From NCBI GenBank assembly GCA_016946835.1, contig JACVTC010000099.1, forward strand, positions 252,501 through 316,500: DNA of 64,000 nt. The letters are read 5' to 3'. The notes beneath the pieces were generated by a model. That model ran no database searches and was not told the DNA's origin. It was given only the letters and a program-made list of their open reading frames with translations. Made by a program: the position numbers and the translations under genes. Shown here in pieces: positions 1 to 64,000 of the stretch. Within the stretch, counting starts at the first letter, position 1; each line of letters starts with the position of its first letter. Source of the DNA: Neocallimastix lanati (nom. inval.) (taxonomy: Eukaryota > Neocallimastigomycota > Neocallimastigomycetes > Neocallimastigales > Neocallimastigaceae).

Positions 1-352
1 TCAATAATAAAAAAAAATGAAAAAAAAAAGTATAATAGAATTAATATTAGTATAGATGAATATTTTTTTTTCTTATTATAAAATAAAGATAAAAATAAGA
101 ACTAATTAAATTTTAATTACACTAAAGAGAAAAATAATAATGATAAAAAATAAAAAAAATAAAAATAAAAATAAAAATAAAAGACTAACTTTAAAAAAAT
201 ATAGTTTAATTATTATTATTATTCTTATTGATCAATATTATAATTAATTATTATTATTATTAATTATTATTACTATTAATTATTATTATTATTATTATTT
301 CTTATTTCTATTAATTATTATTATTGAACATTATTATTAATTATTATTGTTA

Positions 353-824
353 TTAATTATTATTATTATTGTTATTGTAATTATTGTTATTTTTATTGTT
401 GTTACTACTTATATAAATATATATATAAGTATTTCTTATGTTACCTGCTTGTTGACCTTCAATAGTATTAAAAACTTCTTGATTTTTTAAAATCATGGAA
501 TCATTACCTTTTTCATTTTTCAATTTTTCATTTTCAGCCTCTGTTAAGAAAATTTGTGAACTTGAATTACGTAATTTTTCCTTACTAGAAAAGATGCTCG
601 TCCACTTCTTCTTCTTCTTAACTTCAAAAAATTCTGAATTACTCTTTTTCATTGTGAAGTCAACTAATCCCTTATCCCCGTTATTAGCCCCCTTATTGGT
701 GAATTCTGATAATAAATTTACACTATCTTTACTTCCATTATTATGATTGAGATTTAATAATTGATCACTATCTCCATTTTCTAAACGATAAAAATAAAAA
801 TAAAAAAAAATAAAAATAAAAAAT

Positions 825-855
<31 letters not shown>

Positions 856-2576
856 AAAAAAATAAAAAATAAAAATATAATAAAAATAATATAAAACAAT
901 AATAATAATAAACAAATTATAAATAAAAAAAAATTAATATTATTATAAATCATTTTAAATTAAAATATATATCTTTTATATATTTATATAGGACATAATT
1001 CAATAAATTAAAATCTAAAATTACCATTAAATAATTTACTTTCACTGAGATTACTCTCATAGATATTCTCTTTATCATTATCTGCAATAAATGTTGTAGA
1101 GGCTGCTTTATGAATTTTACTGTTATATGCACTTCCACGTAACTTGCTTGAATCATTTACATCCTTTGATTGATTAGTTTCCTCATATTCATCATCTCCT
1201 CCTTTCAAACTAACAAATGTACGTTTAACTTTATAAAACTTATTTGATTCATTATCATCATCATCATCAAAGTCTTGATTTAATTCTACGGATGAATTAC
1301 TACTTTCTATTGATTCTTGATCATTTAAATTTGGTTTATTTTTATTATTTTCTTTTTCTTTTTCTTTTTCTTCTTCCTTTTTTACTTTTTCTTCTTCATT
1401 TTCATTTTCATTTTCATTTTTATTTTCATTTTCTTCATTTTTTTCTCCTTCTCTTCTACCTTCCTCTTTTTCTTGATTTAATAATGAAGTATGCTCACTA
1501 TTATTATTTTTTTTTAAGGTATCCATATTGACGGTGGTAAGATTTCTTAATTCTTCAATGGAGAGGTCATCCAAAAACTTCAAGGATTCTAAACTTTCTT
1601 TAGCAGAGGTAAAGTCCTCACTTTCTAAGGAACTACAACTGGAAGAATAAAAATCTTCATTTAATCCCCTTTTTTTTTCCTGCATATACACGGAATTATA
1701 TTTTTTTGTCCAGAGTGAATATTTTTTCTTTAAATTTTTTTTCAAATTTTTCTTTTTTTGTTTTATTTTATTTATGTAGTTGTTATAGGTAGAATGATGC
1801 TGACCCATACTACCATCTTTATTATTCACTAGTTTGGTATTCAATACACCAGTACTTCCATACTTGGAATAAGACTCTGGTTGATTTTTTAATTCTGATT
1901 TGTTTGACGAAGCATTTCCCATTACTGGTTTTTCATTTTGAGATTGAGATTGAGATTGAGAAATCATTTGGTTAAATTTATCTCGTAATTCTCCAGTACT
2001 TTTTGAAGTGGCATTCATTGAATTTTCAATATCATTATCCTCCGCAGTAGTATAATAAATATAATTCATATTTCGATTATCTAAATAACGAGCTTCATTT
2101 TCATAGTAGGCTTGACTATTTTTATTGAAATCAGAATCCTCATCAATTCTATCGAGAGAATAGGAACTGGAATTGGAATAAATGGATGAAATAATATCAA
2201 CATCTGAATTTTCATCATAATTAATATCACTCTCAAAAAGTGGTTGAATATCCTTAATATTTTTCGGTGCAATATTTCTTGTTTTATTAATCTCCTTTAG
2301 TAAATCAATATAATCCTATGATAAAAAAAAAAAAAAAAAATTTTTTTTTTTTTTTTTTTTATATATGTATATATAAATTGATGCATACAATTATTGATAT
2401 AATAAATTCCAAAAAAAAAAAAATCGTTTTTTTTTTTTTTTATCGTAAATATATTATGAAAAGAATATATATATATATTTATATAAAAAAGAAAAAAGAA
2501 AGAAAGAAAAGATATGTATAAATCTTTTTAATATAAAATTGAAAATAAATTAATATAGATTTAATTATTACTGAAT

Positions 2577-2608
<32 letters not shown>

Positions 2609-3025
2609 TAAAAATAAAAAAAAAAAAAAATAAAAAAAAAAAAAAATAAAAATAAAAAAAAAAAAAAAAAATAAAATAAAAAAAAAAAATTGAAAATAAA
2701 AAATAAAAATAAAACCATTTTCCCACTTTCCTATTATTCAATATAAAAAGTTTTAAGGGATATAAAATTTTATATATATATAAAGTAATAACTAATATAT
2801 AATAACAAACATATTATTCATTATAAAATATATTCAATATATAAACTTATACTATATGATGATATATACATTTTCATTTCGTGGTATCTTTGATTTATTA
2901 TCATCTATATCGTTCACTCTATAATTGTCAGTAAATTGGTCTCTATAAATATCATTAATATTATCCAGGGATTGTTGACTCTCTTCGATATCAAAAAAAT
3001 TATCTTCTAAATTGGTTTCACTCAT
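353..3025 (-). CDS. Three-exon gene, acidic low-complexity protein of unknown function
   Basis: Exons read on the minus strand are 3025-2870, 2315-1025 and 780-353. The start is the ATG at 3025 (protein begins MSETNLEDNFFD). Donors are GTATAT after 2870 and GTAATT after 1025; acceptors are ATAG before 2315 and TTTAG before 780. Exon lengths 156, 1291 and 428 give phases 0 and 1 that fit exactly, for 624 residues. The first exon is acidic and the middle exon is rich in Ser, Asn and Glu, with a Lys/Glu-rich stretch suggestive of coiled coil. The C-terminus runs into poly-Asn. No signal peptide, membrane span or known domain is visible. The last exon may end sooner: a GTAACA donor near 434 could splice to a further exon. 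Function is not recognised. The gene model is well supported by the frame fit; the C-terminus is the least sure part. Confidence 0.72.
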
Positions 3026-3421
3026 TTTTTTTTTTTTTTTTTTTATGTAGAAACAGTATACTTTAAAATTAAAGTATAGTTTTATTAATTAAATATAAAA
3101 AAAAATAAATAAATATTTATATATATATATATATATATATTAAAGGTATATAGATAAGTTTTTTTACTAATCAAAAATAATAATAATAATAATAATAATA
3201 ATTTTTATAAAAATTTTCTTAAAAAAATAATCAATAAATTTTCATTATCATTATTATTATTATTAAAGCTTTATTTCTTTTGTATAAAAAAAATTTTTTT
3301 TTATTACATAGGTTAAAATACATATCAAAAATGTGAAAAATAAAAAACTATTAAAAACGATTAAATTAAAATAATAAAATTACTACTTCTTATTTTTAAT
3401 TAATATATTTTAAACTTTTAT

Positions 3422-3458
<37 letters not shown>

Positions 3459-4281
3459 ATAATTTAATATAATTATCATATAAAGTTTATATATTAAAAT
3501 TTTATATTTATAAAATTAAAATTAAAATTTTGCTTGATTCAAAAATTTTAATATGAGTATTATTATTATTAGTAGTAGCAGTAGAAATATGTAATATGTA
3601 ATAATATTTTATATTATTATTAGTAGCAGTAGTAATAACTAATAAGTATTTTATATATTATTATTTTTAAGAATTTTTTAATATTTAAAAGAAATTAAAT
3701 TATATATATATATATATATAAAAATTCATATTAAAACAGGTGAGAGAAGAAACAAATCATCTTAAAAAAAATTTTTTTTTATTTTGAAAATATATTAATA
3801 TTTTTATATTATTTTTTTATTATTAAAAAAAAAAATATCGTTTTATATTTATATTATCTTTGTACTGTCAAATTTCATACACAATATTTTGGAAAAAAAA
3901 TATATATATATATATAAAGAAATTAATAGCAATGATAGATATTATGTATTTATATATAATATATATATATAAATTTTATTTTTTGTTTATTATAAAAAAT
4001 AAAAAAAAAATTTTTTTTAAGTAATTCTTCGTTGTAATAAATCTCCGACAATATTAATTTCTTACTCTTCTTTTTTAAATTGTTTATTAATTAAAGGAAA
4101 GGAACGAAAATAAAAGTATTAATTGAAATTAAAAATAAATTAATAACAAAGGATTATTATATTAATTATCTGTTATTATATTATTATTATTATCATTATT
4201 ATCAAGTTTATAATAAATAATTATAATAATTAATAGTATTAATTTATTACAACTATTATTTCCTTTATTTATTTATTTATT

Positions 4282-4312
<31 letters not shown>

Positions 4313-4713
4313 ACATTATTCATTATTTATTATTATAATCATTATTATTTAAAAGTATTATCATTACCTTTATTCAATATCTTCAGTTTTTAACTTTTAA
4401 TATTTTATTATTAAGAAATATATATTATAATGAAGATATTATAAAAAATTATTATTTATTACTTATTATTATTTTTTCTTTTCTGTTTTTACTAATCTTT
4501 CTCTTTAAAAATAAGAAATATATTAGCATATATGAATAAAATCTTCATATAAATATTAATATTATAATAAAAAAAAAAAAAAATAAATAAAAATAAATAA
4601 AAGATTAAATAAAAGATTTTAATAATTTTATTTCTATTTCTATTTTTCTCTAATATAAATTGTTGTTTCATAGTATTTATTGAAACTATTATATTTTTTC
4701 TAAATTATTAAAA
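3026..4713. other. AT-rich intergenic DNA
   Basis: Upstream of the minus-strand gene. It holds poly-T and poly-A runs (about 3026-3044 and 3423-3454), TA and AAT microsatellites and short ATT arrays. No open frame with non-repetitive composition was seen on either strand. Confidence 0.6.
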
Positions 4714-4833
4714 TAAAGAGAGAAAAATTATATAAATGTATTATCCTTCATAGTATATCAAATAATATAAAAAAATAAATAGAGAAAAATTATATAAATA
4801 TATTATCCTTCATAGTATATCAAATAATAACTT
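4714..4833. repeat. Tandem duplication, two units of about 65 bp
   Basis: The phrase AGAGAAAAATTATATAAAT followed by TATTATCCTTCATAGTATA occurs twice in direct orientation, the second starting about 65 bases after the first, with one base change inside the shared part. It lies in non-coding DNA. Confidence 0.7.
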
Positions 4834-4944
4834 TTAGCCTTAATTTCACATTATTATTATATATAGGAATAAATAAAAAAAATTTTTTTTTTTATTCATT
4901 TAAAGATCAAAACTAAATTATATCTAATGTATTTTTCTTTTAAT

Positions 4945-4971
4945 TTTTTTGATATTATATCTTATTCTAAT

Positions 4972-5011
<40 letters not shown>

Positions 5012-5123
5012 TTTGATATTATATCTTATTCTAATGCATTTTTCTTTTAATTTTTTTTTTGATATTATATCTTATTCTAATTTATTTTTTTTTTTTTTAA
5101 TTTTTTGATGTTATATCTTATTG
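4945..5123. repeat. Short tandem array derived from the edge of the copia fossil
   Basis: The word GATATTATATCTTATT starts at 4951, 5015 and 5061, with a variant at 5107, separated by T-rich spacers of changing length. The 5107 unit is continuous with the end of the copia reverse-transcriptase remnant, so the array seems to have grown from that edge. Confidence 0.6.
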
Positions 5124-5314
5124 TTTCATACCATTTCTTACCTGATTGTTTAAAGGGCAATATAAGGATTTGTTATGCTTCCAGTATCCCCTCCCAAAGT
5201 TTATATATCGCCTTTAGGAATGCTGATGTAAATACCTTTTTATCGAGAGAAGCATTAAGATAAACTGTCTTAATATCAAGATGGAAGATATCCCAGTGAA
5301 AAGCAGCAGATAAT

Positions 5315-5354
<40 letters not shown>

Positions 5355-5755
5355 ATTAAGACAATCAATATAAGTAGGGAAATAAGTAAGGTCATGATCA
5401 ATACCACCCCCAATTTTTTTAAAGGGAAACCTTTGGTACAAGACGAGTTTTCTATATTTGTAGATAAAATTATTTACTAAATCCTTTTTTAATAGTAAAA
5501 AATCCATTTATTTAATAGAATTTTTTTTTTTTTTTTGGAGGAACTTTGGAAACAAAAGTCATTATTTTATTTGAATATATAAATTAATTAATTCACTCAT
5601 GAATAGCGTTAATCCAGTGTTTTTTTTTATTGTTGCAACGAAAAAAAAGCTTCATCATAGTTATTTAGAGAGTTAGAATAGATAGATAGGATCATATATA
5701 ATAAGTATCATCAGGATCTAACTTCTTGAAAATTCTAAGGGTAGAAGGAATAACT

Positions 5756-5799
<44 letters not shown>

Positions 5800-7051
5800 C
5801 AGGAGAATTTTGGAAGGTAATTGGACGTTTTCTGGAAGAATGGGGTTTTACTAACTTTATCGTTATTAATTATTATCTTCATCCATAATTTCATTTTCAT
5901 TTAGATTTAATATTATTTCTAGCTATAGTAGTAAAAGAGATGACGGTCTTGGATATAAATTAACAGTATTTTTTATTGGATTATTAGTGGTATTGATTGA
6001 ATTGAATTGTAAAAATTGGAATTTTCAGAAATATTATTACATGTTTGAGAAGGATTTTGTGTATACGAATTATGGACATCAATTGAAGAAATATCAACAG
6101 GAGTCATTAGAAATTATAGTCTCACTATTAGTATAATTATTAATAGTATTATCATTTTTGATATAAGATGAATTAAAGAAATTATTGAATTTTTTTTTCA
6201 TTTAAAAAAATTAGTAGTTTTATTGTTATTTTTTTTTTTTTGATAAAAAAAAATTTCTTTTTATTATTAAAATTTTCATCATTTTTTTTTTTTCTGAAAA
6301 AAATTTTTATGATCCATCGTTTTATTGTCTTTCACTTATATTATTGTTCTCATTTAAGCTATTTACTTCATTAAAGTTATTATCTTCATTAAAGAAAATT
6401 ATTATTTTCATTTAAAAATATTATTGCCATTTAAATTATTATTGTCATTTAAATTATTATTGTCATTTAAATTATTATTGTTATTTTAAATTATTATTGT
6501 TATTTAAATTATTATTGTTATTTAAATTATTATTATCATTTTTTAAGTTTTTTATTTCTGATGTTTTTTCCCCTCCCATCAATGTTCATTATCATAAAAA
6601 AGAAATAAGAATCTTGAAAACTATTGCTTGCTTAGATATTCGAAAAGTTTCCTGGTTCTTCTTTGATGCATTTAATATCATTAATATAATTTTTTTTATT
6701 TTTCTATTTTCTGTGTCGTCGTGTCCATAATAATCTTTGAATATTTTTTTTTTTTTTTTTTTTATCAAATCCAAGAAAAATTACATTTTACTTGAATTTA
6801 GTTTAAATTTTGATTTATAGGGGATTTTAGGTCTCTGTAGTAGCATACCCATCCAAAAAGTCCTTAGATGCTTTATATTTACTTTTTTTTTTTTCATTCT
6901 AAAGTACTTCATCAGGAATTAAATTATCATTTCCTGAAGGGGGAATCATATTATTTATATAACGAACGTGTTACATGGCAAAATTCCAAAAAAAGTTTTT
7001 TTGATAATTTAGCCCAATACATGAGTGTTTTTTGCTGAATATCAAATTGTG

Positions 7052-7090
<39 letters not shown>

Positions 7091-8460
7091 CAGTTTATTT
7101 CTGGGCAATAAGGAGGAGAGTACACCTTTTCAATACCATCTTCTTTATAATATTTATATATATCTTTTTGATTTTATATTTTTTTTCCTCCATCAGATTG
7201 AAATATTTTTTATTGGATAATCCTTGAATTGATTATTTAAATAAGTAAAAGAAATCTATTATGTCTGGAGCTTCAACCTTTTACTTAAGAGTATATATCC
7301 AAACTTTTCTTGAGAATTCATCCATCACTGTGAGAAAGTATTTCTTATTATTCATAGATAGTTTATACGGCCCCAGAAATGTCTGAATGAATTTCTCCTT
7401 TGTGAGATCCCCTCCTCATCTTAGAAATATTGTAATCTATGCCCGAAGGAGATTTTATATTATGTAAGTCTAGGTATTTAGGTATTTCGGTAAAATTACT
7501 TTAGTTAAAAGATGGCTTAATCTTCTATGCCATATTTCAAATACTTTTATCATCTGTTTTTTCCTATGTGCATTATATCATTTCCTATTGTTTTAGTACC
7601 TAGATTATTTTTATTCTTATCGCATAATTTTTTTTTAATCTTGCCTTATCTCCATCAGAAGAGTCAATTAATGATATAGATCCTGAATTTTCAAGTTCTA
7701 TACTACTAATAAGATTTTTATGAACATTTTTTTTTTTTGAAAATACAAACTTTTTCTAACTTAAAATATTGTTTATTTGTGAAACATTCGTATATTCCAT
7801 ATCCTTCAGATTTGATAAATCGAACCATTTTACACTATACAACTTTCTAGATTCATAGTTGAAATTAATAAGTAAAGATTTATTATTTATTACATGTTCG
7901 CAGGCACCTGTATCATATCATAAAATCATGTAATATCATCTTTTATTTTTACATTATTATGACTAATATGAATCAATAGATTCATTGTTTATGTCATCAA
8001 AGTCATTTTTTTTGTCAACATTTTTACTAATCAGTAATAACAATTTGGCATCATTTTTTTTTGCCTCTTTGATAATTATTCTTTTGGTTCTACTATTCCA
8101 TTATAATAGATTTTGAACATTACTATTAACAGCCCTGTGGGTGCATTATTGTTTACATATACTTGTACAACATTATTGACTCGAACTGGGAGCAGGTTAT
8201 TGATCTTGGATTTGGAGGTTTAATTTGGGTAATAATGTCCATAATGACCCTGTTAGGTTGCATCATTACCGTTTGGAACGAAAATATAAAAAAAATACAT
8301 CATAATTAAATTAACAATAATATCAACTTCCAAAAACTCCTTAATACTATAATTTTGGCAGCGTTTACAATAAGAAATTTCCATTTGTTAAAGTTGGATT
8401 TTCCGTGAAGGCATTGGTCTTTTGTTAAAGCTGTTTCTTGATACCTGTTGGTTTTTTTTT
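5107..8460 (-). mobile_element. Ty1/copia retrotransposon fossil
   Basis: Minus-strand translation gives the copia order. A gag tail with a Cys-x2-Cys knuckle lies near 8340-8450. A protease active-site segment reading DTGACEH lies near 7890. The pre-integrase IWHRRL motif is near 7470-7520. An integrase segment (HSDISGA, then KYFLTVMDEFSRKVW) lies near 7280-7420. Reverse transcriptase pieces lie at 5110-5500, including a GIDHDLTYFPT-like block and an FHWDIFHLDIKT block. Domain order protease-integrase-RT is that of Ty1/copia, not Ty3/gypsy. No LTRs were found. The element is old and broken, with many breaks in every part, and is interrupted by poly-T and poly-A expansions. Confidence 0.8.
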
Positions 8461-8669
8461 TTTTTAAAAAAAAAATAAAAAAGATATAAATATATATGAT
8501 GAAATATTAAAAATTTTATTTTATTGTTAATGACTTCTCTCTTCATATTTATATAAATAGCATATTTATAATTAAATATTTATATAAATTATAATACTTT
8601 TTACTTTTTTATTTTTTTTATTTTTTTATTTTTTATATTGATTTAATTATTAGAACTACTACTACTACT

Positions 8670-8671
8670 TC

Positions 8672-8747
<76 letters not shown>
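8670..8747. repeat. (TTA)n microsatellite
   Basis: Uninterrupted TTA repeats over about 75 bases, preceded by a short ACT array. Confidence 0.9.
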
Positions 8748-8748
<1 letters not shown>

Positions 8749-8836
8749 TAATATTAATTATTTGATTTTATTATAAAGAATTTAAATTATTATTTATATT
8801 ATAATATTATTTATTATATTGTTATGATTTAAATAC

Positions 8837-8839
8837 TAT

Positions 8840-8882
<43 letters not shown>
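8837..8882. repeat. (TTTA)n microsatellite
   Basis: About eleven perfect TTTA units. Confidence 0.9.
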
Positions 8883-8883
<1 letters not shown>

Positions 8884-9163
8884 ATTAGATAATTTGTATA
8901 TATAAATTCATATTATAGATAAATAACTAAAATAATATTTATATATTTTATATAAATATATTTTTTCATTGTATTATTCATTAAATAATAAATAGTATTA
9001 TTGAACAATAAATAATATTAAATAATTATTTGTTTTTAATTTTCCAAAATAAAAATTCTATTGTTTTTCATTTACAAAAAAATATTTATTTGATTTTAAT
9101 AGTTATTCCTGATTTTTCTACAATAGAAAAATATTCATTGAATATATCTTTTATCTTTATTAA

Positions 9164-9275
9164 TATAATAAAATAAATAAATATTTAAAAAAAATATTAG
9201 TATAATAAAACAAATAAATATTTAAAAAAAATATTAATATAAAAAAACAAATAAACATTTAAAAAAAATAATAGT
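9164..9275. repeat. Three tandem units of about 37 bp
   Basis: Units share an ATAAATATTTAAAAAAAATA core, with small changes between copies. Non-coding. Confidence 0.6.
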
Positions 9276-10061
9276 TCTTTAATTATTAATAATTATAATT
9301 ATTACTCATTATTATAATTATTATCAATAATTATTATTAATATTATCTTTTTTATTATACCTTTATTATCTAATATTAATGGTATGTTTCAATATTTATT
9401 ATTTTTTTATTATTTTTATAAATATTATAATATTATTATTATTATTGATTACTATCATTTATTATTGATAATTAATTGTTATTTATTATTTATTATCATT
9501 TATTAATATGAATTACCAACTAAACTATTTATTGTTCTTTTCAATATTAATATTATTATTAATATAAAACTCATGTATGTATAAAAAAGTTTAATTATTA
9601 TCATAAAATTAGCAATCTTAATTAATATTAAATTTTAAAGGGTTTATAAATTCTATAATAAAGTAATCTTTAGGTTTCATTTGTTTTAAAAATTATACTA
9701 TAAAATTATTAGATAATAATAAATAAATTATAATAAAATTATACTAAATAATTCTTAAATAATAATACAATTATACTAAATATTTATTTAATAATAAATA
9801 TAATTTTTTAATTTTTAAAACACCATCTATTATCTATATCTATTATAATTGAAAAGTTATGAAAATTCAGTTTTTTTTTTTATTTTTTATTATTAATTTA
9901 TTTTTATTATTATTTTTTATTTTTTAATTTTTTTATATTTTTATTTTATATTTTTCTTTTTTTCTTACTTTTTATTATTTTTTTTATTTTTTATTTTATT
10001 TTATTTTATTTTATTTTATTTTATTTTATTTTTTGTTTTTGTTTTTGTTTTTGCTTCTTTT

Positions 10062-10093
<32 letters not shown>

Positions 10094-10918
10094 AATTATT
10101 ATTATTATTATTATTAATTATTAATTATTAATTATTATTATTAAAAAGAAATTAATAAAATAGGTATTATAAAAATATTTTCTGGTTTAGTCTCCATTTT
10201 TTATTTGGTATTTATTTAATTTTATATTAATATTAGTATATTAGTAGTAATTATTAATTAATTGAATTCTGTAAAAAGTTAAATTAAAACACAATAGCTA
10301 TATGAAATATATATATTTATTTTTTTTTAATGAATAATATTTACTTAATAATCATTAGTTCATTTTTAAATATATATATTTTGTATACATATAAAAGAAA
10401 AAGGAAAACCTTTAAATATATGATTTATTAACAAAAATTATAAAAAATTAAATTAATAGCTTTATAAATTATAATAATTCTATAAATTATAATAGTTAAA
10501 AATATAATTAAAATAAAAATAATGATAAATTATAATAGATTATAATAGTTAAAAAATATAATTACAATAAAAAAAAAAAAAAAAGAAAAGTATCAATTAA
10601 ATTAATTAGAAACAAATAAAGAGATATATTATTAATTAAAAAAATTAAAATTAGAAAATTTCAATTTTTAAAAATATCAAACATAATAAATTTTTGAGTT
10701 TTATATTTTATTTTATTCTTTTTTTTTTTTTTTTACTTTTATATATATATATATAATTATTAAAATCATATTAAAATAGTAAAATATTATTTCATAAACT
10801 TCGTAAAAGTTTCTCGCGTAGTAATAAAAAAAAAAAAAAAATTATATTAAATAATATAAATGTTCTTAGTAATTGAAATTTCTTTTCAATATTAAAACCA
10901 ATAATTAAAAATATTAAA

Positions 10919-11007
10919 TACAGTATGCCAATAACTCATCACCTTACAGTTAATTAATAACTGTATGGCCATATTGGGAGATGGGTACCCAGTATGTGCA
11001 GTCTATG

Positions 11008-11033
<26 letters not shown>
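10919..11033 (+). mobile_element. 5'-truncated SINE copy with poly-T tail
   Basis: Bases 10919-11007 match, as a reverse complement on the plus strand, the 3' end of the SINE at 26331-26417, with only a few differences. Shared landmarks are CAGTATGCCAATAACTCATC, CTGTATGGCCATAT and GATGGGTACCCA. The tRNA-like head and most of the body are absent. A run of about 26 T follows. The flanks TAAAAATATTAAA (10906-10918) and TAAAAAATATTAAA (11033-11046) look like a target-site duplication, although their AT content weakens the case. The structure fits target-primed insertion with 5' truncation. Confidence 0.7.
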
Positions 11034-11039
<6 letters not shown>

Positions 11040-11825
11040 TATTAAAATTGAAATGAAACCAACAAAAACAACAATAATAATATTAAAATTTATTAAAAAA
11101 AAATATATATATTTCATTTCATTTCATTTTATTTTTTGATTAATAATTATGATTTAATATCATAGTTAATGAATATTTATTAAATTCTAAAATTAATAAT
11201 TATATAAAATAAAAACGCATTGAAATAAAAATAAAATAGTGTGATATATATAAAATTAGTAAAAAGTTAATGATTATTTCTATCAATGAAAATTAATAAA
11301 GTCAAAGTTTAAAAAATATGATTATCAATTATCATTATCATACTAATATGGATATTTTATTTTTATTTTTATTTGTCACTTGATATTTATTAATCATATT
11401 TTTATATATTTATTCTCAAAATTAAATTTTATTATAAAAAACTGATTTATATTTAATTAATTATAACATGATTAAATTATAAATTTTAAATAATAAATAT
11501 TTATTAATGAGAAAATATATTAATATTATTTATATTTTTATTATGAAAGGTTTATAATTATGAAAGATAATCTTTCATAAAATATGTTGAATTTTATTAA
11601 AAAATAAGTAAATTTAGAGTTTATTTAGCTTATAAAGATTTTGCAATGTTTGAATATAAATACAGATTTATAAATTGTTACTTCAATATTAGAAATAAAA
11701 AAGATTTATTTTGCAATAAAATATTTGAATAGCATTTGTTAAAAACCCTTTTTTTATTAAAAAAAAAAAAAAAAAATCCTATTAAATTATAATAAATCAT
11801 TATAAACAATTTTTATAAAAATTAA

Positions 11826-11826
11826 A

Positions 11827-11896
<70 letters not shown>
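11826..11896. repeat. (AAT)n microsatellite
   Basis: About 23 nearly perfect AAT units. Confidence 0.9.
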
Positions 11897-11900
<4 letters not shown>

Positions 11901-12554
11901 TAACCTTTTAATATAACTTTATAATAATAATGATAATAAAAATTAGTATTATAATTATTATTATTATTATAAAGTTATTATTATAATTATAACTTTATAA
12001 TAATAATAATGATAGTAATAATAATAAATTACTTTTAAAACATAACAATAAAATAGATGAATTATCATTGTAAATAAAAAGAAAAAAAAAAGGTTTTATT
12101 AAAAAAGGTGATAATTAATATGAAATATTAATATAAAAATAATTGTTATTGTATAAATAGGATACGACTTTTCTTTCTAATTAACACAAAATAATTAAAA
12201 AAAATGTGTATCCCAGAATTATTAAAAATAATATCTTTTACATAAAAAATTAAAATAATATTTAATAAAATTAAAAATATTGAAAATTTATATAAAAAGG
12301 TTTAACTTAAAACATTACATTATTATTTATCATTTATTATTTAATTATTTATTATTTAATTATTTGATTCAGAATAAAATATATGAAAATTTTTATTAGT
12401 ATGTTAAGTACCTTTTTTAATTTATCAAAAAAAAAAAAAAGATAAAATTCAATATAAAGGGATATAAAAGGAATAATATATATATAAAACTTTTAATACA
12501 GCTATATTAAATTATATATTAAAATTATATATGATATATTTATATCAATTATCT

Positions 12555-12850
12555 ATAATAAATAATAAATAATAAATAATTGAATAATAAATAATAAATT
12601 ATAAATAATTGAATAATAAATAATAAATAATTGAATAATAAATAATAAATAATAAATAATTGAATAATAAATAATAAATAATAAATAATAAATAATAAAT
12701 AATTGAATAATAAATAATAAATAATAAATAATAAATAATAAATAATAAATAATAAATAATAAATAATAAATAATAAATAATAAATAATAAATATATAATA
12801 ATTAATAAATAATAAATAATAAATAATAAATAATAAATAAGAGTATTTAT
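12555..12850. repeat. AATAAATAAT minisatellite
   Basis: Tandem AATAAATAAT units with occasional TTGAATAAT variants over about 300 bases. An open frame across it on the minus strand is only repeat translation. Confidence 0.85.
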
Positions 12851-15800
12851 TAATAAATAATAAATAATTGTATAATAATAAATAATTATAAAATGATAAT
12901 AATTAAAGTTTATTGCCAATAATAAAAAATATATATATATTTTTTTAATTTATTTTAATTTATAATAAAATATAAATTTTTTTTTTTTTAATTTATTTTA
13001 AATAAATGTTATATTAATTATTCATAATATGAAAGCTTGAATAATAGTAAAAATAACAAAGGGAATAGTTATATAATAATATATAATAATAGTATTCATT
13101 TTAGTCAAACACACAAGATACGGCGTGAAATAGTTTTTTGTATTATTTAATATATATAATAAATTTTATTTAAAAATTTCAAAAAGAGTTGTAATTTATG
13201 TTTTGCTACTTTTTAGCACGTATTAAAGGAAATAAAAATATTAATACATCATAAATAATATTATTAAATAATAATAATAATCTATAATTAACCATAACAT
13301 TATATATATATATATATAAAATACTTCTAATAAACTAAAAGGAAATAAAAAAATTAAAACTAATGTACTAGTATAAATTTACATATATAATTTTTATTAT
13401 TTAATTAAAAATTAAGAAATAGAAAAGTCATTAAAAAAAAAACCTGAACAGAATTAAATAAATCAAAAATATATATAAATATTTATTTATTTATTGTTAA
13501 ATCGTTCTTTATTAATATTATCTATTTATTCATTGAAAGCTTTTATTAAGTCTTACTTTTCAAAATAAAATAAAAAATATGTATATTTATATATATATAT
13601 ATTTCGACTATTTTAACCTATATATTTTAAAATAAATATAACAATTTAATAATAAAAAAAAATATTCTTACGTATAAGGTTTAATATATGGAATTTAAAT
13701 CAATTATTAGTCAAGGATTTATTATTAGTTTTCGGTTATTTTTTGTTAATTATTATCATAAACTTTAATTAATTTTATATTAATTAAACTTTGTAATCAC
13801 AAAAAATTTAATTTAATTTGTGAAATTAATAATAATTAATATCAATGATTTAATTATATATACTAAAATTTAATATATATATCAAAAATTTAAATATAAA
13901 AATCAACATATTATAGAATATTAACAATTTATAGGATTAAATTTTGACAATTAACTATGATTTTATACTAATTTAATATATTATTAATTTCAATATAATA
14001 AATATTTAATATATTATAATATATTAGATTTTATTAATTATAAATTAATTGCATTCTTTTTTTTTTAAATTATTGTATGGATTTATTGAATTGAATTTAT
14101 ATTGATAATATATATTGTTTATTATAATATGTATTGTTTATTATAAATTAATATATTATCTTATATATAGCAATGTACTAAATTAAAAGTATTTAAAATT
14201 TCCAATTAATTGTATTTTAAAAAAAATATATAAATATATTAATATATATTATCTTATATATAAATTTTAATTATTAATATTTATTTTCTATTAATTATTA
14301 AACCATGTTTTTTTTTTATATATATACGTATAAACAAATTAAAAATATAATATTAAATAATAATAGAATATTTTAATAATAAACTAATTTGTATAAAACT
14401 TTATTTAATTTAATATATTTTAATAAAATATTTAAATAATATATTTAAATAATGTATTTAAATAATATATTAATGTTTTAACTAGTTTTTTATTTGTATA
14501 TATTTATTTGTATATATTTTTATTTTTATTTTTATACATAAATTATTATGATATATTTTAGTAATAATAATGTAAATATTAAAAGTACTAAATTTGATTT
14601 AGTATAACCATATAAATTTTAATTCCATTTCTATATTTATTAAGTTTATTTATTTTATTTTATTTTATTTTATTTTTTATAAAAGTAATCTTTTTATTAT
14701 TTATTTTATTATTTTAATATTTAATCTTTTAATATTTTTTTTTATTTTTTTATTATTTAAATTATAGATTTTATAGATTCATTTAATTTAAAATTTAAAC
14801 AATTATAATGAAATATTTTAATAATATTTTTTCCCCGTAATACTTGAAATTTATTTATTATTTTGATTTAAATCACTATTAGTAATTTATTATAAAGTAA
14901 TAATTATTTAATTCAACATACATAAGGAAAAGCTTTAATCGACATAATAAATAATTATTTATTTTTTTCATTAATTGATTATATTCAAATACACTTTTTC
15001 AACATAAAAAAAAAAAAAAATAAAGTTAAATATAATAATAATAATAAAGAATAAAAAGAAATATTAAAAAGTAAAAATCCCATAAACAATAAAGAAGCAA
15101 AAAAAAAAAAAAAAAATTAACTGTTGTTTGAAAAATAATAATAATAAAATGATGAAATAATACAAAAAAAAAAAGGTATATTTATAAGTTTTTTTTTTTT
15201 TTTTTTTTTTTTTCTCATAGTAAAGAAGTAATAACAGTAAAAAATAAAATATAATATAATATTTTTAAATAATAAAATGATAAAACAAACAAAACAAAAT
15301 AATTTTTTATAATCAAAAAAAAAAAAATTAAAATAAGAGGCCAATAATATATATAAAAAGATTTAAAATAACAAAATAATATTAATATAAAAAATAATAT
15401 AAATTAAAAAAAAAAAACAATCGATAAAATATTATTATTAATAGTAATTAATATATAACTATTTTAATAAATTCTTATCGAAATATATCATTCTATAATA
15501 ATATTATATATATTTATATTAATCGTAATTTATTTAACAAAAAACATATTTATTGATAATAACTTTTTTAAAAGTTTTTGATATTTATTAATTACCTTAC
15601 TATTCTTCTACAATCAAGTTTATCAAATTTATTAAGTTTATTAAAAAATTTTCAATAATTATTATCATTGTAAATTTTTTTTTTTTTCAACTTTAATTTA
15701 TTAAAACAAATAAATATTAGTAAAATTATATATTCGCTATTTTAATAAAAATAATATTACACTGTTTTATTTTATTTAACAAAGTTATTAAAATCCCCAA

Positions 15801-16018
15801 TTAAATAAAATATTATCAATGTAAAAATAAAATAAATATATCATTTTAAATTCACAATTTAAAACAAAGTAGAAATTAAATATATTAAGATTGTTTAAAA
15901 AAACATATATATAAATCTATTAAATATATAAGTGATATATTTTCTTTGGTCAAAAATTTATTAAATTATATATAATTAAATATTTATTATTTAGAATATA
16001 AACCAAAATAAAATATAA

Positions 16019-18924
16019 ATGAATGACACACTATCAAATACCCAAAACTATAATAAATACATGGAGAGAGATGATTTAAGTGATTATTTTAGTGATGAAG
16101 ATTCCTATCAAAGACATAGGAGACCATCAACAAATCATAGTAGTAGTCATGGAAGAAGTAGAAGTCGAGGTCGTACTCGTAGTAGTCATAGTAGGAGAAG
16201 AAAATCATCACATAGTGATCATTATAGAAGTCGTAGTAGAACAGGAAGATCACATCGTTCTTCTTCAAATGATTCAGATGCTAGCAGTGTACCAAGTGTA
16301 CCTGATTTACCTAATGATATCTATGAAAAAAAAGGAAAAGGATCTAGCTATTCAAAAAAAGATAAAGAAAGAGATAGAGACAGGGATAGAGATAGAGGTA
16401 AAGATAGGGATAGAGATAGAGAAAGAAGAGATAGAGAAAAGGATAAAGATAGAAGAGACAGAAAAGATAGAGAAAGAGACAGGGATAGAGAAAGAGACAG
16501 GGATAGAGAAAGAGAGAGAGATAGGGACAGAGATAGAGATAGAGGTAGGGATAGAGATAGAGATAGAGATAGAGAAAAAGATAGGAAAAAATATAGTCCT
16601 ACTCATGAAGATTATCAGAGAAAAAGAAGTCCAGAAAGATATACTAGATCATCTAGTAGGGATGAGAGTAAAAGTAGTAGTGATAGTCATTTTTATGGAA
16701 CAGGTGATAGAAAATATAGTAGTACTTCAAGATATAGAAGAGATAAAGAAGGAAGTGCATCAGATACCTTTTATTCCGAAGATACTGACTTCACTGGTTA
16801 CCGTAATTATCTAAAAATTATTAATAAATTTTTATTATATATATATTTTTATTTGTTTTTTCATTAATTAAAAACGATAAAAACGATTTAAAATCATAAT
16901 CATTATATAAATATTTAAACCATGTTAAATTATAATAATAAACTAATCTATAATAAATATTTTTTTTATTTTTTATTTTTTTATATTTATAATTTTTTAT
17001 ATTTATAATTTTTTATTTTATATATTATTTATTTATTTGTTATTTGTTTATTTAATTGTTAATTTATCATTTATTTTTTTTTTTTTTAAAAAAAAAATAA
17101 TAATAAAATAATAATATAGCATCAAAATTTTATGAAGATACTTTTCATGGATTAAATGATGAATTATTAGAATCAAATAAATATAAAAATAATGGTAAAG
17201 ATGATCCGAATGCATTACCACCAAGAATTGTAACAGATAAAAAGAAAAAATTAGATAAAACAGATTCCTTCGTATCTTTTCCAACATTAAATTCTACAAA
17301 ATCAGATATATCACCCTATGTAGTAAATAATCGTTATGATGATAAATCCTATTCTAGTTCATCTACAGATGCACATTCTTTAAAATCATTTGGTAATAAG
17401 TCATCACTAGGTTCATCGTTTCAAAATCCCATATTAGAATATAATTCTAGATCATTACCTCGTTCACCTAATCATCATGGTAGTTATGATTATGGTACTC
17501 TTAATAAATCGGAATATAGTTCAGGAACATTACATTCTCAATCAAGTAATGAATCATACCTAAGAACAAGTCGTAGTCAGTCAAATCTAAGGAAACCAAT
17601 ATTTGATTTTACTAGTGATCCTTTTGATCCAATAAGGAAAGATAGTGATTTTGGTTCACCAAAATTATCACCAATGGCACTTCATTCAATGACATCAGGT
17701 ACTTCTACACAAGGTACTCCCTATACAAATATGAACTATGGTTATCCCTCTCCAAAACAAATGACAAATTCACCCCAATTACCTGCTCAATATTATAAAA
17801 ATTCACCTGTAATGAATCGCTCTGGAGTGAAAGTACCTCCAGGAACTCCACCACCGGCACCTCCACCATCCTATTTACCTCCTCAACCTCCAACACCAAA
17901 ATTTAGAAGAACAAAAAGTAATAGTAGTTTAAATAGTTCCCAAGGATCACCCTATCTATCCTCAAAATTTCAACCTCCTCTACCTCCTCCAATGCCATCA
18001 TCAAAATTCGGTCATAATAGATCTCCAAGTGGTAGTAATAATTCTTCATATTCACGTTCACCGTCAATAAGGAATAATATGCCATCACGTAAAAAGAGTA
18101 ATGCTAGTTTAAATATGGAAAGAAAACTTGATAATAGTAGTAGTAATAATAATAATCATTATATAGTACCGTCTAATGATATAAAAGATTTAGAATGGCT
18201 TATGGATGATTTGATGATAAATATGGAAAGTTTCACCAATCCAGATAAAAATTTACTCTCATCATCATCACTACAGCAACCAAATTATAATAATATAATC
18301 CAATTTGATCCACAAACCTTCTTTTGTCGTAATTGTTCTAAAACCTTAAGTGCACAACATGTTACTCCAGAAAAATTATGTATGATATGTCATGAACAAG
18401 TACAAGCCATTTGTGCCTTCTGTTCTAATCCAATTGAAGGTAAAGAAATTGCAAAAGGTTCCAATATCTTTTGTGTTAAAGATTATATTGGTTTATTTGT
18501 ACCAAAGTGTAAAAAATGTGGATTACCAATTAAAGGTGAAACGGTATCCGCCTTGGGAGGAAAGTATCATAAGGGATGTTTTACCTGTGTTTCTTGTGAT
18601 AAAAAATTTACTGGTAAATCATTCTATGTATATGATGGTCAACCTGTCTGTAGATACCATTTCCATAAAATGAATAATACCATATGTAAGAATTGTAATG
18701 AACCCATTGAAGGTCAATGTATAGATGTAGTGGAAGGACGTTATCACCCAGAATGTTTCAAATGTTGTGAATGTCATGAATTATTAAATATGATTTATTA
18801 TAGTCTTCAAGGTAATATATATTGTGAAAAAGATACCATGAGAATGCATAAAGAAAAGTTCAGAAATACCAAAAAGAGAACTACAATGAAAAGTTATATT
18901 GATAAACCAAAATACTATAATTAA
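16019..18924 (+). CDS. Paxillin-like LIM-domain protein with RS/RD-repeat N-terminus
   Basis: Two exons, 16019-16802 and 17120-18924. The donor is C|GTAATT and the acceptor ATATAG|CA, phase 1, giving 862 residues. Exon 2 is open in frame only from just before the acceptor, which supports the splice. Residues about 35-80 are Ser-Arg rich and about 112-200 are Arg-Asp/Arg-Glu dipeptide repeats. A Ser-rich middle and a proline-rich stretch follow. An LD-like motif, DLEWLMDDLM, sits near 617-627. LIM domains at about 725-775 (C-x2-C, HKGC, C-x2-C, CRYH) and 784-833 (C-x2-C, HPEC, C-x2-C, CEKD) keep all zinc ligands; an incomplete Cys-rich half LIM precedes them. LD plus LIM is the plan of paxillin and fungal Pxl1-type adaptors of actin-rich sites. 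The RS/RD head is unusual for that family. Cytoskeletal scaffolding is inferred. Confidence 0.85.
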
Positions 18925-19999
18925 AAGATAAAAAATAATAAAAAAAAAAATTATAAAATAAATAAAAAAATTTATAAAATTAGTAAAAAAAAAATTATAT
19001 ATTTATATACGTATGTATACAAGGAAGAAAATTGACTTAAAGAAAAAAATAATAAAGAAAATAAAAATAAAGAAAAAATAAATAATAAAATAAAAAAAAA
19101 AAAATTCTTTATTATTATTATAATTTTTTTTTATTTTTTATTTTTTATTTTTTATTTTTTATTTTTATTTTTTTTTTGTAAAATATTTATATTAAATAAT
19201 ATATATATATATATAATATACTTTTTTTTTTCTTATTTTATATTAAGAATTAAAAAATATATATATATATATATATTTTATAAATGAAACAACAAAATAG
19301 TAATAATAATAATAATAAAATTAAAACCAAAAAATCGAAAAAAAAAAAAAAAATAAAAATAAAAAAAAATAAAAAAAAAAAATAGTAAAAAATAAAAATA
19401 AAAATATTAAAATTAAAATAATGATAAATAATAATAAAAATAATAAAATCATATAATTTATCATATAATTTAAAATACATTTATTTAGAAATAAAAATAA
19501 TAGTAGTAGTAGAATAAAAATAAAATTAAATTTAGAAATATATAATACCAAATTATTATCAAAAAAGTATATTTAAAAAAAAAAAAAAAAAAAATATTTA
19601 ACAAATATAAATCTATAAACAATAATTAAAAAAAAAAAAAAAAAAAATTGTATAGATTTAGTTGTTATTTATTGTTATATATATATATATATTAAACAGA
19701 AAGTATACTAAAGTTAATAATAATAATAATATTAAACAAAAAAAAAAAAAAGGAAATGATATATTTTTTTAAGTATTTTTCTTTTTTTCTTTTTGATTTT
19801 ATAAGTATATTTTTATTATTATTTTTAAATACTTTTTTTTTTTAACAAATATGTATATATTTATTAACAAAATAATAATAATTAATAATTATAATTATAA
19901 TTATAAAATTATTTAAAATTAAAATAGAAATAGAAAAAATATAAAAGAAAAAAAAATAATAATTACTAAATTATTTAAAATTTAAATAATAAAAGAAAA

Positions 20000-20054
20000 A
20001 ATAATAATAATAAAAAAAATAATAATAATAATAATAATAAATAATAATAAAAAA

Positions 20055-20087
<33 letters not shown>

Positions 20088-20095
20088 TAACAATT
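20000..20095. repeat. (AAT)n array, two blocks
   Basis: Two similar blocks of AAT units, each introduced by AAAAAAAT. Confidence 0.8.
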
Positions 20096-20169
20096 ACTAA
20101 GTTATTTAAAATTTAAAAAATAATGATAAAAGAAAAAATAATAATAATGAAATAAAAAATAATAATAAT

Positions 20170-20231
20170 GAATAAAAATATATATATAAATTATAATAAA
20201 AAATTATTAATAAAAATAAAAAAAAAATAGA

Positions 20232-20262
<31 letters not shown>

Positions 20263-20570
20263 TAAAAATAAAAACATAAATAAATAAAAAAAAACATATA
20301 ACAATAAATTATTAATAAAAATAAAATAAAAATAAAAATAAAAGCATAAATAAATAAAAATATAATAATAAATTCTTAATAAAAATAAAATAAAAATAAA
20401 ATAAAAATAAAAACATAAATAAAAAAAAATAAATAAAAATATAAATTATAATAAAAAATTATTAATAAAAATAAAATAAAAATAAAAATAAAAACATGAA
20501 TAAAAAAAAAAAATAAATAAATAAAAATATAAATTATAATAAAAAATTATTAATAAAAATAAAAAAATAA
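20170..20570. repeat. Tandem repeat, unit about 90-110 bp, four to five copies
   Basis: Each unit holds AAATTATTAATAAAAATAAA, then a run of AAAAT units, then an ACATAAATAAA/ACATGAATAAA block. Units differ mainly in homopolymer length. Non-coding. Confidence 0.7.
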
Positions 20571-20636
20571 TAAAAAATAATTATTATAACCATTAAACAT
20601 TAAATAAAAAAGTGTTGTTATTACAAAATAATTTAT

Positions 20637-20672
<36 letters not shown>

Positions 20673-21939
20673 CTCTAAAGCACTCCTTCAGAGTGGAATG
20701 GTAAAAAAAAAAAAAATCTATACATTGCAAAATGAATGTTTTTAGTGCAACTGTTTATTGCTGTTGTTTTTTTAAAGGATATTATTTATCAAGGTTATTG
20801 TTTAATTTTTAAAAAAAAATAAAATAAAATAAAATAAATAGTAGAATATAAATATAAACAGATTGAATAAAATAAAAAAAAATAAAATAAAATAAAATAA
20901 AATAAAATAAAATAAAATAAAATAAAAAAAAAAAAAAAATATATATTTATATATATATATATAAGAAATAGTATTTTTTTTTTTTTTTTTTTTTTTTTTC
21001 ACGTAACTTTTTCTTCCTTTCTTTATATTTTCATTTTTTTTTTTTCTTTCGTTTTCATGTTGCTTCTATTTCTTCATGTTTGAGCCATTCATGTATAGTA
21101 CTATAATGATATATTTATTATGATTTATTTTATTCTATTTTATTTTATTTTTTTTTTTTAAAAATAAAATGTTTTACTATATATATTAAATAAAAATAAA
21201 ATAAATAAAATATATTAATAAAAATGGTTTAAAATTTTATTAGGATTTAGAATATAACACAATGGCATTTATCATCTTTTATGTCATATTTAATGTTTAT
21301 AAAAAAATTTTTTTTTTGGTTGTATGAATATTTAAATAAGGAAGATGATATCTATTAAAACTGATTGATACCTTTCTTATGACTTTGTAATAATGACTAA
21401 TTTTAAAGTTTCAGGTAATGGATAGAATAGATTCTTTAATTTCTTTTTTTACCAATTTCTTGATTTATAGTTCATTCACTATGAATTTCAGTGATAGAAA
21501 TTCTTAGTAATGTACAAATTTTCCCAAAAATATTTAGAAAAACTATGATATTTAGGATCAGAAGTACGCTTCGTAAAGTGTTTATAAAATACTTTTAAAT
21601 GTTCTTCAGAAGATGATATTAATTAGCAATTTTTATCTTTTATAGATTGATTACAACTATTATTATATTTACCAATTTTAGCTGTACTTTTAATTCAATT
21701 TCACATTCTTTTACCATCATTTTAGATTGCTTTCTTATATTCAATTTCAATCTAATTCATGTATTCTTTCTGAAATTACTATTTTTTTTTCTACTAATTG
21801 AATCACATATTCTTAGATAGAAACTAACTAGCAATTCTAATTTTTTGGAATTTAAGGAGTCATGATATTTAATTGATATGAGTAGTAACATTTTTTTTCT
21901 TTTGTAATTAATAAATTGATATAAAAATTTTAAAAAACT

Positions 21940-23715
21940 TTTTAGAGCGTGAAGGTGTTAATAGTATATTTAATTCTTTGGCTAAGGAATTAGAAGATAT
22001 AATAAACTTTTCAACAATAGGGTTAAAAAGAAAGATCAAGGTTTTCAAGAAGATCATTATTTAGAACTAAAAGCTAATTATTATTTTAAAAAATAATTAA
22101 TTACATTTTTACACTATTTTCAAATACATCGAACAAAATTTTTATGAAGAAAATAATTGTCCTAAAAGGAAATGTTATTAGAAAAAATAAAAAAGTATTT
22201 TGTAATCAGAAAAATGGGAAGTCATCGACTAACATTGATGAAAATTTTATATATAATATTAAAGTATTAAAAATAGCATAATCAATACAACAACTTGTGT
22301 CTCTTCTGTTCCGCAAAACATTTGAGCAAGAAATAGATAAAACAAACCAGTTTCTGAACGGATATAAAATATTTTGTAAAGCAAAATTAGAACAATTGAA
22401 ATCATCTTTAAGAATAGAAGCGTGATCTGACTACAAATGAGTCCATGAATTAATTTAAATTTTAGCTATTCTTCTTTCGAGTTTATGTTTTTTCTGAAGT
22501 AAATAAACATTTTTAATGATACATTCTGGATGATGCCATAAAATATACGTAGTAAGAGAAAGAATAAAGTTGAAATTGTTATTTACTAATGAAGCAAAAA
22601 AAAGATTTATGATATTCTAAATAAATACCTCTAATACCAGGAACAAAAGAGTCTATTTTTTTTTTTCTAAAATATCTGTAATTTTTTTAAAGCATATTTA
22701 CATAATATATCCTCATCAAGTTTCCCTTTTATTAAAATTCCATTTATTGATATTCCAGTATAAATATAATAAGAGTTTGTGGTCATATGAATGAGAATTG
22801 GTGGTGACATAAAACGAAGTATGAGTTGGAGTTGAACCATCGCTTTTCACAGTACTTTGTTGAATATTACTGAAAAATGGATTAAACATTGATTCAGAAT
22901 GAATGGATAAAGTAGATTTTTTCAAGAGGATTACCATTGATTTTTTTCCTATAAAGATTTTTTTTTTAATGATAGTAAAATATTAGTAATATTAGTAGTA
23001 AATTAATAAATATTAATAAAAATAAAATTGCTTTTCAATTTTTAATTAATAAATTAAAATGATTTATTTTTATATAAAATAAAGGAATTATTATTGTCAT
23101 ATGTAATAGAAGAAACTACCCCACGAGTTAATGAAAGATTACCAGGAAGAATTAATAAAGTTGGTGTTCAAAATGTTTTTTTTATTTTTTTTTTTTTTTT
23201 TTTTTTTTTGCATTTTTATTAAATTAATATTTTTCGGGACACAATTATTGTTATTGAGTTTATGAAATGACAGTCTCAGATATCGTATCAGAATATTTGA
23301 AATTAGTTGAACTTTACAAGAGATCACGATTGATACATTTATTATCAAAAAGTCTTATTTTAATGTTTTCTTGAAATATTTTTTTTTTTTTAGTAATACA
23401 GTTATTGACTATTTGGCAAAACATTTTAGAATAGGGTATAAAAGTTTTAAAAACATTATATACTTTCTTTGTCTCAGTAAAAAATTAGTTTAACTTTAAT
23501 ACAGAATAGATAGTCTATAAATGTATTGGAATAATTAACCAAAAAAAAAAGAGTTAATTAGTTAATTGTATCTTTAAAGTAATTATTAATAAAACTATAT
23601 TATTGAATGTTAGACTAAAAGCGAATTCTTATAATAAAAATAAAAATGAAAAGAAGACAAAATATCGAAAAGCCCTAACTGCAATTCGCACAATTAAAAT
23701 ATTAGTAATATTTTA
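21940..23715 (+). pseudogene. Decayed coding region, identity uncertain
   Basis: Plus-strand fragments of non-repetitive protein occur in order: LEREGVNSIFNSLAKELEDI (21950-22010), a stretch with FEQEIDKTNQFLNGYKIF (22290-22400), VIEETTPRVNERLPGRINKV (23105-23165), MTVSDIVSEYLKLVELYK (from 23268), VIDYLAKHFRIGYKSF (23402-23450) and KKTKYRKALTAIRTIKI (23655-23700). Frames change and stops fall between them, and no set of splice sites joins them. The second piece loosely recalls the E-(I/L)-x-K-x-N-x-F pattern of SPX domains, but that is weak. This could be one dead host gene or pieces of a transposable element. Confidence 0.3.
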
Positions 23716-24221
23716 ATATTTTTTTAATTTAGAATGAACTTTTTTTTTTTTTTTTTTTTTTTAAAGGCTGAATAAACTGTTTCATCTTTATTAATAAAGT
23801 ACATGTAATAAAAAGAAAAAAGATAATAGAATAAACAAAAAAACAAACAAAAAAAAAAAAAAACACAAAATAAAATAAAATAATGGTATAATGTATTCTT
23901 TTTCATTTAATTAATAAATATACACAGTACCAAAAAAAATTAATATTACTTTAATAGTAAATTTCAGATACATCAGAAATGCTAAGCGCTTTTAATTGGT
24001 AAATTAAAGAAAAAAAAAAATATAAAGAGCAATATCGTTTTTTATTAATTTGACCAATAAACAAAACAGAAAAAAATTTTTCTATTTTCTTAAAGTTTAC
24101 ATCTGATAAATTTCAACTTATTTATAGAATAAGAACAACAAATAATATATATTGTATATAATTTTTTTTATATTTTTTTTTTTATTATTTTTTTTTTTTT
24201 TTTATAATTTTATTATGTTTT

Positions 24222-24253
<32 letters not shown>

Positions 24254-24271
24254 TTTTATTTTATTTTATTT

Positions 24272-24385
24272 TCGAATTTTTTATATTTTTATTTTTATTT
24301 ATTTTATTTTCGAATTTTTTATATTTTTATTTTTATTTATTTTATTTTCGAATTTTTTATATTTTATATTTTTTATTTTTTTTTT
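24272..24385. repeat. 38-bp tandem repeat, three copies
   Basis: TCGAATTTTTTATATTTT starts at 24272, 24310 and 24348, giving an exact 38-base period. Confidence 0.85.
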
Positions 24386-24941
24386 ATTTTGTTTATTTAA
24401 TTATTGTAAAAAACTTTTTATTTATTCTTATTCTTCTATAAAAAAAATTTGTAAACTATTTAAAGAATTTTTAAAGTAAAATTATATATTATTATTAATT
24501 TTTATTTATTTATTTATTTATTTATTTATTCTATATAGACATTGATTTTTAATAATTTTCTTTATATGTAATTTAAAATTATACATTATAATTTTTTTTT
24601 TTTCATGGTAAAATGCAATTTATTCACTTTACTTTACAAAGAAAGATTTTTATTATATTTAATTAATATATAATTATAAATATAATATTTACTAAGGAAA
24701 AGTAAATTCTTCTATACATTTATCATATATATAAATTTTAATAATAAATTATAATATAAAATTATTATAAAAGTATATTTTAATATATATATTTATATTT
24801 TAAAATTCAAAATTATATATTTAAATTTAAGATGTTAGTAATATATACAAATATACTTATTTTCTTTAACAATTTAAGTGTAGTTTTTAAACATATTTTA
24901 TATCTTTTTTTTTTTTGTTTTATTTTTGTTTTTATTATTTT

Positions 24942-25094
24942 TTATGTATTTTCTATTGTTTCTTTTTTCTTTTCTATTGTTTCTTTTTTCATTTTACTAT
25001 CTCGTTCATTCAATAGTAAAAAAATTACTGTTGCTAAAATAATAAGATTTACTACAATCAAAAAAATCTTACTTTCAAAAGATATTTCCGACAT
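24942..25094 (-). CDS. Possible 50-residue single-pass membrane protein
   Basis: The minus-strand frame starts at the ATG at 25094 and stops at 24942. It has a short acidic N-terminus (MSEISFESK), one hydrophobic helix of about 19 residues at 10-28 (ending VIFLLL), then a charged tail with two KKKETIE-like units. Coding-like composition in otherwise homopolymeric DNA is the main argument. The overlapping plus-strand frame is a Phe-rich translation of T runs and looks spurious. The form is like small ER or mitochondrial tail-anchored subunits, but no family is recognised. Part of a longer spliced gene is also possible. It stands alone in an intergenic stretch. Confidence 0.35.
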   Translation of the reverse strand: MSEISFESKIFLIVVNLIILATVIFLLLNERDSKMKKETIEKKKETIENT

Positions 25095-25917
25095 TTTACT
25101 ATTATGTTTTTTTATTTTTTTATTTTTATTTTTTTTATTTTATACGTTTTTTTATTTTTATTTTTATTTTATTTTTTTTTTATTTTATAATGTTAACTTT
25201 GTAATTTACATTTATATTTAAATCAATTATATCAAAATAATTTTTTTTTTTTTAAATAAAAAAATTAATAATATTAAAATTTTTCTAAAAAATTTAATTC
25301 TTACGCTCAATTAAAAATATATAATTTAATTTATTTTAATTATATATTAAAATATATTTTAATAGGTTTGTGTCACTTATAAAATAGTTTAAATTTATTA
25401 ATAAATTAAAAAAGATTTAAATTTTCCTATATATTATGAAAAATATAAATTAAAAAAGATTTAAATATACTATATATTATCAAAAATATAAATTTAAATT
25501 ATTTTATAACTTTACTATTTGTTAAATATATTAGTAATAGATTAATGTTTACTGGGATATCACTTGATTATTCAACTTTATTTATTATTTTATTTTATTA
25601 GTTATGTAACTTATAATTATCTTTATTTAATTCTTCGGCTTCTTTATACTAAGTAGTGTTAATGTCCTTGATGGATGGACTAGAGTTTTATCTATTCCTA
25701 ATATGTAGACTTCTCAAAATTGATCTTTTTATTGAGAAGTAAAGTTGGAAAAAAGGAAAGAGAGATTTCTAATTCTTTGATATATTATTTATTTTTATAG
25801 TATTTCATTTTAAATATTTTTTGAGATTGAAATTCCTTATAATATATACTAAAATTATATAATTTTTTTTTTAAAAAAAGAAATACATTAACGAAAAAGG
25901 ATAATAATAATAAAAAT

Positions 25918-25954
<37 letters not shown>

Positions 25955-26305
25955 TAATAATAATAATAATAAAAATAATAATTAATAATAATAATAATAA
26001 TTGACTCTAAAAAATATATAGAGTAATATTAAAAAAAACATAAAATGACTTATTAGAATTATGGAAAAAAATATTAATATTTAATTCAAATATATTAATT
26101 TTTATTTCATCATTAAAAATATAATTTTTTCCTTTTCCATAATTAATATAATTTAGTTATTTTTGTTACCACTATTAATTAAATTCAAGGTTAATTTTCA
26201 ACCATTAATTTTTAATTTACATGCATAAATCTTACTTTTATAGTAATCTTTTATCCCTAAATATAATATTCTTTTTAATTTTTATCCCTAAATTAAAAGA
26301 AAATT
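25095..26305. other. Intergenic DNA with AAT array and a hairpin
   Basis: It holds an AAT-rich tandem array with AATTAATAAT junctions at about 25911-26004. There is also a perfect 9-bp hairpin, ACTTCTCAA (25709-25717) with TTGAGAAGT (25732-25740), inside a patch of more normal composition at 25540-25790. No gene was seen. Confidence 0.5.
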
Positions 26306-26771
26306 AAAAAAAAAAAAAAAAAAAACTAACATAGACTTGCACATATGGGTACCCATCTCCCATATGGCCATACAGTTATTAATTAACTGTAAGGTGATGA
26401 GTTATTGGCATACTGTATCAGCTTCGCCGCTCTCAATCGTCGTTACACACTGCCCGGAGATGCATTCCTAACGTTCCTACATATATCTCTAATGACCACG
26501 AGCATCAGAACGGAACCATTAACTCCTCCCTAGTGGGTGTAATCATTGGCGATTGGAAATTTTACAATCATCAAGGTCTATGCTTCAATTCAAAGCGTAG
26601 TATCAGGGTTGGGTGAAATAATCATCTGAGGGAAAGCCTTATGGACATCACGTGTGGTCTCATGATATCCCAGGATAGAAACCTCATCCGATTATTTGGT
26701 GCCATGCCGAGGATTCGAACCCCGCCCTCTACAGTGACCTGTATCGTCCTAACCGACTGGACCAACATGGC
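26306..26771 (-). mobile_element. Full-length tRNA-derived SINE
   Basis: On the minus strand the element starts with a tRNA-like head (26771-26700), runs through about 370 bases of unusually GC-rich unique body, and ends in a T run (the A run at 26306-26325). The head has an A box, TGGTCCAGTCGG, and a perfect B box, GGTTCGAATCC, so a pol III promoter is plausible. The last 87 bases recur at 10919-11007 in a 5'-truncated copy, which shows mobility. It has no coding capacity and would need a LINE's machinery. Near its 3' end it has a GATGGGTACCCAT palindrome. No clear target duplication was seen because both flanks are A-rich. Confidence 0.72.
26700..26771 (-). tRNA. tRNA-like head of the SINE (probably pseudo-tRNA)
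   Basis: Folding gives a 7-bp acceptor stem (GCCATGT with GCATGGC, last pair G-T), a D stem GTCC/GGAC, and a T arm CGGGG-TTCGAAT-CCTCG. The anticodon arm pairs TACAG with CTGTA but leaves only four loop bases (GTCA), which is too few for a working anticodon loop. The head is therefore better read as a SINE promoter module than as a functional tRNA gene. The GTC in the loop hints at a tRNA-Asp ancestor, but this is weak. Confidence 0.5.
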
Positions 26772-26772
26772 A

Positions 26773-27194
26773 TTAAAAAAAAAAAAAAATTTAATAAATT
26801 AATTTTTTTTTTAATAATATTTTGTGGAATTATTTATTAAAATTTTATTAAATATTTAAATTTAAAAGATTCTTATTTACTTTTAATGAATCCTTTAAAT
26901 AATTTTATTTATATTTAATACATCTTTGTTTTCTTTTTAAAATAATATATAAACAATATATAATAAATTCTAATAATAATAATTATGTCCAATATACCAA
27001 TATATTATATTATTGTTTACTTTTTAAAATAATATATAAACAATATAATTTAATATAATAATAATAACTATTTATAATATTTTATTATCTAATGATACTA
27101 ATTAGTTGCTATAAATTTTATTATATGTATAATTGATATTCTTTAATATTGTGCTCTATTAATAAAAATTATAAATTCATATATTTTCAAAGAA
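26773..27194. other. AT-rich spacer between SINE and element A
   Basis: A/T-rich, with the phrase AAAATAATATATAAACAATATA present twice about 75 bases apart (26940 and 27015). No gene seen. Confidence 0.5.
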
Positions 27195-29141
27195 TGGCCT
27201 GTTCCAACGTGTATGAAAGATGTACAACGTTTTGTAGGACTTTGCAATTATTATAGAAGATTTGTAGAAAATTTTGCAAAAATTGCTAGACCTTTACATA
27301 ATTTAACTAAGAAAAATGTTCAATTTAAATGGGATGAAAAATGCGAAAATGCTTTTAACGAACTTAAGAAAAGACTTACCTCTACACCTTTACTTAGACA
27401 TCCAGATCCTCAGAAACCATTTATTGTAGAATGCGATGCTAGTAATTATGCTATTGGATCAATTCTATCACAAAAAGATGAAAATAATGTTTTACATCCT
27501 GTTGCATATCATTCAAGAAGTTTACATGACGCTGAATTAAATTATTCAATCACTGACAAAGAATTATTAGCAATTAGAAGTGCATTTCTTTCTTGGAGAC
27601 ACCTTTTATTAGGTGCAAAACATAAAGTAACAGTTTATACGGATCATAGAAATTTATTATATACATTAGGTGGTAAGATTGGTAATCAAAGACAACATCG
27701 TTGGCATCTCTTTTTCCAAGAGTATAATTTTCAATTAATTTATCGTCAAGGTAGAAAAAACGGTAAACCAGATAGTTTATCAAGAAGGCCAGATTATATG
27801 GAAACAAATGAAGAAATTATTCCAGAAAATATTTTAGATGTTAAAAATATTCCTAGTATTCCTTGCTTTATTGGTATTATGAGCGATTTCATTAGTAAAA
27901 TTATTGAGCATACCAAAAATGATGAATTTGCAAAAAGAATAATTGAATATATTACTTCTGATACGAATAATAATGGAAATCCACCTTATAAAAATATAAA
28001 TAAATTTAAAATTGAAAATGATATTATTTTATATAACCATCTTATTTATATTCCTGAAAAACTTCGTTTAGAAATCTTAAAAAGATATCATAATAAGCCT
28101 ACATGTGGACACTTAGGTATAAGAAAAACAGAAGAACTTATTTTAAGAAATTATTGGTGGCCAAAGCTTCACGAAGATGTTGTAAGTTATGTTAAATCTT
28201 GTGAAGACTGTGCTAGAAATAAAATTAGTAGACACAAGAAATATGATTTTCATAGACCATTAGAAACTCCAGATAGACCATGGCGTTCAATCGAAATTGA
28301 CTTCTTATGTGGACTCCCAAAATCAAAAGGTTATTCAGTTATTATGGTTGTTGCTGATCGATTTTCAAAAATGATTCATCTCATTCCTTTTAAAAATTTA
28401 CCTAATGCTAAACAAACTGCTAAAGCTTTCCTCAGTTCAGTTTTTAGAATTCATGGACTTCCTTCTGATATTTATACTGATAGAGGTTCCCAATTTACTA
28501 GTGCTTTATGGAAAGAACTTATGAACTATTTAGAAATTGATTCAAAAATCGCGACTACTGATCATCATGAAACTATTGGACAAGTTGAAAGAAATAATTC
28601 ATTTATTGAACAATATTTAAGATTCTTTACTAATGCTCCTGCTCACAATGACTGGTTAAACATTCTATATTTAGCTGAATTTGCTTACAATAATTCTATT
28701 CATGAATCAACAAACGAAACTCCATTTTTCGTTAATTATGGATTTCATCCTCCTATGGATGATATTTATTTATTTAAATTATCTGATTCCAATAATTTAT
28801 TCATTAAAAATCTAGATGAAAATTTTAAATTAATTAGAGATGTTTTAATTCATACGAAAGAAGTTTTTAAAAGAAATGCGGACAAATATAGAATGAAAGC
28901 TCCAGAACTACAGATTGGTAACTTAGCTGGGGTTCGTGCTCCTCCTTCTTACACACCTGAATTTCCTAAATTATCACCATGCAAATATGGACCATTTGAA
29001 ATCTTGGATAAATTAGAAAATAACAACTACAAAATTGACATTCGGAATTCATCATTTCCGAAAGCCCATCCAATTTTTCATATTTCACAACTAGAACCTT
29101 ACTACCCATCTCCAATAAGGTTCAATAATAGAAATAATTAA
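27195..29141 (+). mobile_element. Element A: Ty3/gypsy pol, 3' half
   Basis: One long open frame (from the ATG at 27213, 642 residues) covers the end of reverse transcriptase (FVGLCNYYRRF), RNase H (VECDAS, DKELLAI, YTDHRNL near residues 73-147), the integrase HHCC zinc finger (about 291-336) and the integrase core (EIDF near 361, YTDRGSQF near 421, QVERNN near 456). It ends with HPIFHISQLEPYY, a usual gypsy landmark just before the chromodomain position. Gag, protease and most of RT are not present, so the element is partial. The good frame suggests a fairly recent copy. It may own the LTR at 30166. Confidence 0.9.
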
Positions 29142-29220
29142 TAATTTATATTCAAAATTTCAATATGAATGTTTCGAAATTTCAATTTTCAAAAATATTA
29201 AATTTACTTTATTTTATTTT

Positions 29221-29261
<41 letters not shown>

Positions 29262-30165
29262 ATATGAATTAATCAAATATCAAATATTTCTTTAACTTCA
29301 CATTTAATTTTATATAGTTAATTATATATAAACAACACACAAATTTATTTCAATTTTAATCCCTTATATCCAATATTTCAATATTATAACTTTTTATTCA
29401 ATTTTAATTATTAATTCAGTCAATATCTTTAATTCAATTCAGAAAAAATTCAACTATGAAAAAAAAAAAAAAAAAAAAAAAATTCAAATTTATTAATTAT
29501 TAAAGTTCTAAAAACTCATCAAAATTATATTGCAATTTAAATTTTAAAATTCACTTTTTCTCAATAAAATTTATATCTTCAGAATCCTAGGATACGACTT
29601 TTATAACAAAATTTTAATTCCAACTAATTTATTCAACGTTTACTTACTCAATTGACTTAAGATTTCGATATCAATACATAAAAATTAATAGCTATTAATT
29701 AATTAAAAATAAAAATTTTTTTTTTTAACTTTAAATTAAATTAAATTCTTAATTAAATGGACAATATATTATAATTCAAATAAATCAATTAAGTAATTAA
29801 ATGAATATTCGACTATTAATAGATAAACAATATATAAACAATTCACTTAAATTAATTATTAATAATTCCATTTTCATTTAATTAATTCTTGTCTCTACTT
29901 TTTGGCCTTAGTATAAAAAATTTTTCAATATAAAATTTTTTCCAATATATATCACAATACAATTTAATATATGAATAAAATAAAATTTTTCAAATTTTAT
30001 CATAATTTTTATTATGGAATTTTTTTTTTTCAGTATTATATATTACAATATACTTATTATAATTTCTCAATTTATTCACAACTTGAATTATTTTTAAATT
30101 AATAATTTTACCATGTTTTCTTCCACTTTAAATTGTCTGGAATCCAATTTTTCCAGGCGGGGCGT
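29142..30165 (+). other. Non-coding stretch between element A pol and the next LTR
   Basis: AT-rich with two A runs (29225-29257 and 29459-29481) and several TTTCAATAT phrases. It ends in a purine-rich CAGGCGGGGCG directly before the LTR, which looks like a polypurine tract. No gene seen. Confidence 0.5.
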
Positions 30166-31240
30166 TGTAAAAATAAGAAAAATAAAATTAAAATAAAAGT
30201 TGGAATTACTTTTATTAAAATTAGTAATTTCACAATTAGAAAATAATAAATAAGAAATTATAATAAATTAAAACTTTAAAATAAAATATTCGTTTAAAAA
30301 CGAATATATTAAATTAATGAAATAAATAAATAAAGTTAATAAAAAAATGGGCTTTAACTTTAAAAGTCCATAACTCCCCAAATCGCCGCGATGGAGGGTT
30401 AAAAATAGGCGAAGAGAAAAATAATTTCTTCATCATACGAGGTCTCAAAGCCTCCTAGATGTCGAGATATTTACATTTAAAGTTTAAGGGTGTTAATTAA
30501 AATTAACTAAAATTTTTTATAATTATTTTTATTATAATTTAATTATTAAAATATAAATAACATATATCAAATATAAAATATACCCTTATTAGATTAGGAA
30601 ATTAATTACAAAATAATTAATTTTTTAATTTTTTAATTATCTAGATAATATTAAAGAAAACTTAAAACAAAATAAATAAGGGATCCAATTTATTATTAAA
30701 TAATTAAAATAAAAATTTATTTAGATTAGGAATTAATAATAGAAATAAAGTGTAAAAATTTTATAAGCCATGTAAATATAGTTTAGGAAAAATATAAATA
30801 GTTTAGTTTTTATTTTAAATTAATCTTTGAAAAAGATTATTGACAAATTATCTCTGACAATTTATCTTTAATTGAAAATTTTATTATAGAAATTATAATT
30901 AAGACTTTCTATTTTATAAAAATTATATTGAACTTTTTATTATTAAACTTTTATATCAATAAATAATAAATGAAATTATTTTAATTTTAAAAAAAAAAAG
31001 TTTCTTTATTTTATATTAATTACGTGTTACCAAATAAAATTTATATGAATTATTTATTCGGATTATATTCTAATTAAATAATCTATTGATTCATAAAATA
31101 ATTATCTTGTTTTAATAATAAAAGAACCCTAACCAAATAACAAATAAAATACAGAGTAAAAATTTTTCTAACCTAGTTATTCTAATCTTTAGTCTGTGTA
31201 ACCTTGTATACGTATCCCAATCAGACTAAGTCTCTTTACA
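30166..31240 (+). mobile_element. A-family LTR, copy 1
   Basis: 1075 bases from TGTAAAAATAAG to CTCTTTACA, with short inverted ends TGTAAA/TTTACA. Two further copies lie at 34132 and 49560, all close to 98% alike by eye. The five bases on its two sides do not match and a polypurine-like tract sits just before it. That fits a 3' LTR attached to a body, probably element A, rather than a solo LTR. It carries a conserved GC-richer island (30360-30490, with AAATCGCCGCGATGGAGGG). Confidence 0.8.
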
Positions 31241-31630
31241 AATATATTTTATTTTATAGTTGATAGTGATTTTAATATTATTATATTCATATATATTATA
31301 ATTTTAATAATTCATTTTATTATATTTAACTATATATGAATTTATATTTTATTTTGATAGTTGAGAGTATATAATTTACAATTTTAAATTTAATTTATTT
31401 TCAAATAACAAATATTGAGTCATATTGATATAACATCTAATATAATTCAATATATTTATAATGGTTATTGTTATTTATTTATTCTTATATTATATTGAAT
31501 AATAATTAATTTTATAATTCGATATATTTATATTAATTATTTTAACACGTTATATTCATTATAAAATTTTATTAAAAGATATTTAATATAACAATATTTA
31601 TATTGCTTTATATATTGCTACATCTAATAT
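31241..31630. other. Leader region before element B gag
   Basis: AT-rich, with a TTTTATAGTTGATAG/TTTTGATAGTTGAGAG pair about 105 bases apart. No clear 5' LTR for element B and no gene were seen. Confidence 0.4.
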
Positions 31631-34004
31631 ATGGAAAATTTCTTTATTCACATGAAAAGTTATTCATCATCTAATAGTTCTAGTCATTCAAACGCAAGCT
31701 TTAAAAATAGTAGTGTTAATAATTCTCCCTTTAACTCTGACAATTCAAGTACAATAGTTAGGTCCAAAATGACATTTGATTCTAAAGATAAAATGTTAAT
31801 GTTAAACGCCATCCAGAAGTTAAGTGCTGGCAACAAAAACGTAAAGTCTTGGATTAAGCAAATTACTTCCTGGATGAAATTGTTTGAAGAGACAGATATG
31901 AATGATGTAGTCCTTTGTATGAAATTAGCCTCCGCAGGAGACATTCCGGAAATACATTGACAACTACGTTATACAAAATCCTGATAATCTTTCCATGAAG
32001 GGATTAGAAAATTTTCTTCTTACAGAATGGTTACACAAGAAGAAACAAAGTCAGCTATTATCCGAGATTAAAAACATGAGTATTGAAATAAATAAAACTG
32101 TAGTCGAGTTTAACAAGAGATTTAAAGAAATATATACGAAACTAAATGAAGAAAGTAAGAAATATATTTCTATATATGACTACGAGGGAACTCTGAAACC
32201 AAGAACTGTGGTTTGGTCAAGAGTCTATTCTTCCTGTTGTTCATCATTAGAGGAGACATATGAAAAAGCTGAACTCTATGATGAAATCTACCATGAAACA
32301 AACAAAAGGAAGACTAATAATTTTAGATCCTTATATCAGGAGGGTGGAGACAATAGAAATAGGATAGTAATTAAATCTAAAACTCTTCCTCCACAAGTAA
32401 GGGGAAAGTCTCCCAAAGAAAATGACACCATGGAAGACCTAACCAATAAAATGAAGAATTTAAGGATAAAGACCTGTTACATTTGTGAACAAGAGGGACA
32501 CTTGAAATACGATTGTCCCAAACTGAAGAGATTAAACGCTCTTCTAGAAAAATTAGATAATCTTGAAGAAAAAAACTAAATAAAGGGAGTTTGCGGACTC
32601 CCGAAAATAAAGTAACCGCCACTTATTACACTCCTGAGAAACCAAATAAGTTACTTATCGCTGCGGCCAAGAGGAAGTCTAATTCTCAGGAGAATAATAA
32701 TAATAAAAAAAAATACAATTTACGAGGTAATTCATCTCATGATGTTTCCTCAACATCATGAGACAATATTACCCAAAATACTAATGTAGAGGATAATATA
32801 CCTTTAAGGAATTTAATTATTCCTAAATCACAATTAAATAAATTAAAGAAGAAAGAATCATTAAATAAAACACAAAATATTTTACAAATATTCAGAACAA
32901 TAATAATAATTACAATAATATTAATAATAATAATAATATTTATAATCATAATCATAATAATAATAATAATAATAATATTGTACTAACAATAATAATAACA
33001 AGTATGATAACAACAATAATAATAATAGTAGTCACAATTATATCAACAACGTTAACAATAATAATTTTAGTAATACAAATTTATTAAATACTGAAAATAT
33101 TAATTTATCATCAGATAGGGTACAAATTTGTCTACCAGTAATGCGCCACAAAATAGTTCGTCTAACAATGATAAAAATATTAATAATTTTAATAATTCAA
33201 ATATGATAATAGATAGCATGAATAACAATACCAATAATCAAAATAATAAGGGTTCCAATGTCAATAAGAAATGTCCCCGCAATTTATGTCTAATGAATAA
33301 TGTGGAACCATATGATATTATTAAGGATATTGCTAACTTAAAATGCAATATATCCTTATCCCAATTGGTAAATGATTTGACCCCTTCTAGCTTGGGACCC
33401 CATCATATTAAAATTAAGGAGGGCTTTGCCCCTATTAAGCTACGATATTATCGTACTAATAATGTCAAATCAGCCATTATTAAGGACCATATTAAGGATA
33501 TGATTAATAAAAGAATAATAATTCCTTCATCATCTGAATGGTCATTTCCAGTAGTATTAGTCCCCAAAAACAATTCTAACGAATGGCGTTTATGTGTGGA
33601 CTATTACAGTTCCGGATTCTTATTCCCTGCCTTATATTGACGAAATATTTGATAACCTCGGAGGAGCGGAAATTTTTTCTTCTTTGGATTTATTTTCTGG
33701 GTATCATCAAATTTTATTGGATGATGACAGTGTGGATAAAACCTGTTTCACCACTAAATATGGCAATTTTGTATTCAAGGTAATGCCATTTGGTCTGTGT
33801 AACGCTCCTGCTACGTTCCATAGGGAAATGAATAAAATTTTATTTGACTTGATAGGCGTTTGTGTATATATTTTTATAGATGATATATTAATTTTTTCTA
33901 AAACTCCTGAAGAACACGTGAAACACTTAATTTTAGTTCTGGATATTTTCAAAAATTTTAATATAAAAATTAACATTGAAAAATGTCAATTTATGAGGGA
34001 GTGA

Positions 34005-35631
34005 TCTAAAACAAATATGTGTAGTAACATATTTGTATATTTAATAATTATTAAATATTAAATTTATATATTTTGATAATAATTTTTATAATATATTATT
34101 AATTATTCATTATTATATTATAATTACTATTTGTAAAAATAAGAAAAATGAAATTAAAATAAAATTTGAAATTACTTTTATTGAAATTAGTAATTTCACA
34201 ATTAGAAAATAATAAATAAGAAATTATAATAAATTAAAACTTTAAAATAAAATATTCTTTTAAAAACGAATATATTAAATTAATGAAATAAATAAATAAA
34301 GTTAATAAGAAATGGGCTTTGACTTTAAAAGTCCATAACTCCCCAAATCGCCGCGATGGAGGGTTAAAAATAGGCGAAGAGAAAAATAATTTCTTCATCA
34401 TACGAGGTCTCAAAGCCTCCTAGATGTCGAGATATTTACATTTAAAGTTTAAGGGTGTTAATTAAAATTAACTAGAATTTTTTATAATTATTTTTATTAT
34501 AATTTAATTATTAAAATATAAATAACATATATCAAATATAAAATATACCCTTATTAGATTAGGAAATTAATTACAAAATAATTAATTTTTTAATTTTTTA
34601 ATTATCTAGATAATATTAAAGAAAATTTAAAACAAAATAAATAAGGATCCAATTTATTATTAAATAATTAAAATAAAAATTTATTTAGATTAGGAATTAA
34701 TAATAGAAATAAAGTGTAAAAATTTTATAAGCCATGTAAATATAGTTTAGGAAAAATATAAATAGTTTAGTTTTTATTTTAAATTAATCTTTGAAAAAGA
34801 TTATTGACAAATTATCTCTGACAATTTATCTTTAATTGAAAATTTTATTATAGAAATTATAATTAAGACTTTCTATTTTATAAAAATTATATTGAACTTT
34901 TTATTATTAAACTTTTATATCAATAAATAATAAATGAAATTATTTTAATTTTAAAAAAAAAAAGTTTCTTTATTTTATATTAATTACGTGTTACCAAATA
35001 AAATTTATATGAATTATTTATTCGGATTATATTCTAATTAAATAATCTATTGATTCATAAAATAATTATTTTGTTTTAATAATAAAAGAACGCTAACCAA
35101 ATAACAAATAAAATACACAGCAAAAATTTTTCTAACCTAGTTATTCTAATCTTTAGTCTGTGTAACCTTGTATACTTATCCCAATTAGACTAAGTCTCTT
35201 TACACTATTATAATATATATTAAATTACATATTTTATAATATATTAAATTATATATTTATTTTATAATTATATATTATTATATTAAAATATAATAATATT
35301 CTTATATTTAACTTTAATAGGATTTAAATAATCTTTTTTTATTTTATATTATATAATATATTATTATGTATTATTTTATATTTATTTTATATTTTACATA
35401 TAATATACATTTATTATTTAAATATAGATATTGTATTCTTATATATATAATTTATATTATATGTTTAAAATATATTTCATATAATTAAATTTATAATTTT
35501 TAAAATATAATTTCTTAATAATAATCAATTTCTAATAAAATTAATTTAGAAAGGGTTTTTTTAGTTTTTAGGAAAAGCAATAATAAATTAAATAAATATA
35601 TAACTATATTATTATAATTAAAATATAGCAC
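34005..35631. other. AT-rich insertion inside element B, host of a solo LTR
   Basis: The two AT-rich flanks, 34005-34131 and 35205-35631, form a block of roughly 550 bases that is foreign to pol and lies between its RT and RNase H parts. The A-family LTR sits inside this block. It may be a decayed LTR of another family, but its ends could not be fixed. Confidence 0.45.
34132..35204 (+). mobile_element. A-family solo LTR, copy 2
   Basis: 1073 bases, TGTAAAAATAAG to CTCTTTACA, flanked on both sides by the 5-base duplication CTATT (34127-34131 and 35205-35209). The duplication shows an independent insertion followed by LTR-LTR recombination, so it is not the partner of the LTR at 30166. It is nested in the AT-rich block within element B. 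Confidence 0.9.
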
Positions 35632-36079
35632 ATGTGTTTAGGTCACGTGATATATAAGGAAGGACTTAAAACCGATGATAAAAAGGTTATGGCAATAAAA
35701 AATTGGGTAATTCCTAATAATGTTTCAGAACTCAAGTCGTTTTTAGGTGCAATTGGTTACTACCGTAAATTCATAAATCAATTTGTACAAGTTGCTGCAC
35801 CACTTACTAAATTACTACGTAAAGGTATAACTTTTAATATTAGTAAAGAAAAAACTACTAGTTTTAATAATTTGAAAAAGTGTTTAATTAAAGTCCCAAT
35901 ATTAATATTTCCAGACTATACTAAACAATTCTTTAATAGAACAGATTCATCAAAAAAAGGTTTGGGTGGCGTTCTACTACAAGTGCCTGGTGAATTAGAA
36001 CGTCCAATCCACTTTGTAAGTCGCTCATTATCTAGAGCTGAGAGAAACTATAGCATAACTGGTCGCCACAGCGGTAATT

Positions 36080-37430
36080 AAAAAAAAAATAAAAAAAATT
36101 ACCAATCAACATATAAATAATTTAATTTGAAAAAAAAAATTTTAAAGCCATTCGTGTCACGTGTGTGAATTGTAAAAAAAGTATTTAAACAGTAAGCTTC
36201 GCTTAATGTTTAACTCTCTGTATTAATAATAATTAACATACAGAGAGTTAAACTTTTTTATTTCAAATTTTAAATACTTTTTTTAATAAATCTTTTTTAT
36301 TAATTATGACCAAAAGAACTGCTAATTGTTTAGAAATTGCTACTGCTGTTGCTAAGGACTGTGCTACCGCTTATAAAGATGATAGTTCTTCTAACAAGAA
36401 GATGAAAAAATCTAAAAAAAGAGAATGGTTTATCAATAACAAAAAAGAATTATTATTAACGTATCCAGATACAAGAAATATCTTAACTAAGGAAATGGTC
36501 GTAGAAATGTTAAATGGCTCACAAAAAAGTTTAAAATTTATTGTTTCAAAAGAAAAAAGTCATAAAAACGGAGAGCATGACCATATTCATGCTCATCTTT
36601 GGTTCGATAAAGCCTATTCTACTGAAGATATAAGATGTTTCGATGTATTTGATAATAGGTTCGATAATGAAAGTCATAGTATGCATCCCAATATTCGCTT
36701 TAAATCTGATCCTGATTTTGGTCCAGGTATCAAGGGTACAAGAAAAATGATTTTATATGTTACTAAAGAAGATCAAGAACCCTTGAGTAATTGGGATTGG
36801 CAAGCTTGGTTGGATCTTCACCCTGAACAAGTCAGGGCTAACCATGGACGCCGCGAAAGAATCAATATTCCTTTTTTTGAATGGGTACATGAAGATCCGG
36901 TCCCAACCCAAGATATCATTCGTGAAAGAATTAGAAATAATCAAGATTATTATAGCGAATATGTCACTAATTTTTTAAATTATAATAATTTGATTAAAGC
37001 TGAATTCCCCTTAGAACAAAGGGCTATTATTATCCCAAATTTCGATTTACTATATTACATCCCTAAAGAAATTAAAGACTGGATTCAAGAATTTGAAGCA
37101 TGGAAAATATCTGATAAACAAGATAGAGCAAAGGGTATATGGGTAACAGGAAAAAGTAAAACAGGAAAAACCAGTTTATTTACAACTCTTTCTTTAGCAA
37201 TAAGTTATTTCCCTAATATTTGGAATATTGATAATATCGTTCCAGAATCCGAAGTTAATTTATTTGATGATCAAGATATTATTTTCAATGACTGGGAAGA
37301 CTTCAGATGGTTTAAAGGTTTTGTTGGGGCCCAAAAAGTGTTAACAGTAACTGACAAATATAGATCCAAGAAAACAATTGCTAACAATAAGAAATATTTC
37401 AGAGATAATGGAACTTACCGAAGAATTGTA
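36080..37430 (+). mobile_element. Endogenous CRESS-DNA virus Rep cassette inside element B
   Basis: From the ATG at 36306 the frame has the full set of N-terminal HUH-nuclease motifs of geminivirus-like Rep: motif I LLLTYPD (residues 49-55), motif II HDHIHAH (91-97), a GRS-like block RCFDVF...HPNI (110-130) and motif III YVTKE (151-155, Tyr151). A superfamily 3 helicase part follows, with Walker A GKSKTGKTS (282-290), Walker B DIIFNDW (324-330) and GAQK...VTDKYR (341-352). Rep in such viruses nicks the origin and unwinds DNA for rolling-circle replication. The open frame runs on into element B's integrase, so Rep sits between pol parts and looks incomplete. Upstream lies an origin-like stem-loop. 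It is a fossil; the intact motifs suggest moderate age. Geminivirus/genomovirus-like affinity is inferred from motifs. Confidence 0.85.
36208..36253 (+). promoter_or_regulatory. Origin-like stem-loop upstream of Rep
   Basis: A perfect 15-bp stem (GTTTAACTCTCTGTA at 36208-36222 with its complement at 36239-36253) encloses a 16-base AT-only-but-one loop, TTAATAATAATTAACA. CRESS-virus origins are stem-loops with a TAATATTAC-like nonamer in the loop; here the loop has TAATAATTAAC, similar but not identical. It lies 52 bases before the Rep start. A second small hairpin, TAAGC-TTC-GCTTA, is adjacent at about 36193-36205. Origin function is inferred. Confidence 0.65.
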
Positions 37431-38512
37431 GAAGAATATGAAGAAAGAATAAAACTTATCTGGGAAGCCCACAGAATTGGTCATGAGGGTTTCGACAAGA
37501 CGTATCAACGATTAAAGAGACATTATTACTGGAAAGGTATGAATAATGAAGTTAAAGCAACCATTCAATTATGTTCTAAATATCAATTATGTAAAAATAA
37601 TAAATCTATTGACGCCACAGAACGCTACGCCACACCAGTTGAGGGCCCTTTCATACATTTAGGCATGGACATTATTGGCCCATTACCTATTACTGAAAGA
37701 AATAATCAATATATCTTAGTAATAGTTGATTATTTCACTAAGTGGGTAGAAGCGAAGCCTTTGACTACTGTCACTTCAAAAGTGTAATATATTTCTTAAG
37801 TAGAGTGTTTGCAAGACATGGCACGCCACAAGTAGTAACTACAGATAACGGTCCACAATTTAATTCAGAATTAACAAGAATATTTTTGGACTTATATGAT
37901 GTATACATTCATTTTTCAACTACATATCATCCAGAAACTAATGGTATGACTGAAAATAGAAATAGGGAAATTGGGAAATATTTAAGCCTTTTAGGTCAAA
38001 AGGAAAAAGATTGGGATATAGTTTTACCATCTGCTTTATGGGCTCTAAGAACTTCCAAGAATACAGCCACCAAACATTCCAGTTTTGAGTTGGTATATGG
38101 AAGAAATGACCAACAACCATTCGAATTAGCCACAACATTACCAACATTTAATGTACAAGCCACAAATGAAGAAAATTATTAGAAAAATTTTGCAATCATT
38201 ATAAATGGGATTTAGAAGCAAGCCAAAATATGAAAAAGACTAATATGAAATGGGAATAAGAAAGAAATGAAAATTTTAGAAATAATAAACAAAATACTAT
38301 TAGGAAAAATGATCTGGTAAAAGTACAAAATTTCAGTAGATTCAAGTTAGATCCATATTTTGTAGGCCCTTATAAAGTTATTGGAAAACATTTTAATGCG
38401 GTAAAATTAGCGGACCCAGATACAGGTTTAGTTCTTGAAAGACCTGTTCATCTTAAAAATGTTCAAAAATATAAGACAACTTTAGAGTAAGTTGTGTTAT
38501 AGGAGGGAGAAA

Positions 38513-39883
38513 TGATATGAAATGATAATAAAATAAGAAAATGTGTAAAAATATCATAAAATAATTATAAAATATAAATGTAAATAATAATTACATATTA
38601 AATGAAATTAATGAATACAAAATATAAGAAATTAATGTAAAACAAATAGATAAATAGTAAATAGGAAAAATATATTAATTAGAGATTAGGAAATATTTTA
38701 TTATAGTTCATATAGAAAAAATAGTAATTTTATAACATTTATTAAGAATAGGAATTTTATTAGAGAATATTATTATAACACCTGATGTTTACTCCTTAAT
38801 ATAATTTATATATTTCATGGTAAAAATCATATATTATAATAATATAAAATTTATAATTAAGATAAAGTATAAATAGTACAAAAAAATAGTTCAATTGCTC
38901 AAAGAGCAAAATAGTTCATAAACATATAATAAATAAATATAAAGTTCTTAAAAAGATAACTATACTTAAACCTCTCTTTAAGTGATTAAAGTTAATTTCT
39001 TAACTGAACCTTATCAAATTATTTTTCAAAATAATTATTATTCTTTATTAAAAAATTAATATTTAAAGTTTATTATTTTATAAAATTCTATGAATAATTT
39101 TATTAATTATGTCACATAGTAATTATTAATTAATGTTATTGTTTTAAAATTTATTTACATTAAATTAAATTATCAATAATTAATATATTAAATTATAATA
39201 ATATATTATTGTATTAAAATAATGATAATTCTATTTAATTAAGGAAAATTAAATTATAATTAAAACGATGATTTTATTTAATCAAGAAATAATTAAATTA
39301 TATTATTTCTTGGACTTTTAATTAAGAAAATTAAAAAAGTTAATTATTTAATTATACTTGTGATTAATTATTAATAAAATTAATATATAATTAGTTAATA
39401 AATTTTCTCCCTTATTCGGGTTTTCTTATTAACTAAAGATTGATGTAATTAAACACCAATCGAAATCTATCTAGTTTTTTCTTCTAATCTTTTTCTAGAT
39501 AGAGATAATTTTCCAAGATTAGAAATCAAATTAATATAAAAAGGACTCTTGATTCTTCTAAAAATAATCAAGAGTTATTATTATAAGAAATTATAATAAT
39601 TAACACAAATATTTTAAAATACTTTTAATAAAAATTTTTATAATAAAATAATTTCTAAAATACTCTTGACTTTTGACTTTTAGTGTTGTTTATTATAATC
39701 TTATAATAAACTCTAAGTTTTAATATTTTCGTTTTCAAAATTTTACATTATATTTTTTAATTTTATCTCAATTAATAATATTTTTTATTATTAATTGTAG
39801 AAAGAATTAATTATTAATATAATTAAATATTTTTAATTAATTCTTTACATTCGTATGTAAGAAATAATAATAAAAATTTAAAT
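38513..39883 (+). mobile_element. Element B 3' LTR, left part
   Basis: It starts TGATATGAAATG right after a polypurine tract. Near 39467-39522 are two interlocked palindromes, then a TATAAAAAG box near 39535 and a hairpin ACTCTTGATT/AATCAAGAGT just after it, as expected for an LTR promoter and RNA start. Element C is inserted at its right edge, so the LTR's end was not fixed. No gene seen. Confidence 0.55.
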
Positions 39884-40381
39884 TGATAAACAAATTATAA
39901 TAATAAATATAAAATGTTTATGCTGAAAGTTGTCTTTTAGTTCTTAACGTTAGATAAGAAGTTTTTAACAACTTTTATTAATAAAAATTTATTTGTTTAT
40001 TTTTTTATATAAAAATAAACTTTTTATTACACAAAAAACTGGACTTTTATTATTTATTTTCTCTTTTTCTTTTTTAATAAAGTCTACTTTTCTAAATTAT
40101 TTCTTAATTAAATTTTTATACTATAATTTTCATAATAATTTAAGTTTATAATATTAATATAATATATTATATTAATATTATGTGAGAATAATATAATAAT
40201 ACAATAATAATTTATAAATAGTAATATATAAAAATAATATAAATTAATTAATATAAAATAATATAAAATAAACTTTAAATACATTATTAAACTACATTAA
40301 TTTCATTTCATACATTTGGTATACATTTTGTTTGTTTACATTTTCATAAAATTTATATAATTTTATAATAATTCTTTATCA
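39884..40381 (-). repeat. Element C 3' LTR
   Basis: 498 bases, nearly identical to 45600-46094; preceded (in element sense) by the polypurine tract. Confidence 0.92.
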
Positions 40382-40511
40382 AGACTTCCTCCCTTAAGAT
40401 ATCGCTTTAGAGATATCTGAATAAAAGGAATAAAGTGTTAATAAAATTATTAAATTTTATAGTTTATAAAAAAAATAAAAGAAAAAAAATGAATCAATAT
40501 TATATAAAGGC

Positions 40512-40551
<40 letters not shown>

Positions 40552-40733
40552 GGACTTTTAAATAATTGTTAAAGTTAGGAAAATTTTTCTTTTTAATCTT
40601 ATAAATTTCTTTGATTAATGAAGTAATAAATATTTAATTTTAATTTTTAATTAAATTTTTACTAAAGGAAAAATTTTTTTTTTTTTTTTAAAAAAGAATA
40701 TTTCCTTGGATCAACATAAAAATTTTGTGTAAC

Positions 40734-43700
40734 TTAAATTGATAATAAGTATGGTTTTACATCTTTGATATGTATATTTCTTTCTAATACTTGGTTATCT
40801 TTCAAAGATTGTAAAACTAGAGTATTATATTTTGATGCTTTTAATACTTTAAAGGGTCCAATAAAGAAAGGATCTAACTTTTTCCTCGATATATATCTTA
40901 CCAAGACTAAATCTCCAGGTTTATACTTTTGTAACATATTAAAAGCGGACTTTGATCTTTCTAACCAATATGAATGGGCATACTGAATATTAGTTATGGC
41001 CTCTTTGACCCATTCTTGATGTCTAACAAAATGTCTTAGATTATATTCAAGGTCACTTTCATTTTCTTCTCTATCTAAGTCAGGAAGGGTAACACTTAAA
41101 GGCCAAAGATCTCTTCTACCGTATAGTAATTCAAAACTACTGAAACCCGTAACACTTGATTTGGAAGTTCTCAAAGCCCATAACGCTGAAGGAAGGCATT
41201 CATCCCATTTAACTTGCTGTTCGCAAAGGTGTCTAAGAACCTTGACAATTTCTCTATTAGCATTCTCTACTTGTCCGTTCGCTTCAGGATGACGAGGACT
41301 TATAAAACGAATCCAGGAACCGTAAAGATCTACCATGGCTTTTGTAATGTCAGAAATAAATTGTCTTCCATTATCCGTAATTATTATTTCGGGAAGGCCA
41401 TGTCTTGAAAAGACTTCTTGAAGGAACTTAATAACATCAGTAGCTTCAATAGTACTTGTTGCTTTAGCTTCTATCCATTTTGTAAAATAATCAATTAAAA
41501 CTATAATAAACTTGTTACCATTTTCAGTTGTAGTTAAAGGACCAACAATATCAAGTCCAACTCTGACAAAAGGTCTTTCTACTTGTGTAGGAATGATAGA
41601 AGTGGACTTTGGAATTGGGGAGGGTCTATAACATTGGCATTTTAAGCATGTTTTAACTACTTTTTCAACATCAGATTTAAGACCAGGCCAATAGTAACAT
41701 TCTTTGATACGAGCCAAAGTTTTAGATACACCCTCATGGCCGACAAGATGAGCTTTAACAACGATATCATGTTTAAGCGAATCATCTTCTATAACTTCTA
41801 AAACTTTGTCAGACTTATCTTTAAAGACTAATTTACCATTAACAAAAGAGTAGTTTTTCTTCACATAGTTTAAAATGGGAGAAGGAATATTATCAGAGAG
41901 AGGGCTATTAACATTAGAGATATCAACAATCGAGTTGATTGTTAAAACATTACCCGAAGGAAGGCGAGACAAATCATCAGCGAATATGTTATTTTTACCT
42001 TTTTCATATAAAAGATCAACTTTAAATTCGTTGAAGATAGAAATCCAACGGATGTGTCTATCACTTGAGGGAATACTAGATTTAAAATAACCTAAAAGAG
42101 GTTTATGGTCAGTATATAATTTGACAGTAAAAGGAGAAGCGGAAATATATGGTCGAAATTTCTTGAGAGCAAAGATAACAGCAATTCCTTCTTTTTCAGT
42201 AACAGAATAGTTAATTTCGGCCTTTTTAAGACAACGACTATGAAAATAAATAGGAAATTCTTTATTATTGGATTCCGAAAATTGTAATAAAACAACACCA
42301 ACAGCATAGGAAGAAGCATCAGTACGAATGATAAAAGGTAAATTAGGATCAGGATATTTGAGAATAGGTTGATGACATAATGAGTCACGTAAGAGGTTAA
42401 AAGCGTATGTATGATCTTCAGTCCAAATAAATTTAACTTTAGAACTTGTTAATTTATATAAAATATTTGAAATAGCAGCAAAATTAGGAATAAATTTCCT
42501 GTAATAACCTACAAGGCCTAAAAATGATTGTAGTTGCGAAATGTTTGAAGGAATTTTCCATGAGGAAATAGCAAAGATTTTACTAGGCATGGGTTTTAAA
42601 CCTTCATCAGTTAAAACATGACCAAGTACTTCAACGGAATTTCGGCAAATTTTACATTTGTCAATATTTACAGAAAATTTATTTTCCCTTAAAATTGTAA
42701 AAACATGCTTTAAATCAATTAAATGTTGTTCAAAAGTAGGTGAGTACACAACAATATCATCTAAATAAACAAAAACGCATTTACCAATTAATGGCATAAG
42801 TATTCTGTTCATTTCACGTTGAAATGAAGCAGGGGCATTGGTTAAACCAAAAGGCATAACTACGAAACTGTAATTTCCAAATTTGGTAGTAAAAGAAGTT
42901 TTATCAACGTCTTCAGGATTCATAGGTATCTGATGATACCCCGAAAACAAATCTAAGGCGGAAAAAACATGTGCACCATGGACTGATTCTAATAATTCAT
43001 CAATGAAGGGTAGGGCGTATGCATCTTTAATAGTTATTTCGTTTAATTTCCTGTAATCGATGCACATACGCCATTCTCCATTTTTCTTTTTGACTAAAAT
43101 AACTGGAAAAGCCCAAGGAGAATGAGAGGGAATAATTTTTTTATGTTTTAATAATTTAGTTATTTCCTTTTTTAAAGCTATTGATTGATCCAAAGAAATT
43201 TTGTATGGTCTTAATTTAATAGGTGTGTTTTTAAGTAAGGGTATAGAGTGTGGTTCAGCGTTAGCTACCTTTACATTATCAATAGAATTAATCAAAATAT
43301 CGTCAAATTCTTTTATTAAATTTTTTAATTTTGGATGAAAAAGAAAATCATTTTTTATATCATAAAATAAAGAAATTTTTGCTATGACGTTTTCATTCTC
43401 TGGAATGTTAGTTGGTGTAGCAACACAAGTAGCTCCATTATCATTTTTCTTATATAAACAATCGTCATCAGGATCGATGTATAGTCTGTGTTCTTTTTGA
43501 GAACGTCTACCTAGAATAATATCATAACACATATCTTCGTCATTTAATATCCAGAACATAGTGTTAATTGTTAAGTTACCAAATTTTAGTGAAAGAAAAG
43601 TAACGTTATTTGAAGAAATAATTTGATTACTGGCTAATTTAAAATAAGCAATATTTTTTGTAATTAATTTATGATTTTTTTCTATTTTTTTATAAAAAGA

Positions 43701-44264
43701 AATATTAATGGCATTCACATTAGATCCAGTATCAATTAAAACTTTAGCAGAAGTATTGTCAACGGAACCTAGAACTGTTGCAATATCTACTCTATTTGTA
43801 ACAAATATATGGTTTATTAAATCGCTATTACAATTTAAAGGATTCAAAGTGTCATCTTTCATTGAATATTTTAGTTCCTCTAAGGTATCACTAATTAATG
43901 GATCGCCTTCTACGATGGAAAAGTTACGTATGGTTTTAATTTGCCTTACATCATCAGGATTTAATTTAAGACCTTTAGCACATAATTTCCTTAATGAAGG
44001 GCTAACTGAAAATAACTGTGCAAATGTAATTCCTGCGTTAGTATTATTTAAAGCTTCGTATAAATTATATTCCTTATTATCTTTGAGCATTACAATAGGT
44101 TTTAGAATATCATAAATTGTTGTCTCTTTTTGTGTTTTTGTATTTTCTTGTTCTAGTTCTATGTCGTATTGAACATCAGGACCCAATCTTCTTTGATTTT
44201 TTGATTCTTTATTTACTTTCTTTGCATGTTGAATATTTTTATTCTCGAAAATAGAAGGGTCCAA
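40734..44264 (-). CDS. pol: Element C pol polyprotein
   Basis: 1176 residues counted from the first position given; the frame has no ATG there and stays open further upstream towards gag, in a different frame from gag, as is usual for the family. Parts: Asn/Lys-rich lead; aspartic protease (LIDTGSN, about 176-182); reverse transcriptase (about 365-545, with WAFPVILVKKKNGEWR, FSALDLFSGYHQIPM, YLDDIVVY); RNase H (about 640-760, IIRTDAS, VTEKEGIAV, YTDHKPLL); integrase zinc finger (AHLVGHEG, CLKCQCY) and core (DIVGPLT, ITDNGRQF, ANGQVENANRE) to about 1065; and a C-terminal tail. It makes the enzymes for reverse transcription and integration. It looks whole. Confidence 0.92.
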   Translation of the reverse strand: MDPSIFENKNIQHAKKVNKESKNQRRLGPDVQYDIELEQENTKTQKETTIYDILKPIVMLKDNKEYNLYEALNNTNAGITFAQLFSVSPSLRKLCAKGLKLNPDDVRQIKTIRNFSIVEGDPLISDTLEELKYSMKDDTLNPLNCNSDLINHIFVTNRVDIATVLGSVDNTSAKVLIDTGSNVNAINISFYKKIEKNHKLITKNIAYFKLASNQIISSNNVTFLSLKFGNLTINTMFWILNDEDMCYDIILGRRSQKEHRLYIDPDDDCLYKKNDNGATCVATPTNIPENENVIAKISLFYDIKNDFLFHPKLKNLIKEFDDILINSIDNVKVANAEPHSIPLLKNTPIKLRPYKISLDQSIALKKEITKLLKHKKIIPSHSPWAFPVILVKKKNGEWRMCIDYRKLNEITIKDAYALPFIDELLESVHGAHVFSALDLFSGYHQIPMNPEDVDKTSFTTKFGNYSFVVMPFGLTNAPASFQREMNRILMPLIGKCVFVYLDDIVVYSPTFEQHLIDLKHVFTILRENKFSVNIDKCKICRNSVEVLGHVLTDEGLKPMPSKIFAISSWKIPSNISQLQSFLGLVGYYRKFIPNFAAISNILYKLTSSKVKFIWTEDHTYAFNLLRDSLCHQPILKYPDPNLPFIIRTDASSYAVGVVLLQFSESNNKEFPIYFHSRCLKKAEINYSVTEKEGIAVIFALKKFRPYISASPFTVKLYTDHKPLLGYFKSSIPSSDRHIRWISIFNEFKVDLLYEKGKNNIFADDLSRLPSGNVLTINSIVDISNVNSPLSDNIPSPILNYVKKNYSFVNGKLVFKDKSDKVLEVIEDDSLKHDIVVKAHLVGHEGVSKTLARIKECYYWPGLKSDVEKVVKTCLKCQCYRPSPIPKSTSIIPTQVERPFVRVGLDIVGPLTTTENGNKFIIVLIDYFTKWIEAKATSTIEATDVIKFLQEVFSRHGLPEIIITDNGRQFISDITKAMVDLYGSWIRFISPRHPEANGQVENANREIVKVLRHLCEQQVKWDECLPSALWALRTSKSSVTGFSSFELLYGRRDLWPLSVTLPDLDREENESDLEYNLRHFVRHQEWVKEAITNIQYAHSYWLERSKSAFNMLQKYKPGDLVLVRYISRKKLDPFFIGPFKVLKASKYNTLVLQSLKDNQVLERNIHIKDVKPYLLSI

Positions 44265-44584
44265 AATAGAAGGGTATTTGAAAACTGGCTTACGTCCTCT
44301 TTTCTTCTTTTTTGGAGTATTGTTACTTGATTGTTCTTCATCAATGTTTTTTAATGGATTATCATTTGATTTTGTTTTATCATTAGAGTTTTCTTCAAGA
44401 GTTTCATTGTTTTTATTTTTTTTATTAGAGTTAGAATTATCATTATTATTTATGTTATTGTTATTTTGATTATCATCCTCATTACGTTTTCTTTTAACAT
44501 AAATATCATAATGATTATTTTTAATATTTTTGTAGGTTTTGTTTTCAATTTTCTTAATATGAGGGGAAGATTGAGAACTTCCCT

Positions 44585-45598
44585 TTAATAGTTTAAAGAA
44601 TTATTTTTTTGATTTAAGAATGCTTTATTCTCCTGAGAAAGATCATTAGTACAAAATCGGGCTATGTGACCTATTTGGTTACATCTATGACAAACAGTTA
44701 GTCTCATATTTGCAAAATTCTCCGTTAATTTATCAATATCAGATTCTATTTTATTATTATTTTTACTACTATTATTAGTGTTATTATTAACTTGATGATT
44801 GTTATATGAGTTTTTATTTTTACTATTATTAAAGGACTTGTTGTAATTGAAGGAAGCATTATTAAAAGGGGACTTTTTGGAATTATCAAACATATCTCCC
44901 TTTTTGTTTCGATAATTATTATTGTGGTTTTTTAAAGATGATGATGATGCATTGTTATATGGCCTTAGTAAACTTTCATCATCATAATCTAGAAATCCTT
45001 TTTCTAGTTTTTCTGCGAAATTCATAGCATCTTCTAACTTTTTAAGGTCTTTGATAATTAAGTATTCCTGAAGTTTCCTTCCTTTAAAGCCTTCTATATA
45101 CATTCTTAAGAGAGTTTTATCTGAAGGTTTGTCATCAGTTTCTATGTCCTTCAACAAAAGAGTAAAGATATTATTATAATCGTTTACAGATTTATTTCCT
45201 ATTTTAAGATTTTGTAATTTTTTAAGACTTCTAAGTGATATATTATCGAACCCTAAAGCCCTTTTAATTTTTTCAAGGAATTCTTCAATTTTTACGTTTT
45301 TATTGTTATGGTACACTTGATGACATCTATCCCTGTATTTGTCATCAATACAAGATAGTACCACTCTTTTTTTTTCTTTTTCTGTTAGCTCATAATCTTC
45401 AATAATGTCCATAACATCGTTTTTCCACATTGAAAAAGATGTTTTCTCTGAACCCAATGGAAAGATCTTTTCAGCCATTTTAAAGGCCTTTTGAAATCCA
45501 GAGGCGTCTTTAATTAAATCAGACATTGATGTAACACAAGAAAAATATTTAATAAAATTTTTAATATATATTGCCCGGGAAGACCGGTTCTCCACCAA
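44585..45598 (-). CDS. gag: Element C gag
   Basis: 337 residues. The N-terminal half holds a retrotransposon gag-type helical capsid region (FSMWKNDVMDI, then LQNLKIGNKSVNDY). An Asn/Ser/Lys-rich linker follows, and one CCHC zinc knuckle, CHRCNQIGHIARFC, at about 303-316 near the C-terminus. Gag forms the particle and binds RNA. It starts directly beside the primer-binding region of the 5' LTR and precedes pol. It looks whole. Confidence 0.88.
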   Translation of the reverse strand: MVENRSSRAIYIKNFIKYFSCVTSMSDLIKDASGFQKAFKMAEKIFPLGSEKTSFSMWKNDVMDIIEDYELTEKEKKRVVLSCIDDKYRDRCHQVYHNNKNVKIEEFLEKIKRALGFDNISLRSLKKLQNLKIGNKSVNDYNNIFTLLLKDIETDDKPSDKTLLRMYIEGFKGRKLQEYLIIKDLKKLEDAMNFAEKLEKGFLDYDDESLLRPYNNASSSSLKNHNNNYRNKKGDMFDNSKKSPFNNASFNYNKSFNNSKNKNSYNNHQVNNNTNNSSKNNNKIESDIDKLTENFANMRLTVCHRCNQIGHIARFCTNDLSQENKAFLNQKNNSLNY

Positions 45599-45599
45599 T

Positions 45600-46094
45600 T
45601 GATAAACAAATTATAATAATAAATATAAAATGTTTATGCTGAAAGTTGTCTTTTAGTTCTTAACGTTAGATAAGAAGTTTTTAACAACTTTTATTAATAA
45701 AAATTTATTTGTTTATTTTTTTATATAAAAATAAACTTTTTATTAACACAAAAAACTGGACTTTTATTATTTATTTTCTCTTTTTCTTTTTTAATAAAGT
45801 CTACTTTTCTAAATTATTTCTTAATTAAATTTTTATACTATAATTTTCATAATAATTTAAGTTTATAATATTAATATAATATATTATATTAATATTATGT
45901 GAGAATAATATAATAATACAATAATAATTTATAAATAGTAATATATAAAAATAATATATATTAATATAAAATAATATAAAATAAACTTTAAATACATTAT
46001 TAAACTACATTAATTTCATTTCATACATTTGGTATACATTTTGTTTGTTTACATTTTCATAAAATTTATATAATTTTATAATAATTCTTTATCA
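45600..46094 (-). repeat. Element C 5' LTR
   Basis: 495 bases; partner of 39884-40381, followed in element sense by the primer-binding-like sequence. Confidence 0.92.
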
Positions 46095-46099
46095 TAAAT

Positions 46100-47860
46100 T
46101 ATAATTATTATTTCTTATTATGTATTAATATATTAAAAATTAATAATTAGAAATACATTATTTTTACATTATCATTATTTGTTTTGTAACAATGTACAAT
46201 AACTATTACATGTAAAATTATTTAAAAATTAGGAGTAACCAATTATTAGTTAAACTTAATTAGTAATAATTTATTAATATTATTTAATATTTTATTCATT
46301 AGAATTTTTATTTAAATTTTTGGACATTTTAGATGTAATCAAAAATTATTTAAAATTTTTCATAACAAAAAATTTTTTTTTCTAAATTTGGACAAATTTA
46401 TTCAATTTTTTAATTTTTTTTATTTATCATTTTGGACATTTAATTAGAATTATTTATTATAGAATTAATTAGAAAATCGATCTTTAAGGTTTTCCCGAAT
46501 ACTGATTGGTATCGATTTTACTTAAATGATCCGATGATTAATATGCTTAGAATATTAATCGAAACTTATTTAGGTTTTTCTTCTAATCTTTTCCTAAATA
46601 AGAAAATTGTTAAGATTAGACAATATTTAATTTAAAATTTTGTAAAAGTATAAATAGAGACTCTTAAGTTCTTTTTAAGAAATTAAGAGTTATTATTATA
46701 TGAAAAATAATAATAAAATTTTATAAATTAAAATATTTAATAATAATAAGTTTTTTTTTTATTTTAAAATAATTTTTATTTATTTTTATTTTTTTTTTGG
46801 TAAAATAGAATAAATAAATATATAAATTAAATTTTCATATAATAAACTCGATTTTTTTAATAAAACAAATTTAAAATTTCCCAATTTTAGTTAAAAATAT
46901 TATTATTAAAATAAAATTGTGGATTAGAAATCTAACATCGTAATACAGAACGAACAAATAATACTAAATATGCTAGAATAATATAAATTATTCTAACCTT
47001 ATAGATTATTCAATTCTATATAATTGGAACTTTCCAATATTTTTTAATCTTACTAACTAGAAATCTTAAGTTAATAAATCACCAATCAACTTATAATTCC
47101 TTATTGAATCATCGATCCGATTCCGTTATATTGTATTAAAATCTTTAACTAAGAATATTGTCCTTGCCCACCTAATATATTAATATTATATTTCTTATGT
47201 AATATGTTATATTGAAAATAATCATATCTATTTAATTAGTTATTAAAATTTTCGTTAACAATTTTAAATTATATTTAATTACTAAATTTAACTAAACCAC
47301 AATTAAAATATTCTGTATAATCTCTTTATTTTTATTTTATATATATTAATACTTGACTATTATTAAATAATTCATAATTCAATAATAAATAACTACTATT
47401 TATAACAATAATATTATTAACTAAAATAATAATTCAATTTCAATTTAAATGTTTTATTTATTAAAATAATTAGTAATTAGTTTATTAAGAAATAGTTAGG
47501 CTTTACAAATTTTAATTTGATAAAAAAATATAAATACCTGTAATTTTTAATGAAATAAAAAATAAAGAATAACTTACTTTTATTAAATAAAATAATTATA
47601 TTATAATTATTTTTCTTTTATAATTTTAAATAAATAAAGATTTAAAAACAAAAATTATTTTTATTGTAATTTTAATTTTATCTTTGTGTTAATTATTATT
47701 ATATTTCCTAAATTAATATGAACCATACCATTCGTTACAGTCAGAACAATATCCAATTGTAAAGGTGTGTGATGAATAAACAAAAAAAATAATTTAATAT
47801 TAACTAGTATGGCATAGAAGAGCTACAATAGAAAACACCATGAAGATAAAGCGCAATAAG
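46100..47860 (+). other. Stacked LTR-like sequences, no gene
   Basis: At 46480-46740 the B-type LTR promoter module recurs: interlocked palindromes (46565-46619), a TATAAATAG box near 46648 and a hairpin ACTCTTAA/TTAAGAGT. The rest is AT-rich. A motif CCATACCATTCGTTACA near 47720-47736, inverted as GTAACGAATAC...AAATGGTACGG near 49161-49185, may mark ends of another LTR family. No coding region was found. Confidence 0.45.
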
Positions 47861-47863
47861 TAG

Positions 47864-48923
47864 GTTTAGTTCATCAAGAAAGTATCAGAAATTATGGAGT
47901 ATACGAAATTAACGTTGATGTAGGATCAAAATATTCTGTCAAAATTTCTTCTAACGGATGGATATAGTAGTTTTCCAAGTGAAAAATTGTAAAGATATTA
48001 TTAATATCTTTATAAATTTTAATTAAATTTAATCATAAATTTAAGTAAAATTGAAATAAATCTATTAAAAATCACGTGTATAAAATTATTGCAAATAATT
48101 TTAAACAAAACTTCGACTTCTTCCCAATCATATTAATAAATTAAAAATTTCTCTTGTGAAACTAGTAATTGAAAATCATTTCTTTTTATGTAATTTAATT
48201 TAAATAATAAGAGTTAAGGTTTTTTACAAGATAAATTAACAACATGAAACTATGCAATTAGTCATGTTGAAACTTGCGGCATTTTATGCTAAAATCATAT
48301 TAAATAATTATGACAACTTTTATATTAATTTTAAATAGAAAATATAATAAGAATTTATTAATAATATTTAAATAATAAATAAATAATAAATGAGCTCGAT
48401 TGAAATTGTTTATATTTATTTTAGTTATTAATTATAATTCTCTTTATTTAGTAATAGTTAATTATTTATTATTAGTTTAGGTTAGTATTGTTTTTAAATA
48501 AATAGTTAGATAATATAATTCAATAGGAATTATATATTATAAATGTAATAAGATAAAAATATAAATAGTTAACCAAATTTCATGTATTTTAATCGATGTA
48601 ATTGTTAACGATTTATTGTTAATAACACTAATAATTAATAAAGATCATTTTAAAATCTAAATATAATAAAACTTATTTGTTTATAAAACATTTTTGTGTT
48701 ATTTAGTGTTATTATAATTTTTGACTTATAATCTATTTTTTAAATCAAAACTTTATAAAAATGCTGTTCCAAGACGGCTACTGTAGTACCTCGTCATCTT
48801 ACTGTGGTAGGGATGCCAATCCAATTTAATTTCAACTCAACAGGATCATCCTCTAAAATTTCCTTCGGTAACAGCCGAATTTCCTCCAAAGGAAACTATG
48901 GCTACAGAAAAGGGGTAAATTAT
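47864..48923 (+). pseudogene. Chitin-binding (CBM18/hevein-type) gene fragment split by a solo LTR
   Basis: Before the LTR the frame gives YEINVDVGSKYSVKISSNG, then with a frame change GYSSFPSEK. After the LTR (from 48758) come a CCS, then DGYCSTSSSYCG, the signature of the type-1 chitin-binding domain (CCS..GYC..S..YCG). With another frame change SSSKISFGNSRISSKG and YGYRKGVNYC follow, resembling the start of a second such domain. Bases 47983-48762 repeat the duplicated AAAAT around the LTR, so the two halves were once continuous. Such domains bind chitin or cell-wall glycans outside the cell and are common in fungi. The gene is dead: at least two frame changes, a stop in each half and the LTR. 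Its 5' end was not found. Confidence 0.55.
47988..48757 (+). mobile_element. E-family solo LTR, copy in the chitin-binding pseudogene
   Basis: About 770 bases from TGTAAAGATATT to a decayed ACTTTATA end, flanked by AAAAT on both sides (47983-47987 and 48758-48762). It has a TATAAATAG box near 48570, and a terminal hairpin AAAGATATT/AATATCTTT at the 5' tip. It is related to copies at 55184, 59893 and 48924 but is the most diverged. Confidence 0.7.
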
Positions 48924-49160
48924 TGTAAAATAAACACTAAAATTGATTACAATGATAAAATTTTAAATTTTTTTATTAAAAATCTTTTTTCTTAATGTTT
49001 AATAATTAATAATAGTTAACAATTATCGAAAAAAATGTGAAAAGTATCTTCTATTTATTCTTTTTGAAGCTTAATTTTCACAAAATAAATTAATTTATTT
49101 TGTTTTAAACTTTAATCAATTTATTTAAATCATTATAAAACAATAATTTTCTCAGAAAGT
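48924..49160 (-). mobile_element. E-family LTR fragment
   Basis: It starts TGTAAAATAAACACTAAAA and follows the 59893 copy through the AAAAATGTGAAAAGTATC block and the CAATAATTTTCTCAGA block. The middle is shorter and the far end is not recognisable. It abuts the end of the chitin-binding fragment. Old and broken. Confidence 0.6.
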
Positions 49161-49559
49161 AACGAATACTAAATGGTACGGTCGATGTTAATTGTACCAG
49201 TTAAGGGCTTTGAAAACAGGGAATTTTATACTAAATAATATTTTAGATAAATAAATTATTTATCTCTTTAAAGTAAATTTATTTTATTTTGTCTTTATTA
49301 ATTTTATTTAATTTATTTTATTACAATTATTAATTACATGTATATATAACCCTATTATAAATAATCTCTCTTTATAATTTATAATTAGTTCTTAATAACA
49401 CTATTAATATTCTTTTATTAACTAAACTAAATAAAATTCCTTATTTTAATTAATTCTCTCTTGTTAATAATTCTTATTCTCTCTTTTTATTTCTAATTGT
49501 TTTTATTCTAATCCTATTTTATTATCCAATCAGAGATAATTTCTAATTAGGTATGATAC
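49161..49559. other. AT-rich stretch, possible unknown LTR
   Basis: It starts GTAACGAATAC with a patch of mixed composition (49161-49220), then plain AT. Interrupted at its right edge by the A-family LTR; the sequence resumes at 53835. No gene. Confidence 0.4.
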
Positions 49560-49655
49560 TGTAAAGAGACTTAGTCTGATTGGGATACGTATACAAGGTT
49601 ACACAGACTAAAGATTAGAATAACTAGGTTAGAAAATTTTTACTCTGTATTTTAT

Positions 49656-49770
49656 GGGAGAGTTGCATTTCCCCAGATTGCATTTCACCAGATTGCATTT
49701 CGCCAAGTGGCGTATTATTAAAATGTTGCATTTCCCCAAGTTGCATTTCGACAAATGGCTTATTGATATA
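49656..49770 (+). repeat. MULE terminal inverted repeat, left
   Basis: About five copies of a 15-16 base unit close to TTGCATTTCGCCAAG, the first three in tandem, then TGGCGTATTATTAAAATG, then two more units. It matches the right end inverted, with several differences. Confidence 0.85.
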
Positions 49771-49869
49771 AGTAAATGAATGAATAAATAAATAAAAATT
49801 CAAAATAATTTTTTTAAACTTGTTTTTATTATATTTTATAATTAATTATAGATATTTTTTAAAATAAAA

Positions 49870-50490
49870 TAATTATTAATAATATTTAATTATAAAAATA
49901 AATTTAATTATAAAGATATATTTTAATATTTTGTAAAAAAATAATATTATAACAATACTTTAATTATAAAAATATATTTTTAAAATAATAATATTTTATC
50001 ATAAAAATATATTTTAATGTTCTTAAGCTAACCTAATCTAATAAAGATTAAAAATACTTTAATAATTATTGTATTTATTCATTTATTCTCTTTTTAAAAT
50101 AATTTTTACTATTAAAAAAATTATTATTATATATTTTAATATTTCGTAAAATAGTAATAAAATAATAATTTATAATATTTAATTATAAAGATATATTTTA
50201 ATATTTTGTAAAATAGTAATAAAATAATTATTTAAAATATTTAATTATAAAAATAAATTTAATTATAAAGATATATTTTAATATTTTGTAAAAAAATAAT
50301 ATTATAACAATACTTTAATTATAAAAATATATTTTTAAAATAATAATATTTTATCATAAAAATATATATTAATGTTTTTAAGCTAACCTAATCTAATAAA
50401 GATTAAAAATACTTTAATAATTATTGTATTTATTCATTTATTCTCTTTTTAAAATAATTTTTACTATTAAAAAATTATTATTATATATGA
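49870..50490. repeat. Internal duplication in the MULE
   Basis: About 265 bases at 49870-50135 recur at 50225-50490, offset 355, almost unchanged (for example AGCTAACCTAATCTAATAAA near 50026 and 50381). It lies in the non-coding DNA between the left repeat and the end of the transposase gene. Confidence 0.85.
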
Positions 50491-50575
50491 CAGAATTCAT
50501 TTGGTCAATTTTCTGTCATTTCTTAATAATTTATTATTTAATCAATAATCTTTATATTTAAATCATTTAAGCATT

Positions 50576-51964
50576 TCAACCATAAGTCAATGAAATCATT
50601 TCTAACACTTTCCTTTTTTTTAATAGAATTTCCATATTTTTGTAATATTTAACCAAAGCTTTAATTTCCTCAGTTCTTATTAATTTTTTTTGTTTTTTAT
50701 TTCTTAAAATTCCAGCAGTTCTCCTTTCGTAATCAATGTAATATTTTGATTCTTCTTTTTGCAATTCTGATAGTAATTGAAAAAAAGTTGGTTTTTTTGC
50801 AAATAATTTTTTTAAGTATTTATTAAAAGTTTCTGAAACATTATTTGTAATATGCTCAATATTATCATAATAGTTCCAATTTTCAGTTTCATAGTTAATT
50901 AAATAAGTTTTTTTAAAATATTCTAAAAATTCTAAAAATTGAACATAATTATGTTCTTGGCACTCACTTTTTATTTTACTATATATATCATATATATATT
51001 CAGGATTAATGAAAGGAAAGTTCGAGATATTATTATAATAAATATATAAATCTTTTATTTTTTCTACTTTATCACCACATAATTCTTTTTTTTTAATTTC
51101 TAATGCTCTTTTAAAATGCCATATACAGTATTTAATATTTGCATTAATAAAAACTTTTTGTGCAGCATTAGATACAGCTTTTTCAAAATCGCAATGAAAT
51201 ATTTTTGGTGTAATTTCAATACTATTATATTTACTAGAATTTTTTTTTATTTCTTCGAATAATATTTCATAAGTTGTTTGCTTTTTATTTTTTAATATAG
51301 AAAAGGAAGTAGTGTAAAAACAATTTAATTCTGTAACATAGGTTCTAGTTATGAATACTTGATAACTAAATATAGGTGCAATATAAAATGTGCCATCCGC
51401 AAAAATATGTTTATTTTTAGAAAATAATTCTGCTTGGAATGGAGATTGAAAAACAATTAAATCATTATTTTTGAATATCATAAAATTTTCATCCCTTTTT
51501 GTTTTATAATATTTTGATTCATTGGGAATTTCATCAAATGATGTTATATCAGGAGGTAGTTGTTTTCTTCTACTTCTTGTTACTTGGGATTTAATTGAAT
51601 TATATCCTGGACATATAAGACCCATACCTTGAGAAATTTCATCATATGTACGTTTTATATTTACATTAAAAGGAAATGAACTTTTTGAAATTTCATCTTT
51701 AATTTTATTTTTTACAATTGATTTAGCTGCTCCAAATTTATTTTCAAGATGATTATGTGAGTCATCATATTCTAAGATTTGATTCTCATTATTTAAAATA
51801 ATGAAAGATGGACATTGATTTAATGTTTTATATTCTGTATATTTATATTTTTTTGAATTGTCTTTCCTTTTGGATGAAAGATTAAATTTATATTTTCTGT
51901 TTAAAATAATTTGTTCTTTTCCTCTATTAGTTTTGCTTATTTCAATTTCTAGATTTTTCTCCAT
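50576..51964 (-). CDS. MULE transposase
   Basis: 462 residues, ATG at 51964, uninterrupted. The N-terminal part has a Cys and a HNH pair (C51, H70, H72) in the place of the FLYWCH/WRKY-type DNA-binding finger of such proteins, but not a complete finger. The DDE core of the MULE family follows: D190 in IFADGTF, D259 in FHCDFEKA, the CIWHF motif at 280-284 and E378 in ITNNVSETFN. A Lys-rich tail ends the protein. It would cut and rejoin DNA at the terminal repeats. The C-terminal SWIM finger seen in many plant MULEs is not visible. The gene is flanked by the element's terminal repeats. Base use is as AT-rich as the surroundings. Confidence 0.93.
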   Translation of the reverse strand: MEKNLEIEISKTNRGKEQIILNRKYKFNLSSKRKDNSKKYKYTEYKTLNQCPSFIILNNENQILEYDDSHNHLENKFGAAKSIVKNKIKDEISKSSFPFNVNIKRTYDEISQGMGLICPGYNSIKSQVTRSRRKQLPPDITSFDEIPNESKYYKTKRDENFMIFKNNDLIVFQSPFQAELFSKNKHIFADGTFYIAPIFSYQVFITRTYVTELNCFYTTSFSILKNKKQTTYEILFEEIKKNSSKYNSIEITPKIFHCDFEKAVSNAAQKVFINANIKYCIWHFKRALEIKKKELCGDKVEKIKDLYIYYNNISNFPFINPEYIYDIYSKIKSECQEHNYVQFLEFLEYFKKTYLINYETENWNYYDNIEHITNNVSETFNKYLKKLFAKKPTFFQLLSELQKEESKYYIDYERRTAGILRNKKQKKLIRTEEIKALVKYYKNMEILLKKRKVLEMISLTYG

Positions 51965-52724
51965 TTTTTTTTTTTAATAAAAGTTTCTAATTAAATATTC
52001 TAATGATTAATTTTAATAATATATATTTTTAATTATATATACTTTAAATGAAGATTAATTATTCAAATATTATTTTTTAATTCTTCTATATTTTAAATAA
52101 TTCCTTTTTTTAGTGTAACTGGATAAATATAAAGTATTTATAAGTTTATTATATTTTTTATTATATAAAGTATAAAAATTTTTATATTATAATTTTATAT
52201 TTATTTTTATATTTAATAACTATTATAATTTTCATCATTATTATAAAAATATTATTATTGATGTTTCTGTAATTATTGCTACAGTTTATATTATTTATTT
52301 ATTATTTATTATATATTATTTATTATTAATTTATAAAATATTATAAGAAAAACTTTTTACATTTTTCTTAAGTAGGTAAATATTATTTTTATTAATTCAT
52401 TTATATATATATTTGTAAATAATAATAATATTATTTATAATTTAATCGCCATTATTATTATTAATGACAATCCTTTTATAATTATAGCAATAGTGTTTAT
52501 ATTATTATTTTTTTTATTAATTATATTACTATATTGTTTATTTTATTATTATTTTTTTCTTTATTTATTATTTATCAATTTATTATTTATTTAAACAGAT
52601 ATTTGTAAAGCTATTTATATATGAAAAAAATTTTTTTAATATTTAAATATTTACTTCATAATTATAAATACATCAATATTAAAAATATTTAATTTTATTT
52701 ATTTATTTATTTATTTAATAATTC

Positions 52725-52843
52725 TCAATTTGGCGAAATGCAACTTGCCGAAATGCCACATTTTTTTAATACGCCACATGCTTTCAAAAAAATTGGCGAA
52801 ACGCAACTTGGCGAAATGCAACTTGGCGAAATGCCCCACACCC
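52725..52843 (-). repeat. MULE terminal inverted repeat, right
   Basis: Inverted partner of the left end with about five CTTGGCGAAATGCAA-like units and a TACGCCACA block in the middle. It lies on the transposase 5' side, so it may also serve as promoter. Confidence 0.85.
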
Positions 52844-53834
52844 GTATTTTATTTGTTATTTGGTTAGGGTTCTTTTATTATTAAAATAAGATAATTATTT
52901 TATGAATCAATAGATTATTTAATTAGAATATAATCCGAATAAATAATTCATATAAATTTTATTTGGTAACACGTAATTAATGTAAAATAAAGAAACTTTG
53001 GTTTTTTAAAATTAAATTAATTTTATTTATTACTTATTGATATAAAAGTTTAATAATAAAAAGTTCAATATAATTTTTATAAAATAGAAAGTCTTAATTA
53101 TAATTTCTATAATAAAATTTTCAATTAAAGATAAATTGTCAGAGATAATTTGTCAATAATCTTTTTCAAAGATTAATTTAAAATAAAAACTAAACTATTT
53201 ATATTTTTCCTAAACTATGTTTACATGGCTTATAAAATTTTTACACTTTATTTCTATTATTAATTCCTAATCTAAATAAATTTTTATTTTAATTATTTAA
53301 TAATAAATTGGATCCCTTATTTATTTTGTTTTAAATTTTCTTTAATATTATCTAGATAATTAAAAAATTAAAAAATTAATTATTTTGTAATTAATTTCCT
53401 AATCTAATAAGGGTATATTTTATATTTGATATATGTTATTTATATTTTAATAATTAAATTATAATAAAAATAATTATAAAAAATTCTAGTTAATTTTAAT
53501 TAACACCCTTAAACTTTAAATGTAAATATCTCGACATCTAGGAGGCTTTGAGACCTCGTATGATGACGAAATTATTTTTCTCTTTGCCTATTTTTAACCC
53601 TCCATCGCGGCGATTTGGGGAGTTATGGACTTTTAAAGTTAAAGTCCATTTTTTATTAACTTTATTTATCTATTTCATTAATTTAATATATTCGTTTTTA
53701 AAAGAATATTTTATTTTAAAGTTTTAATTTATTATAATTTCTTATTTATTATTTTCTAATTGTGAAATTACTAATTTCAATAAAAGTAATTCCTACTTTT
53801 ATTTTAATTTTATTTTTCTTATTTTTACAGATAC

Positions 53835-54189
53835 ATATTATATTTTTATAAGTAATTATTTCAGGTCGTATTAAATTATATAAAATTGAAATTTAAAATT
53901 TGAAATCTAAATTATAAATCCTGTTCATGTTATATAATTAAGTTGAGTATGTATTATTATTTATTTATTATATAATTAAAACTATGACTTGAATTTTATT
54001 GAAATTGAAGTTAAAATTTTGATCTAATTATTATTTTTATTATTATATATATATATATATTTTTTTTATTATTATTTTTATTATTATCATTATTATTATT
54101 ATTATTAACTTGTCATTATCCTTGATAATTTGATATAATTTCAATAATTCTACATTCATTTATTTAACATTCACTTCAGTAAAATATGG
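53835..54189. other. AT-rich spacer
   Basis: Continuation of the sequence interrupted at 49559, then ATT microsatellite near 54040-54110. No gene. Confidence 0.5.
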
Positions 54190-55990
54190 GATTACATTTT
54201 TAAGGTGTATGTTTCTTTATTTCTCCGGTTATGGGGTCACACACAATTACCGTGTTTAATTCGCGTTTCACTATTCTTAATGGATAGGTAAAGTAAGGAT
54301 CAATTTTCTCCTGTTGAATACCTTCACTAGTATTAAATCACCTGGTTTATATTCAGAGCGCAATCTTTTAATTTATCTTCTTCTATCTACCCATAACTTA
54401 TTTGCAGTATCAACATTTTCAATTGCTTCCGATATCCATTTGTGATGAATAATAAACTTTCTCATCCAATATTCCTCCTCTCTTTCATCTTTGTCTACTC
54501 CCTGTATATTTAGTCCCAACTCAAATGGATGTAAATCGTGTCTTCCATATAGTAGCTCAAAGCTACTAAAACCTGTAACTTCACTTTTACATATACATAA
54601 CGCCCACAGAGTACTGGGTAATATCTCATCCCAGTTTGTTTCATTATTTTCCAACACATGCAGATATTTCGAAATTTCTTTATTCCTGTTCTAAACTTTC
54701 CCATTAGAAGCTGGATGGTACGTGGTTACATTCAATACAATTACATCATGAAGATCTAAAAATATTTTTGTTTTATCCTAAATAAACTGGGGGCCATTAT
54801 CCGTAATTAGAAGTTCTGGGGCTTCCGTGTCTTGCGAAACAATGATTTTAAGAATCTAATAACATCATCAGATTCAATATTTTGTACTGCTTTGGCTTCT
54901 ACCCATTGTGTTAGGTATTCAACAACTACTAAGATATAACAGTTGTTCTTTTGTGTTACTGGTAAGGGTCCAACAATATCTAAACCAATACGCTTAAAAG
55001 GAAGTTCTGGTGGAGTCCGGATATCTTCTGTATTTTGGTTTAGAGGTTGTACTTTACATGTTTGACAACTATGATATTGATGAATATTATTATGTGTCTT
55101 TTTATCCCTGGCCAATAATATTCACGTTTAAGTCTTTGGTATGTTTTATTATATACACCATCGTGTCCTATATCATGGGCTGCTGTAAAGATGTGATTAT
55201 CTCAATCACATTTTAAATTAAAAATTTTTTCTTGTGTAATTCAAAAATGTAAATTATTCTTTGATTTATAAAATAATAAGCAAAGTAAATAAATCATATG
55301 AACTAAATTTTTGAATTATATTCTTTAAGCCACAAGATAAATTTTTAATGTAATAATTTTTAATAAAATTTAATTCTGAGAAAATTATTGTTGTAAAATA
55401 ATTTAAATGAATTAATTAAAGTTTAAAACAAAATAAATTAATAATTTATTTTGTGAAAATTAAGTTTCAAAATTTAATCATGACTCCTTTAACATTGTTT
55501 TTAAATAGAAAATAAATAAAGACTTTACTTATAATATTAAAATAATAAATAAATAATAAATATACTTAATTTTAATTATTTAGTATTTAGTTTAATTAAT
55601 AATTATATTTTTCTAAATTTAGTTATAGTTTATAAATTTATTATTTAATAAAATTCATTAGGATAGTTTTATATTAAAATATATGTAATTTAAATAAAAT
55701 AATATATTATCAATGTATTTAGGGAAAGTATAAATAGAAGATACTTTTCACATTTTTTTCTCGATGTAATTGTTATTGAACAAATAACTATTAATAAATA
55801 TTAAATATTAACAAAATATATTTTTAATAAAAATTTTTAATTAAATAAAATTTATTGTGTTTGTTATTGTAATCTATTTTAGTGTCTCCTTTTACAGCTG
55901 CTTGTATTAGTTCTAATTGTTCTTGTGGGTCGTCAATAATTCTTCTTAATTGATCTTGACATTTATAATATTTAATTCCATCAATAACAA
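54190..55990 (-). mobile_element. Fragment F: Ty3/gypsy integrase region
   Basis: Minus-strand pieces in order: an HHCC zinc-finger lead (QLELIQAAHDIGHDG, spanning the inserted LTR at 55184-55896), YNKTYQRLKREYYW, the core segment KRIGLDIVGPLPVT and WVEAKAVQNIESDDV, then LWALCICKSEVTGFSSFELL, and a C-terminal tail. It is closer to elements B and C than to A or D. Only the integrase end is present. It is broken, with a few breaks besides the LTR insertion, and old. Confidence 0.8.
55184..55896 (+). mobile_element. E-family solo LTR in fragment F
   Basis: 713 bases, TGTAAAGATGTG to TCCTTTTACA, flanked by GCTGC on both sides (55179-55183 and 55897-55901). It has a terminal hairpin ATGTGATT/AATCACAT and a TATAAATAG box near 55730. 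It is the inverted match of 59893-60591. Confidence 0.92.
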
Positions 55991-57162
55991 AATATTTATT
56001 AATAATTTTATTAAATAATAATTAACTAAACTAAACAATAATTAATTCAATAAACTTTCAACTTATTTACAATAATAATTAAATTCAATAACAACTCATT
56101 TATTATATATTTATTATATAAATATTATTAATAAATATTTTGTTTATAAATAAATAGTAATATATGTAAATTAGATAGAAATAATATATTATAATGTAAT
56201 AATGAAAAAATATAAATACATGTAAATTTCTATAATTAAATCGATGTATTAGTTATTGACTTCATGATAGTCAATAACAAAAAATAGATTTAATTTTTTT
56301 AATTAATAAAGATTATTTTATTTAAAAAAACGAATTTTTATTACGTGTTTTTTTTTTTATTTTGGTGTTAAAATTTGTTATTTGTAATCTGTTTCTGATA
56401 GAACTCTTTACAATAACTAATACCTTATAAATCAAAGAAACACGTTACAAATAACAAGTTTTTGGATAACTACCGCCGTGTTTAGAACAAGTAACTGAAT
56501 TTTTGGATAACTACCGCCTTGTTCAGGATAGCTACCTTAGATAAAATTTGTATTTGGATTAATTGTTTCATTATTTTTATTATTTTATATTTAGTTGTAT
56601 ACTCGTTCGACACCTTTTTAAGTGGATAGCGTCTGAACGACTTAACAGCATTAAATATAATAATAATAATAATAAGTAATTAATAAAAGATTTTCTTGTT
56701 TATCAAGTGAATAATTAAATTATACACTTAATAAATCCTAATTGAATTAAGTGAACGCATAAATTATAAGTTACAAATTTTAAAAAAAAAGAAAAAAAAA
56801 ATTAGTACTTAATTAGTACTTAGATTAATTAGCTTGTTATTTTATTATTTTATATTTAGTTGATTACTCGTTCGACACCTTTTCAAGTGGATAGAGTCTG
56901 AACGACTTATCAACGTTAAATATAATAATAATTATAATAAGTTATTCATAAACGGATATCTAGTTCTTGCTATTCATCAAGTGAATAAGCAAATACATCT
57001 AATAAAATCTTAATTAGGTGGACATATAAATTATAAGTTATATATTATAATTTGGAATATTCAATAAATTCATACGTTAATTAACTAATAGTTACTTGAT
57101 ATTCAATATTTCAAATTGGAGGAATTAAATTTATTTTTCAAAATTTAAATATTAACGATATT
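55991..57162 (+). other. Probable 5' LTR remnant and leader of element D
   Basis: At about 56040-56412 the sequence follows the E-family LTR plan: a TATA-like stretch near 56208, ATCGATGTATTAGTTATTG, and an end TTTGTAATCTG...CTCTTTACA. It probably is element D's own 5' LTR, though its start was not fixed. The leader 56413-57162 holds a 42-base direct duplication (TTTTTGGATAACTACCGCC at 56458 and 56500) and a larger duplication listed separately. No gene. Confidence 0.45.
56575..56945. repeat. Duplicated palindromic module in the leader of element D
   Basis: About 105 bases at 56575-56680 recur at 56838-56945 (offset about 262), sharing ACTCGTTCGACACCTTTT, AAGTGGATAG and GTCTGAACGACTTA. Each copy can pair TCGTTC with GAACGA. 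Confidence 0.75.
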
Positions 57163-60100
57163 ATGGCGGACCATCAAATACAGCAGCAACAACAAATACC
57201 CCCTCTTAAAATAATAAATGATCCTCCGGTATTTTCAGGAAACAAAAGAGAACTTAATGGATTCTTGACTAGAGTTGAACTAGTTATTAATGCCCACCCT
57301 CAACGATTTATTAATGATGCTATGAGGGTCAATTTTGTCATTTCATATTTAAATGGAAAAGCTTTAAATTGGGCTTCATGCCTTAGAAGGAATAACAATC
57401 CTGTCTTAGGAAATTATGGAAATTTTATTGCTGAACTTCGTAGAAATTTCGGAGACCCTGATGTAGAAGCTGTTATTGCTAACGGAAAACTATGTAACAT
57501 ACGCCAGTTTAAATATGGACATGTTGTTGAGTATATCTCCTAGTTCCAAAAAATAAGTCAATACTCCGACTATAATGAACCGGCCAAGATATACATGTTC
57601 ATAAAAGGTCTCCATTATAAGATGAGAGAAAAACTTGCTATTGTTAATCCAAACCCAGAAAATTTGGAAAACCTATTTAGAGTGGCCGTAACAAATGAAA
57701 ATTTGACAAAAAGAAACGATATTAGAGAATATTACCTTACACATCAGGATAGAAGAAACTATAATCAAGATGACCCCATGGACGTGGATCTATACCGCAT
57801 CAAGAAGGGTCAAAAATCAACAAGATATTTTCCATCCCACAAAAGTATCTATAACGATTCCGGAACAAATAAGGAAGAAGAAAGAAGAATAAAAGGTTTA
57901 TGCTTTATTTGTGGGAAGGCCGGGCATTTACAATTCAATTGCCCTAATAAGAAGAAACCAAAAAATTTCAAGGTGATCAATAAAATTCCGAATGATGAAG
58001 CCTCCTCTTCTAATACTTCTTTCCCCTCTTCCTCCGTCAGAAGAATTAAATTAATTAATGATAATGAAAATGTTCATAAAATTTTGGAAATTATTGAATT
58101 CGATAATAAGAATTTTAAAGGGAAAACTAATATCCTTGACTTCTATATTAAAACTAATGATTCTAAATAAGTAAAAGTGAAAGTTCTTATTGATTCTGGT
58201 TCTGATATTAATTGTATTCACCCAGAATTTGCAAGAGTTAATAATATAAAACTTATGAAAGCGGAAAATCCTTTCAAAGTTGCCGGTCTGGGATATGGTT
58301 TATCTACAGTCAAAAATATAACCGAAAAATGTATGCTCCGTTTCAAGAACCATTTTCAGGTCATCCAATTATATGCCCTCCGTATTCCTGATGTCGATAT
58401 CATTTTAGGATTACCTTGGATTGAAAAACATTGCCCTATTAACTACCATGATTCAAAGAAAATCTCTTTCAGTTCAGGATACTGTGCTCGACATTGCAAC
58501 GTAGGAAAAAGGAATAGAACAAATAAGAATAAAAAGAAGTTAAACAAAATTCCTACTAAAGGAAAGGAACCATATGAAGAACTTTCCTTAACAAAGGAAA
58601 AGAATAATCCTAAGCGTAAGTATTCTTTCGAATCTGATTCCGATATGGATTCTGATGAAGAAATTACGATTAGAAGTCGTCGCACTCGTATTAAAACTTG
58701 TAGTGAAAAAGAAGAACTTAATGATGTAAAAAATTTTTGTATAATTAATTATGATAGTGATGTAAATGATAGTTTTATGTTTGATAATGATGATGAAATT
58801 TATGAATTTAGTGATAGTAATAATATTAATTTAGATGAATTAAATAAAATTTGTAAAATTGATGTTTTATGTAAAAATGTAACAAAAAATTGTAATCATA
58901 ATGATAATTTAAATAAAGATGAAAATAAAAAGTATATTTCTAAAAAGTGTTCTGTGAAAAATTTGTGTTGTATCTGTAATTGTTTGAAAATTAGTAATTT
59001 TGAGAATAAATTAAATCAAAAAATTATAGGAATACCTCCTATTTATAATAATTACGTAGAAGTATTCAATGAAAGAAATTGCAACGTACTCCCTCCACAT
59101 CGTGAATATGATTGTGAAATAAGATTAAAGGATAATTCAAATTTATTTTATGGCCCAATATATCCTTTAACTGAGGCAGAACGAGATGAACTAAAAAAGT
59201 ATATAAAAGAAAATTTAGAAAAAGGATTTATTAGGAAATCCAAGTCACCCGCTGGTGCACCTGTATTATTTGTTAAAAAGAAAGATGGTTCATTGAGATT
59301 ATGTATTGATTATAGAAAATTGAATGAAATTACCATCCGTAATTCTTATCCTCTTCCTTTAATAAGTGAATTATTAGATAGAGTTAAAGGTGCAAAATAT
59401 TTTACCAAGTTGGACTTAAAGTCTGCCTACAATTTAGTAAGAATTAAAGAAGGTGATGAGTACAAGACTGCATTTCGTACTCGATATGGTCATTTTGAAT
59501 ATTTAGTTATGCCTTTTGGCTTAAAAAATGCTCCAGCCACCTTCCAGCATTTTATTAATGATGTTCTTAGCGATTACTTAGATGAAATTGTTATTTCTTA
59601 CATAGACGATATATTAATTTATTCTAATAGTTTAGAGGAACATCATGAACACGTTAAAAAAGTGCTTAAAAAATTATTAGAAAATAACTTGTACATTAAA
59701 TTAGAGAAGTGCGAATTCGATGTTACTGAAACCGCCTTCCTTGGTTATATATTATCAAAAGACGGCTTGAAAGTTGATCCTGAAAAGGTTAAAGCTATCC
59801 TAGATTGGCCTGTTCCTTCTAATGTAAAGGAAATACAATCATTTATTGGATTATGTAATTATTATAGAATTTTTATCAAGGATTTTGCTAAGTGTAAAAG
59901 AAAACACTAAAATAGATTACAATAACAAAATACAATAAATTTTATTTTATTAAAAAATTTTTTATTAAAATATATTTTATTAATATTTAATAGTTATTTG
60001 TTAAAAATAACAATTACCTCGAGAAAAAATGTGAAAAGTATCTTCTATTTATACTTTTCCTAAATACATTGATAATATATTATTTTATTTAAATTACATA

Positions 60101-62754
60101 TATTTTAATATAAAACTATCCTAATGAATTTTATTAAATAATAAATTTATAAACTATAACTAAATTTAGAAAAATATAATTATTAATTAAACTAAATACT
60201 AAATAATTAAAATTAAGTACATTTATTATATATTTATTATTTTAATATTATAAGTAAAGTCTTTATTTATTTTCTATTTAAAAACAATGTTAAAGGAGTC
60301 ATGATTAAATTTTGAAACTTAATTTTCACAAAATAAATTATTAATTTATTTTGTTTTAAACTTTAATTCATTTAAATTATTTTACAACAATAATTTTCTC
60401 AGAATTACATTTTATAAAAATTATTACATTAAAAATTTATCTTGTGGCTTAAAGAATATAATTCAAAAATTTAGTTCATATGATTTATTTACTTTGCTTA
60501 TTATTTTATAAATCAAAGAATAATTTACATTTTTGAATTACACAAGAAAATTTTTAATTTAAAATGTGATTGGGATAATCACATCATTACACTAAGATTG
60601 CGCGGCCCTTACATAAACTTACCAGGAAAAATGTTCCATTTCTCTGGGGTTCTGATCAACAAAAATCCTTTGATAAATTAAAAGAACTTTTTACTTCTGC
60701 TCCAATTTTAAGAAATCCTGATAGTAACAAACCTTTCATTGTGGAAACTGATGCTTCTAATTTCGCTGTTGGAGCTATACTTTCCCAAGAATTTGATGGT
60801 CAGTTACACCCAATTGCTTTTATTTCTACCAGTCTAACCAAATCTCAACTGAATTACCCCATTTATGATAAAGAGCTTCTTGCAATTAAAGTTGCTTTGG
60901 AAGAATGGCGTCATTACCTTGAAGGTGTTCGCCATCCATTTACTATTTATACCGATCATAAAAACCTTACTTTTCTTAGGAAGCCTGAGTTACTTTCTCA
61001 ACGACAAATTCGTTGGTATGAATTTCTTTCTCGTTTCGATTTTAATCTTGTGTATCGTTCTGGTAAAAAATCTGGTAAACCAGATATTTTGTCAAGAAGA
61101 AGTGATCATTTATTTGATTGATCTCGTGATGTTACTTGTTGTGTTATTAATCGTAACTCATGTGACGAGTCCTTAATTAATTCTATTTTGAAATCTTTAA
61201 ATAATGATGATCTTTTTATAAAAATTTAATTCTTTATTTTAAATAATAGTAATGTTAATCCACCTATTAAATTTATTGATAAGTGTAAAATTGATAAGGA
61301 AGGTTTCTTACTTTTTGATAACTTAATTTATGTCCCTCAGAATCTTCGCACAAGAGTTCTTGAAATACACCATGACTCTGTTACTACTGGTCATTTCGGT
61401 GTACGCAAAACATTTGATTTGATTAATCGTAACTTTTGGTGGCCTAAGTTACGTAATGATGTTAAAAAGTTTGTTAAGTCTTGTGAAATCTGTTGTAAAG
61501 CTAAAGTTCCAAGACATAAACCCTATGGCCTTCTGTCTCCCTTATCTACCCTAGATAGACCTTGGTCGGATATTTCTATAGATTTTATTGTTGAATTACC
61601 TAAATCTAAGGATACGACTACTGTAATGACCGTTGTTGATCGTTTAACAAAAATGGTTCATTTTATTCACTTTCGTTGTCTTCCTACTGCATCCATTGCT
61701 ACTGATTCTTTTATTAGTAATATCTTTAAGTTGCATGGTTTTCCTGATTCCATTGTTTCGGATAGAGGTACACAATTTACTTCTGAGTTTTGGAACCGCC
61801 TTTGAGAGTTATTGAACATTAATTTGACTCTTTCCACCGCTAACCATCCGCAGACTGATGGTCAAACGGAGAGGGTGGACGGAATATTGGAACAATATCT
61901 CCGTTTTTCATAAATGAAAGACAAAATAATTGGGTTGACTTGTTGCCTTTTGCTGAGTTTGCTTATAATAATACTTTGCAACAATCAATCAATCAATCAC
62001 CGTTTTTTGCAAACTATGGATTTAACCCAAAATTTAGTCTAGAAATTCCTTCTTTAGATAGTCCTCATAGAGCTGATGTTAGAGTAAAAGATTTAAATGA
62101 AAATATTAAATTTTTAAAGGAAAATTTAGAGTCAGCTAAAGAAACCTATAAAAAGTATGCTGATTTCAAAAGATTATCCAAGCCAGATTTTGAAATTGGT
62201 AAAAAAGTTTGGTTACTCAAAGGAAATACAACTAAGAATGTAAAAAGGAAATTAGCAGACCAAATGCTTGGTCCATTTGAAATTGTGAAGAAAGTTAGTT
62301 CATTAGCCTACGAACTCAAATTACCAAGTAATTATGGGTTGTCACCCTGTTTTCCATGTATCTTTACTGGAACCATATTATGAAAATGAATTTGCTAATA
62401 GAAATAATAGGAAAAGAAAGAATATTAAGTTAACTACCGATACCATAGATAAGATTCCTGAAAGAATTATTGATATGAGGACATATAGAGGAAAAAGTCG
62501 TTTCCTCGTATCTTGGAAAGGCCTAGATTCTGTTGAAGATTCTTGGATCGATGAAGATCAAATTTACGATAGACAGCTAATTCAAGAGTACTTTCGTAAA
62601 TCTAAAAGGAATAAACGAAATAATGTGGTTGATGATGGTGATAAAGATTTTAATGAAGAATACATTAGGCATAAATATCAACCATTTATAATCGACATTC
62701 CTTCCCGGAGATTGAACTCTATAGTTCGCAGGAGCTCAACTTAAAGGGCGAGAA
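57163..62754 (+). mobile_element. Element D: Ty3/gypsy chromovirus fossil
   Basis: Parts: gag at 57163-58170 (capsid-type helices, CCHC knuckle CFICGKAGHLQFNC near 57905-57945); protease (LIDSGSD near 58190); an Asn/Asp-rich spacer; reverse transcriptase about 59030-59892 (GAPVLFVKKKDGSLR, TKLDLKSAYNLV, MPFGLKNAPATF, YIDDILIY); then, after a solo LTR, RNase H (60740-61110), integrase zinc finger and core (61330-61900), C-terminal domain and a chromodomain (about 62460-62600, MRTYRGKSRFLVSWKG, SWIDED). It ends at a polypurine tract AAAGGGCGAGAA. Chromodomains steer such elements to heterochromatin. The element is broken, about four or five breaks besides the LTR, and fairly old. Confidence 0.88.
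59893..60591 (-). mobile_element. E-family solo LTR in element D
   Basis: 699 bases, inverted relative to the copy at 55184, from TGTAAAAGAAAAC to ATCATTACA on the plus strand. CTAAG flanks both sides (59888-59892 and 60592-60596). It splits element D between reverse transcriptase and RNase H. Confidence 0.92.
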
Positions 62755-62955
62755 TGTAAAGATTTAATAAAGAATAACAAAATTAAATTAAATTATATAA
62801 AGTCACAAAATAATCTCGAAGACGGATTCACAAAATATTAAAATAATTCTTTAATGGACAAATTTCGCAACTCAATATTAGCACCAATTAATAATTTAAG
62901 AAGAATATAAAATGTACAAATATAACTCTTAATGAAAGTTATATTTGAGGGGGAA
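62755..62955 (+). repeat. Start of element D 3' LTR
   Basis: TGTAAAGATTTAATAAAG follows the polypurine tract directly, and resembles the E-family LTR start. After about 200 bases the match to the family is lost. Confidence 0.5.
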
Positions 62956-64000
62956 TGTTAAAAGATAAAAATAGTAGCTTAATTAATATTAATAAACATA
63001 ATAAAATTTACCCAATCATGTTAACTTTAATATATTCATAAAAAAACAATAAAAAGGAAATACTTTTAAGAATGATGTTTTTCTTGAAGATGTAATTCTT
63101 TATATATATATAAAAAGGAAAATAATTGACAAAGAAATATATTATAATTAATAATTATTTGACTGAAAAAAAAAAAACATTAATTAATAATTATTAAAAT
63201 TGAAACGTACTAAAAAATGAAAATAAAAAATTATATAAATAAAAATATAATATAAAAAAGACAACATTGGAAATCTAATAATGTTTTGTATAAGTGATAG
63301 ACAATGTTGTGATGATAAAAAAAGTATAAAATAATGTATATATTTGAATGAAAAAAATTTTAAAAAAAATTATTAATTATATAATAGTAATAATTTGAAT
63401 AGTATTACCCAAGTTTCAAATCAAAACAAACCAAAACAAAAAAAACATTAATTATATTTTCTATATTAATCTTTAAAATATTAATAATTAGTAATTTTAT
63501 TTCGTTACTCGTAAATTGATGAATATTATTTCTAATACTGTATTTTGTTCAATAAAATGATTTCTGAGACAAAGTAAATACTAACGGTATATTAAGAATA
63601 GTTAATTACTCTTGGAATAGCTATAAAATAAATTACAATAAATTTTATTAATAATACATATATATGTAAAAAAAAAAAAATAAATAAATAAAAAAATAAA
63701 AAAATAAAAAAAAAAAGTACTTTTATTTTTGTCAATATGTCTGTAAAGATATGACCAATAATTTTAATACATTAATTTATTTTGTAAATTAAATTATTTA
63801 ATGTAATTCACTTTTACAAAGTAATGCTAATACATTAAATTATGTAAAATATATTAATTTATGTAATGAATTGATATATATAAATTAATAATAAATTTAT
63901 ATTTTTACGATCTATAAATTAATTTCTAAAAAACTTATAATTTAATAATAAAATATTTTAATAATTTTAGTTTAGTTTAATAATCATAAAATTAAATCGT
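62956..64000. other. AT-rich DNA, possible LTR of another element
   Basis: A second polypurine-like tract, GAGGGGGAA, precedes TGTTAAAAGATAAAAATAG at 62956, a layout typical of an LTR start. No matching end or body was found. The remainder to the window's end is AT-rich with poly-A runs near 63670-63715 and no supported gene. Confidence 0.4.

Follow-up and report, generated by a model that had tools for sequence, protein, structure and literature searches.

How did a Rep gene of CRESS-DNA virus type come to lie within a gypsy retrotransposon of Neocallimastix lanati? The window analyzed here spans 64,000 nt (contig JACVTC010000099.1, 252,501–316,500, forward strand) of a member of the Neocallimastigomycota, the anaerobic, fiber-degrading fungi of the herbivore gut. 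A sequence-only reading had placed a geminivirus-like Rep gene between the RNase H and integrase of a gypsy element, and had considered either an inserted circular virus or Rep plasmid, or a chimeric element. The evidence below indicates that the insert is very probably an endogenous fragment of a Rep-encoding circular ssDNA virus, captured in an ancestor of this gut fungus, likely via double-strand-break repair.

The host is a Ty3/gypsy element in which reverse transcriptase (RT), RNase H, and integrase are present in the expected order (Table 1). Comparison with Rep-free copies that are 96–97% identical to it showed that gypsy homology ends at 36059 and restarts at 37386. Of the 31 matches to the left flank, 14 come from other gypsy copies (92–97% identity), which align to 36059 or to within 2 bases of it; on the right flank, 14 of the 40 scored matches (from 1,267 candidates) are other copies (89–97%) that start at 37386 or 37387. 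None of the 14 left-flank and none of the 14 right-flank relatives extends into the insert. The Rep-free copy L018 keeps 700 bp between the junction points, corresponding to the remaining RNase H and the spacer before the integrase, which indicates that the insert is a replacement, with 1,326 bp in and 700 bp out. A target-site duplication was not found at the window insert, and the junction comparison yielded no repeat longer than 8 bp. The right flank is 95.9–96.7% identical to 10 Rep-free copies, which are mutually 99.6% identical on average; the window copy is therefore an outlier. This host copy is damaged elsewhere as well: its RT carries a 1.6-kb insertion, and its integrase changes frame.

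The insert encodes Rep residues 1–360 and also carries a strong origin-like hairpin and part of an intergenic region. Motifs I–III of the HUH endonuclease domain of CRESS-DNA virus Rep are all present, and residues 110–133 form a GRS-like block that lines up in sequence with TYLCV Rep (7vg8). A complete superfamily 3 helicase was not found in the window Rep, which keeps Walker A and B and has lost motif C and the C-terminus at the right junction. Full-length relatives extend past this point, and the window Rep is thus an incomplete fragment of such a protein. Because the helicase half of the predicted Rep model is poor, no structural claim is made for the helicase. With these motifs and with both junctions fixed by Rep-free copies, the proposal of a CRESS-type Rep inside a gypsy element is borne out.

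Upstream of Rep, positions 36060–36184 are 85% identical to the Cap–Rep intergenic region of a second locus in the genome (L046), and the sequence CACGTG at 36158–36163 is conserved in the viral intergenic region. The hairpin (z −8.73) adjoins the Rep gene, as in CRESS origins, and is a putative origin, presumably that of viral replication.

Table 1. Features of the gypsy element and of the insert (window positions; loci denoted L are in the N. lanati genome)
Feature	Position	Strand	Remarks
Host gypsy, upstream pol including RT, disrupted	33119..34001	+	
Separate insertion in RT, mostly LTR-like	34002..35629	.	95.7% identical to 30165–31360
Host gypsy, left flank: RT end, RNase H start	35630..36059	+	
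Probable captured CRESS-DNA virus fragment, replacing 700 bp of gypsy pol	36060..37385	+	from gypsy homology and intergenic identity
Conserved palindromic element GGTCGCCACAGCGGT, viral intergenic region	36061..36075	.	slightly altered in L046, L048, L096
TATA-like box	36111..36119	+	conserved in viral intergenic region; presumed promoter role
Putative rolling-circle origin	36173..36285	.	outer 17-bp stem around 19-bp hairpin 36205–36256, A/T-rich loop
Open frame from Rep to gypsy integrase H2C2 and start of integrase core	36252..37787	+	Rep ATG at 36306
Truncated Rep	36306..37385	+	HUH motifs, Walker A and B kept; motif C, C-terminus lost
Host gypsy, right flank: integrase	37386..38495	+	frame change near 37785

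Searches with four Rep queries located about 19 Rep-like places in this one genome, many of them fragmentary or containing stops; only the best candidates were scored, and some are weak (E 1e-5 to 1e-3 for one genome). Gypsy or copia coding sequence occurs in 10 of 24 Rep flanks (7 of the 12 loci covered, out of the ~19 places) versus 6 of 40 random 800-bp segments, which were drawn from 20 contigs only (one-sided Fisher p 0.019, the two flanks of one locus not being independent). The protein library used in this comparison included elements from some of the tested loci, and matches of a locus to its own entries were dropped. The enrichment of LTR elements beside Rep is modest and does not demonstrate targeting. 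At one locus (L050; G000:C24), a stretch of gypsy sequence of about 99 bp has been duplicated, and its two diverged copies (4313–4413 and 5523–5621; 76 of 101 alignment columns identical) lie on either side of a Rep insert that starts near its own hairpin. Another (L054:1522–3024; G000:C468) holds a Rep frame that stays open over 501 residues and belongs to a third, divergent lineage; LTR coding sequence was not found beside this frame, which may have been inserted recently or kept as a gene.

The proximity of Rep to LTR-element coding sequence at several places, together with an internal, same-orientation replacement lacking duplication at its junctions, would agree with template switching, in which a Rep transcript served as a template for the gypsy reverse transcriptase and the chimeric cDNA then integrated. 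However, the insert begins 51 bp upstream of the TATA-like box and contains the origin-like hairpin, which a Rep mRNA may well lack, and orientation is mixed: among the 7 loci where a flank codes for an LTR element, Rep and that element share a strand at 4. Taken together, the mixed orientations, the varied break points, the loss of target DNA, and the fact that inserts take in the hairpin and reach upstream of the conserved TATA-like box appear to fit capture at breaks better than the copying of a Rep transcript, and template switching is considered improbable.

The source of the captured DNA is illuminated by the locus L046 (G000:C35), where a capsid-like frame (3378–3935) and a Rep frame (4281–5224) diverge around a similar hairpin. 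Both frames are broken, and copia coding sequence lies on either side. About 9 kb from this pair, an open capsid-like frame of 173 aa (L096:594–1112; G000:C35) is preceded by the conserved intergenic palindrome. The predicted beta fold of this protein resembles CRESS capsids, and in BFVD it matches A0A7G8KWH5 from Entamoeba-associated CRESS DNA virus 1 (E 2.5e-8). Among the 50 PDB matches listed, TM-scores by query length are low (0.22 to 0.50), and many jelly-roll proteins are mixed with some unrelated beta proteins. Based on the predicted model, a jelly-roll capsid would belong to the lineage, though not to the window insert. Comparison of Cap with Pfam gave no significant match, and its C-terminal piece matched nothing in PDB sequences better than E 1.2.

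Protein searches recovered 15 relatives of Rep (21 after a profile search) and 21 of Cap. Several Rep and Cap records share the same longest-contig size: 117,802 (P0002, P0025) and 69,644 (P0020, P0024) in Anaeromyces robustus; 835,036 in Piromyces sp. E2, with gene numbers 1206 and 1205; and 5,071 (P0006, P0033) and 3,124 (P0010, P0040) in metagenomes. These equal sizes suggest a shared contig for Rep and Cap in each case, that of the A. robustus relative of the window Rep included. The metagenome Rep/Cap contigs are probable living relatives. Scans of IMG/VR and of GTDB contigs, each with Rep and with Cap, returned no confirmed relative; the free virus is therefore known here solely through proteins recorded from short metagenome contigs. 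A tblastn search of phage and plasmid records with Rep found no relative, and PHROGs gave no Rep match at E 0.001.

These data bear on whether a Rep-only plasmid, rather than a virus, was captured. The window insert has no capsid gene, and the longest contig of seven metagenome Reps is just 1.6–1.9 kb, and both points favor a plasmid. Against this stand the homology of the intergenic region to that of the copy with a capsid-like gene and the Rep/Cap pairs that equal contig sizes suggest for two further genera of fungi and for two contigs from metagenomes. A plasmid origin is thus a rather remote prospect, and the suggestion of a circular virus inserted into a retroelement gains support from the related capsid and the common intergenic region.

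The sequence-only reading had also called for a search for Rep beside gypsy pol in related genomes, and such gene models exist. In N. sp. 'constans', P0001 is 100% identical to the window Rep over 92% of the query, and its model runs on to the integrase C-terminus; its contig has 691,048 bases, compared to 717,429 for that of the window. In A. robustus, a Rep 74% identical to that of the window (P0002) is joined to the same gypsy family; its tail is 60–62% identical to this family versus 39% for the next best in the comparison library. A Piromyces sp. E2 model (P0014), judged by eye, likewise connects a Rep with gypsy protein. A tree built from 24 Reps, all belonging to this lineage (6 of 21 inner branches firm, two rows very long), groups the window Rep with P0002 (93/70, the branch not being firm) and sets it apart from the metagenome Reps except P0013.

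The A. robustus and Piromyces models are not explained by random capture alone. That one gypsy family has met related Reps in two genera is the point that break capture explains least well, since random capture does not predict P0002. It is conceivable, at very low probability, that the uptake of related Reps by this family, separate in Neocallimastix and in Anaeromyces, was no accident, and that the Rep–integrase protein provides the element, or else its host, with some new activity. If true, that activity could be, for example, DNA nicking that eases integration or the blocking of viruses via origin binding.

A functional chimeric retroelement with a recruited Rep endonuclease is unlikely. 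It would draw on the A. robustus model and on the frame from Rep into the integrase, which is indeed open, as had been claimed, and joins the H2C2 domain in frame, an outcome expected by chance about 1 time in 3. However, the frame ends at the integrase frame change, suggesting a one-off insertion rather than a new chimeric family. The RT is interrupted, the Rep helicase is truncated, and the insert is absent from all 14 left-flank and 14 right-flank relatives, all of which speaks against the new element class that had been entertained. The close identity of the flanks to Rep-free Neocallimastix copies also counts against it, and suggests a recent capture separate from that in Anaeromyces. As it stands, the locus would yield a shortened Rep fused to part of an integrase, and the fused element is probably inert. 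An assembly chimera, a worry raised earlier, can practically be discounted, as the gene model of the second Neocallimastix assembly joins the same Rep to gypsy pol, although that model skips the junction itself.

Capture of viral DNA remains the favored explanation. A circular Rep-encoding ssDNA virus would have infected an ancestor of this fungus, and a stretch of its DNA, running from within the intergenic region through the origin to Rep codon 360, would have become linked to a gypsy element already in place, most likely by end joining during double-strand break repair and at the cost of 700 bp of gypsy pol. The related fragments suggest that such viruses infected these fungi repeatedly, and the most likely course is that DNA of the infecting viruses was captured more than once while chromosomes were being repaired. 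The view of the locus as a record of ssDNA viruses in this fungal lineage is supported by viral homology, the related capsid-like gene, and recurrence at other places and in other genera.

More generally, a lineage that carries both Rep and a capsid-like gene is tied to the Neocallimastigomycota, with fossils in Neocallimastix, Anaeromyces, and Piromyces. This tie offers testable host assignments for metagenome contigs that otherwise have no host, and the retroelement copies, through their empty sites, document how viral DNA enters a chromosome. The host assignment and the capsid-bearing lineage are of greater interest than the apparent chimera. Among the papers covered by a text search, none unites CRESS DNA viruses with Neocallimastigomycota, or geminiviruses with Piromyces and Neocallimastix; Zhao et al. 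(2021, J Evol Biol) may list some of these sequences already.

Endogenous geminivirus-, nanovirus-, and circovirus-like Rep sequences occur in eukaryotes, including fungi (Liu et al. 2011, PMC3198968), and the window insert is likewise a circular ssDNA virus Rep within a nuclear genome. In contrast to the cases as described in that source, the window fragment lies in a retroelement copy with an exact empty site, carries an origin-like hairpin, and belongs to a capsid-linked lineage. The geminivirus-like transposon of Tuber melanosporum, amplified and bounded by 37-bp terminal inverted repeats according to the same account (PMC3198968), is similarly a fungal Rep-like gene in a mobile-element setting, whereas the window insert is seen once and has no such inverted-repeat ends. 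Known fungal CRESS viruses are few, and Genomoviridae is given as the sole recognized CRESS family infecting fungi as of 2022 (PMC9603141). The present lineage shares a fungal host with this family, but the named best matches of its capsid model are other CRESS capsids, and its Rep was compared within its own lineage alone. Its Rep, of apparent geminivirus/genomovirus type with a GRS-like block, may be a further likeness. To Entamoeba-associated CRESS DNA virus 1, associated with a protist by its name, the resemblance is that of the predicted capsid fold only.
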